A stretch of 64,000 nt of DNA from positions 19,392,062-19,456,061 of the forward strand of contig OU612074.1 of assembly GCA_914767715.1 (NCBI GenBank), read 5' to 3'. Numbering within the stretch: the first letter of the stretch is position 1; the number at the start of each line of letters is the position of its first letter. The position numbers and the translations under genes were made by a program. The notes under the pieces are model-generated. The model was not told the origin of the DNA and made no database searches. It saw only the letters and a program-made list of their open reading frames with translations. Origin of the DNA: Membranipora membranacea. Lineage: Eukaryota; Bryozoa; Gymnolaemata; Cheilostomatida; Membraniporidae. Of the stretch, positions 1-64,000 are shown piece after piece.

Positions 1-439
1 TTATTAGCTTAGCATGACTTGTCTCCTGATAAAGAATATCAAGAACACCATGACCTAATTAACAAGTAGACAACTTCAAATAATAATATAAGTAATGGCT
101 ATTTCCATTTAACTCGGCTCAGCAGTACGACCTTAACTTTAAAGTCTCACCAAGACTGGCGAAAGGTCTGTGTGGGTATTTTATAAGATCAAACATACCA
201 GTTGCAACAAAATCCAAGATGACCGTTTCTTGACCAAACAATCGCAGACTTTGTTTTATGGTCATATTATATCTTTCAGCCTAAAGATTTACATCGGCAA
301 TGGCATATACAAATTGAGGAGATATATTAAGTTAAGCTTTATTTTTATTAATAAATTCATCTTAATTCTAGCATTGTGTGTATTCGTTTTTTATCAATAT
401 TTGATACTGAATGCTTCAATAAACTAAACTCCATACTTA

Positions 440-733
440 AACCACTGCTGCCACAGCTAGGCTTTGCCCAGCATAGCCACCAGTCAAAAATTAAAATAGA
501 GAGTTGTGGCATCAAAACACTAATAAAAATGTTGGATCTCAGCTAGATTTTAAAGGCATCTGATTGGTCAACAACAACATTTGTCATCACTAATGGTGGA
601 TGGCTGGGGAAGAAGATACTCCCTACATTTTGAGAGCTCATATAACTCCACTCAAAGCTGCTGGCTAGATGTTTTGAAGCCACAACTCTCTATTTAAATT
701 TTTGACTGGTGGCTCTGCTGGGCAGCAGTGGTT
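440..733. mobile_element. Inverted-repeat (MITE-like) element, AACCACTGCTGCC ends
   Basis: The two ends are inverted copies. The left end starts AACCACTGCTGCC and continues through CCAGTCAAAAATTAAAATAG. The right end is its reverse complement with small changes and finishes at GGCAGCAGTGGTT. There is no coding capacity inside. An element with related termini lies at 13341-13693, so this is a dispersed family. It sits just downstream of the donor of the lysine-rich first exon, in that gene's first intron. Superfamily not assigned. Confidence 0.7.
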
Positions 734-755
734 AAAGCTTCAAAATTTAACTTAC

Positions 756-1055
756 ATTGGGTTTATCTGCTTCCATATCGTCATCATCCTCAGCTGGTTT
801 TTTCACTGGCTTTCTCTTTCCTTTTTTCCCTCCATTTCTCCGTCTTTTCTTTGATACTTCATCATCACCATTTTGATTTCCACTGTTTTTTGTTTGCTGT
901 ACTTTTACCCCAGCACTGTTTTTGTTAGATTTGTTTTTGTTATTAGGAGTTACAACCTTGCTCTGAGGTTTCTGTTTCTTCTTCACAGCAGAGTTCGAGT
1001 CTGGTTTGTCAGCAGATCCATTTACATTACTTTTGGGTAGCTTTTTCTTCACCAT
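756..1055 (-). CDS. Lysine-rich, probably nuclear/nucleolar protein, first coding exon (partial gene)
   Basis: This 100-codon exon starts at ATG 1055 and ends at a strong GTAAGT donor (intron starts at 755), phase 0. The peptide is low complexity and very basic, with clusters such as KKRRRNGGKKGKRK followed by an acidic run EDDDDMEAD. That composition is typical of nucleolar or chromatin proteins, with bipartite-type nuclear localisation signals. The frame stays open upstream of the ATG to about 1142, so an earlier start cannot be excluded; the ATG at 1055 was chosen because the basic tract begins there. I could not find the next exon in the 750 bases to the left, so the gene probably continues out of the window. 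I do not recognise the family. The exon could be a disordered N-terminus of a ribosome-biogenesis factor. Confidence 0.6.
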
Positions 1056-2936
1056 TATGTTGCTGAGATTATATACTGTAGTATAGTAGGTCAGGAAATG
1101 ATAGGCTACTGTCCGCTGAGTGCTCTTCAGACTGCAATTCAAAATTTAACCACATCAACATCACTGTCATTTTGAGCAATCGATTGATTAAACTGTGATA
1201 ATCTCAAGGTATGACATGTGAACAGATATGCCTTGTTTTGGTACCAAATTGATATACCAGAAAAGCGCACTGACCACAAGATATATTATTGCATACATAT
1301 CTCTGATCGATAGAAAGTGACTAAATTCCCTTAACGCAAGTACCATCACAAGGATTTCGGCAACCCGAGTTAAGCTTTACTTATTAAGGGCGGTTACATC
1401 TAGGGTACTCGTACTAAAGTGACTATAACGGTCAGTGTGCCAGAAGAGTGATGGATAGCCTACGGCATGGAACGCTAGCATGGTCTTATTGAGTGAACCC
1501 AAAAATCACAAGGCTAGGAAATGAGATAGGGTTTAGAGTGAAAAGAGTTATTAAATGTTCACGCAAGTCCTTTGCAGTCTTCGCGTTTGACAATTAGGCA
1601 ACTAGACTGCTTCGGCCGCTTTGTCGTAGGCCGCTTTGTCGTAGGCCGTATTGTCAGTGATGTTCACAATGTTAGCTTGGCATGGGAAAAATCCCTTTGA
1701 TTATAGATTTGACCTCTGACATCTCTCTAGCTCACACTAGTAGAGGAGTTCCAACAGTTTTATGCGATATACATTCAATAACTCACATCAAATCATAGGT
1801 ATGTATAATTACATATAAAGGGATAGGCCTGGCGCTAGATATAACATACAAAATAACTTTTTTGGTTCTATGATAGCTACAACTATCAGTATCTTAACTA
1901 ACAAATGCATGATGATTGTTATATATATATTTATATATATATATATATATAATCCCACATATATAATATATTTGTATATGATAAATGACTATCAAACTGA
2001 AACTAGCAGCTCATAATTCTAGCTAGCTGAGTTAAGAGCCTTGAATCTGGCCGACTAGGTACTGGTATGTCCTAAAGTTACTACTAAGATGATGAGATGT
2101 ACTAGGACTAGCAGATTACCTTACTAGCTAGAACTAGTACTAGTAGTATTACAGTTAGCAAGTTTGTAAATTAGTATGAGACAGAGTAGCAGGATCAATA
2201 CTTAAGACTTAAATTCACTACAAGTACATGATCATGTATGTAATAAAATCACCCCCCCCCCCCCTTCAACAACAAGCAAAGTCAAAGGCCAGTGAATCAT
2301 GCATTCATGGGGCCCTGGGACTTACATGTCATTACTTTGCCAATGTCCACTATCAACCACCCAAAAAACACCAAACCACCAGTTTGGTGTTTTTTGGGTG
2401 GTTGATAGTGGACATTGGCAAAGTAACCTGACCTCAACACTGCCATATCCTTGATATAATCCTAATAAGAGTGAACTAAGCCATGAATAAGTAAAGATTT
2501 TGAAGTTATTAGTAATTTTTACATGAGGATCAAAATTGTTAAAACCAACACATGTTATTTAAGGCCTAAGTTTCAGTTTCGTAATAGCAGCTTAAGGGTT
2601 GATGGAGAAACCCCCAAACCATGTGGTAAGACTAGGGTTACTTTTCTTGAATGCTGAAGGTAGAAAAATGATCCTTTTATAAATAGACAACAAATTGATG
2701 ATAGTTTGCAATGACAAAATTTACATTATTGTCAATTATTTTTCCTTCAACAACCACAAATATTTTCATTCAGATTGTAAGTCATAAATATAATTCTTTC
2801 TATAGAGTGGATGTAGCAGGGTACAGTAGGATATCCACTAGTTGGACCTGATCTTGCATAACTTGTTGGCTACCAACTATGACAAGACGTAGCCCTCATT
2901 TATGTACATGGCCTTGATAAGTTGACTCGGTATCAC
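1056..2936. other. Intergenic region with simple repeats
   Basis: No gene is visible. It contains a short 18-bp repeat built on GGCCGCTTTGTCGTA (about 1612-1655), an AT-dinucleotide tract (about 1920-1952), a C homopolymer (about 2251-2264) and the fold-back element at 2332-2426, annotated separately. Confidence 0.6.
2332..2426. repeat. Perfect fold-back element (45-bp stem, 5-nt loop)
   Basis: The sequence 2332-2376 is exactly inverted at 2382-2426, leaving CACCA as the loop. The stem starts TTACTTTGCCAATGTCC. Related but degraded stretches containing GGACATTGGCAAAGTAA-like sequence occur near 7450-7492 and 44264-44325, so this is a mobile fold-back/MITE family. No arm mismatch was seen, which suggests recent origin or repair. 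Confidence 0.85.
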
Positions 2937-4010
2937 TGTTCTGGATTTTCTTGATTACTACACCCGTCTTGTGATTAGTTTGGTAGCTTAGGCACGAGGG
3001 TTAATAAATCCACCAGAACAAGAAAGCTTCAGTGTCTATTCAAGCACACTGACCGAGTTGCCAATCCGTTACGCAACTCAAACCGGCTTATACAAAGCCC
3101 AATTGATGATCCAGTGAGTATTGGCTCTCACCTCAACAATTGCGGTTACTCAGAATGAGGGGTTGTATAAGGCGTTGAGCCCCCTTACTCACTGCCGAGA
3201 ACCAAAGACCTATATTGCAATAAATATAGTCAATCCGCCAATAATATTGCCACTTGCGAAGATGTGAATATCTATGATGTAAATTATAGGCATTGAAGCC
3301 AGGCTTACAACTATAGTCAAACCTCTGCGACTGCGAAGAATGGAAAAGCTATGATGTAAATTATAGGCATTCGAGCCAGGCTTACAACTATAGTCAACCA
3401 CCCTTTGTGCTCAACGGAGTAATTACCAGTGGAATTATCCTGCAAGCCACCACTCTAACAATTATAGGCACTAGGCCAGGCTGTTAATAGTGATATACCA
3501 AGATAAAAGAGACTGAATTATAGACACTAGGTCAGGCTCAGTCCTCAATGTTACTTGGGACAATTTAGTTATATATACAACTTATTATGTTAATAACAGT
3601 TTATTGCTCTCACAATTCAACCATCCACAATGAAGTCTGATAACTAAATCATGATGCACAAAGCCCTGACGCTCCTTTTATAGGCGCATTGGAAAAACTG
3701 TCCTAAATGCACTTGAAACTGTCCTAAATGCACTTGAGTTTACTATAGCCTACTAATTCATAAAAGCATAATACATTATGGGCATTGACATAAAATCAAT
3801 ATCACATCACAGGCTATCATTTACAATGTGACAAGTACTTTTCTGCATGTTCCTCCACTTATACACACATTACTTATATACAATAGGTTGATCAGAAAAC
3901 ATTCACATTAATAGGCTATTTTAGCGAGTCATTATTTATCATTAGTAGTAAAAAGTAAACAAGGAATATTTTAGATTTAGAGCAACAGAAGCTGAGGCAT
4001 TTCCATATCA
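2937..4010 (-). repeat. 3' LTR of the gag-only retrotransposon
   Basis: Same sequence as 5042-6115. It contains internal direct repeats: a roughly 47-bp unit around AATTATAGGCATT and CAGGCTTACAACTATAG at about 3278-3325 and again at 3352-3398, shorter relatives near 3459 and 3514, and a 21-bp repeat containing AACTGTCCTAAATGCACTTG at about 3696-3735. In minus-strand orientation the TATA-like box CTATAAAAGG lies at 3674-3683. The 63-codon frame inside each LTR is not considered coding. Confidence 0.92.
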
Positions 4011-4022
4011 CTCTCCCCACCA
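4011..4022 (-). other. Polypurine tract of the LTR retrotransposon
   Basis: On the minus strand GGTGGGGAGAG directly abuts the TG start of the 3' LTR. This is where plus-strand DNA synthesis is primed in LTR retroelements. Confidence 0.75.
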
Positions 4023-4041
4023 ATCGAGCCTCTATACTCGA

Positions 4042-4668
4042 TTAAGTCCTGTATGATGATTTATGTGTGTCTGTACTTGCAGATAGCTGAAGATATTCTT
4101 TCGCTGCTCTTACAGCATCGTCTAATGTTGGTGTTCGTACTGCAAGTAGATGTCTCTGCAGCTCTTTGTTGTTTAAAGAGGACATGAATTCGTCTAGTGC
4201 CATTTCTTTCAAGAATTGTGGCGACATATCTGGATACGCAACATCCACCAAGCTTTCAATCAAAGACGCATGTTCCTGTAGATTAGTTTTATATTCTTTT
4301 GTAAGGCTAGCCAGTTTTGACCTAGCCTCCCTTTTGCTCATTCCAAACCTGGAGCGTAAGGCGTTGATAATTAATTCCGTACTTTGGTATTTTCCACAAT
4401 CCAAAGCTGCTCCTTGTAAAGCCTGTCGTAGATGAATGACAGCTGCTTCTTCATTCCAGTTGCTAGCTCTTGCAACGTCAGTAAATTGCTGTATGAAATA
4501 TTCAACGTTTGAATGGCCCTCATACTTAGGCGCTTTAAAATTTCCATCTCTCTCAGTTTGTGGAGGAAGCCTCTCCAAAATTCTCTCCATGACAGCAGAA
4601 AGTTTATCAATGTGTGCTCCTTCTGAGAGTGCGTCTCCTGCTGCACTTTGGCTCCTTGTGGTTGTCAT
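4042..4668 (-). CDS. Retrotransposon Gag capsid-like protein
   Basis: This 208-codon frame starts at ATG 4668; the frame is open a little further upstream but without another ATG. It matches the capsid part of Gypsy-type Gag proteins: F(K)APKYEGHSNVEYFIQQFTDVA, then LRQALQGAALDCG, FGMSKREARSKLASL and the ending LQRHLLAVRTPTLDDAVRAA, all typical of the retrotransposon gag domain. There is no CCHC zinc knuckle: the frame stops shortly after the capsid domain and about 20 bases before the polypurine tract. The product could assemble particles but cannot copy itself. Confidence 0.85.
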   Translation of the reverse strand: MTTTRSQSAAGDALSEGAHIDKLSAVMERILERLPPQTERDGNFKAPKYEGHSNVEYFIQQFTDVARASNWNEEAAVIHLRQALQGAALDCGKYQSTELIINALRSRFGMSKREARSKLASLTKEYKTNLQEHASLIESLVDVAYPDMSPQFLKEMALDEFMSSLNNKELQRHLLAVRTPTLDDAVRAAKEYLQLSASTDTHKSSYRT

Positions 4669-5020
4669 ATTTGGAGTGTCAATATGTGTGTTCAATCCTT
4701 AAAACTTGATGTTGATATCACTACTGTTCTCAATTGACCTATTTGAATAACATTAGAGACACTGTGGTCAGGCGTTATTTCAAAAATCTCAGTCTCATAG
4801 GCACTTAGGGCCAGGGAACTGGAGATCAACGGTCAAATTGATAGCAAAGTGATACACTCACCAACACAATGATGTAAAGGATGGAGAATCTGTCTGTCCA
4901 ATGAGAATCGATTAAGGCTGGCTCTGTTTTCCTGTTGACGCCAGAGCTGATGATGTTTAGGATATTCTTTTTTTTTGGGTTTTTCTGTATATTTTCTAGT
5001 TTCAGGATACAAAGGCGTGT

Positions 5021-5038
5021 ATCCCACTGCTGCCACCA
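5021..5038 (-). other. Primer-binding site (tRNA-Leu type)
   Basis: Three bases after the 5' LTR the minus strand reads TGGTGGCAGCAGTGGGAT. Its complement ends in CCACCA and resembles the 3' end of a eukaryotic tRNA-Leu. This fixes the element's orientation as minus. Confidence 0.75.
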
Positions 5039-5041
5039 ATT

Positions 5042-6115
5042 TGTTCTGGATTTTCTTGATTACTACACCCGTCTTGTGATTAGTTTGGTAGCTTAGGCAC
5101 GAGGGTTAATAAATCCACCAGAACAAGAAAGCTTCAGTGTCTATTCAAGCACACTGACCGAGTTGCCAATCCGTTACGCAACTCAAACCGGCTTATACAA
5201 AGCCCAATTGATGATCCAGTGAGTATTGGCTCTCACCTCAACAATTGCGGTTACTCAGAATGAGGGGTTGTATAAGGCGTTGAGCCCCCTTACTCACTGC
5301 CGAGAACCAAAGACCTATATTGCAATAAATATAGTCAATCCGCCAATAATATTGCCACTTGCGAAGATGTGAATATCTATGATGTAAATTATAGGCATTG
5401 AAGCCAGGCTTACAACTATAGTCAAACCTCTGCGACTGCGAAGAATGGAAAAGCTATGATGTAAATTATAGGCATTCGAGCCAGGCTTACAACTATAGTC
5501 AACCACCCTTTGTGCTCAACGGAGTAATTACCAGTGGAATTATCCTGCAAGCCACCACTCTAACAATTATAGGCACTAGGCCAGGCTGTTAATAGTGATA
5601 TACCAAGATAAAAGAGACTGAATTATAGACACTAGGTCAGGCTCAGTCCTCAATGTTACTTGGGACAATTTAGTTATATATACAACTTATTATGTTAATA
5701 ACAGTTTATTGCTCTCACAATTCAACCATCCACAATGAAGTCTGATAACTAAATCATGATGCACAAAGCCCTGACGCTCCTTTTATAGGCGCATTGGAAA
5801 AACTGTCCTAAATGCACTTGAAACTGTCCTAAATGCACTTGAGTTTACTATAGCCTACTAATTCATAAAAGCATAATACATTATGGGCATTGACATAAAA
5901 TCAATATCATATCACAGGCTATCATTTACAATGTGACAAGTACTTTTCTGCATGTTCCTCCACTTATACACACATTACTTATATACAATAGGTTGATCAG
6001 AAAACATTCACATTAATAGGCTATTTTAGCGAGTCATTATTTATCATTAGTAGTAAAAAGTAAACAAGGAATATTTTAGATTTAGAGCAACAGAAGCTGA
6101 GGCATTTCCATATCA
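5042..6115 (-). repeat. 5' LTR of the gag-only retrotransposon
   Basis: This is the promoter-bearing LTR. On the minus strand a canonical CTATAAAAGG box is at 5779-5788 and an AATAAA polyadenylation signal at 5705-5710, consistent with a compact U3-R junction. It carries the same internal repeats as the 3' LTR. Confidence 0.92.
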
Positions 6116-8097
6116 GAAGGATATAACAGGGATATTGTTAATTACTGTCTCTATCCAATATTAAAATTAAATAGTTCATTTATTTGTTAAATATATTCAT
6201 TTATTATGTTACTCATAAGGCCTGTAGGGGAGGGAGTCAGGGGTACTGTCTGAGTGGGACTGCTGTGGAAGGCTTCTGCCTTGCTTAGAGCATTTAGCCT
6301 GAGAGTGTAAAGACTCAGCTGGAATCAATTTATTCATGCTACAACAAATGCATCATTTCATCATCACCACTTTTTGTGTTGAGTGGCAAGTGGTGCCAGA
6401 CCTCTGGAAAGCAAACCTCCCTGTACTGGTTTGGCTTAGAGTATAAGCATGAGAGTGATGGGGCGAACAATGTTGCACTGAAACAATGAAGAGTTGGCAG
6501 CCTCCCTGGTTGCGCAACAGCGTAAACACACCAATTATGTCAAACCACCGAAACTGACAAAATGCACTGAGGGATCGATGAGATTGATTGAGATGCTCAG
6601 CAACACACAGGGGTGGCTTCATGCTGCTGGGGCCGGCCATGAGGAGGTTGTACTAGAGAAGGCCTCGAAACAGCGTTTGACTCATGGTTTCTAGCTGAAG
6701 ACCTGTGTGTTGTGCAGTGGTACGCGCACCACTGTATGTTGTATCGCCAGAAGCAGTTGATTCAATCAATGGCCACATATTTGCCAGTTTCAAACTTCTT
6801 GGATGTGATACTGGTTCACAGGAATTAAATAGGGATGCTGATTTCTTATTTGGTTGTTTGGTGTCTGGGTGTAGAGAATTCTTGATAATAATCAGTAAGC
6901 TAGGGGAGATAAATGCTACTTTGGTCTGCGAATGATATCAACCTCGCATTGACAACCATTTTTACACTCAGCCTAGACTTCCGTGTACTATTGAAAAAAC
7001 TGAGGAATAAACTGTTCTCATACTGGAGCCATACTAATAGATGGTAAATACATTATAATTTGAGTGTTAGCTATGCTTTGTCAGTCCAGAAAAGTTATTT
7101 CTGCAACCGCCAACGGCAAGAAAATAAAGTATAAAAGCAGAAGCATCTAAAACCACTTTTATCTGTTGCTGGCATATGGGGATATGTGGCTCCCTCTGGC
7201 ATACCTATCATAGACAGGTGATGTCAGATAATATTGGCCAACAAAAAAGCTACCCATTGGCAACCTCTTCAAAAGGTTGCTGGCTAAGCCTTGCCGGCTG
7301 GGACTGGACTTACTTACATGCATGCATGCCTTTATTTTTTTTAATTTTATATTACCGTATATTACCAAGGAGTATTCCTTGCTTTTAGTTTACTTTGCTA
7401 ACTATTACTAACTATTAACTTCTATTTCTCAACTAAAAATGATAATGTCCGCTGTTTGGACGGTTGTTACTGGACATTGTTGGCAAAGTAAAGGTTTGCA
7501 AGACTGATGAATTATTATCTGTGGCCAGGCACTATTTGAAATCATTTCATTTACAACATTAGCCTAATAAACATTAATTGATGTCAGTTTGAGTCAGTGT
7601 TGTCTGTTGGCATCTGGTGATTGCCTTATCCAGCCGGCACAACTGCATCTAAACTATATGGTGGAAAGATGTTAACCTTAGGAGAAACTGAAATGCATCT
7701 GACTAATGTGACAATCTGTCATACTAGAATATGTTGGAGAGGTGCATTCCAGTAGATATTGTAACTGTTACGGTAGCTAAACCGTCTTTGCTACACACAT
7801 AAAATATAACATCAGGAGGTAACTACCGCACGACAATACAAAAATTACCAACTTAGCAGTGCAAAGAAGACTAAGTGGCTTTGTGATCGATGCTTGTCCA
7901 AGAATATCCTGATCTCTCTATATGATAATATTTAGACTAGAGAGGGATTTTTTTAATACTATTGGCAAATGTAAAAATCTCAAATATTTAGTCAACTCTT
8001 AGCTGTAAATCTCAGCTTTTTGACTGACTCTCCTTACTTGGTACTGGTTGGACATCCTGACAGCAGGCTAGATTGTGTCAGCTATTTAATTAATTAC
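6116..8097. other. Intergenic region, no gene recognised
   Basis: Only short, non-conserved reading frames are present. A piece related to the 2332-2426 fold-back family lies near 7450-7492 (GGACATTGTTGGCAAAGTAA). A TATAAAAG motif near 7130 has no recognisable gene behind it. Confidence 0.5.
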
Positions 8098-8434
8098 TTA
8101 AAGGCCGATCCCAATGAAGTTCTAACTTACTGTATGTTTCTCATGAGGTTCTAAACCCTCATTTGAGCCATTGGACAAAACTCTACACCTACCACAGGCA
8201 GATCTGTTGATGCTCAAAGCTGATGCTTCATGAAAACAGTCATGGTCCCAGCTCATGACGTCACAAGTAGTGTTTTCTTAAATTACATTCATTCTACCAA
8301 GCTGTGATTACACTGCACTATAACTGCTGTTGCTCTCTAATATACTAATAGACCTATTTTGTTCTTCTACTGCCTTTCTATAGAGATGGCTGCTGCAAAT
8401 TTGGTAAGCAAATTTAGTTAGTAGGCCTACTTGT

Positions 8435-8600
8435 ATGCACTGATATACATTCATGAACTGATATACATACACTGATATACATACACTGATATACATTCAT
8501 GAACTGATATACATACATGCTATATACATACATGAACTGCTGCATACATGAACCGCTACATGCATGAACCGATATACATACACTGATATACATTCATGAA
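8435..8600. repeat. Minisatellite, ACTGATATACAT-type units
   Basis: Imperfect tandem units alternate CTGATATACATACA and CATGAAC blocks across about 160 bp. Non-coding. Confidence 0.75.
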
Positions 8601-9050
8601 TTTATATCAATGCATGTATGTATTGAATTGAACTTGAACAAAATATATTGCTGACCAGAGTATTTTCAACCAATGGTGTGGTTACTATTAAATAATAGAT
8701 GAGGATGAATGATTGAAATGATAAGTAGTAAAAGTTTAGTTAGTAAGTTTGTCAGTTCAGAGATTTACTTCTCTAACTCATTACTGTACATCTACTTACT
8801 GTCACAACTCAGGCCCCTGCAGGCCTGGCATGCTCCCTAGATGCCCACGCCACAGCGCGTACTAGAGCAATCCAAATATTAGGGGAGTGATGGTACAGAT
8901 CCCCTCGAATACTTTGGAATGAGTGAATAAGATGTCAGGCTACAATCACCTCAATTTCTGTCGGATATTTTTGCTAGGAACAATCAAATAACAATGAATA
9001 ATCAGTTCAGGCAGCTTTCAGTCGTTGCCGGCTATGCGGAAGAGGATCAT

Positions 9051-9236
9051 TCAGTTGTAGAAAGGCGGTTTCGCCTTCTTTTGAGCTTCTCGAAGTTGGA
9101 GATTGCTGCGCCATAAAACACGGTCCAAGCAGGCAGATGTCCAGGAGGTGGGGTCGATGTTGAAGTCACGTAGATCTCTCTTCAGGACATCTTTGTAGGG
9201 GAGACGCGGTCTTCCGATTGGTCGAAATCCCTCCTT
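9051..9236 (-). pseudogene. Non-LTR retrotransposon (LINE) C-terminal fragment
   Basis: The minus-strand frame contains GRPRLPYKDVLKRDLRDFNI followed by W..ACLDRVLWR. It resembles the short region after the reverse transcriptase in many animal LINEs (GRPxLRYKDVxKRDLK...DRxxWR). Nothing upstream encodes reverse transcriptase, so this is a relic, here inside the 8098-9495 inverted-repeat element. Confidence 0.65.
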
Positions 9237-9560
9237 TACCACACATGGATAATACAAACAGTAAAAACCATTAGTGGCAAATGTTAAACACTATCTATGA
9301 CGTCAGATGTCAAAGGCCATTTAAATGGTTTCTCAATGTGACTGAATTTATTGACTGGTTGATGGAGATGTCATCTCTGAGCATCAGTAGATTTGGTTGT
9401 GGTAGGTGTAGAATCTTGTCCAATGGATCATCTTAAAGCTCATCACCTAAAGTAAAACATGACAACACTTAGAACTTCGTTAGGATCGGCCTTTAACCTG
9501 TCTATATCATTTATTTTAGCTCTGACTCAAGTTTGGTTTGCATAGTCCTACTGTACTAAA

Positions 9561-12500
9561 ATGTCTCAAGTAAAGAAGCGTAAACCAGGAAGGTCGGAAA
9601 AAAACACCTCGACGGAGAACAAGTCAGTTAATTTAAAACCCACTGAAAGAAGCGGCGATGCTGATGAAGCCAAATCGGGATGTTGTGCGCGGTACGTAAT
9701 GTAATATCTTTTGTTATACGTTGAACTAATTGCTCCATTTGGATTATATGGAAGTCTGATTTGGCAAACAAATCGCTACCTCGCTCTTGAACGGATACCA
9801 TTACAATAAAATAAAATTTTAAGCATCACGCTTTATGCCTAAACAACTTCAAGTCAAACATATAGTATCGCAGCAAAGAAACTCATTATTCCCCTAACCT
9901 GCTCATTCTTCAGGGTGTTGATAATCAGGAAGCTGTATTTTCTTGCATACAAATATTAACTGCACAATATTGTACTAGCATCGAAAATATCATTCCACCA
10001 GCGGGGGTGGGATGTCCCACCCTCTCTGATTCAATACAAATCGACATCTCAGGGCAGCAAGGAGTTATGCTCTTTATATCAATGTGGAGATAACTTTACG
10101 GTGGCTGACTTAAAATTCCCAATCGAAGCTCTCACCCAATAATGATCTGAAATAATGCATATTTTGGATAGTCGAAGTGTGTAATTATAACAACACAAGG
10201 TTTAAAGCCAGGATTGGAAAATTGTTTAATGAGGCACTGCTAAGTCTCATTCAACAAACATGCAGAATCAAAATATCATGTAGTTCTTAGTCTCTTTTCT
10301 CTATACTTTTTTATTGTAAATTGTCTTATTTACTTTCAAGAGTGTTGACAGGCAATAAAGTTCAATTCAAAATCTCATGATAACAACTACTGGAAGATGA
10401 TGATTTTAATAAATGATTTTAGGAGCTGTTCAACGATGGTCAACATTATCAAGTGGCCTCTTATCCTCCTGATAATCCCTCCGCTGATTAACTACGCCAG
10501 CCTCAAACAGGAGCAGGATGTCCTGATACCTACAGACGCTGTCACATACGATGTGGGTCAGGGTCAGAAACTCATGCTGAGATGTAAAGGGAAGGGAGCA
10601 CCTACTGTAATACTGGAGGCACCGAGTGGTTAGTTGTCAGTCTATTCATGATGTACTTATTCAGTGTTCTCCACTTAATTCAAACCTCTGGAGACCACCA
10701 AAGTTTTGTCCTAATTAGCAGAGTCTGATTTATGTGACATTAAAATGTGTCGAAATTCGGCTGACGGGACCAGTGTCCTTTGTCTGAATTAACTTGATTT
10801 TTGAATTAAAGTCTGAATTAAGAGGATTACACTGTAGTTTGATACACTTGTTGCTAAAAATCAGAAACTTTCAGAATTTTTTCAAATTCCTCGTATCTTT
10901 AGAAAAAACACCACAAGGCTGTGGCTAGGATAAGTTCCAGTCATATGACGAGTGCTTGGTTTAAACATTTTCTTATATTCCCGTAGATGTGAAATGATTG
11001 TTTGCAAATAAACAGATTGAACTTGTAGGCTCTGAACAATATATCATTTTGTTTGTTCAATACCTTCCGTAGGTATTTCTATCTGTTCATCTGTTCAGGA
11101 TGAGATCAAATACTCAAAGTTATGTAAGCTAGCTTGAAATGGTAACTTTGAAATTTATTAGCTAAAATTTACTCCACCTTATTGCTTTTAAAAACTCCAT
11201 AGTAAAAATTGTAACTAGCTAAAATTAACTCACCTGCAAACTAGCTAATATTAACCCTTTTCGGTTGAATGCTATGTGGAAATCTATTGACATGTATGAG
11301 ATGTGACTCTACCTATTTTAGGGACATCATCAGATATATGGACAGAAGTAAGACGAGATTTATCTAAGCTAACTCGTGTTTGTGTATATGATAGAGCTGG
11401 ACTCGGATTCAGTGATCGGCCTATCATCGCATTACAACTTAACTCAGGTAAAAGTATAACTCTATCATATAATAAGGGTAGGTAACTAAGATTTATCTGA
11501 GTCGGTCTGTGATCAGATAGTTTATAGCCTACTGCCTGGGAGAACAGAATGTGATAAATAGTAGAGCGTAATATGATTACCAAAGTTATTCCTTGATAGA
11601 GATGACTAGCTATCAATACTTGATATACCATACTAATGGTCTATACAAAGTCTCCTCCTAGCTTGCTACTCATCTACATATGAATCGAGGAGAGCTATCC
11701 ATACCGGATTGTACAGGTTTTCATTCCACTGTGAGATTAGACATTGTATATACATGGAAGCCAGGACCATATTTTGATCATTTTAGCTTCGTTGCAATCA
11801 GCTTTTTGATGTCATCATGTAATACTATTTAAGATTGTACTATGGTATCTGAACCCAGTGTTTTTTCACAAATGTTTACACTATACACCGTACTGGACAG
11901 GTTGGATCAAGGGGTTGAATCAAGGCGATGGATCATTTGCATATAAATTTGAGTAAAATATAAGGATGTCACCTCATTGCGCCGTTTCCTCACCTCTTTG
12001 TAGAAGATACAGTGGACGCCAAGCCGGAGAAGAAGTCCCACACTACGCAGGAGTTTACTGTAGAAAGAATGAGTGAAGATCTGAGAAGGCTTGTTACAGA
12101 GTCGAGCTCACAGCCTCAGCCTTTTATACTTGTAGGCTCTGAGCTGGGAGCGTTAGTAGCTAGGTAATCTATATTACATAGTCGAGCTCACAGCCTCAGC
12201 CTTTTATACTTGTAGGCTCTGAGCTGGGAGCGTTAGTAGCTAGGTAATCTATATTACATAGTCGAGCTCACAGCCTCAGCCTTTTATACTTGTAGGCTCT
12301 GAGCTAGGAGCTCTCGTCGCTAGGTAATGTATATTACAGAGTCGAGCTCACAGCCTCAGCCTTTTATACTTGTAGGCTCTGAGCTCCTAATTAAGCAGAG
12401 TTTGAGTTATGTGACGTTAAAATGTGTTGAAATTTGGCTGACGGGACCAGTGTCCTTTGTCGGAATTAACTGGAGTTCTGAACTGTAGTAGTGTAGTGTG

Positions 12501-15500
12501 TTGTTCATGATTATAAAACTTTCATTTGTTTCTGAATGTCTGGCATGTTTGGCTGCCTAACAAGGCAGTACTGTTAGGAGTAACATGTTAATCCCTTTTC
12601 ATCTGTATCAAATTCACTTAGAAGAAAATGTTAACGGAGCACCAGTCTTTTCATGGATTGTGATATCAGAGTGGCTCGCATCATGGTAGTCTAAGTGCTC
12701 AGACTCCAAGGCGCAGGAAGTTACTTGCGCACACTGTCAAACTAGTGTGCGCAAGTAACTCCCTGCGCCTTGGAGTCTGAGCACTTAGACTAACATTATG
12801 GCTATTAGAGGCTGGCCATCTTTTTGAACTAGACTTCGATGATAAGTTGGTCTAACTTTCACTCCTTTTTGCTATGCATCACACAAACCATTCATCAAGA
12901 TCGATTGAGTAGCTCAAACATCTAACATTGTTCTATGGACAGCAGTGGGATGTCGTTACTGTTTACTGTTGATATTGTAGATTTTACTCCCACATGTATG
13001 ACAGCCATATTAATCACGTCATACTTATAGATCCACTTAGCCCGGAGTTATTCTCTCATGAAGCCTTCAAAAACTACTGGAAAACTCAAGTACTGGATTC
13101 AGTTCAGGTATGAATGTGAATCTACTATGTTTATGTTTATTTGTTTTCTAAAAAGTTTACAGATAACAGAGTAGTTAAAAAGAAACTTGTTGACTTGTTT
13201 ACTATAATGGCAGGTTTGGAAATGTATTCTATCGGCTGTTGGGGTATGCCTAAGAGGAGTCAATATTAGCTTAGAGTTTAGTTTGGCTAGTTTCTAGTGA
13301 TAAGATTAGGTAGAGTAAATGTTATTTAGCTCTATATTTAAACTACTGCTGCCATTCATGCAAATTTGTGCTCATCGAATTCTGCATAGCTCCAAGATAA
13401 TTAATTGAGACTTAAATCTCATAATTATCACCTAATGGACAAATAATTTGCACAAACTGATCTTCAAAATCATGGCATGAAATCTACCCACCAGCTTATA
13501 ACGTGTACAGTGTGCACTAGTAAGATGGTCACCTGATGCGGTAGATAATTAATTTCATACCCTGATTTGCCGATCAGTTTGTGCAAATTATTTGCTCATT
13601 AGGTGACAATGCTGAGATTGCAGCCTCATTTTAATAGTTTTGAGCTACACAGAATTCTATGAGCACATATTTGGCTGTGTGGCAGCAGTGGTGTAACTCT
13701 GCTGAGCATTAATCAATCTTTTATCTTGAAATTTCAACATACTTAGTTACTCACCTCGTGAGGATAAGGCTTATAAAGATAAGCGAGATTTTTGAACACT
13801 TGATGCCTTACTCAGGCCATTTCAAGCTTCTCACATTGATGAACTTCCACACTTGTTCATATGATATGATTTGGGCCTGCGCTGTCATTAGGTATCCTCA
13901 AATTTGAGGATAGTTCTGAGAAACCAAGATGCTGAGCTTCGTCAATTTAATTCTCAATTGAATGATCTGTCCTCTCTTCGTTAACATACTTCCCTTCCCT
14001 AATTCTATAATACACCTATCGATGACTCGCATCAATCATTTTATGAGTGTATGTCAGCGTATCGCAGCTTGCTGTCACAGAGTTAGGATATGCAGAGGGG
14101 CCATTTCAATGACAGTTATACCGCCTGTGCATGTGAGCACTTTGGACATTCATGCTCAGACAAATGCCAACAACCCTGTTATCTATATGATTTACAATAG
14201 CAATTTTCTTCCAGACACACCTATGATGGGACAGTTCATGCCTCATTTAATTTAAATACAGATGTCAATCTCAATTCAAGTTTCGAACCTAATTCCTAAC
14301 ACAAACCTAGAACAATACGGTGTACATCTTGAAGGTTGGATCTTTAAAAAAGGTTGGAAACCAGTCTACTCTACATATGGAATTATGGCTCATCATATTT
14401 TGTTACGTTTTCATGACAAATTGCCATCAACGTTTCTATAATTAGTGAATTTGGCAGGTTCCCAGATTTTCCTTCATTCAATCACAGAGTAAGGATATAT
14501 CCTTACTATGTGATTCAATCAAACACTGCAGGCCCTATAACAGTCACTGATAAGATAAAAGCAGAAGTAAGCTGCACCTGTTACTTTCATGAGATATGCT
14601 ACACAAACAATATAGTATAAAATGACTTCACTCGAAGCATGCAAGCCGATGAAGTCGTTAATGCCTTGTCATCCCAATATTGGGTGATTTTCGTGGCTCA
14701 TTCTGAGAATGTTGATATGACTTGTCATACATGTGGCCTATTTATCCTTATTCTGAATATTTGTTTGTTGTAGTCGAGACAGTTGACAGGTGCCCTAGGA
14801 CTGAATCGTCTTGGTTTTGTACTGGGACTGAGTGATATTCCCGATTACTGGTCACATGTCAGCGAGAGAGATATCGGTAATATAACAACTAGACAGAAAC
14901 ACCTCAGCTGTCACCCCAAACATCTCAAGTCCAGTGTGGATGAGTGTGCCAGTGTACTGGACTCTTTACAACAAATCAGGGTATGTCAACTTAGGAGAGT
15001 TATCATCACTCTGTAGCAACAATTCAGAACCATTGACGGCTCATGTAGTCAACAACACTTGACGGGTATAGAAGAAATTATGTGGCTTCAATTCACGCTG
15101 GTGGCTGGTGAGAGATTGGCTGCTCCTCACATGTAAGGTCAATATAATAGGGATAACCACAATACAAATTGTAAATTATAGTTAATGCCACAACTCAGTT
15201 CATTAAAAGTATTTTGGCTTCAAGTTGCTGTAGAGTTATCTTCTCATTTTCATACAATGTCGTTCTTAATATGAATTAGAAGTTATCCCACTTTGCCTAA
15301 TTTATCATATCCCGTCCTTGTATCCAGGTAAACATACAAACTTAAATGAGAGAATTCTTTACAGAGGAAGAATCTAGGATCAAAATTGAATGTCTCCAAA
15401 TATCAGAAATTATACCAGCATACAAGTTCTCCCTGTATACAGGTTTTATTTCAAACTCCAAGCACCAAGCAGATTGTGTCAATCTGGTTAAATAACTCTC

Positions 15501-18500
15501 CGTAAACCCTAAAGGGCAGAGCACACTATAACGTATCGTAGGCCGTAGCACGTAATAGTTACGGCGTGCATCAGTAATCCGTAACGCACTGATGAACACA
15601 CTTCAACGTTTCCCTGCGTAATGAAATGTGTTTACAAACACAATGCATGTGCATGTTAACCAATCAAATGCTTTGTTGTGAAACACAGTGTCCTTGACAT
15701 TCTTGTGTCCTTGACATTTTCAACATTATATCATCATTTCCCACCAAAACAAAACACCATAGAAGCGATTTTACAAGAATATTAAGTTGACAGTCAGCTG
15801 ATTACAACCACATCATGAACAGAGAGAGGAGAATTAGATTACTGACACTAGGGCATCTTTATCTAAAAGCCCAGAGAAGAAATAGAGTGGGAAAGAGAAG
15901 GTACTGGGTTCATCCAGTCAACAGACAGAGACAAACATTAGGGGCATGGAACACCTGTCTGAGTGAAATGAGAAGCTCTTTCCCTGAAAAACATAGGCAA
16001 GCATTTAGAATGGACATTGAGTGCTTCAATGAGCTGCTAGGCCATGTGCAGGAAAGGATAGTGAAAAAGGACACATTCTTCAGGAAGGCTATATCTGCTG
16101 AGCAGAGACTAGGTGTGACACTGTATTATTTAGCCACTGGAGACAGCTTCTCAACTCTAGCCCTCCTATTTAGACTTGGTACTTCTACTATTAGAGAGAT
16201 TGTGTTCGAGACATCCAAGGCCCTGTGGGAGTGTCTAAGAAGCATATATTTAGCCACTCCCAGCACACCAGACGAGTGGAAAAAGATATCTCAGGAGTTC
16301 GAAAGAACATGGAACTTTCCTCACTGCCTAGGTGCTATTGACGGAAAGCACTGCTCGATACAATGCCCTCCGAACTCAGGCTCGCAATACTTCAATTATA
16401 AGAAGTTCTTCAGTGTGGTGCTGCTTGGAGTATGTGATGCCAACTACAGATTTGTATATGTGGATGTCGGCACGTCAGGAAGGTGGTCAGATGGTGGAAC
16501 ATTTGATAACTGTAGCCTCAATGAAGCTGTGAAGGGGAACACGCTGAATATACCGGCTGACATTCCGCTACCAGGTATAAACTTGTGATTTTTATGAAGA
16601 GTTTCAGTTTTGATAAAAAAGATAACATCATCCTAAGGGACGGGTAATATCACCCTTTGTAATATATATACAATGCCATGTGACCAAAAACTTGTGTTTT
16701 AGTTAGAGCTGCGTAAATTTGAATTGATGATGTACACAAAAAACTCAGAGAACTATGAGAAGCAGGCTTGTCAGGGCAGGGACCAGCCTGGTCTGATTGA
16801 GTTATCCGATAAGAGGCGATATCAGGTCTTGATTTCCGGGTAAACTTTCTGTAACAATGAGTTTGCTTTATTTTATAGGATCAGATGGTAACGAAGGATC
16901 TCCATATACCTTCATTGGTGATGAAGCATTCCCCCTGAAGACCTGGCTGATGAGACCAATTCCTGGACAGTCCGCCAAAGAGCACAATCAGAAGGTGTAC
17001 AACTATAGACTGAGTAGAGCCAGGAGAACAATAGAGAATACTTTTGGTATCATGGTGGCTCGATGGAGAGTACTCAAAAGGTATTATTATCATTATCAGG
17101 TTTTTGTTTAACTAAGCAACATCAACGAGCTTGATTTTTAAAACTTTCTATTAGATATTGCTGACTGAACTCCAAATGACTTTTTAATGTCTTTGCCTAT
17201 CCCTTGATAATAAACATAAACATACATAAACATGATAATGAAAATTGGTCCTACGGGAGAAAATTGGCCGCTAATTATGCTATTTGCAATCATTGAAAGA
17301 AGTGAAATTAGCTGCAAGCCAACAGTTATTCTGCATCATAAGCCCCCATCTCAGCTGACTGAGATTGGTGCTGACTAACATGAAGTCACCCAATACTTAG
17401 TTAAACTAAACTCTAGCTAATAATTTCTCCTAAAAAAAGGATAGTGTATATGATTATGCTCCTGCAATAACCTGTTTAGTAAGCAGATAGATTGATTATT
17501 GTCCCTCATGCTAGTATACCAAACTTTCTCATATGTTGCAGGTCTCTACACATGTCAACAGACCACGCAAACGATGTAATATTAGCCTGCTGTGTGCTGC
17601 ACAACTACATGAGGGAGAAGTCGCCACAGATGTATGCACCTCCAGGCTTCGCTGACAGCCTTGACCCTAATGGAGACGTTGTTGAGGGTGCGTGGCGAGC
17701 AGAGCATCCCTTGCAGCCCAACAATGTGAGAGGATGCCCACGTCGACCAACTCAGACAGCTACTGATGTTAGGGATAGACTGGTTAGGTACTTCAGTGGT
17801 GCTGGATCTCTGCCATGGCAAGATGCCTATGTCAGACGGACAAGATAGACATTGACACTAGTTGACTGATTTGGCAAAACGATCACATATGGAAAAGAGC
17901 TCTCAATTAAATGTTATGTAATGTAATATAGTTTGTACAAATGCTATTTTCAAAGCTAATAGAGTATTTTATCCATTTTAACTAAACGAGTTGATAGATT
18001 TCTTTCGATAAATTTTTTTATCTATATCTATTTCAAGAGGTGGCGAGGGATATATATACAATTTACAAGAAATATTGTATGATACGAAATTGAGATATTT
18101 TTGGTATGATTTAAAAGTTTAATTATTCAACGGAACAAAAAATGTTGAGATTTGGTAAAAATTTTGGTATTTTTATATATATATATTATGAAGTAAGGCT
18201 ATATACAATTACAAGAAAAAAATAGTGTATGATTAAAAATATGTATGATTAAAAATACTTGTATGGTAAGAGTATGACAATGCAAGGTATGATTTGAGGT
18301 TGAGATTGAGTTGAGATTCGGTAAGTGCAGTAATATGTAAAATGTGTAAGGTAAAGTAACTACAAAACGGACAAGTTTAAGTTGATTGACAGCGATATGG
18401 ACATCTAAAATTGTATGTGTTAAAATATGGATATGATGAGGTTATGTTAAGAGATTTAGTGACTGCATATATAAGCTTGAGCTAGATGACTGGCTCTGGT

Positions 18501-21500
18501 TTGGATTTACAGGGGGATTAAACCTTCGATCGAAGATGACCTGTCTTATCTCTTTCATAACGACCGCACGTTCATGTGGGTCACTGAATAAAGTCACATG
18601 CCCAGCTATCTCTTCACCAAATCTTACACACTCTTCAGGTTTTCTTTCTGTGGCCTTCTCTCTTTCCTCAATACATAATTCCAGCTCCCTGGCTAGAAGC
18701 TTTTCAATATGGCCCTCATCAGTTGTCTTGGTCTTCTTTGTTTGCGGCGTTGAGAACTGAGGATTTATTCTTTTGCCAGGAGTTTTTGCAAAGGTCTCTA
18801 CATGTGAGCCTGCTGAGGAGGGAGGGCGGGGAAACTCATCATCAGAAAAAATGCACGCTGCTGATGCTGGCGACTTTGGCTCCATGAACACAGCAGCTGC
18901 ACTCTCTGTTCCAACCATACTATTCTCCTTTTCCTGTCCGACTATACTAGATGTTGAGCTCAGGTTAGATGTAGTGCTACAAAACATACACAAGAAATTT
19001 TACAGTGATGGTTTTCTGAAGGCTTCAAGTATCATGTCATTGTATGAATAAATTTAGCTTGTGCTTTACAAATGCTTGTTATGAATATTTTAAGGTGTTA
19101 AACCAGGAAGCTTGTTCAAGACTTCCTGGTTAAACCCTATATGAGATTATCATTAATATATAAAATAATGTTGATGGTCTGATTACTGAATTCGATCAGG
19201 TTATAGTGCACTTAAATTGGTTATCATGATCGAAAGCTGCAATTAAGCAGAGTATGATTGTCATTGTAAGTGCTCAGACTCCAAATGGTTGATTAAGCTG
19301 TCATTTATCACCCTGAACCAACGGGGATTTAAGTATCTAACGACATAAGGATAAAAGTTTACAATTTTAGATATGAAAATATTTACCTCCCCCTGCTCAA
19401 ATATGGGTTTAGCCATTGCAGTACATTCCAGTACATGAAGTCTGGTGCCTTGGAGGCTCCAGCTCCTGACCGTGTGATCTCCTCGTGTGCTTTCTTCTTA
19501 CGGACATACTGGTCTCTCACATATCGCCACTTCTGTTTCACTGTTTTACCTGAAAGTAGAAAGTCAATGTCAGAATGTTCAATCAGTGATGAAAAAACAA
19601 TAAAGTTCACCATCAATTTTTAATAAGTCAAACGTCTTAAGTCATCGTCTCTCTGTCACATTGTGAGGCATTTGATAGTGTGTAGTATCAGCATTGCATT
19701 TGTACACAGCAGAGCTGAGCAGTAAAATTACTATAATTCAAACCCAATTTATACAAGTAGCATGCTCTCATATCCTACCCTCCCTAGTCAAACCATTCTG
19801 TCTCATTGTCACATTGTGAGGCATTTGATATTGTCTAGTCTAGTATCAGCATTGCATTTGTTTGGGCTATGAGTACTTCATGGTTTAAGAATTATACAGC
19901 ATATTTGTACACAACAGAGCTGAGCACTAAAATTACTATAATTCAAACCCAGTTTACATAAATAGTATACCCTCACATAACAATAAATTCTTCTGAAATG
20001 TTCAATTGGTATGAGTGTGTATGATGTTATCTGAGTCAATGAGTAAAAGTCTTTTACTCTTTGTCTGAGTTATGACCATCAAGGATATAGAAATAATATA
20101 GAGAAGGTGTGATTCTAGCTGATTCTAGTGACTCTGCTAGAACAGCTACTCTGAGAGAGTACATACCAGGCTCAGCATCAGTCAGCTCAAGCTTCCCAGC
20201 AATCTCATTCCAAGCATTCCTCTTCATAATCTCATCCTTGTACAGCTTTGATTTCATGTTATACAGGCATTCATGGTCTCTGACCAACTCAATAAGTTTC
20301 TCAAAATCAAGAGACATTATCAATATATTCTTCTGGAAGTTCTGCTCAAAATTTACTAGTCACTAACTTAATTTATTCTATCTGCTTTCCCGCTGAAATG
20401 ACTTAATCCAGTCAGTCAATCACGTGGTATAAATTGACCAATGACACTCCGACGCTTGCGTCGTCAACCCACTAGTCATGGGAATGATGCGTTTCAACGA
20501 TGCGGAGCTTATCCGGTCATTGACCTCTTTCCGCAAAGCAATTGCGCTTACGTTACGTGTGATTACGTTATAGTGTGCTCTGCCCTTTATACTTGCAAGA
20601 TAGCAAGAGAATAGGTAGCGATAGATATTTGATTTACTATTTCCAATCCAAATTCAATACTACTGGTTCTAATTTTTGCTGGATGAGGTCAAAGTTTTTG
20701 AGTGGGGGGATTAAATGAGGACGCATAATTCATCTACTGGTACTTGTGTCAACCGACCTTGCCCAGTGATATGAATTAAATTTAAGCCAGGGATACCCAT
20801 CAAACAATTATGAAATATTTCAATCCTAAGAAATACACAAGAAGGCCTGACACTATCACATTTTAAACAAGGATTGATGACAAGGAAACAATGTCAATTA
20901 AAAATTATTGAAGATTATTAGGGTTGTTTCAAACATAAATTACTGTCTTTCAAGTAAAATTTTTAAGAATAGATTGGGCAGTGCTTCTGATTTGTGCGAA
21001 AATAAATGTCACGTTAAAATCCCAAATCCTTCCCTCAAAGAAGCCTTAATAGTAGTAGTATTGTTATTATGAAGGCATATGATATCAGATATAAAATACT
21101 TCTGGTTTCTAGTTACTATTTGATTATGTAATATCAGGGCTCTCAACCTGGGAGGATTCGAAACCTGAGTTTTGATATTAGCATGTCCCATAGTGGTACT
21201 TTAAAGGTGTAAAACGCCCTGAGCATAAACAGCTGAGGGTATGTCTGAGATGGTACCGAAATATTGTCGGGTGAAATACCTGGGATTTGAAGATTATGTG
21301 CAAAGAATAGCTGGCAAAGCAAGTCAAAGATTGTATGTTGTTAAAAAAATGTTGCATCTAAGTACAAAGCCATTAGCTTCCATGATGTTCAAAAGTTTCC
21401 CTCTAAATGTATTGTCTGCCTGTTTTGCACACGAGCATATGTACCATAGACAAGAAATTACTAAGAAAAGTTTTTAATGTTGCCAAGAATTTGAGGCTTG

Positions 21501-24500
21501 GCGTAGGCGACCTCGATATTATTGTGCTGTTCTGCTGATGAGCATCACATCATACAAAATTTCCTAGAGCGATGCCCTCAAATGCAAGTTCCATACATTA
21601 GTAGCAAGCTCCTTTAATGAGAAAGTATATGCATCCTTTTCTCGCAACATTTCATGTTTGTGATAGCTAGTAAATCAATAAAAACCTAGAGCATTGCTTG
21701 TAAACATAAAATCGTAAATAATTTTAGATTTGATCCAGATGAACCAATTCATATGGACTAACCAAGGCCATCGCCACAGGTGAAAATGAATCCCCATGAT
21801 GTAAAAATATGTTTGTAAAAATATTGTTTTAAAGGCTGACGAATCGAGCCGCCAGGGTAGAAAGGCATATAATTGATGTAATGTGATGCTATTGAAATCA
21901 TTGCCTGGATTTATCCGGTTCACCTGCAAAATGACTTTTTTAACATTCCTAAAATTCAAATTTCTATTTAGCCATAATAATCTATTTGCAAATCACAGGG
22001 AGAGCAATAAGAGCATAGCTTATCACAAATGAAATCAAATACCCACAACAAATACCACACATTATTCACATGCAAAAGTTTGATGTCATCTCAGTCTGAA
22101 CCGAGATGCTTTGACAGAAAGGCAAGTTGGGTGTAATGTGTTGATATTCAAATTAAAGACTAGGTTCATTCAATCATGTCAAGTTCATTACAAGCTAAAT
22201 TTTAAAAGCGTTCTCAAATACAAATTGGAATCTCACATAAATGACTTGAATAGGCAGCGCAGTGAGAGCATAGCTTATCACAACTAGAATCTAATACCTG
22301 ATCATTCATTAAAAATATGACATAAATTATTGTAAGGCAACATTTAGCATTGTTTATAGATTATTCATCTCTGCCAACGAGCAAAATCTGAGTTTTAGCT
22401 CACATTTTAAAATCCCCTGAGAAGCCTGAGTTGAACCCAAGAATCTGAGTAACTCGGGCTAAATCTGAGTGGTTGAGAGCCCTGGTAATATTGTCTGTGA
22501 TATGTAATAAATCAATCAAATCAATCAGGTGAAGACCAGAGAAGGCAGGGGAGGGATTTTGTTTTGCAGGTTAATTTGAGTTAGAAGTTTTCCAAATGCA
22601 GTCACCAATAGCTCCTCGGCCATATGCCATCAACAGCTTGAAGTCAATATAGTTAGTTGGGTATCCAGATAAATCACAGTATGAAAGGTTTTTACTATTG
22701 TATCTACTGTCATGAGGATATTGCTCACTGTGTTAATGGCTGTGATGCCATACAGAGAGCAAAGAGTTACAGGGGCCTTAGCCCATGATAATATTCAAAA
22801 TTATATTGTGCTAACCTAAATTATTAGCCATCCTTTTGTAAGCCTCTATAAATAAATAAATAAGCAATCACTACTAGTATGCCTACCTGTTAATATGAGA
22901 GCACTACATAGTAAATCTTTTGATTGTATGACTAAACAGAGAGACATTGCGACAACACAAACCATCACAAACCAACACAATTATGAGATTATGTTGACTC
23001 AATCTTGTCACCAAACAATAGCGTGTGCTCCTGTTTTTAAAAACAATTTTAATTAGCCACACAATTAGATATTTTATTGTGAATAGCAACACATGATAAC
23101 ACTCTATGAGAAGAATGCTGTGTGTACATCCTCTGCTTACAATTGATATTGCTAGCATAATGAATTACTCTGTGTTAAACACTTTAACTTTAACTTTAAC
23201 TTATGAATCCCTATGCTCAGTGCCAAGATATGCACATATTTTGGTAACCTTCCATTTCTCATAAAAGTTAGATTGCAATTCAGTATTCATAGATCAGCTT
23301 CTTGCTATAATCTGTAATCAAAGAGAAACCCATGCATCCCAATTGACAAGCCCTCGGGGCTAACAAAACCCATGACCTCCAACGCATGCGCCGCTGTGCG
23401 ACTGACACTCTAACGTATGTCACCAACTCTTAAATCCATCTCATTCTTGATAGCACGCTTTCTGCATCAAACAATCGAAGCTAATAAAATATAATCTATT
23501 TTAACCACAATTTCTAAATTGAAAGATTCATACCCGTTTGTGTCGACTAAATAAGCCATCACGAAATTACAAAGAAGATCTTTCCGAACCCACAGAGTCA
23601 GTATATTTTGGAGGCATGTGTCATGTGAGATTATAATAATAATAATAGCCATTCGCATCATGGTTGCACTAGTCTAAGTGCCCAGACTCCAAGGCGCAGG
23701 GAGTTGCTTGCGCAAACTATAATAGTTTGCGCAAGCAACTCCCTGCGCCTTGGAGTCTGAGCACTTAGACTATGGTTGCACTAGCTTGCCATGCACTTCT
23801 AGTAGCTTGACTCAGGAGGCTCTACTGGCCGTGGAGCAAGTCGATTGAATAATATAAAACTCAAGCACTTTCTAGACGATCAAATGTTTGACAAAGGTGA
23901 AAAAACCTATATATACATGAAATTACAACTAAACTACACATGAATAAAAATTTTGTTGAGATATTAATCATTGAAATAAGATGGGAAACCAATCAAGACC
24001 ATTTGTGCCTAAGACTTATTTCCACATTTGAAGTTGAATGATGAGATTTCCTGCTAAATTACTGAATTCGAATCATTTAATTCATGATCAGAATATTTTG
24101 TAAAATGCAGTATTAACAATTTATGATCTTTGGTAATCACAGTATTAGGCTACCAGTAGCAGATTATAATTGTACTTGTTGCATTTGGGACATAGGATTA
24201 TTGTGCCTCATACATAGATTGAATTGAAAGCTTGTTATAGAAGAGGCTTTGTTTAGACAAAGAGAGTATATCAAAGGCTAAGGTCTCTGGTGTATTGCGC
24301 AATCGTAAGCACACATCAGGCATACTTTCAAAAAACAGATATACATGTTACATTTTGCTTGCATGCAACTTACAATGATGCAAAAATCGGCATATTTGGA
24401 CAGCCCTATTCTGAATAACCAAAAGAAATTTGGAAGTAATCGGACTATTGGAAGTAGGTGTGCGATACATTACTTTGATAGTAACGGCTGTTTTTTGTAT

Positions 24501-25496
24501 ATTTCTTTGGGAAATAATATTTTTTTAAATATTATTGTGGCTCATCGGGTTTATATTGGTATAATACATAATTATATGTGGGTTTAGTTCACCCATGTTA
24601 AATACACTTCCCTAGAGTGAAGTTCAAAGTTTGGTCAGGAGGAGATAATCACCAAAATCAGCTAATACTTTTAATGAACTGAGAAAGTTATCCTACTGAA
24701 CTACATTTGGCGGTCTACAAAAGCAAAAAGCTGTCCCCTCAAATTCTGACAGTTTTTCATTCAGCCTATAGCCTTAAAACTCAACGTAAGAGAATTTTGG
24801 GATCAGTTTTTGCATTGCCTTCGTCCTTACAAAAAATAAGGCCAAGTTTTTTTTTATAAACCTGTAATAAGTAGCTGCTTCTTGTTATAGACGCTCAGCT
24901 CAGTCAAGCCGATGCCTGGATCTATACAATATACTATATTCTATAGAAAAGTGTTCGACATTGCCGCAAGTTCTGAAGTTAATAATATATGGTGGAACAC
25001 TAGAGAGAACATAGCTTCAGGCCTAAACATACCATCCAAACAGGTAACATTATATTAAAAAAGTTTATTCCGATTTCACAATTTTTGCTCAATCTGACCA
25101 TTGTAAGGATAATCCATGTCATCAGTACCAGCTGATCCAATGTTGTATGATTATAATCCAAAACCGTTTACATGATGTTACATTGCTAACATAGCCTATG
25201 CCCCACTTGATCGTTGGAGAATTTATATGGGGCAAAACTTGGTGGTCCATAGAGGATCGTATTAAGTAGAGTGCACTGCGTTTGCTAAAACAGAGAGCGA
25301 CCAATAATGTTAAAGAGTGAGAAATTACATAAAATCAAATCTGTCTTCGGTTTTATAACTTCAGATGCACCTGATGGAGACCAATTCTACATCTACATAC
25401 GATTCACTTAGCGGCAAATGTATAAATAATGTAAGAAACATCATTCAACAAAAGATAACTGAATTTAGAAAGGGCAAAGCGGCAAAGACTTCTTAA
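9561..25496 (+). CDS. Membrane-anchored alpha/beta-hydrolase-fold protein, probably a pseudoenzyme
   Basis: Exons 9561-9691, 10423-10628, 11322-11447, 12004-12163, 12981-13107, 14774-14980, 24891-25043 and 25365-25496 join in frame at consensus GT-AG sites to give 413 aa. Residues 1-50 are a basic, probably cytosolic tail. Residues about 52-69 (IIKWPLILLIIPPLI) form one membrane segment. An alpha/beta-hydrolase core follows: PTVILEAPSGG near 105-115, DIWTEV and RVCVYDRAGLGFSDRP (strand 4 and loop), the elbow FILVGSELGALVARF at 195-209, and HVILIDPLSPELF. In active members the elbow reads G-x-S-x-G. Here it is G199-S200-E201-L202-G203, so glutamate sits at the nucleophile position. No GH-type catalytic histidine is seen in the last exon. 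It probably binds a ligand or partner rather than hydrolysing; an unusual Glu chemistry is the alternative. A poly(A) signal is at 25591-25596. Confidence 0.82.
10662..10834. mobile_element. Small inverted-repeat element, CAGTGT... ends
   Basis: The left end CAGTGTTCTCCACTTAATTC and the inverted right end GAATTAAGAGGATTACACTG are imperfect TIRs about 175 bp apart, in intron 2 of the hydrolase-fold gene. A truncated relative containing GGCTGACGGGACCAGTGTCC lies at about 12386-12480 in intron 4. CAGTG ends suggest a Tc1/mariner- or Tigger-like MITE. Confidence 0.6.
12101..12386 (+). repeat. 80-bp tandem repeat that duplicates the end of exon 4 with its splice donor
   Basis: Four units start at 12101, 12181, 12261 and 12341 (the last is truncated near 12386). 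The first unit is the genuine 3' end of hydrolase-fold exon 4, including the nucleophile elbow and the AG|GTAATC donor. Units 2 and 3 carry the same coding end and a donor but lie in the intron. Unit 3 differs from unit 1 at five bases in the coding part, all in synonymous positions. Reading through the first donor meets a stop at once, so the extra donors cannot simply extend the protein. Confidence 0.9.
12687..12792. mobile_element. Fold-back MITE, TAGTCTAAGTGCTCAGACTCC arms
   Basis: Near-perfect inverted arms of about 50 bp with TA at both ends, in intron 4 of the hydrolase-fold gene. A second copy is at 23670-23772 and a scrap (AAGTGCTCAGACTCCAA) is inside the Harbinger element near 19267. 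Confidence 0.85.
13341..13693. mobile_element. Inverted-repeat element, AAC(T/C)ACTGCTGCC ends
   Basis: About 350 bp in intron 5 of the hydrolase-fold gene. Inverted arms include GACAAATAATTTGCACAAAC and its complement near 13570-13600, and the termini ACTACTGCTGCC / GGCAGCAGTGG. Its ends match the element at 440-733, but the body differs. Confidence 0.65.
14330..14560. repeat. Relative of the 26205-26738 fold-back element
   Basis: In intron 5 of the hydrolase-fold gene, motifs such as CTTGAAGGTTGGA, AGAGTAAGGATATA and CACTGCAGG...CTATAAC recur in the same order as in one arm of the larger fold-back element. A truncated copy. Confidence 0.5.
15815..17848 (+). CDS. Harbinger transposase (HARBI1-like DDE nuclease)
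   Basis: Three exons, 15815-16574, 16879-17080 and 17542-17848, join in phase to give 422 aa. The start ATG is the first in an open 253-codon exon. The N-terminal helical part (AEQRLGVTLYYLATGDSFSTLALLF.LGTSTI near 95-126) is the usual HARBI1 signature before the catalytic domain. The catalytic triad is visible: D176 in LGAIDGKHC, D226 in GRWSDGGTF and E306 in RRTIENTFGIM. LACCVLHNYM near the C-terminus is also characteristic. There is no stop or frameshift, so the enzyme could be active. It would cut and paste the 25-bp TIR element together with the MADF partner. Confidence 0.92.
18442..20317 (-). CDS. Harbinger accessory DNA-binding protein (MADF domain)
   Basis: Exons on the minus strand, 20317-20167, 19549-19387 and 18976-18442, join in phase to give 282 aa. 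The first two exons encode a complete MADF (Myb/SANT-like) domain: FEKLIELVRDHECLYN...YKDEIMKRNAWNEIAGKL, then VKQKWRYVRDQYVRKKKAHEE. A Ser/Pro-rich linker follows, with a basic patch (PGKRINPQFSTPQTKKTK) that could be a nuclear localisation signal, and an acidic helical tail. In Harbinger elements this second protein binds the subterminal DNA and helps import the transposase. The first ATG is at 20317; the frame is open only a few codons further up. The convergent layout with the transposase and shared TIRs support the role. Confidence 0.87.
19640..19970. repeat. Direct repeat inside the Harbinger element
   Basis: A segment including CTCACATTGTGAGGCATTTGATA-like sequence and GCAGAGCTGAGCA...ATTACTATAATTCAAACCCA occurs twice (about 19655-19765 and 19805-19965) in the intron between MADF exons 1 and 2. 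Non-coding. Confidence 0.65.
21241..21400 (+). pseudogene. Non-LTR reverse transcriptase fragment
   Basis: The frame contains VKYLGFEDYVQRIAGKASQRLYVVKKML. This resembles the thumb-side region VKYLGv...hi..Ka.qrL..Lrrl found after the FADD core in LINE reverse transcriptases. It is short and without the catalytic motifs, so a relic. It lies in intron 6 of the hydrolase-fold gene, to the right of the Harbinger element. Confidence 0.45.
23670..23772. mobile_element. Fold-back MITE, second copy
   Basis: Near-perfect inverted arms of about 48 bp (TAGTCTAAGTGCCCAGACTCC on the left), same family as 12687-12792. Here the 12 bases ATGGTTGCACTA occur on both sides (23660-23671 and 23772-23783), which may be a target-site duplication overlapping the element end. 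In intron 6 of the hydrolase-fold gene. Confidence 0.85.
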
Positions 25497-25590
25497 ACTC
25501 TTGTTTGGTTGTGTATTATTTATGCCTTTTTTTCACTTGTTTTTCTGAATGTCTTCGATGTCTTCCTGCTCAATTTACACGATAACATAT

Positions 25591-25596
25591 AATAAA
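25591..25596 (+). terminator. Polyadenylation signal of the hydrolase-fold gene
   Basis: AATAAA, 95 bases after the TAA stop at 25494-25496. Confidence 0.6.
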
Positions 25597-26204
25597 AAAA
25601 AATTGACCGTTCTATTGCTTTTGTTGATCACTACTCTTTCAATAACAATATCTCTTTGAAGATTAGCTTCATTGTATCCATGATCATTAACAGAGATGCT
25701 TCAGGAAACTAATATGGCAACGATTTAGAAATTCGTACATTTTTGAGTCAGTACCTCAATAGATTTGGATTTTAGATTTAGTTTATTTCATTCAGTCATC
25801 ATCAAAGACGATAGTATTGAATGCAATGCGATGGTGTGGAGGTGTAAAAGCAGGTTCTCACACTCCTAAGGTCTACCCCACCATGGGTTGTTAGAATGGA
25901 TTGCGTTGCTTATCGTTCGATCCCTGCAATAATACCAGAACCCAAACTATGGATACTCTTGGGTTCTGCTGCAGTTATGGAAACGAACTTTCCTCTCTGC
26001 CATTAGTTGTCCATAGCAAGTTTTTTGTACACTGTCTTCCTGCTTTTAGTTAAGTAAGTGTAGGAATTCTACCTCTGCTTCACTTTCTTAATTTTTCTGT
26101 CTAAATTACAGTACAGAATGAGGTCTAGGATTGATGGCATGTTGTCTATCCTGTCAAACATTGACTGCATGGCTTCATCACTAAAATCGTCTGTTTTTAA
26201 ACAT

Positions 26205-26738
26205 CCATATATAACATCATAGCGAAAGGATTTACAGAGGGGACACTTTGATGATCGTTATAGTGCCTGCAGGTTTTCGATGCAGTGGGAAAAAATTTAT
26301 TGATCTGCCCACCGACTAATTTCAATATTTATTTAAGTTACAATGTAACTTTTTTGATGCAGACATACCTACCTATGATAGGTCATAATTCATTCTGTAT
26401 TTATCCTATAGACTAAATCTATATGACATAACTCATTTTAAAAACCCACATAACTCATAGCCTATGTATCCTAGCAGAAAGTGGCAATAATATGGTGTAT
26501 GCTTGAAGGTTGGACATTTCAAAAAGTCGGATATCAGTCTGCACCAAAAATTTACATTGTAACTTATATAATTATTGAAATTACATTAGCAGGTGGCCAG
26601 ATTAATAAATTTTCCCTACTGCATCAAAAACTGCAGGCACTATAACCAATGAACTCCCTCTTCAAGAGGGAGTTCATTGGTATAACATCATTGAGTGTCC
26701 CCTCTGTATATCCTTACTCTGTGATAACATCGCATTCA
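26205..26738. mobile_element. ~0.5-kb fold-back element with a nested small hairpin
   Basis: The left arm (about 26205-26375; GGATTTACAGAGGGGACACT, TATAGTGCCTGCAG, GATGCAG, AGTTACAATGTAA) returns inverted at about 26545-26735. The right arm is interrupted at about 26648-26683 by a separate near-perfect palindrome, CCAATGAACTCCCTCTT and its complement. No coding sequence. Confidence 0.7.
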
Positions 26739-27179
26739 CCTCATATCGAAATGGCATGTCATTGAAAATATTCCGTATTTGCGTTTGACTATAACCCATA
26801 TTCCTAAAACAACGACTTCAAGTGAGGGTTGACCTTGTTTCTAGATACTGGATATACTCAGTTTTTTAGGCTAATAGATAACATTGTGCAATCAATCAGG
26901 GACAATGGAGCGATGTGTTGATTTGTGTGCCCTATACTGAACTAAGGTCAAGCTTCATCACATGTAGTTGAAATAAACCGGAAGAAAGAAGCGTTGTGTT
27001 AGTTCAGATCCAGCATTTATCGTATAGACTGATGTGAGATAGGACAAATAGCATATTTTGGTGAGTACTCTGACAATCTGACAATTAGTTACCAATGCAG
27101 AAGCTTTCATGGTTTTAGGGTTTTGACTCTGCAATCTAAATTGTCTACATATCATTGACTCTCAATACTCGCCTTAATA

Positions 27180-27413
27180 TTATTAAATGGTTGATTAAAA
27201 TCAAGCTGTGTTATCATGCACCACATCTCGAAGCATGGGCGGTGAAATATTAGTTACCTTAGGGGCTAGGCAGCAATCAGCTCTCTGTTTACAGGCAGAT
27301 TGGAGCTCACCAGGGGGCAGTAGTTGATGGACTGCAGTGGGATTCGAACCCACTGGTCTTCAACATTTGCACGCTGAAGGAATGGCGCCCTCACCAACTG
27401 AGCCACCTCCTAC
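27180..27413 (-). repeat. tRNA-derived SINE, family 1, copy A
   Basis: On the minus strand it starts GGAGTAGGAGGTGGCTCAG (A-box region) and has a B box, GGGTTCGAATCCCACTG. A body follows that ends near GATGTGGTGCATGATAACAC. Other copies are at 28632-28893 (-) and 36802-37034 (+). Confidence 0.8.
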
Positions 27414-27760
27414 TCCTAAAATATTATGAGGAATAAAATCCTGGGGGAATAACTTTTCGTCAATTGCAAACTGTTATCATTCGCCTGTTGCCGCTTAGAA
27501 GTAAAGGTGGCAGTTAGTAATTATAACAGGTCACAGTTTGACTGTGGTCTTTTGGACAATTATATAGTTTCCAGTCACACACATGAGTTATGGAATGACT
27601 ACTTGAAGGTTCTATTTCAGTATTCATTGCCTTAGGCCTACTGTGTGTGGATATACAGTGAAAAATGTGAGAATGGGTAACACAATCCTTACTTTGTTTG
27701 TTTTGACCCCATCTATTCTTCTGTTGATGTGTAATAACATATATGTTTAATCTAAATCAC

Positions 27761-27856
27761 GTTTGATCCATTTTGCCCGCATTGGAATTGCCCCCCTCAA
27801 CTGACACACCGAAGAGGGGGTTGGGGCAATTTCAATGCGGGCAAAATGGATCAAAC
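27761..27856. repeat. Fold-back element in the upstream duplication copy
   Basis: Arms starting GTTTGATCCATTTTGCCCGC fold on themselves around a loop near AACTGACACACCGAA. The same insertion is in the other duplicate at 29225-29337, so it predates the tandem duplication. Confidence 0.8.
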
Positions 27857-28631
27857 TTGATCAAGATTTGATAACAGTTGCGCTATTGTTATCAAGTTAT
27901 CATTCAACTCTATGGAACTGTTTTTTTGCAGTAAGATAGCCAGACTAAATCAGACTGAATCAGACAGGACCATTGGAACTTCAACATCCCCAGGCCCAGC
28001 CTCAACCAATAAGTAAGAACAATATATACATTGGCATCACATAACCTACCCTGTGCTATATAGTGTAACCGGTAACACATGCAGAAAATTGAAACGATTT
28101 GAATGTGACTATGTGCCGTCCATTAACAGTGACTAGCACACAAAGACAGATTATTCTATGACTCACTATTGAGGGGAATTTGTGGGTGGGGAAACCCATG
28201 ACTTTGATACAACCAATAAAAACTGGGAAAAACCACTGGTAGCCTGTGAGCCTAGCATAAAAAAATAAATCTATATTGGTGATTGTTGTTTTCATTGGCC
28301 AAAATGATAACAAGGAAGTGAAGCTATGTGTTTTTCGGCGAAGACTTGTAATAGGTTATTTTTAGTTCATTGCTATATTGGCTGGCCAGGAAGGCAGTTA
28401 TCTACACTGAAGAAAACTTTTCCGATGTGTGACAGGACAAAATAGATTTTGGTGAGTTCTCTGACAATCTGGCAATGAATTAGCAATGCAGAATCTTTCA
28501 TGACAATGGGTATTTAGCTTTGACTTATTTTCTCTCCAGTCTACTAAATTGTCTCCATACTTATCATTGACTATCGATACTCACCTTAATATTACCAAGA
28601 CAGTGTGTAGGGTTCAATAATAAACTCAATA

Positions 28632-28893
28632 CGCGCCTGTACTAAATGGTAGATTAAAATCAAGTTGTCTTATCACACGCCACATCTCAAAACAAGGGCG
28701 AAATATTAGTTGCCTTAGTGGCTAGGTCGCAATATCTGTGCCAGGTTGCTCTCTGTTTGCAGGCAGGTGGGAACACACCTGGAGGCAGTAGGCGATAGAC
28801 TGCGATGGGGCTCGAACCCATGATCTTCAACATTTGCATGCTAAAGGAACAGCGCTCTAACCAACACAACAGAGCCACCTCCTACTCCTAAAA
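28632..28893 (-). repeat. tRNA-derived SINE, family 1, copy B
   Basis: Same family as 27180-27413, more diverged (B box GGGTTCGAGCCCCATCG on the minus strand). Part of the tandem duplication. Confidence 0.75.
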
Positions 28894-29224
28894 AAAATTA
28901 TGAGGAATAAATCCTGGGTGATAACTTTTAGTCAGTCGAAAAATGTTATCATTCGTGAGAGCCTGTTGCCGTTTAGTAGTAAAGGTGGCAGTCAGTTACA
29001 ACAGGTCACAGTTTGATTGGAGTCTTTTTGACAAATACATATTTAACAGTCACATGCATGACTTTTGGAATGACTACTTGACGCTTCCATTTCAGTATTC
29101 ATTGCCTACTGTATGCGGATATACAGTGTAAAAATGTAAGAATGGGTAATGCAATCCATACTTTGTTTGTTTTGACCCCCATGTATTCTTCTGTTGATGT
29201 GTAATAGCATATAGATTTAATCTA

Positions 29225-29337
29225 GATCAAGTTTGATCCATTTTACACGTATTGGAATTTCCGCCCTCTACTGACACACCGAAGAGAGGAATGGGGCAAT
29301 TAAATTCCAATGCGGGCAAAATGGATCAAACTTGATC
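29225..29337. repeat. Fold-back element in the downstream duplication copy
   Basis: Starts GATCAAGTTTGATCC and ends with its complement; paralogous to 27761-27856. It lies about 65 bases upstream of the first-coding-exon acceptor. Confidence 0.8.
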
Positions 29338-29431
29338 AAGATTTGAACAGTTGCGCTATTGTTATCAAGTTATCATTCAACTCTATGGAACTGTTTTTTG
29401 CAGTAAGATAGCCAACACCGCAAGAATTAAG

Positions 29432-32400
29432 ATGAATCAGACAGGACCATTGGAACTTCAACATCCCCAGGCCCAGGCCCAGCCTCAACCAATAAGTAAG
29501 AACAATATACATTGGCATCACATAACCTACCCTGTGCTATATAGTGTAACCGGTAACACATGCAGAAAATTGAAACGATTTGAATGTGACTATGTGCCGT
29601 CCATTAACAGTGACTAGCACACAAAGACAGATTATTCTATGACTCACTATTGAGGGGAATTTGTGGAAAAACAGCTAAAACTCACTACAAGTGGTCCCAG
29701 CAGTGGGCCATGTAACGCCAATAAACCTAACACGTACGCTGCGTTTCATCGGTTGGTGATGGTAGAGTGGATTGTGCTGTAGGATGAGAGAACACTACTC
29801 CAAGTTTTTGTTTTTTGGAGATTGTCACCTGACGCTTGCTATTTACTGCCAGGCGATTGGTGCCACAGGAGTTGTGGGTTCGAGCCCCACTGGAGGAGCT
29901 CACAGAGATTGATTGTTCCAGCCCCCAGCAACCTAATGTGTATACATCTCCTTTCTAATGGTATCAAATCGCCTATATTATGGTACCTGTATAATTGTAC
30001 ACATACACCTCATAATAATATGCATACATCTAAAGGTGTAAAACATGATAGTTTTATGGACGTTTTGAAATTGAATTTTACTATTTTCTATTTTTAAATT
30101 GAGACTAGTCGGAAGTTTTATCTCATAAGTATAAGTCTCTCACTAATAATGCAAAAATGTTAGGGAGGGGGAGAAGCCTAGATACTTCAATCGATAAGCT
30201 CATACTTTGGATTTCATCTGTTGTATTTTCTTATTTTTGCAGTGCTTCTGCAACCCCCGGCAACAACTTCGTCTGAAATGGATTCTAATTCACAATATGA
30301 AAGTAAGTTAATTATCTTCAGGCTCACTTTCTACATTGACATCTTTATTGTCTTTGATTGTCTTTATGCATCACACTCCACTGCTCTTCCATAATTCGAA
30401 TATTAACTGGTTACTTACCCTTGCAGTGTCACATCAAATTCCCCCCTCGTGAGAGTGGTGACCTAGACAGTGGTGACTTAGTTGTGCTTAAATAATTTGA
30501 ATAAGTCTATCGTCACCACGCTCAGGGCTTTGACATAATTTGAATCAAATCCAATTATGTACAGCCAATATTTTAATTTGGCTTGACTGTAATGAAACAA
30601 AACAATCTGAACTCCCTCCTTCAATGGAAATTTTGGAAGCATAAGCGCCACCTATTCTATAACCCAGCCAACGTTACTGCCACAATATTAATACTCATTA
30701 ATTATTTTCTTTTTATACACCCTCACCTATACTAAACACATTCCTTTATCTGAAACCTCCCTGTTTTTCAACAGTATAGATTAACATTTGATTGTCCTTA
30801 TCCTCTATCTCAACACATGATTATTAATTAACCATGGTCACATAAATAACACACACATTTCACAACATTGATGCACAAATGGCTGAAAATTGAAGTCAAA
30901 GTTGTCATTACCTAAATTTTTTGGATATCTTTTGTCTATAACATGTATTTCCTTGACATTCGCAACAAGCAAACAACGAACAAAAATGGGAGTAAAAGTT
31001 TACCATCTTACATACGGGAGTTTTGTTTGGATACATCAATTGCATTTGTCCTTTACTTACTACCTTTTGGTCTTGTAAGATAATGTTATTTTTTTGACAG
31101 CCTTATAGACAGACTCCTGTATACATTATGTGACACTGATAGGACCAAATGTTACCCGCAAATTCAAAATCAAGCCCCATTGATATCTCATGTGTGAGGT
31201 TAGTAGACATGAACCTGTGTTTAGTGACCTGTTGATCCTCCACCCTCTCTCTGCTAAAAGTAATATGTTTAATTGGCTTGTATTACAGCAGCAGGCAAGA
31301 AGGTGGGGTTGATCATGTACAATCCTATATCTCGTGATGGAGCTGTAGAAGAAGCAGACAAGCTACACTCTGGACTTGAAGCTGTAAGCTGTGAGGTCAT
31401 CAGAGGAGAATGGTCAACTATAGCCCAGCTTATTAAGCTTATGGATGAAGGAATAAAATCAGCTGAAGACTGCTGTCTGCTGATGGTGTGTATCATGTCA
31501 CACGGCAGAGCAGGACTCCTGTGCTGTGAGGGTGGGGACGACTTCATTGCTATCAATTATATACTCTTGAGGCTCAAGCTAGAGCTTCCCGCAAACATAC
31601 CACTGGTGAGTACATTGAAAATAATTTTCGGCGGAATTCACTAACAACGGTGTTAAGAAAGACATATTATTTTCCTAGATTGATTCCTGGTTTGAACACC
31701 TGAACAAGATTGGGATTTTGGGTGTTTGATAAAAATCAATATTGCCTTTGTCAGTATGAGGGATTTATTTTTATCACTTGCAAAAAATGATGCATGGTAC
31801 TTCAGTAAAAACAAAATATGGTTACAGCCTTGCAATTTATTCTGTGTGTCTGTTAAAGTGATTGACACATGTCTTTTGAAACTGTCCCAGTCTAAAAAAC
31901 AAACTTCTATAAATGGTGTGCCTTAATTGACCTGAGGGGTAACTCTCTAAATTATCATGGATAAGGTTATTTTCATTATTCTGCTAAAACAATGGATGCT
32001 TGTGATTAAAAGAAATAGAATGTGTAGGATAAAAAGCAAGAAAACCATTGGTTTCTGGGGAGTTACTGGAGCATGACCCTGAAACTCTCTCAATAGACGT
32101 GAGAGTAAAAAATCTCTATGGCATTCAGCTATGCAAGGATTGTTGGCCAAAAATATGCTGTAAGACCCCGACTAGCTGCTGCTGAAGCTTAACTTTCATG
32201 CCATATACCTTGCATCAAATATGCCAAAAAAACTCAGCTTTTGTTGTAAGGTGGTGCTAATACAATCCTGTCAGCAGTCTCAGGGTGTACTAGGTAATCC
32301 CGATTATCCTGATGATTGTGATGCGTTGGCTGTGGCACAGTCCCGAGGTGGTGACTCACACATTGTCCTGGACAGAACACACACCCTACTTCTCTTAGCC

Positions 32401-35400
32401 ACAATGAGAGATGGATTTGCTAAGCGAGGTACATACACTGATGCCATAGCTCAGCAGTTCAAGCAGGCAAATGGGAAGTCAGATATACTTGATATCCACA
32501 CTAAAGCAGTCCGGAAAATGGAAGAACTTAATGAAAGAACTAACTATCAGACCCCAGAATTAAGGACCACATTGAAGATGCGTCTCATTCTTTCAGGTTA
32601 TATTCTTTAGTAATAATTGTGAGCATTGCCATGTTGATAAAGCTGAAATCTCAGTTAATCTCTTTGTAATGAATAGCGGGCTATCTAATTAGCGTCATCG
32701 ACCCATTCTTTTTTGGAAATGGTGAGATGGCGCAATCGGTTTGCGCACTTGCTATTCACTGCCAGGCGATTAGTGCCGCAGGAGTTGTGGGTTCGAGTCC
32801 CACTGGGGGAGCTTTCATTGCTGATTGTTCCAACCCCCAGCACCCTTGGGTATATCTCTCCTTTGTGTGTAATGTGCTGATCTTTTGACAACATTATAAT
32901 ACCACACCATTGAATTCCATATCTGGAATAGCATCATTAGCTTTCTTTTGCAAAACAAAGGGCTTGCAAAAATAGCCAGTCCCTAGTGGCAATCTAGAAA
33001 TGCCCTAATCATCGACACTGTAGCATTCTGCGCATGCTCAGCTCTGGGCATGAGCTGATCTCTGCAAAATTGAGTCTCGGAATTCCGAAGCCATCTGATT
33101 GGCTACCTGCTCTGGTGACATACTCCCCAAAGCGTGTGGATTTGTTACTGATAGTTATCCTCTCTTGTCATTATTAGCTGATTTTGATCGACAGTGTGTG
33201 CAGGGGATATCCCATTTCCCCTTTCAAAAGTTGCAATCAGAACCCAAACTAAACTCATTGTTCTTGCACATGCGCGAATTCAAGTCACGCATGATGCATG
33301 CCTAGCCTTACGACATCTGCTTTGTGGTAATGATACCCTAGTTTATCAGTGATCTACATGCCCAGTCAGATCACGAGAGTCAGTATGACACTGTAGGGGT
33401 ATAATTACTGTTTGCAACATTGTAAACAAGACAATTTCTCAGGCTAATTATTCATGCTCCTAGGGACAGCCAATCAGATAACAGTCAGATGGGTCCATGT
33501 GTTTAGTGTCCTAACCGTATAACGCTATGATACTATTTCCATTCTAAGAGAAGAATCTAATTCAGTGTACCACACTCATACAATAATAATACGAATAAGT
33601 TTGATAATAGTGCAGGCCAGCAGCATATCATTTGAACAGGAGTTACGGGAGTTAAGACAAATTGGAGCATCTTTATATTTGGGCTTGACTCACTACTGAA
33701 TCACCAAGGGAAAGTTTTAGCAGAAAAAACTCATTTCATCGATTTTCTACTCATGGCCCACTTATAAGCCTATATCCTGCTTAATAGAATTCACAGTTTC
33801 ACATTCCAGCCTCATCATGTGATCATAAACGTTTCCTTTTTCTAGTCCCTCAACTGATGTTTGTTAAGAAATTGGGAGATGGTGCATATGGAATAGTTCA
33901 TCTGTATCGGAACCCTGAAACCTCTGAGCTGTTGGCAGTCAAGCAGCTCAGGCAAGGAAGTCGAGATCAATCGCAGGTGCCTGGATTGAACTCACAATAA
34001 ATAAGTGCCAATTTATATGCACTATACTCATCCAACGCATCTTGTACTATATCATTTATGCTTGTGCTTGAATTGCTACATTATTTTTGTTGATATTATT
34101 GCTCAGTAATTTCATTATGTAGAAGTTTTAGTACGTCAACTGCCTTTTGCTACAGGTGGATTCTCTTCACCATGAGATAAAAGTTCTAAGCCAGATGGAA
34201 CACCAGAGAGTTGTCAGGTATATCAGGATGAACGATGATCCACTGAGCATTATAATGGAGTTTGTCCCTGGTGGTTCACTTGAGGATAAACTCAAGATCG
34301 GACCTCTAAACGAAGCAGATACCAGACATTACACAAACCAGATCTTAGAAGGCTTGACATACCTTCACCAAAAAAATATTATACACCGAGATTTGAAAGG
34401 TAATGTGACTGCTTGTATTGAGTTCAAATAAAGTTTACAACTCGAAGTCATGATCATTTACAACTGAATCATACATAAAGGTTGCCTCTGTTGAACCCAG
34501 CTGCAACATGAGTAATTGAATTGGCAAATTATTCAAGAGGTTCACCCTTTTGTCAGCTGTAATTTAACAACTCGGGACTTGTTTGACACGCTCTTCATGA
34601 CAGAGTCCAGTACTTTTGCATTAAAGATTTTAAGATTGTCACATTGCTGAAGTTTGCTGTTTACAGAGCTTGTAATGCCATGATATAGCTAGCTATCTCA
34701 CTAACTAGATGATGGTTCAAATATCAAGGGGTATTTGTTTGAGCATCTGGCCCCTCTCTAAAATGGCACTGGACAGCTGAGTCTGTGAATTTAATGCTAT
34801 TAAGTTGTTCGTATTTTTGGTTTTTTTTACTCACCAAATTGATTCATAATTCCAGTTATAGGGGATGTCTAATAGTTAGATAAACAGAGCGAAAAGTGAA
34901 ATCTGCTCTCATATAGTCTATGAAAAACTTTATAAAAGAATAATATCATTCCTGGAAATGTTCAGATTTTTTGCAGAGCATCTGTGAGTATGCAGGAATA
35001 TAATATGATGCAGAAGCGGATCGTAATATTTCTACTATTCTGACTATCATGATCAATTCTTGTGCATGTATGCACTATCCATTGTTGTATTTTTCTATAT
35101 TTAAGCTGCCAATGTGCTCTACACTGAGAATGATGAAATAAAACTGGCTGACTTTGGAGTGAGTAAACTGCTGAAAAATTGCACCATGGTAAACAGTCGC
35201 ATTCCTCAAAAAGAAGGAGTAGCAGGTAGCGCTCTTGCAAATACTTGTATTGGATCGGTGTACTGGATGGCACCTGAAGTTGTTCGCCAAGACCTTTATG
35301 GACGACGTGCTGATATATGGTGAGCAGTATCAGCTTTGGACCTACCGATATATGCGGGGAGCATCATTTCCAAAGCATAATTGGACCGTTGAATACTCCC

Positions 35401-36303
35401 TGAAGAGGTTGTAAATGTATTGACCTCTGGGAGTGATTTCAGCTGCCTGTAAGGCATTCCAGATTATTCATTTGTTCTTTCTGAAAAGCCATATAACTTT
35501 CAATTTTTCAAGTTTGCGAAACAAAATTTCATTGTGGAGCTCCATGAGAGCACTAGCTTATGTATTGCGTAGATGATGTTGCATACAAAGTTTGATGGAA
35601 TTTAAAAGTATATACTAGAAAATACTGCACCTTTATTTCTCACTCTTTGGACAGAGACAGACTTTCAATGTGCTGTGCAGTTTATGGAAGACTGAGGTCT
35701 GTTAGGGTTCCACATCATCTTTTATTGGTATATTTGTTGGTGTGATGGTTAGGCAAGTTGCAAGTTGAAATTTATCCAGACATACTGCCAATCGAAAGAA
35801 TAATACCCACGAAACTGGTGACTATTATGTAATAAAAACATATTTCCTGCCGATGTTGTACCAATTCAACTTAAGGATAATCCCAGCTGATAAGCCTATA
35901 GGATAGAAATGGAGAACAAGTAAAAGGCTCACACCGCATGATTTTTCAGTTTTAACCTTATACTGATTTCGGAAACAATCAACAAGTGTTAAAGGATTTT
36001 TAGAGATGTTTCAATTTTCTTTTTATTTTCAGGAGTTTGGCATGTACTGTTGTGGAGATGCTAACTTGTAAGCATCCCTGGAGTCGCTTTGAGCAAGCTG
36101 CAGCTATCTTCAAGATCGGAAACTATGCGGGAAACTTGGACCCTCTACTTCCCGATGATCATAGTATCAGTAAAGAAGCCCTCGCTTTTTTGAAGAGGCT
36201 TTTTGTTTCATATGAAGAGCGCCCCTACGCATGGGGTTTGAAGGATGATTTGTGGTTGAAACCTACATCAACTCCTGCTGGTGGTGGTGCTTCTAAACCT
36301 TAA
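29432..36303 (+). CDS. Caspase - MEKK2/3-like MAP3K fusion protein
   Basis: Eight coding exons, 29432-29495, 30243-30302, 31289-31605, 32251-32596, 33846-33976, 34156-34399, 35106-35319 and 36033-36303, join in frame to give 548 aa. Residues 1-42 are Gln/Pro-rich; no CARD or DED. Caspase domain, 43-262: SRDG (R57), the histidine in IMSHG (H113), Q152-S153-C154 in place of QAC, and a p10 part LLLLATMRDGFAKRG (R206) ending TPELRTTLKMRLIL. The Arg/Gln residues that bind P1 Asp in caspases are present. Kinase domain, from about 266: GDGAYG (273-278), AVK (K295), HRDLK (383-387), DFG (403-405), APE (443-445), and ADIWSLACTVVEMLT, which closely matches MEKK2/3. Cytosolic signalling is expected. The start is the first ATG in its exon; the exon before is probably non-coding. 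A poly(A) signal is at 36555-36560. Two separate genes cannot be excluded without RNA, but the donor at 32597 and acceptor at 33845 agree in phase and no stop or start separates the domains in the spliced model. Confidence 0.85.
29756..29945 (+). repeat. tRNA-derived SINE, family 2, copy A
   Basis: It has a B box, GTGGGTTCGAGCCCCACTGG, after GCTATTTACTGCCAGGCGAT and a body with GATTGTTCCAGCCCCCAGCA. The A-box part seems split by a short insertion. In the first coding intron of the caspase-kinase gene; relatives at 32710-32860 and 48368-48512 (-). Confidence 0.7.
32710..32860 (+). repeat. tRNA-derived SINE, family 2, copy B
   Basis: GGTGAGATGGCGCAATCGG (A-box region) and GTGGGTTCGAGTCCCACTGG (B box) followed by GATTGTTCCAACCCCCAGCA. 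It lies in the intron between the caspase and kinase exons. Confidence 0.8.
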
Positions 36304-36554
36304 TATTTATCACCCCAGCAGCTCTGTTCAGAAGGTTTAAAAGCACAATATCGAAAACTCAAAATAGTCTTTTTCTAATCATGATATACAAGCTTTTCTC
36401 AAAGAAGCAATTATTTTTAGTTGGGTAATTATTAGTTTATTAGTTATTAGTTATCTTCTTTTTCTACAAGAAAAGACAATCCTTAAATACTAGTGGTTGG
36501 CTATACTGTCATTTTATTTTTTGCTACTGGATAAATTTTGGTCATGTTTAGAAC

Positions 36555-36560
36555 AATAAA
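36555..36560 (+). terminator. Polyadenylation signal of the caspase-kinase gene
   Basis: AATAAA about 250 bases after the stop at 36301-36303. Confidence 0.55.
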
Positions 36561-36801
36561 ATATAATCAATATTAATCAGCACAAGTGTAATGTGTTTTT
36601 AGAAAACAATAATTTTAAAAGGTCATAGGTTTAAGAACGAGTGATATCCTGTCTGCCATTCTACCTTATCAGCGCAGCTCTGCCCACAAATAATACATGT
36701 GCCATTTAATGTCAGCTTTCTTCTATTTTGTGTTACCTCCATGGCAAATATAAAAACATCCTTGCCTGTATTTGCTGAAAAGATCATAACTAACTTCTTG
36801 T

Positions 36802-37034
36802 AAGGAGTAGGAGGTGGCTCAGATGGTCAGAGCGCCGTTCCTTTAGCATGCAAATGTTGAAAGTCGCGTGGTCGAATCCCACTGCAGTCCATGGACTACT
36901 GGGGTTTGGTTGGCCCCAAGGTGTGCTCCAGCCTGCCTGCAAACAGTAGGCAACCTGGCTACTATTACTACTACTATTTTGCCGCCCATTCTTCACGATG
37001 TGGCGTGTGATAAGACAATGACTTTAATCAACTT
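36802..37034 (+). repeat. tRNA-derived SINE, family 1, copy C
   Basis: GGAGTAGGAGGTGGCTCAGA, B box GGTCGAATCCCACTGC, and a tail GATGTGGCGTGTGATAAGAC. Same order as the two minus-strand copies near 27-29 kb. Confidence 0.8.
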
Positions 37035-37147
37035 TTTTTTAAACAACTTTATACTGTAGAACCATAGAATTAAGAGAGTGCATATTTGATATATAGAAAT
37101 CAGAGGAGGCAACACAAATATTGCCCACGAGCTACCACCTTTTACAA

Positions 37148-37228
37148 ATCAGAAATAATCGCCTATGATTTAGAATGCTTGCCTCTAGATTAACCAGCCC
37201 TGGGTTTGATTCCCAGCGGGCGCTAGAC
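37148..37228 (+). repeat. tRNA-like relic (B box present)
   Basis: GAATGCTTGCCTCTAGATTA leads to a good T-arm, CTGGGTTTGATTCCCAG, but the 5' acceptor strand is not complementary. Probably a tRNA-derived SINE head or pseudo-tRNA, not a working tRNA. Confidence 0.5.
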
Positions 37229-39387
37229 CTTTCAGGTTTCAGGGTCTCTTTGGATCAGGACTCAAAATAATGGAAGTCCCATGTGTGATTACCGTGTGCA
37301 TGCAGGTAAACGATCCATATCTGCCCACTTTGAAAAATGTGTAGCCACATCATAGCTGGGTCAGTGAAAATCAGAAGTACCAGCACTGTCAGTTACAATC
37401 TTGGAACACCGCTTCATGCTGAGTTCATAACTGGCAGTAATTGAAGGGAGCCTGTTTTATTGGCTTTTGTAATTGGGCTGTTTTGGGAGCTGTCCCTCAT
37501 CGTACATATTTTTAAGCTAAATCTACTCATAAATCACTTTCACCCAGTATCCTTAGAAATCGATTATTATTTAGTCATGAACCACGGCTGTTCATTCTTA
37601 AATCTGAATTTCAATTTTGTGTCAAAACAGCAAAAAAAATCCCTTTATGGCTATCTGCAAAATTTTGCAAGAGTATGGTCTCATCCGTGAATGATCAAGG
37701 GATGGGACTCCAATAAACAAAACTTCATCAAGAAAAAATTGGTGCTCTATAGTTACTCATCTGACTGGCATGGCATGTAACAACACTTTTTGTGCAAAAT
37801 ATCACGGAAAGAATATCTGAATAGTAATTATCTAAAATCATGCTATGTATTTGAGGTGATGGGAAGCCTGGTTTAAATGTACACAACTTTTATAAAAGGT
37901 CATCATTGCGAGTGAATTGAATGCAGTTTTCGTTAAGGGTGGTGCAATCGCATCACACATTGAAAACTACATCTCATATATGTAGTTTTGATTTTCATAA
38001 TTTGGGAGTTGTGCTCACCCACAAGTGAGAAGTGTCAGAATTAATCTCAAAGATAAACAGTGGCTAAAATAATGAGATCTGAATACCCTAAATTCTTCAG
38101 TTGAAATTGTCCTCAATAACCTTATCCCATCGATCAATGTTACATTTCACTAGATATCAATCTCAACTTGGAAAATCAGCGTAGAGCTATGAGAGTAACG
38201 AAGACTGAGATATATAGGTGCCATATATTCGGGCCAAGTTGCTCTCAGTTTGCAGGTATTAATTTTAGCTATTCAAGTATTCAAGGACTATTCCTCCGGC
38301 GAATTACTTCTCTAGGGTATGATGTATGTTTTAAATATGTGGGTGAATTTCTGATTTCAGGCCTCATTCCTAATTAAATAGACTCTGATAGACAGTTTTT
38401 AGGTGAATTTCATGTTCTCCAACACATTAATAATATAGCATTTCTGTGTCAATTCATCATTTCTCACAAGGTGGTTACAGGTCATTTACACTTGGATCTA
38501 TAGATGTGAAAAAAATGAAGAATCAGACCAGTCTAATGTGGCAGTGTCAGTTAAAAATAATCCAGATGTCTGATCCAATGTAAGGTTGTGTGGTCACTGC
38601 TCCTTTGTTAAACATTCCTGATAGATGGATATATTGATGATTGCATAGGAAAATGTGAGCTTTAAACCATCTTCCAATTCCAACTGATGATTGGATGAGT
38701 CATTTTGAGACACTCCGAACCAAATCCAGTGCAGCTTAGCCGAGATCTAGCAAATCTAACATACATGTGGCTCGACTTGGTGCAGAATTAGTTAACCTGA
38801 TTCCGGAGAAACATTTCCCACACAAATTTATTGGCCCCAATAAAATTATTTTACTTGAAAGGAACAGGTGCATGATTCAGGGGGGATAGACAAACAAAAC
38901 CTGTTTTGAAGCAAGTCAACGATTGAGGATATTGTTTGAGAAAAGGGAGTTGTCCTTCTGAGAAAACAGTGACGACTCATATTATAATGATCAAGCTTCA
39001 TCAGCGCATATATCAATAAATGACATTGGTAGGAGATAACTGAGCTTCCTTTCAACAACAAGATTTAAGAAGGCAATCTTCAATACTCTCAATTCTTTTT
39101 TGTAACACTCAAATAGTGACGAGTATTACATCCGCTGTGTATTGTCCAGATTATGGTCATATAATTGTGGTATCACATATTGAGACCTGACTTGGTTGCA
39201 ATCAGTGACCTCATGCTTCTGACATAGACTAAAGGTACTACCTAAGTCCTGTGTGGCACTTGAGAAATTGTAGCCTTTTTACGTACCCTACAGGAGTTTA
39301 ATTTAGCTAGAGTTTAATTTCGCTATCTGGACCTGGTACTAAATTTCACTAGTACTTAATTCCGCTAGTAGGCTTATTAGTGAAAAT

Positions 39388-39482
39388 TAAAAAAAATGTC
39401 CAAGTTGGGACTCGAACCCAGGGCATAATCTCCATCTGATTGCAAGGCAGACATTTAAACCACTACACCACGCTAGCTTGCA
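39388..39482 (-). repeat. tRNA-like sequence with Pol III terminator
   Basis: On the minus strand GTGGTGTAGTGGTT resembles an A box. The T-arm TGGGTTCGAGTCCCA is perfect, and a run of eight T follows. The acceptor stem does not pair convincingly, so I call it a tRNA-derived SINE or pseudogene. A diverged tRNA gene is possible. Confidence 0.5.
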
Positions 39483-40216
39483 TATTAAGACAAGGTGTAT
39501 TCCTGTATAAATTTACATTGTTTATGAAACTATGGTGAGTGAGTTTAATTTAAGATACACTAAATTTGCAAACCTAGGCAACAACGCAAAAAGCGAATCC
39601 TAAATGCCGCGAAAACTTAACTCCTATATATAGGGTAAAAACTAACATGTGAAGTGCTGAGTTTCCCCAGCTTGCAAGCAGGTCTGTAAACAATCAGAGC
39701 GTAAACCGAAGGCAATAGACATCAAACAGTGTCTGAAGCTCACCCTGGTGGTAAAATGTCACCTTAATCCACTGATCTGAATTTGGAAATGTGGCAATCC
39801 TTATTACTTGCACCAAGTTATTCAACATACTATTAAGTAGCAGACAACTTCTTAGTTCGAACTGACCACACTTGACCTTGAGATTAATATATTTGTATAT
39901 AAATGTATACTTGACCCTGCTGAAGGTTTTGCTTTATCAGCACAACCCAGCTTTCACTACACTTAATATTTACAAAACGTTTTTTAGATTGTATCATCCA
40001 TTCATTGTTACATTTTTAAAAATAAATTTCATAATAAAATAAAATATCATCAGTACATTTTATTCAGAATGAGACAAAATACGAGATTACACCATTATAG
40101 TAAAATAGTAAAATTACATGGCGTGTATTCTAGATAGGTGATTCTCAGCACATAGCAAAAGAGTTTTCATGGCAGCAGTCAAGAAAAATAAAGTTTTCAT
40201 AGTACTTTGTTAGCAG

Positions 40217-41796
40217 TCACCAGACATGATCATCGAGATTGAGACGATTGATGCCATCTAATAATAAACCCTCTACACCTGCATGCATCATCGTGTACCA
40301 AGCCGGGGGAGGAGGCATTATAAAATCTGCTGAGAAGATGTTTTGAAAATCAATTGCAGCAAAATCATCAGCCTGTTTTCTGGTATGCTGGTAATTATGT
40401 CTTTTAAGACTACCCACAGGTGATCCACTGTAAGTCTCATAAGTATAAAATGGTATTTGCTCAGTGTCAGGTCTGGCCATGTTGAGAAGGTCAACAAGAG
40501 TCACCCACAACTCATAATCAAAGGCTCTAACTAAGATTTGATTGTGAAATAGCATATTTAGCATTCGGGTATTTTCACTAAATTCTACATAGATATTCTT
40601 GTAGAAATACCTTTTCTTACAGACAGGACAGCTAATCCTGTAACATTTGTACGGGCCTGCTGCTATAATTTCCATGTCCAAATTTTGATTGAACAGTTTT
40701 CGAATATTTGTCCTAAACTCAATAAGAGCCTTTGAACATGGGCTACATGGAGAATAGCTGGTATAAACTCTTAATTTGCCAAGAAATTGGGTATTGTGTA
40801 ATAGATTATACGAATGCTGAATTAGATAAAGTTCAGCGTGTGTCCCTTCTTCTGTGTTTCTGGCTGGGCGGTTACGAAAGACTTCAGCCAAACCATTATT
40901 TACCTGGACCACACACCAAGTTCTGTTTGGCCATCGGGCCCCGTGTGTTCCACTTTTCAGGAAGTCTTCGAAGATGGAGTTAGCAGAGGCTTTGAACGCT
41001 AAAAACAAATGATAGAGAAAACAAGTATAGAAAATAGTCATAGAGGTATTCAATTTTTCAAATCCAATCAATAGCCTGAACACCACAAGACATCAAAAAA
41101 TGGTTCAGGATTGAGTTGAATTATTACTTCCCTCTGTAAACTGGTGTTACCCGGAAAAAGTTTAGTTCAGAACATTTGCAATTAAGTAAAGATGTCATGA
41201 ATCTTCCTTGTATAAGGTATTAGGTATTATGTAATATGTATTAGGTATCGAGTATTAGGTATTAGGGTATTAAGATATTAGGGTATTTCTCAAGGAGTTA
41301 TACTTTCTGCAAAATGTAGTGACAATCTGACCAAAAAATAGGGAGCAAATTTTTTTTTCTCAAATTACAGTCAATGGTAGCTAGTGCACATCAATGTTTC
41401 ATCAATATCGCCAACATATTATCTGCCATAAATGCAATAATGCTCACTGTTTTACTTATTGGAGGGGATCTAAAGTGTGAGGTAATTGGCGGTAAAATGT
41501 CTAGGAGTTGAAACACTCTTCTCATTCTTCAATATATGACATATGATCAAAAGAGACTACATGACCCAATCAACATGTCCCAAATCAAAAAATAGAAAGT
41601 TAGCAATATTTAAATTCCCAGATTGAGGTGAACAAAATTGATAGGGTGTATGCACATTAAATAAGGCAGCAAGTTTTTGTTATATTTTACGCATATTAAT
41701 ATATTTCAACATATAATATATTGACTCACCATATGGTGGAAACTGGGGCTGGAATACCCATGCTGGTACACTCATTATTGTTGAGGTGCTGATCAT
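40217..41796 (-). CDS. AID/APOBEC-like cytidine deaminase
   Basis: Coding exons 41796-41730 and 40998-40217 join in phase 1 to give 282 aa. The second-exon acceptor (TTTTTAG) was preferred to the open frame that runs back through it. The zinc-dependent deaminase core is visible: H76-A77-E78 in EEGTHAELYLIQ, then VYTSYSPCSPCSKALIEF with C107 and C110. H, C and C would bind zinc and E78 act as proton shuttle, exactly the H-[A/V]-E...SPCxxC pattern of AID/APOBEC proteins. Following the core are a strand MEIIAAGPYK and an unusual Cys cluster (C141, C146, C149). The C-terminal ~100 residues are helical or disordered, with a PPPPAW patch, and lack clear relatives that I recognise. Expected chemistry is cytosine to uracil in single-stranded DNA or RNA. 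No signal peptide, so nuclear or cytosolic. Poly(A) signal at 40059-40064. Confidence 0.85.
41216..41288. repeat. Short tandem repeat, TATTAGG-type
   Basis: Imperfect units of TATTAGGTATTA and TATTAGGGTA in the deaminase gene's only coding intron (40999-41729). Confidence 0.65.
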
Positions 41797-41808
41797 CTCG
41801 CTGTGGAA

Positions 41809-43690
41809 TCAAGCTCCAGTCTGATTCTTGTACCTGGAAGTAGTGAGAGATACTGACTGATTAAAACGGCATACCAAGAATAGCCTAAAAATAACTTTAT
41901 CACATGTTATGACATTAATCTACAAGTTCTAGCAAAGTGCTTCTTCTCCAGTTCTACTGGTTATGATAGTCAAAATCAACTGACCAAAAAACTTAGATAT
42001 GACATCTGCCTTTCTCTTCAGTAAACATAGCAGTGAGCCAAAACTTTATGACGTCAACCTAATCATAAACAACCTATGTGAACACCTTGTGATAGGAGAT
42101 AGCAAAAAGGTTCACTTCTCCCATATCATCAATGAAAATATCAGGCATCAAGTCAGCGGCCAACACATAACTCCGCACCATTGCCTCATGTATCATGGTA
42201 ATAATGGAATATAAATATATATACATGTATATATAAACTATGGAGCGCACAATCATCGAATAAACTGTGACAGATTTAGGACAATAATCGAGACATATGA
42301 AGATTTGGCATGTTATTCTTGTAGTATAGGGAGCTATGGGTGAGTTAATGTTGGCTAGCACTAAGTGTAGGCTAGCTGTGGTGCGGATTCATATTATGTA
42401 AGGAGGTTATGTAAATGTTTGCTCGCATCAAATTTAGCTATTTTCAAGTATGTGCAAAATGGGAAATTTGACTTCCAATAATACTTTACTACTCTAGGAT
42501 ATATGGGGTCGATACCTCCACACCTAATTTAGCAATATCCCTATTCAACAAGATGGAAGATACTTGTTCTACTGAAACCCGGCCGTTAGCTAGCTCAGTC
42601 TGTGTGAGCCCAATCCTTTCAGGGAGGATCAAAATGTTTCACTCAACATGAAAACTAATCGGCACATCTGCTTCATTCATAAAGTAAACGAGATCGAGCG
42701 ACATGTCAAATTTTAAACTTCTTGAAAGAAAAATATCTGACTGATGAGAAGAAACATGTTGCCAAACTGGAATAAGGGCTTTAAATTTTCAAAGGTCCCG
42801 TCCTGGTGGCGGGCAGTGTAAGGTTCGATAACTTAAACACACATAAGTTGTAGTGAAAGGAAGGCAGAGGTGATAGGGTGGGCGGCATCGAATGTACAAA
42901 GAAACACATCCTTAATAGTATAATATCGATGTCAGTGAGGACTATGACACCATGTGTCCATGCGAGATTACCTTTTCTACTGTGTAACTATTATGTTTTA
43001 TCTGTTATGTGACTGTTTACTGATCTGTGATGACCCGAGTCAAGGACGAGATAAAATATGATTGATTAAACACAGGCTTCAGTCCGATTCTTGTACCTGG
43101 AAGTAGTGAAAGGCAATATCTGATTAAAACGAGCACACAAGGAATAGTCTAAAAATAACTTCATCACATGTTATGACATTCTTCTAAAAGTTCTAGAATA
43201 GTGATTCTTTCTCCAGTTCCGCTGGTTATGATAACCAAAATGAACTGACCAATAAGTGATGATATAACTATCTACCTTTCTCCTCAACGAATACAGCAAT
43301 GAGCCAAAACTAACCTATTTGTTTTGGATGTCAACGTAATCATAACCAGAATATGTGAAAACATTGTGATACAAGATAACCCGTAGGTCCACGTCTCCGA
43401 TATCATCGATGAGAATATCAAGCATCAAGGCATTACACTAACGGCAGCACTATAATCTCATGTATTATGATATATATATATACATATACTAATCAATTTG
43501 ATTGGCATAACTGCTTTGTTCATAATAACAAACCAGTTCAAGCGACATACTAAATTTGAAATGTCTTAAAAGAAAAACACGCTGCCAAACTTGAATAAGG
43601 GCCCTAAATTTTCAAAGGTCCCGCCCCGGCGCCGGGCAGTGTAAGGTTTGATAACTTTAACACACACAAGCTGTATTGAAAAGGATGGCA
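41809..43690. repeat. Direct duplication of the 5' flank of the deaminase gene
   Basis: Sequence at about 41815-42240 and 42640-42845 recurs in the same order at about 43078-43490 and 43495-43680, with shared motifs GATTCTTGTACCTGGAAGTA, TCACATGTTATGACATT and CTAAATTTTCAAAGGTCCCG-like blocks. The repeated part begins at the splice acceptor before the first coding exon, so it duplicates 5'-UTR intron or promoter DNA and not protein sequence. Confidence 0.65.
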
Positions 43691-46320
43691 GTGGTTATAC
43701 GGGATGCTAGTGTAGGAATCAGAATAGTGGTTAGTCAGTAGAAGGCTGGCTTATAAGCGTCATCATTAGGGAAAGTAAGATAGGGCTATCAAAATTAGTT
43801 AGCACACTGGCTATTCACTGTTAGTCCATCGTAGGCAAGATACTTATATTAATTGCGAAACATTTTTTGATTAATCACTCCAACATGCTCAGGTATATCT
43901 AAGAATCTACTTCTGCAACCAGACACAGATAGTGTTGAACAGTCATGCCTGATGAACCAAGACCAAGACCAATAATTTAGCTGTTTTCCCGACTGGGTCA
44001 GATCACAAAACAATAAGATCAAAAGTCTGAAACTGACAAGAACAACGACTATCGACGTCGAGATGGCGAGAGCGTTAATTATAACAAATAGATGGATAAA
44101 GCTTAGATCTAGGTTTGTAACAAATAGATGGATAAAGCTTAGATCTAGGTTTGTAATAAAAGATTCTAGAATGGAAGTGAAAACAGATAAAAATAGGAGA
44201 ACAAGTTTAGATTGAAAGGACAGAGATGAAATCCATGCCCAAAAACTATGGGCCATTGGGACTTCATGCCTTAATTTGCCAAGTCCAGTAATTTTGGGTG
44301 GTTGATACCGGACATTGGCAAAGTAAAGGTATATGAGTCGTAGAGCCCGATGCCTAAAACAGTGGTCATCAATCAGCGACACCAAAATTTCTGAATTTTG
44401 ATTTTACTATGTAATCAAAATGCTCACCTTGTCTCTATAAAATGCTGACTCCTGTTTTGCCCTCAAACGAATCAGACAAGCTTCAATCAGTTAAGTTATG
44501 ACCAACTGCCTTCCTTGACTCTAGACACGTATATGAGCCAAAACAAAATGTATCTTGTTATCTTTATTCTAGAATACTCAGAGGGAAAACTTTTTCAGAT
44601 ATTCCAAACAAAACAGGAATTATCATGTCAAACCCTCAATACTCATTGGCTCACAGGCTACAGGTGATTTTCCAGATTAACGCTGCTTCGTTCTAATTTC
44701 AAATAACCTGCATCATTGTGGTAATGGATTTCCCAATCAACAAAATTCCCCCATTTAAGTGAGCCATGTCATCGATGATTTGTGTAACTTAGATTGATGG
44801 CCAGTTAATGATTGATAGAATAGGTAGCCAAAAAAAGGTTACTTTGCCGTACCTGACTGTTACAATATATTAAAACACGTTCTCTCAACCTCCTAGTTGG
44901 GGTTTTACATCATTGTTTGTCTAATTTCCTCTGGGTTTGAACTAGTACTTTTCTATTTGGCACCGCGGATCTGAATATGTTAGGACGAAATGAAAACATA
45001 GCAGTGTAGTCTAGAAGAGCTCCGGGTTTCAACAAAAGACTTTATATATTGTTTAGTATACTAAATAACATAAAAGTAATCGTCAATGAAGATAATACTA
45101 TATACCAAATCCTACTATCAAAGGTACTGCATTAAGGGGTCTGTGATAACCATGTCTATGGTGATAACAGAAAAATATGGTAAGAGATGAGACCAAAATA
45201 AATAGTTGTAATATAGAGATTGGGGATTAACTGTTTGGTGTCATCAATTGTAGGCTTTAATGAACTAAATATATAATTGATCTCTACAATAATATAATAA
45301 AGGTACCAATGTAATCCATATATAAGAAATCAATGAAGGACGCAAAACATAGATTAATATCTTTGTTGTGAGAAGATTTAGCTTGAGAGCTGACGGTGAG
45401 ATTTGGTTGCTATGTAAGGGTGGTTTGGTTTCCAACCGTGTAGCTCTTGAGGCTGTCTGTATATCAAAATGCAGCGAAATGGTGATCATATTTAAATTCA
45501 GCAGTATTCTCTCCCTGTCATATAAGTTTTAGACTTTCATTCCATGCACTGAACTGTGATTTGAAGTTTAGTTAACATTGACGAACCCTGTATAATAATC
45601 TCATTAAACTTATACTCATACATTATACTCATACGTATAATCTTAAAGTCAAAAACAGGCGCCGACTTGAAGCTTGAAGGCTGTGCGATTGTTACAGCAG
45701 CATGATATTATCCTTTATCAGCCGTTACGCCATATTATCAGATATTGTGACTATCTGGTATCCTTGTTTCTCAGTGAGGTTCCCCTAACATGACCAGGTC
45801 GATTTTTCTAGAACTCTTGCGCCATCGTGACTAACAGCATGGTCTCATGAACTTGATTGCAAAACAATGGAATTTGACACCCCTTATCAGTGTTAGTCTG
45901 GGTTTGGTGTTAGACTAGATTTATCTGATTCACTAAGTCCTGCTTGCTTTACCCTACATGTCACTTCTCGAATGTTGTTTAGTTGAACAACTTTGAGTCC
46001 AAGAGTACAAAAGTTTCGATCATGTGAAGACATGAGTCAGGGAACCAGGGGGTTGTTCACTGCTCACACCTAAGTAGCGTGTAGATTATTTATACAAAAG
46101 AGCTCACAGGTCATAGTGGATGACAGTTTATGTAGATAATCTCATAACACAACGTCATGTTAGTCAGCCGAGCAAGAGTCTCAATGACTGCCTCACGCAG
46201 CGCTGCTGCAGGTGTTATATAGCCTGAGTTCCAATGACCGTAATATTTGGCAGGATGGGAGTTATTGAGGGACGGTTATGAGGATTTTGTTGTTGTTATG
46301 TCAGTGTTGTAATGATGATG
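43691..46320. other. Intergenic region between deaminase and PDE9 genes
   Basis: No gene is supported. A scrap of the 2332-2426 fold-back family lies near 44264-44325 (GGTGGTTGATACCGGACATT). A 34-bp direct repeat (about 44087-44120 and 44121-44154) contains AACAAATAGATGGATAAAGC. The remainder is unannotatable AT-rich DNA plus the presumed 3' UTR of PDE9. Confidence 0.5.
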
Positions 46321-49300
46321 TCAAGTGGTGCCATTGCTAAGTTTATGAGGAGGTAGATTGTTTTGCGATGAGGAGATTGTGAGTCTCTCGTAGTATTCTA
46401 ATGCGTTCTGTAGAGGAGTAATAATCGGCTCCTACAATAAGAAATTCAAAATTTGAATCAAAAAATTTTAAATTAAAGAGAAAAAATAATTAAATTAAAT
46501 GTAAACGTGACGAAACTGGACAAGGAAAAATAGACCCGAGATATAAGACTGTTCCTAGTCCAGTTTTGTCTAGTTTGCTTTTTTTTTTTTATCACAAACA
46601 AACGTGACAAAACTGGGCAAGGAAAAGTCCTATCTTTCCGTTCTACTAAAAGTACAATGAGATAAAGTGGTAGGGCCTTTCAAAGTTGATAATGTAGTTC
46701 CTTTTGGAAGTGAATTTTGCTAACCAATGATGGGTCTTCCAATAATAAACAACACTATTGAACAAAAAGAAAAACATTAAGTCAACTGTTGCTTTCCAAC
46801 CCCAACGAGCATTTTTTCCAAGCATGATCAAGTTTGTCTGTATTTGGAGTTACTCCCCCGCTGGAGCTGGGGTTGGCACACCAGTAGCCTTTTAACCAAA
46901 TTTTTTTACCAGTTAATTATATGGTCATAAGCAGCAGAACTGTGTATCATCTTGCTATATACATTGTATACATGTGACCTTCAGTCAAAACCGAACCCAA
47001 TAAGTAGAAGCGGAGCAATCCGGAAAGAAAGCTCGTTGAAGGAAATTTGATCTAGTGACCAAACTGCCATTAAATTGAATATATAGGCTAGCTTATACTA
47101 CATAAGCGGGTCCCTTGAAACAACACTATTTGTAGACCAAAGGAAAAACTTGTCAAATATTTTTCCCTGATTTACATGACCCATTTTGACAGCCTTCATA
47201 ATTTTTTTAAGTGACCCTTTGATTTTATCAGTAATGATACTGAATGCAATATAAAATCAATCAATCACACAAACAAACTTACCTGTACTGTGGGATACAG
47301 ATCAGCCAACGAATCAAATAGAGGTAGAAGTACAAATCTGATAAAGTTCACTTGTGATGAGTTCTTATTTACTTTATCTCTGTCCATAAATGGGCTGACC
47401 GGTAACCCCTCCCGCTTCTCCAAATCACTCTACAAACAATGAACACAGGCTTTAATGTTATAGTGATATATATAAAGTAACAAAATTTATATTATGTTTG
47501 CATTTTGTGAGATATGGGCAGAAGAATATAACAAAAAAATCATTGTGCTCGGATTGTATTTTGATAATTTCAAATTGATTTCATTTCTCTTGGTTGAAAG
47601 ACGGTTCAAAAAATTTTAAAGAAGGTTTCAGTAACTAAAATTTCAGTTCACAAATGCAGATGCCGTGCTACTGTCCTGACAAACAAACTGAGACTTGTCA
47701 AATAACAATGAGAGAGTGTGATTGTAGACAACACCGCAATATCAAAATACAGTGATGGTTTGAATATCTCGGCTTCAGTATTTGGACAGCTTGAGGATAT
47801 TATCAGCTGTAACCCACTCGACAGTCAAATCCAACTCAAGAACAACATGCTCAATTTTGGTTTGCTCTCCTTTAATTGCCAACTGACCAGCGATGAGGGA
47901 AAAATATTTTAATCGTTTTTGGTAGAACAAATATGATCTCGGCGAAACCTGTTAGATATTTACCTGATTGAAGAACTCCTGGAGAAGACAGTCTATCCAG
48001 GGTTCGGCTACTTCCATCGGTCGGCATTCATTAGATATGTCTGCGCATTTTATCAGAATCATCATCAACTGTAAACGAAATTTACATCATTATATTAGAT
48101 CCATTTGGTGATGGTGGGCATTTATATTACAAACCTATTTGTAATTTGCCTTTTGTAAAATATTGGATAATTTCATACTTACATAGCATCGCAAAACCGT
48201 TGAGGAATATAATATGGAATTGTAGCGGATGAAGCAACCATATATTTTGATATTGAAACACATATATAATAGGGAAAACTGGTAATGGAATACGACAAGA
48301 TACTGATCCAAGCAATCGACGACCTCAAAATATTTTACAGAAAGTGTACGTTACAAGGCTTTTGGAGCTAGAAACACCTAAGTGTGCTGGGGGCTCGAAT
48401 AACCAATCCAAGAATTTTACCCAATTGGGACATGAACCTATGACTCCTTGGTCACCAACTGCCCGGCAGTAAATAGAAGTGGTTTACCGATTGAGCATTT
48501 GTGCCATCTTACCAGCTGCGCAGAGGAAGACTTTATCACAGAACTTACCTGATTTCGATGACTTTGATTCTTGAAGTCAAAGTTGGGTAGCATATTCTGA
48601 AAAGTCTGGAGGATTTCATTGTGTTTCGCCATGTCTGTTGCTAAAATACACCTGTTCAAAATATTAAAAAAGGCAAAATATGATCAACGGAAACAAACAA
48701 AAAAGCACATATAAACACAGGAGCAAGAAGGACACGCACAGCTTTGGGAAAAACTAGCTTCCTTCATAATATGAAGCTTGAACCCTGGCTCTAGCTCTGG
48801 AAATATCTCTATTTCCATTTGGTGGGCTGTCAAATTAATTGAAAGCCCTTCATACTATTAAAGTTGATCAACTTCAACAGTCAAAATCCTGCCGATAGGT
48901 TGGATTTATATATATAATAGTTATTTCAGGTTCTGCGCAAAATATCCACCAACTATTCCAACCCAAGTTTTATTCTGCCTGACTCCATTTGGAAGATGAT
49001 AACCAATCATACTGCCCTCAGGACAGTGATGGTGATGGTCGCGCTACCTTTCATAAAGAAAGGCAACTCCCAGAGTTTAAGGTTATGAGATATCAAAGCC
49101 AGTGTTCCATTTAGGCCAAAATATTTCTGAATTATGGGTTTCCATGGTTTTCCCTATTTGGATACTCAGTTTAGGTGAGTTAATTCAGGCCCAATGCTGC
49201 AGAGACGAAAGTATGCCTCAACAGTTTGCACATGCGCAGGATGATCATCTATCCTGTACCCTATCAAACTGAAAAGAGTGTAGTCAACATTCTTTTAGTT

Positions 49301-52300
49301 TACCTGATATTCTTATAGTTTACCTGATCATAGAAGACCTGATAGATTTAAACGTGTCATCAGAGACATGCTTCAGTATATTACAATCATCCTTAGCCAG
49401 TATTCTAAACGCCACACAGCAGTGATGATTCTCGAGGGGCGAGGCGTCATTGTACCGCACCGCCAGCTCTGTCTGTGCGTTTATCTGAAACATGGTTATA
49501 GCACATTGATGACCATCAATAAGTTCAATGCTTAATTAAGATATCTATTGGATTCAAATTTTGGCTAATGAAAACCTGGTTTTAGATACAATGCTAACAC
49601 ATATTGAGTAGCAATTAGGACTGACTTATTCAATTCCTTAATACTTAAGCCTAATTTGGGGTTATGTTCTTAATGTTAAAAAGAGGATAACGCTAGTAAT
49701 GATTTATCTATCAGGCATTTGAATGTTTTTTATCCATAATTGTTTTAAGAAATCATTTACAAATCATTATTGTAATTATGACAAGGTCAATCAAATAGTG
49801 ACTTGGTTGAACTGAAATGTACTGAAACATGAAAATTGATAAATTTAACCTTGACCTACCTGATAGCTGTTATTGTAACCAGGATGATCCAAGTCGTGAC
49901 ATATAGCTGATGTGAGCAAAGAGAACAACTCTATCTGTGTAAAAACTGTGTGTAACTTTAACTGCTTTATCAGCCCATACATCTACAATTAAAGACAGAA
50001 ATAAATACTTACTTTACTAAGTTTACTAGTAACAGTACAAAGCCTATAGCGATAGAAGGTAGCAGTAATACAAAGAGTACACTTTCCAGTCATAACAATA
50101 CCTGATTGTATAAGTTAGGAACACTGATCACATGATATACTATTGCATGTATTTGTCTGATAGAGCATGAAGTATTTCATTAAACTTAGGTTCCATCAGA
50201 AACAAGTTCAAATTCTGGAATTATGGGTTATATGAGGTTATAGTGTAATCTCACAATCTGTGTGTAAGTCATAGTTATAGTGAGTCATTTTTATTAACTT
50301 TTTATAGCGTTAGTTCTCAGCACATTCCAATATCAGGAATTCTTTTAGATTCAGGTTGCACACTTTCCTGTTTCAATACCAACCCAGTTTCCTGGAAACT
50401 ATGCATGTAGATATTGATACTACACCACTTGCACATATACCACAGTGACTGAGTGTCAATTCAGTCTCTGTGCCTTAAATGTGTTCAACAACCTAAATTG
50501 GTAGACTGGTATTGCACACTGACCATAACAAACCCCCATTTGGTACAACTGAAAAAAAACTCTGAACTGTCCTAACATATGGCATAGGCCTAATACCTAG
50601 TATTGGAACCGCACACAAAATCTTGTTCCTTAGTTTGTTTACATACCATTTGTGTAACCATGAAACAGTGCTTGAAGTTATGAAATGGAACACGATTATA
50701 ATTACTGTATATCTCGCATAGCCACCGGTGAAATATACTATTCTACAAAATATAGAAACAGAAACGATGTTAGGATAACTCCAAGTAAAACCAATGATCA
50801 GGAATTATCCCGGGTAACAACCAACATACTGTGCCGCTGGCATAGAATACTCTAAATGTGCAAGATTTTATTCTTTGATGGTTACTTTGGTGAATTATCG
50901 TATTATTTTTCATTAAAAATTTAAATATTTGTAAATTTTCAGCCTGTATGCTCAAACATTGAGATTTTGTAGCACCCAATTTCTTTCCTGTAAACCAGCA
51001 GTATCATAACATTTTCACATCGTAGTCAATCTCATGACATAATAATATGCCTACAGAAAGTGACACATGATGAATATAAGTCTATTTGCGTTAGACTTGC
51101 ATACGCATACCATCTTTTTAATTGCATTATCAGAAATCAATGTAGAACATCAAATCGCTGCAACAGTATTTTTGGACCTAAACTATGATGGTCTCAAAAT
51201 GTGTTAAATCCTTTTTCCCTTTTTTTATGACTCATTCTGATAATCTTCTTTCCAACATTGTAAGCATTCACTTTTATAAACACCATCTGATATCATATCG
51301 GATGCAACAATAAATTTCAACTTAGACTTACGGGAATATTAAAAGTTTTGAGGAAGTTGAGGTCTAGGTACATGTGTTTAATAAGCGATAACATCTCAAA
51401 CTCCTTCCACTGCCAGTTATTAAAGTCTACAGACTCGAGACGCTCTCTAACCTCCGGCTTCATCTCCATATGACTGAAACAACATAATATATTTATATAT
51501 ATATTTCTATTATAACATGAAAACAATATATAATGTAATATATATATATATCTCAACTATAACATGAAAAACAATTGATAAGATAATACATATGATAATG
51601 ATCGAATTTACAAGGAAAGAAGCAGTCTTCAAACCTACAGATGACTTTTATTAAATTAAATCAGCAATCGAAAATATTTTGAACTAAAATATATACATTA
51701 CATTCATAACTTAATGCTGCAGTGGTTAATGGTAGCAGGCCAGGTGACTATCAATGCCCTGAATAATAGCTGCCTGACAATTAAATTGGCGTAAAATCAG
51801 CCTGGCAAAATATAAACCTGAGACAGCCAGGATGCAACCTGAATATGTAATTGGAGTTGTCCAATAATTTAACATGGGAAGACAACTTGAAACTTACTTT
51901 GAGAATAACATGGTAATAAGCTGCCAAGTAAAAATAAATGCTGGTGATTTGGTGCACTATGTTTCTAGTTGCTTGCCCAAGACAGAATATCTTTGGCATA
52001 TTTCTGATCAAGGAATATATATGCGCAGAAGCATATGGCACAAGTCAAAACATAACAATACACTTTGCACCTGTTAGGAATTTCTCAAAACAAAAGAACT
52101 TGTAATTCCTGGAATATTAGTACATGCAGTTCTGAGAAAATACCTAGAGGATGATCACGCTACTATAAGATGCGTAAGCTGATGACGCCATAGTTTACTA
52201 CAGAAAAGTCAAAATATGGCCATGTTGTTGTAAATATTCCCATGGAAATGCGTTTTCAGCTCTGACAGAAAAATATTATGCAATATCATAATATTATCAA

Positions 52301-55300
52301 AGTTTCCTGCTCACTCGACAGGCTCATCAAAATAATCCCAACTTTCATAATACAAAATGAGTTCTACGAATTATAGAATTGTACCTTTTCAATAAATATC
52401 CTTACGATTGTGTCCTTGGAAAGACATTCAGTACACACTAGGCCCTATAAAACTAGACATAGGCTTAGCCTGTTTACCTTACTAAATCATAAGGTTTAAG
52501 GAATCGAAAAAACTTTGAGAGCAACATAAATTTGAGAAGTTAAAAGTGTGCATAATTGAACTGGAGGAAATGCATCAGCATTATTCAATAGCCGGGCCCA
52601 GTGTTGAGGTGTTTTTTGAGTGGTGGCAGGTGTCTTTAAACCTTCTGTGTGTGACCAATCTTGCACTGACAGGGAAAATCGTGGTGTGATGACCCCACTC
52701 TTCCATGTCAGGAAAAATCTTTTTTACGGTACCATCATACCATATTGAAAACTGTCGATAAAGCAGGTGGTATTTTTATAAGAATATTTCAGGAAAACTA
52801 TAAAATGGCACCCAATGCACTGTAATCTGTAATCTATCTGAAGCCCAGTCTGGTGAAAACAAAAGTAAACCTATGTCATATTGAGTCTACAACGTCAAAC
52901 CGTCTATTTGTGTTGGTGGCATGGAGCGCAAAGAGCTTACACTCCAAAGCTAGGCCTTAAAACAGAGCGGGGATCTTTCAATTAGAAAGAGGGAAGTTAT
53001 TATTATCACATAGCTAAAAATTATCGCTCATCTGGTCACAAATACTTTCCGAAATCGGACACTCAGAATTTAAATAATTCCATCAATGAGTGAGTGATTT
53101 GTGAGAGCGAGAGCCTAGCAGGTATTGCTCACTCACTGAGTGACCAGATTGCAATTTTGGCCGTTTTCAATTAAAAGACCCCCTGGGGTTTGGGTTCTTA
53201 GTCCTTGGAAGCTCGGGTAGCAGAAGCTGCAAGGAGCACAAACAGCTTACACTCCAGAGCTAGGCCATAGAACAGAGCTTATCTAGCGTATTCTAGTTGA
53301 GTTGCATGGAGCTTTTAGTGGAACCTTCCCACAATGCAATATTACACCTGAAACCTGGAAAATTGCATTTTGAGTTCTCAGTCAACATGAAGATACAAAC
53401 CTGAGTTTATGGAAGTGACTAAAGACGTTCTCACACTCCTGCTCATGTTTATGATGAGGAGAGACCTGCTTCTTCCAGTTATTATTAGTAAGAGGCTGAG
53501 TTATAGTAGATGGTGACTTTGTGTGCGGTTTGTGTGTGCCGTTTACTTCTTTACTTAGTCCTATCCAACTCAAGTGCTCTATATTCTGAGGAGTACAAAA
53601 ACATATCACTGTATGATGGTTGTTACCTTCAAGACTACCCGTAGACCAATAAATATTAGGTATAGTCAGGCAGTCGCTTACAATAAAGGTATGTCAGATT
53701 TGCATGATAAAAGATGTCGACGCTCTTCAAAATTAAATTAAATCTTTTTACTATACAAATCTGACATAACTTCATCACAAGTAACTGCCTGACAATAGCA
53801 TGCATTGGTCTTTTGGTAGTCTTTAATGTGACACATGGCCATCGTGCATTAGGCATATACATTATTATTTTCCATTATGCATCATTGAAGAGCATTAGAC
53901 ATTACTGTTGTGCATTATATATAAATGCTGTGCATTTGACTATAATGGTCTGTTATAGCCTAGGGTCCTAGGGCGACTTGGAGTGAAAGGAGGACGGTGG
54001 ATAGATCTGGTCAATTATAATGGTCGAAATAATCACCCCAAGTCGGGCCTAATGAATGGATTATAAATGTTAGACATTGTTGATTGTGTCCCCTTGTAAA
54101 CGGTGAAATAAATGATCAATGTTTTATTTAAAAACTGCTTGAGATTACTGTTTCGAGTTTTTGAAAAAAGAACAACTCAAGTTGAGTTGTTGTTATTTTG
54201 ACTTGTATGCTTAGTTCACTGAAAACCCTAACAAAGTTCGATATATTTTTTTATTACCAAGTTACACAACTACGTAGACTTCATGTGATCCGAAATGGTT
54301 CTGTTTCATCTCAGAAGACATAATTGAATTCAGCATCAAAGATTATACAAAGTCTTCGTATTATATGTACTTCAAAGCAACAACTTTTCATCATCAAAGA
54401 TTTTCTGGTTTTTGCTTTTCAAAAAAGCTCAATAACAAATTAGAACATCATAACAAGCTTTTCTATCAAGGATATGTGGTAATCAAAAATATATAAATCA
54501 AAGAATAGAATGCATTAAACATCAAATGTCCGTTTTTTTCTCATTTCTTTTTCTATTACATATTTAATTATGCTCAATCCAAGAAATATCTTATTCGATC
54601 TTGTTGAATCTTTTTCAATACTGTAAGGTATATTTCATTTGTATGGATAAAAAGGTTGTTTTGTGACAGGACCTTACAAGGAGGAAATTGTTCACATTAT
54701 TAAGAAATTTAGCTTGGATCAATCTTAATTAAAGAAAGCAACTTATCTAGACAATGATATCAACAGAGGGTTAAAAGGCAACGGCAGGAAATTAGATATA
54801 AGAACAATTTTACCAACGTCTATGATTTGACTTGGCTAGGAAGGCAACTTAGAGGACAGAGGAGGGGAATCGGATTTTAGAAAGTCAAGTGGCTCAGAAA
54901 ATAATTCTTTAAATTTTGAACAAAAATAACTGTACGTCAAATTTTAAACAATACAATGCAGAAATAAACAGAGCAAAATTGAATTTTCCAGGTTGAATTC
55001 GAATCTCCGCAGAGATCGCAACTTCATATGGGAAAGCGGTAGCCATCAATAGGGCAGAATGACGAATGTTATATTCTCTTTCGTATGAGGTAAATAATTT
55101 TTTTCTCTGATGTAATGCAGTGTAAAGAATTGCAGACATCAATGGGTGAGGACACAACTTCCTAGTTGAGATGCGGCGATGACTCATACCTCTATTTTGG
55201 TGCGGAGAAGGTCGACTTGATTGCGTACATGTCGTATAGAGTCAGGTACTCCTCCCTTCTCGATGAGCACGGCCATCTCTAACGCCTGTAACCTGTCCTC

Positions 55301-58300
55301 TATGGAGCGGAAATCTCCTCCAACCTCCTCCACTAGGGAGTCCACTGTAACAACGAGAAAATACAGGTGTTAACTGCCGCAACAATAGAATAAAGGTGTT
55401 AACTGTAACAACAAGAGAATTAAGGTGTTAACTGTAATCAAGGAGCAGAGTAGCCTACTCCATGCTGCAACCAGGTAGTTTAGTAGATTTCCCCCAAACT
55501 CCCTGCTGTACCAAGTAAAGGAAAATGAAAAGCGATTAACACGGGGAGTTATCTGTACCCCTTTGAACAATAGTGTGGACAACGAATCTACCAGGTTCCA
55601 TCTTAACTCTCTGCATATTGCATTACAATGCTGCAGTTTATAAGTCTAGCAATGTCCAATCTCATCATTAGAAGTGAAAAATCGTTTTGGTGTATCTTAA
55701 TGAAATGATATTAGTGTTTATTCAATTTCATAGTTATGGAAGCTAATATCCTACAGATCAATACTTTGTAGATGAAGTGAAAAGATGAAGTCTCTCTAAG
55801 ATCAAACTAAGATAATTAGTTGATACCTTTTTAGCTTGAGATATAATACCAGGTAGACGTGCGTTCAATGATCCTCCCACATTCATGATCAAAATATCTT
55901 AGCACTCATACTAAATATCTTATATGGCAGCACCAAAAATATTATTATTGCGTCTAAGATTGGTAACACCTGCGGCGGAATATTTGGAGGAGCTCATATT
56001 TGATTGGCAGTCTCTATTCAGCACTCAGAACTGATGAGTTTGTCCACTCAATGCTTCGCTGAGATCATTGATCATAGACTATAGTCTGGGAAATGCAATC
56101 TATCTCAAAAATTTACAAGTGCAGCCAATTTCCTTCGAAAACAAATTCTCTCTCAAAGTGTCAAGAAAAGTGTGAGACAGGCTCGAAAGTCCTCTAGCTC
56201 GCGCTAAAGAATTGCTGTGATAAGGGGCAACGCTACCGCCCTGATAATATCAGCTTTGGTACTCAAGCTAATAAGCCGCATGGTCTACTGCTGACAAATA
56301 AACAAGTTGCAGACTGAGATCTGAATCATGAGTCCCTGGTGGGGCTATTGACTGGTATCATTGTTTACAATGTCATGGCTGATGGGGTCCCCTGGGCTTC
56401 TGGCTATCTTGTTTTGGTAGAGCGGTATTTTTGTTGTTTGTATGTACCAGACAGCAATGTGCAGCTGGCCGGAGAGCAGCGTGAAATATACAACTCAACA
56501 AAAACTCGACTAATGACAACTTTATAAATCATCTATAGTCAGAGTTATCTCCCTTGCTCTGTAAATAAAAGCCATAGATCCTCATATTAGACGAGGCGAG
56601 GTTCGCAAATTTCACGTTGATAGAGACCGACTGTCGATGACAAACCATATCCAAGACTTTTTCCAGTGTGAAAATATAAGACAAACAATGCAGTATAAGA
56701 TAATAACATCTATACACTATGCACACAAAAATGAGATATAGATATGCGACTAGGTCAGCGCAGTTAATGAGCATAATTGACCGACTTTTTCAATTGTCGA
56801 CAATCAGAGTCCGGCGTGTCGGACAGACATTCGCTGCCGCTGCCTCTACCTAAAGGAGGCTAATTACAGATTAATGACCTGAGAGAAATGGACAGCGATG
56901 GGCAGCTAATCGTATAAGTGTTGTATAAACGCCATGTGTTCCAAACAGTCTACATCCACCGTCTGTCATAACATCGTACCATAGAATTACTATTATATAT
57001 AAATCTCTATGCATTGCACATAGTAAGCTTTTCTTAAGTTTTGGCAACAGGTTCAACAGAGGACTGACTGAGGGGCCTGCATCCAGGTGTAATGGTTTTT
57101 AATGGGTGGTTACCCTGCCCCTGCCAACATCGCTCGAATACCATGTGGGCCAAAGGCTACTCATAAGACTAAGGTACGAGAGGTTGTTTTTATAACATGC
57201 GGGATGAATGTCCAAAATTCAGATACTATTGGCCCTTATCAAAGCAGACCTTGCTCGGGTATTAGGTGCCAGGAATGGGGCCGGAGTCAAACCAAGAAAT
57301 CAGGCCTAAGGAAATCAACAGAATTTAAAGATAAGCCTCAGATTTGGTAAAAGGTTTGTGATTATGACTAGTTAATCTAGCTCCCCAGAAAACCTCTTCA
57401 TAATCTAATATAGTCAGCTATAACGGTCAGCGAAATGATCTATATATAATTACACATTGCTGTCAATCTTTTGATTTTCATGGGAGAATGGCTGGGTCAG
57501 CAAACATTTGTACACACGGCATAGAAACCCTAATTCAATAGCTACTACTATACCATCGACACGACCAAGATCACATAAAGCATATTTGTATGTGAGACAT
57601 AATAATTTATCAAATATTGTATAGTGGCAGAAACTGACTGGGCTACAAAGCTCTATTGAAATAATTTTTTTAATTAAATAGCTAGTGACGTTTGCTAAAG
57701 GCAGCTATTTATACAATATATGTGTAATGATAATATTTCTGCTGGCACTTTAAGTCTACAAATCAAACAATCTTATGTGAATAGCCAAGTTTGCGATCTT
57801 AGCTGCAGTTTTCCTCGCACAAATACAAGCTGTTGCGTTTCATGCCAAAACTTCACAAAATTGAATCAATCTACGAACATTACCTCCACTCTAGAGAGTT
57901 AAATTTCCTTTTAGATGAACTACCTATAGGTTTTGGAAAGAAAAGACAATAATTATTTTCTTTATATCGAGATTGATTAAAATCACATCCGCTCTTTTTG
58001 AGAATTGCCCTTTCATTTTTATCTCCGTGGTTAGATACTTATGGGAGGTGGGAGAGATCTTTGCTAGTGTCTGCGTTTAAAATCCCTAACATATCCAAGC
58101 ATATTACATAATCTTGTAAGACATGAATAAAATATTGTACTTTGATTTTAAGATAAGTTCACACGCACAATATTAGATATTTATTGCAATATCTTAGAGA
58201 TCAAGTTCCTCTAGAGATCGTGTTTATTTCTATAAACTGTATAGCATTAGATAATAACTGATATATTGTGTCCAGGCATTCGGGCGAAAATGATTCCCAA

Positions 58301-61300
58301 GCAGACCATTGGAGATCATTGTTGTAATGGTCATTGACGGTAGTATCATCGCCTCAGGTAAGAATTATGTAGGCCAGTATTTAAAAGAAGAATATTTCCT
58401 TCATTTAAAGGCCAATCTTGAATTATTGAAAGTGCAATATTTCAATCATAGAATACAAGATTGGATGATAAAGATGATTTTATTGGTCATGTTTAGGATT
58501 CACTAACCTATGTAGGCCGATTCTACACCTAAAAGTTTATCCTCCCTCATCCGCTGACTACTACGTGTTATATATGTGCACTTATACCAATGTGGAATTA
58601 GAATTCACCTAGGTATGTAGTTTATATATGAACCTTCACTTTCAGAAAATTTAGTTTAATTATTCAATAAAGCTGGAATGTTTGAAATGGCAATTTACGG
58701 ACCATGAATCTGTAAGCTTGGTAAGGTTAAATCAATAATATTAAGGTAATAAAAAGGTAGCAGTAGCATGTCTATCAAGACAACGCTGCCATCATACCTA
58801 GTGTATGAACAGCCTTATAAATCAATCACAGTTCGAAGGGCTTTGCTGCCGGGCAAATTTCAAATCACAGGTTTAAAATTATAGTTGAGCCAATCAAAAA
58901 CCAGCGCGGCCAATCAGAAACGGGGATTTGATACAATTTAAAAATTCCAATGCTGCCAGAACAGCGAGAAATGAAGTAAATTACAGAATGCTTACGTTTC
59001 AATGATTTGAATAACCTTTTACTGGAATTGGATGGCTGCAGGCACAACATGGCCAGGATGTCTGCGTCATAATAGTCTAGTAGGTTAAAGCAAGGAGTTA
59101 AGTTTGCGCACATCGACTTTGACTGCGTGGGCTTTACGACTGATTGAAATTGAGGTAAAGTTCCCTGGATTTTTCTGTACTTTTAGTTAATGATCAACCA
59201 AAACTTCCTTGTTTTGCTCAAACCCGACCTAGAATACTACCAGCTTTAAATTACTGTCAAATCTCGATATAAAGTCACCCGAGAATTTCAGTGTTTTAAG
59301 AAAAAATAAAGTTCTTATCAACTTTCTTCACCATACACTTAAAACCTATCATGAACCAGTTCGAAGATATAAGCTGCCTCCCTACATGTATATTTTCATA
59401 ACCTTCATTTGTAAGTATGGGGACTTTATAACAAGGTTTTACGGTAAGCCTACACTGAAAGACTCGATGAATAAAAATACTACAAGTGTAAAAGTATTAT
59501 CATTCCAGTATTTAAATATACTTTGATAAGTAATGTTGGTGTGAGCTATTACCCAATCACGGCCTTCACCTCAAAATTGTAAAGATGAAAAAATTAAATA
59601 AGTTTGTCATCTAAAGTTTTCCAAATGCTAAATGGCCCAAAATGTATTGTGCACTCTTAGTCATTTACAAATCACAAGTTAGCATTCCCAATTTTTGCCC
59701 ATCAGGGATGTCTAGAAGTCACCCCATCCCATAAGAGTATTTCACCAAAATACCTTTTGGGGGTCTTCGGTACTAGGAGGATAGAAAACCAAGAGGCTAT
59801 CTATCTTCTCATACGGAGTGTGTAGCCAGACCTTTACACATGTGCTCAAAGGTCCCTGACTACAAACTGATGAGTGGGCTCAGAGTGCAGACTGGGACCT
59901 ACTGTGAACTTTGCTAGGTACACTCCCTGACCAGAATACGATATTATGACAGCGCAAACATCCTGTGTCAGTCATCAAAAGAACTAGAAGCCTCGCTGTG
60001 TTTGTGACATTTTCTCTATTTGATGGTTGAGAGGATAAGCAAAGCTAAACTTTACTTGACATGCATGCTGAGAAAAGTCAATTAGCTCAGCAAAGTGTCA
60101 TGAGAGACCTCCTCTAAGTCAGACCTTGGAACTTTGAAACTTGGAATGACTTCAGAGTGTACTTGACCCTGGGTTTCACTAAAGTACAGATGATCTTGTA
60201 CTTGTACTTGGTGGAGAAAAGGCTCGTACTATTTGTTGTTATGTGTACGCTGGAATGCTGCGCTATTTCTCGTCAGAGTCTGTGCCAACTTTTAATCAAT
60301 GCAAGACAGGCTCGTACAATTTACCAGCTTTCAGACATATAATCATTGCGAATTTTCAATCCTAAATTGGTATGAAGCAAGGTGGACTTTAAATAGGCTC
60401 TCTAACAAAACATTGAAGAGAGTATTTACACATGCCACCCCTCCCCAATTGCGCTCCCCTAATCACCAATCTATGAACTGTTATTATAGAGACAATGCAT
60501 CCCGGGACTTGGCTAGGAAAGTGCTTGGGAGGCTCCCAAACAGTTACCAGAAGCGTCCAGAAGCTAAATTAGCCTAGAGTAGCTCCACACGCATACACCA
60601 ATCCCACGTGCAACTGGGAGGCAATAATACACAAAAATGTATTATGAGTGAGAAAGGTGAATGAACTAGCCAAACTAACGCTTTTTACAAACATTGACCA
60701 TGTCTTTTCACAAACCAAAAGTCTCAGCAGACCGATAAGTCACACTCATGTGCCCATAGACATAAGTATTCCAAAGTGATTGTAACACAGTTGGTTTGGC
60801 TAATTCATTCACCTTTCACTCTAGTAATGCTATTAACTAATAACTGTGGATCATAACTCCCACGTTTAGCTACGATTATGGTAAATCACACTCTTATGTC
60901 CACTGACACAAATGCCCATATACACAAATTTCCATAGACATAAATGCCCATGGACATAAATGTCCATTGACATAAATGTCCATAGACATAAATGTCCATA
61001 GACATAAATGTCCATAGACATAAATGTCCATAGACATAACACTCCAAAGAATATATATAACACATACCTGAGGTGGCGACGATGACTAGTTTGTAAGGAT
61101 CAATGGGAGTGTTTGACTCCAGATGAGGTGATATGTTGATTAGACAGTCGCGACTATTATACAGTTTGACTATATCGTGTGGATGTGCGTCTGCAGCTGA
61201 TCGGAATAAGTCTGCAAGAATAAGATTAGCAGAATAATAGGTGCATTCGCAACCCTGTCGAAATTGGAAAATAGTTAAAAAAAAATTTCTCATGTGTTGT

Positions 61301-63112
61301 GTATGATCATTGCGCAGACCAAGAGGTTTGCGAATTCACCTAATAGTTATCCCATTATTCATTGGTCCACACCCACAGCAGATGGAAACAATTCTGTAAT
61401 GATGCATTAGTTGACGATTTGGTGCATCGGCAACCCTGTCACAATGGAAAATTGCTTTAAAAATTGTTGCAAATTTCCTTAATGCTATTTGGAGTCCATT
61501 CAACCTGGAATGCTGTGATGTATTCACAACAATGGTCACCATTTTTTTTTCTTAAAATATAATATTTGTAGTTTCTTCTGAGCCTGTTATAGTAGGGGTA
61601 CTCCATTGGGACATCATGCGAATCAAATTTCACCAGCAGCGTTACATTTGGTTAACCAAACCGCCCTACATGATACATCATCAGTGGGAGCTAAGGGGTC
61701 AGAGGCGGTCATCAGAAATGAAGCTTTTTATTTAATTGATGTTTCAGAAAACCCCCAAGAAGAAGACCAAATTGACTTCATGGATAGTTTGTGTATTTGG
61801 TCTTATTCTTGCGGGTTTTCTAAAACGTGAATTTAATAAAAAAGAAGAGATTCTATTGGACTACCCTCTTTTTTGTTGTGACCATTCACTACTATATCTA
61901 TATACAGACATTGCGACTGTTTTGATTATAGCTAGCTCTAAATGAAGTCAAGGTACGCCAGCGCTGAGGAATAACCATCCGCACATGAAACCCAGGCGAA
62001 CAGGTGATCAGAAAATTGAGTCAAAAAGAAGCACGAAACGGCATCGGAGACAGTCAGCCAGACAGTCAGCCGGTGTGGTTCGCAGTTTTATATTATATGT
62101 TTTAGTCATCAATAAAGCCAATTTGTCGGTATGACCATAACTTAACACAAACTAAGGACGGATGGAGGACCATCGAAGAGGTAATTGGCGCACTTGTTTC
62201 ATTTTGACACTCTGCTGCCGGGTTTTTCCCATAGAAAATATTAATGATATCAGCTGCCGACAAAATGGTAATTCTTCCAGCTTGTTTTGAGGGCCTGTTT
62301 TAAAACATTACTTTTTAGTTAAAATTTGCCACTCAATTTAATTATTATTTACACTTAATTTACCTTGAAATTACAATTTTTCGAGTTGAAGCTTTGACAT
62401 GTTTTCAAGCATTCCATTCGAAAATCACGGCAATTCAGCTGGTTAAATTGAAACTAAAGATGCAGATTCCAGAAATATTCACTTAAATTTACATGCACAT
62501 TAAAGAGACACATTTCCATCAGAGTGGCAAGACCAATTGAGACCCTGATATGTTGTTCCTCCCAACATGGTTTAGATATGGTTTGAAAATGAAAAATAAA
62601 GCCTTATATCTGGATATCACAAACATCATTTTTTGCATTAAACATTGAACATTAAAGCCTAATATCAATTTTTTTGATTACGAAATCGGGAAGTATCACA
62701 TTCTTAAGCTGGTTATCAACTTTTTGTGTGGTTTCTCAGGTGGGAGTGTAGGGATTAACTTGTAGCTCAAAGAATCAAACCTCCTAGGTGTATTTGATGT
62801 ATATCCAACACCTACTTTAAAGTCTTCGCAAAGTCAAAAGCATGTTATAGTGAGGCAGTTACTTACCCTAATGAAAGGCACCCGTCCCACCATCGAGAAT
62901 TCATGCCAAGTAGAACATTGAATTTTTTTACCATGCAAATCTGACAAAACTGCATCATAAGTAACTGCCTGACTATAACATGCATTGGTCTTTGGGTAGT
63001 CTCTAATACAGACACAAAACAAACCTCTGACTTCATCCGACGTCTCGTCAGTAGAAAACTCGGCCTTCTCAAGTTTATCCCTTATCCTGAAATAAATAAT
63101 CTTGGTCGACAT
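46321..63112 (-). CDS. PDE9A-like: PDE9-type high-affinity cGMP 3',5'-cyclic phosphodiesterase
   Basis: Twelve minus-strand exons join in phase to 519 aa: 63112-63025, 61211-61068, 55344-55190, 53585-53401, 51473-51332, 50742-50647, 49982-49860, 49484-49324, 48651-48549, 48068-47964, 47429-47283 and 46431-46321. It hydrolyses cGMP to GMP, limiting cGMP signals. The N-terminus ([28 protein letters not shown]) aligns with the start of animal PDE9A, followed by a coiled-coil-like segment (78-129). The catalytic domain keeps the PDE metal and acid residues: H259 and H263 in FHNFKH, H299-D300 in [12 protein letters not shown] and D409 in KCADISNE. Q460 and F463 (SSQVNFIRF) form the purine clamp. 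The sequence from [26 protein letters not shown] onward is diagnostic of PDE9 rather than other PDEs. No GAF or membrane domain. Length is in the normal PDE9A range. No defect seen. Confidence 0.93.
48368..48512 (-). repeat. tRNA-derived SINE, family 2, copy C
   Basis: On the minus strand GGTAAGATGGCACAAATGC, GGTTCATGTCCCAATTGGG (B-box remnant) and TCGAGCCCCCAGCACA. Diverged copy in the PDE9 intron between exons 9 and 10. Confidence 0.65.
52910..53300. repeat. Short dispersed repeat pair in PDE9 intron 4
   Basis: AGCTTACACTCCA(A/G)AGCTAGGCC followed by AACAGAGC occurs near 52935 and again near 53240. Nothing coding. Confidence 0.5.
53661..53798. mobile_element. MITE with TATAGTCAGGCAGT ends, copy A
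   Basis: TATAGTCAGGCAGTCGCTTA at the left and its inverted counterpart GTAACTGCCTGACAATA at the right, about 138 bp. A second copy is at 62845-62977. Both are in PDE9 introns close to exons. Confidence 0.75.
60643..60830. mobile_element. Small inverted-repeat element
   Basis: AGTGAGAAAGGTGAATGAAC near the left end and GTTTGGCTAATTCATTCACC with TTTCACT at the right end are inverted copies; about 190 bp. Confidence 0.65.
60895..61043. repeat. 16-bp minisatellite, CCATAGACATAAATGT units
   Basis: About nine units, the last five nearly identical, ending about 24 bases from the donor of PDE9 exon 2 inside the intron. Creates long open frames of repetitive peptide that are not genes. Confidence 0.88.
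61230..61352. mobile_element. Small inverted-repeat element next to PDE9 exon 2
   Basis: TAATAGGTGCATTCGCAA at the left returns as TTGCGAATTCACCTAATA at the right, with a body of about 85 bp. It starts about 20 bases upstream of the exon 2 acceptor. A tail-related segment with GTGCATCGGCAACCCTGTC follows near 61420. Confidence 0.65.
62845..62977. mobile_element. MITE with TATAGTCAGGCAGT ends, copy B
   Basis: TTATAGTGAGGCAGTTACTT at the left and AAGTAACTGCCTGACTATA at the right. About 50 bases downstream of the PDE9 exon 1 donor. Confidence 0.78.
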
Positions 63113-64000
63113 TTTAGTGGTTGTCTCCTCCGCATGTCGCGACGTAAAATCTTCCTTTTCGCATTTAGAGAAAGTCTACAGTAGAATAAAGACTTGTCTT
63201 ATGTGTCACCAGTTTGTGGAGTTATCCTGCAGGTTATAAAGCTCTTTTTTTTAAGCTAGCCCGATGTACTTCCAGCAATGTATCCTAGCAGCACTTCTCC
63301 GCAATTGTCGAGGTCGGTGAGATGACTTTAATATTTCTTTTTTTGCTTTGAGTCACCAAATGTCAACCTGCAAGAAAAAATTTATTTATTCACGACCACA
63401 TAAACATAGAAAAAAGTCGTTTGATTTGACTTACATGGAATAGCTTGATAATAGACATATTATATATTAGACATAGATAATAGACATAGGTAATGTACAT
63501 AGACAATAGACATAAATAATGTACATAGATAATAGACATCCATAATAGACATTGGTAATAGACTTAGTCTTAGATACAGACATCAACAGAAACATCCCAG
63601 TAATAGTAATATTGATCATGGAGTTAGAGCAGGGAGGGTGGGATATAGGTGGGTTAGAGCCTCTAACTCCATGCATTGATAAATATTGTGAATGCGGAAT
63701 GAAAACCTGTAAGCCCAAGTTTCATTCGATACAATGAAGAACATGTACTTTTGAAATCCCAGGGAGCAAACTAACAAATCTCACTCTTGCTCTCTGGTGT
63801 TTTAAAACTGCAAAACAGGATAGCCATTACAGTCATACCCAAGTAGAGCATTGAAATTTGATTTAGAAGAGTTAAAACCCACTTGATGCTGCTAAAAGTA
63901 GGCCTAGTTATTACCAGGCCGTCTAGAATTAGCTTCTATATGTGGCTGTTCTCTATGAGCCCCCAAGTGACCTGTACTTTACCTGAAAGCTTAAATTACT
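63113..64000. other. 5' flank of the PDE9 gene
   Basis: Contains the expected promoter and 5' UTR of PDE9, though no clear TATA box is seen. A tandem array built on AATAGACATAGATAATGTAC-like units spans about 63450-63560. No other gene was recognised up to the window edge. Confidence 0.5.

What the first reader, a model, noticed from the sequence alone, without database searches (positions are those of the whole stretch)
29432..36303. One gene model joins an intact caspase domain to an intact MEKK2/3-like kinase domain
Seen: a caspase domain with R57, H113, Q152, C154 and R206, then a kinase with G-loop, K295, HRD, DFG and APE motifs. They are joined by a splice whose phase agrees (codon G|TC across 32596/33846), with no stop, promoter or polyadenylation signal recognised between them. 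Known: caspases are normally fused to CARD, DED or death domains, and MEKK2/3 kinases to PB1 domains. Inference: a single polypeptide may couple proteolytic activation, by cutting near the p10-kinase linker, to MAP-kinase stress signalling. The kinase might be released or switched by self-cleavage. I know of no standard family with this architecture.
Basis: partly seen in the sequence, partly recalled or inferred. Interest (0 to 1): 0.88.

Follow-up and report, generated by a model that had tools for sequence, protein, structure and literature searches.

The report
Possible caspase–MAP3K fusion gene
In an unidentified animal-like genome, exons for a cell-death protease domain sit directly before exons for a stress-signalling kinase in a way that can be read as one protein, but the splice that would join them is weak and two neighbouring genes remain possible until RNA is sequenced.

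Summary
The exons and both domains are real. The eight-exon model (29432-36303) is in frame with GT-AG introns and encodes 548 aa. Pfam finds Peptidase_C14 (E 5e-12) and Pkinase (E 2e-58), and each of the six domain exons matches its own part of the right profile. The nearest solved structures are caspase-8 and MAP3K2.
The weak point is the joint. Its donor (32597, CAG|GTTATA) is the weakest of seven (78th percentile of all GTs; the others 93 or above). If it is unused, exon 4 reads SGYIL-stop, about where a caspase ends. Against two genes: no AATAAA/ATTAAA lies between the domains, three acceptor-like sites precede the kinase exon, the kinase's own ATG is poorly placed, and the gap is of intron size. 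I put one gene at about 0.57, two genes at 0.36 (judgement).
Release of the kinase by self-cutting is not supported: no Asp lies between D228 and D274. If fused, caspase-type dimerisation bringing two MAP3K domains together is likelier. My database and paper searches, all limited, showed no caspase-kinase animal protein; other caspase fusions are known.

The parts
29432..29495 (+). Exon 1, proposed start codon, P/Q-rich N-terminus
   Evidence: ORF and donor TAA|GTAAGA, 92.8 pct; A at -3 of the ATG; weakly supported, no domain
30243..30302 (+). Exon 2, N-terminal low-complexity segment
   Evidence: Acceptor 98.5 pct and donor 98.8 pct; no domain
31289..31605 (+). Exon 3, caspase large-subunit (p20) first half with R57 and H113
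   Evidence: Its ORF alone matches Peptidase_C14 profile 18-88, E 0.003, 17.7 bits (below the 21.4 cut-off when alone)
32251..32596 (+). Exon 4, caspase active site (Q152, C154), short linker and p10 with R206
   Evidence: Its ORF alone matches Peptidase_C14 profile 115-229, E 2.6e-07, above the cut-off
32597..33845 (+). Proposed intron joining caspase to kinase, or intergenic gap in the two-gene reading
   Evidence: Donor CAG|GTTATA at the 78th percentile; acceptor at 33846 at the 90th; second in-phase acceptor at 33810 at the 95th
32597..32610 (+). Read-through tail (GYIL, then TAG) if the donor is not used
   Evidence: Sequence, ORF 32176-32610
33846..33976 (+). Exon 5, kinase glycine loop and K295
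   Evidence: ORF 33788-33997 matches Pkinase profile 3-40, E 0.00095, below the cut-off when alone
34156..34399 (+). Exon 6, kinase alpha-C to HRD
   Evidence: Pkinase profile 44-126, E 1.4e-20
35106..35319 (+). Exon 7, DFG, long activation segment, APE
   Evidence: Pkinase profile 127-181, E 2.3e-12
36033..36303 (+). Exon 8, kinase C-lobe and stop codon
   Evidence: Pkinase profile 182-252, E 0.0091, below the cut-off when alone; AATAAA at 36555, 252 nt downstream
27211..28185 (+). Diverged duplicate of the exon-1 region (28670-29666), lacking the ATG
   Evidence: 867 of 1019 aligned columns identical, 66 gap columns; CTG in place of ATG

Best explanation
One gene encodes a 548-residue protein: a short P/Q-rich N-terminus without a recognisable death-fold domain, a caspase-8-like peptidase domain, and, almost without linker, a complete MAP3K2/3-like kinase domain. 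Shown: the exons, both domains, the catalytic residues, and the existence of an in-frame way to join them. Inferred: that the joining splice is used, and the following mechanism. The caspase domain takes the place of the PB1 adaptor of MEKK2/3-type kinases as the assembly module. Caspase dimerisation through the last p10 strand, which runs straight into the kinase, brings two kinase domains together so that they activate each other and start a MAP-kinase response. Protease processing, if it occurs, would be at DDCD171|A between p20 and p10, stabilising the dimer while leaving the kinase attached.
For: Continuous frame over eight GT-AG exons. Both domains well above the Pfam cut-offs, each domain exon matching in order. 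His, Cys and two substrate-pocket Arg align with caspase-8; the kinase aligns with MAP3K2 at E 8.8e-57. No AATAAA/ATTAAA between the domains, while AATAAA follows the kinase stop by 252 nt. Three acceptor-like AGs in the top 10% (33788, 33810, 33846) lie within 60 nt at the kinase exon; 98 of 6370 sixty-nt windows have as many, so an intron probably ends there (33846 only just passes that threshold). Two of them keep the frame with the caspase. The kinase's first ATG (33857) has C at -3 and T at +4. None of the 6 other ORFs of at least 48 aa on the + strand in the gap matches Pfam at E<=1.
Against: The joining donor is the weakest of seven; only 588 of 20000 donors simulated from the same recalled matrix are that weak, while 436 of 4000 random in-frame stops have an equally good GT in that phase within 30 nt upstream. 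Reading through gives a stop about where caspases end. A better donor (32619, GTGAGC, 93rd percentile) lies after that stop. Lack of AATAAA/ATTAAA has a chance of 0.338 in any case. No homologue with both domains was seen. No RNA data. The active-site pentapeptide is QSCQQ, not QACxG, so protease activity is unsure.
Confidence: 0.57

Rival explanations
1. Two adjacent genes on the same strand: a short caspase without prodomain ending ...LILSGYIL-stop at 32610, and a separate MAP3K2/3-like kinase whose 5' exon or start lies in 32611-33857. The in-phase splice is a coincidence.
For: Stop four codons after the proposed donor, at about the usual length of a caspase C-terminus. The donor is weak, and a comparable chance donor occurs before 436 of 4000 random in-frame stops. 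An ATG at 33857 could start the kinase at its first beta strand. No fusion homologue seen.
Against: No AATAAA/ATTAAA in 32611-33845. The kinase ATG context is poor. No ORF of at least 48 aa with a Pfam match in the gap besides the kinase exon; shorter exons could be missed. The gap of 1249 nt, including a tRNA-like repeat, is not far above the other introns (179-986 nt) and is shorter than the 3.9 kb to the next ORF that I could assign.
Confidence: 0.36
2. One transcription unit with alternative splicing: donor 32597 gives the fusion, while read-through or the donor at 32619 gives caspase alone, so the same locus makes a free caspase and a caspase-kinase.
For: Two competing donors 22 nt apart, the stronger one after the stop.
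Against: Purely from consensus scores; no RNA. The stop would lie in a non-final exon if 32619 were used, which normally triggers decay of the transcript (recalled knowledge).
Confidence: 0.05
3. Non-functional relic or assembly artefact: a decayed or misjoined locus.
For: Diverged duplication of the exon-1 region nearby; active-site pentapeptide departs from QACxG.
Against: No frameshift or stop in either domain over eight exons; the kinase motifs looked for are all there.
Confidence: 0.02

Closest known systems
Caspase-8 (peptidase family C14A)
   Same: Best solved-structure match of the protease half (E 1.4e-4); His, Cys and two substrate-pocket Arg align
   Different: No DED/CARD/DD found; QSCQQ instead of QACQG; a gap of about four residues after the pocket Arg; kinase domain attached
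MAP3K2/MAP3K3 (MEKK2/3) kinase domain
   Same: Best solved-structure match of the kinase half is MAP3K2 (E 8.8e-57); catalytic motifs kept
   Different: No PB1 domain found; activation segment longer than in MAP3K2 (11-residue gap in the alignment); caspase domain in front
Amphioxus TNFR-caspase and LRR-caspase hybrid genes (PMC2575513, passages read)
   Same: Animal caspase catalytic domain joined to a non-standard signalling domain; TNFR-caspase confirmed by cDNA there
   Different: Partners are TNFR or LRR, not a kinase; the passage says they keep QACxG
Bacterial EACC1 two-gene systems (PMC7159879, section 33 read)
   Same: N-terminal caspase domain with a C-terminal variable effector domain (up to 50 kinds) on the same protein
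   Different: Bacterial, with a membrane partner gene; effector deployment by self-cutting proposed there, for which the joint here has no Asp
Amphimedon TRADD-N proteins (PMC8195603, section 10 read)
   Same: Animal apoptosis/immune domain shuffling in which kinase or caspase occupies a C-terminal slot
   Different: Kinase or caspase listed as alternatives after Death-like and TRADD-N domains; that section mentions no protein with both
Coral caspase-X (PMC4715348, passages read)
   Same: Lineage-specific caspase architecture
   Different: Two caspase domains, in some predictions a glycosyltransferase; 'kinase' has 0 occurrences in the main text held

Membership tests
Caspase (peptidase C14) | Profile match above the curated cut-off | tested here: met
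   PF00656 46.4 bits against 21.4, residues 56-256
Caspase (peptidase C14) | Catalytic His and Cys, two Arg of the P1-Asp pocket | tested here: met
   H113, C154, R57, R206 align with caspase-8
Caspase (peptidase C14) | Active-site pentapeptide QACxG | tested here: not met
   QSCQQ; so I file it as a C14-fold domain with the dyad, not as a proven active caspase
Caspase (peptidase C14) | Death-fold prodomain (initiator caspases only) | tested here: not met
   No Pfam match at E<=1 before residue 56; none in the 23 upstream + strand ORFs of at least 48 aa between 20902 and 29614. Short exons could be missed
Caspase (peptidase C14) | Cuts after Asp and processes its own linker | not testable with these tools
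   Possible site DDCD171|A seen by eye
MEKK2/3 (MAP3K2/3) | STE-type kinase domain closest to MAP3K2/3 | tested here: met
   Best of 2711 matched PDB sequences (60 shown) is MAP3K2, 195.8 bits; next best, MAP3K5, 138.4. No tree was built
MEKK2/3 (MAP3K2/3) | Catalytic Lys, HRD, DFG, APE | tested here: met
MEKK2/3 (MAP3K2/3) | N-terminal PB1 domain | tested here: not met
   None in the model nor in the 29 ORFs upstream and in the gap; so a MEKK2/3-like kinase domain, not a MEKK2/3 protein
Caspase-kinase fusion protein | One mRNA spanning both domains | not testable with these tools
   No RNA data; frame-compatible splice only
Caspase-kinase fusion protein | Same architecture in another species | tested here: inconclusive
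   0 of 120 listed hits carry PF00656 (120 of 6056 hits listed, 8000 candidates scored); 0 of 1645 candidates at E<=1 from the caspase part
Bacterial EACC1-caspase effector system | Partner membrane gene EACC1 next to the caspase gene | not tested
   Used only as an analogy from the paper

The most novel reading that the evidence does not exclude
An animal protein in which the caspase fold is the regulatory module of a MAP3K: dimerisation of the caspase domain switches the kinase on, so that cell-death protease assembly and stress-kinase signalling are the same molecular event, with alternative use of the weak donor deciding whether the cell makes free caspase or caspase-kinase.
Probability: 0.3. 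Interest if true: 0.75.

Novelty: new variant of a known kind. Interest (0 to 1): 0.5.

Why it matters
In well-studied animals caspases and MAP3Ks are linked through adaptors and death-fold assemblies, not in one chain (established knowledge, recalled). A natural caspase-MAP3K fusion would be a shortcut protein like the amphioxus TNFR-caspase (PMC2575513). It would let one ask directly whether the caspase fold can act as a dimerisation switch for a kinase, and whether death and stress signalling can be coupled one to one.

Tried and rejected
Looked for further copies of either domain in the window by tblastn: besides the model's own exons and the exon-1 duplicate, the best of the rest has E 1.0. 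Looked for loci encoding the caspase in viral and prokaryotic contigs: 4 and 30 pattern matches, none confirmed. Searched the large protein database three times: the caspase part within the whole model (1645 candidates, none at E<=1), the whole model (only kinase relatives among the 120 listed), and the caspase alone with its read-through tail (786 candidates, none at E<=10). Looked for a hidden death-fold or PB1 exon in 29 + strand ORFs of at least 48 aa (23 upstream, 6 in the gap): no family above its cut-off; the only weak matches are TMEM18 E 0.006, APC_u14 E 0.1 and LIF_OSM E 0.12, all upstream and far below cut-off. Ten paper searches: nine on this architecture, one on the neighbouring deaminase (47). 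None of what I saw describes a caspase-kinase animal protein, but lists were capped: 8 of 9 papers listed, 30 of 51 in 22 (the listed ones off topic), 20 of 89 in 35, 15 of 123 in 51. I opened 11 papers, by passages or sections, none in full; figures are not held. GC at third codon positions is alike in the two halves (0.420 and 0.394), which decides nothing.

Considered kinase release by self-cutting and rejected it for lack of an Asp at the joint under the 33846 acceptor; under the 33810 acceptor the extra linker ASSCDHKRFLFL has one Asp followed by His, an unlikely site (recalled preference). Considered an operon: a gap of 1.25 kb is long for that (recalled).

The splice matrices are human-like tables written from memory, so percentiles are relative guides. 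The species is unknown; 'animal' is an inference from the caspase-8-like domain and the AID/APOBEC-like ORF. The probabilities are my judgement, not a computed posterior.

Full report
What is there. Introns are 747, 986, 645, 1249, 179, 706 and 713 nt. Pfam gives Peptidase_C14 at 56-256 (E 5.1e-12, 46.4 bits, cut-off 21.4) and Pkinase at 268-522 (E 1.7e-58). Scanned singly, the ORFs of all six domain exons (3 to 8) match their own, consecutive part of the right profile; three of the six (exons 3, 5 and 8) stay below the curated cut-off when alone, as short pieces may. So the exon order does not depend on my joining them.

Protease half. The nearest solved structures are caspase-8 chains (best E 1.4e-4). 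In that alignment R57, H113, C154 and R206 fall on Arg, His, Cys and Arg of caspase-8. Departures: QSCQQ instead of QACQG and a gap of about four residues after the pocket Arg. The linker between C154 and the p10 strands holds DDCD171|A, which resembles a caspase site (by eye; positions). I would call it a C14-fold domain with an intact dyad, probably but not certainly active.

Kinase half. The best of 2711 matched PDB sequences is MAP3K2 (195.8 bits; the next, MAP3K5, 138.4). Glycine loop, AVK, HRDLK, DFG and APE are present, and the segment from DFG to APE is 43 residues, longer than in MAP3K2 by an 11-residue gap in the alignment. The Pfam match covers profile positions 3-251 of 263. There is no PB1 domain in the model or in the 29 ORFs upstream and in the gap.

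The joint. This is the crux. Scored with a human-like donor matrix (recalled), the seven donors lie at percentiles 92.8, 98.8, 100, 78.1, 97.0, 97.9 and 99.7 of all 3465 GTs in the window; the 78.1 is the one that joins caspase to kinase. In simulations from the same matrix 588 of 20000 donors are that weak, whereas 436 of 4000 random in-frame stops have a GT of the same phase and at least that score within 30 nt before them. If the donor is ignored, exon 4 reads ...LRTTLKMRLILSGYIL-stop, the TAG at 32608-32610; that is about where caspase-8 ends (alignment; the exact C-terminus of caspase-8 is recalled). A better donor, GTGAGC at 32619, lies after that stop. These points favour two genes.

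Other points favour one gene. Between 32611 and 33845 there is no AATAAA or ATTAAA (1.13 expected, chance of none 0.338 of 500 simulations), while AATAAA follows the kinase stop at 36555. At the kinase exon there are three acceptor-like AGs in the top 10% (33788, 33810, 33846; the last only just passes); 98 of 6370 sixty-nt windows have as many. So something upstream is probably spliced to the kinase, and two of these acceptors, 33810 and 33846, keep the caspase frame. This by itself would also fit a kinase gene with its own upstream exon. The kinase's first ATG, 33857, has C at -3 and T at +4, and none of the 6 other + strand ORFs of at least 48 aa in the gap matches Pfam. The gap is near intron size and includes a tRNA-like repeat, whereas the next ORF that I could assign is 3.9 kb away. 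Weighing these by judgement, I put one gene at about 0.57, two genes at 0.36.

Mechanism. There is almost no linker: the profile matches end at 256 and begin at 268, and no Asp lies between D228 and D274, the latter being in the glycine loop. A cut at D171 would leave the kinase attached to p10. From established knowledge (recalled), the last p10 strand lies at the caspase dimer interface and MAP3Ks are activated by dimerisation and trans-phosphorylation. The best mechanism is therefore that the caspase domain acts as the dimerisation module. This is inference; neither activity nor dimerisation was tested, and no structure was predicted.

Relatives and print. With the caspase part of the model, 1645 candidates were scored and none reached E 1; with the caspase alone 786 candidates, none at E 10. 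With the whole model, 6056 of 8000 scored candidates pass E 0.001; of the 120 listed none carries PF00656, and they cover 31-62% of the query. The list includes plant, fungal and tunicate proteins, so animals are at least partly represented, but the search needs shared five-residue words and is insensitive to a divergent caspase: even ordinary caspases did not come back. Viral and prokaryotic contigs gave nothing. The nine paper searches on this architecture, with capped lists, showed no caspase-kinase animal protein. Precedents for caspases joined to other domains exist: amphioxus TNFR-caspase and LRR-caspase (PMC2575513, passages), coral caspase-X (PMC4715348, passages), and bacterial EACC1 systems with a caspase followed by up to 50 kinds of effector (PMC7159879, section 33 read). 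In the sponge Amphimedon, TRADD-N proteins carry a kinase or a caspase among their C-terminal domains (PMC8195603, section 10 read). In PMC3501461, on prokaryotic caspase homologues, both occurrences of 'kinase' in the text concern another cascade (12 of 15 passages shown); I did not see its architecture figure.

Verdict. If RNA confirms the joint, it is a new domain architecture built of two known kinds of domain.

Noticed in passing
window 40220-41092, minus strand: Single ORF (291 aa from stop to stop) matching AID/APOBEC-like deaminase profiles (NAD1 E 8e-10, SNAD4 1e-9, APOBEC_N 2e-8), with HAE and PCxxC motifs and a hydrophobic N-terminus that could be a signal peptide (by eye).
   Followed up: partly
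window 15791-16585 and 16833-17108, plus strand: Two ORFs matching successive parts of DDE_Tnp_4 transposase (profile 1-69 and 76-137), probably a Harbinger-type transposon in pieces (name recalled).
   Followed up: no
window 27211-28185 and 28670-29666: Direct duplication of the exon-1 region, 85% identical overall, but with stretches of 100% (162 nt at 28024 and 29505). The upstream copy has CTG instead of ATG and an in-frame TAA just before it. The sharp change of identity suggests gene conversion or recent exchange.
   Followed up: partly
window 29835-29900 and 32748-32813: Two copies (92% over 66 nt) of a tRNA-like repeat; Rfam finds a tRNA-like match at 32727-32804 just above the cut-off (29.1 against 29 bits), ARAGORN none. 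Probably a tRNA-derived SINE.
   Followed up: no
window 27300-27417, 28665-28863 and 36803-37018: Inverted copies of another repeat (arms 78-90% complementary) flank the caspase-kinase locus on both sides.
   Followed up: no
window 29219-29343 and 27749-27868: Short inverted repeats (42-46 nt arms, 28-41 nt between) just upstream of exon 1 and of its duplicate, like a MITE.
   Followed up: no
window 4045-4698, minus strand: 218-aa ORF without a convincing Pfam match (best E 0.011, below cut-off); looks by eye like a retrotransposon capsid-type protein.
   Followed up: no
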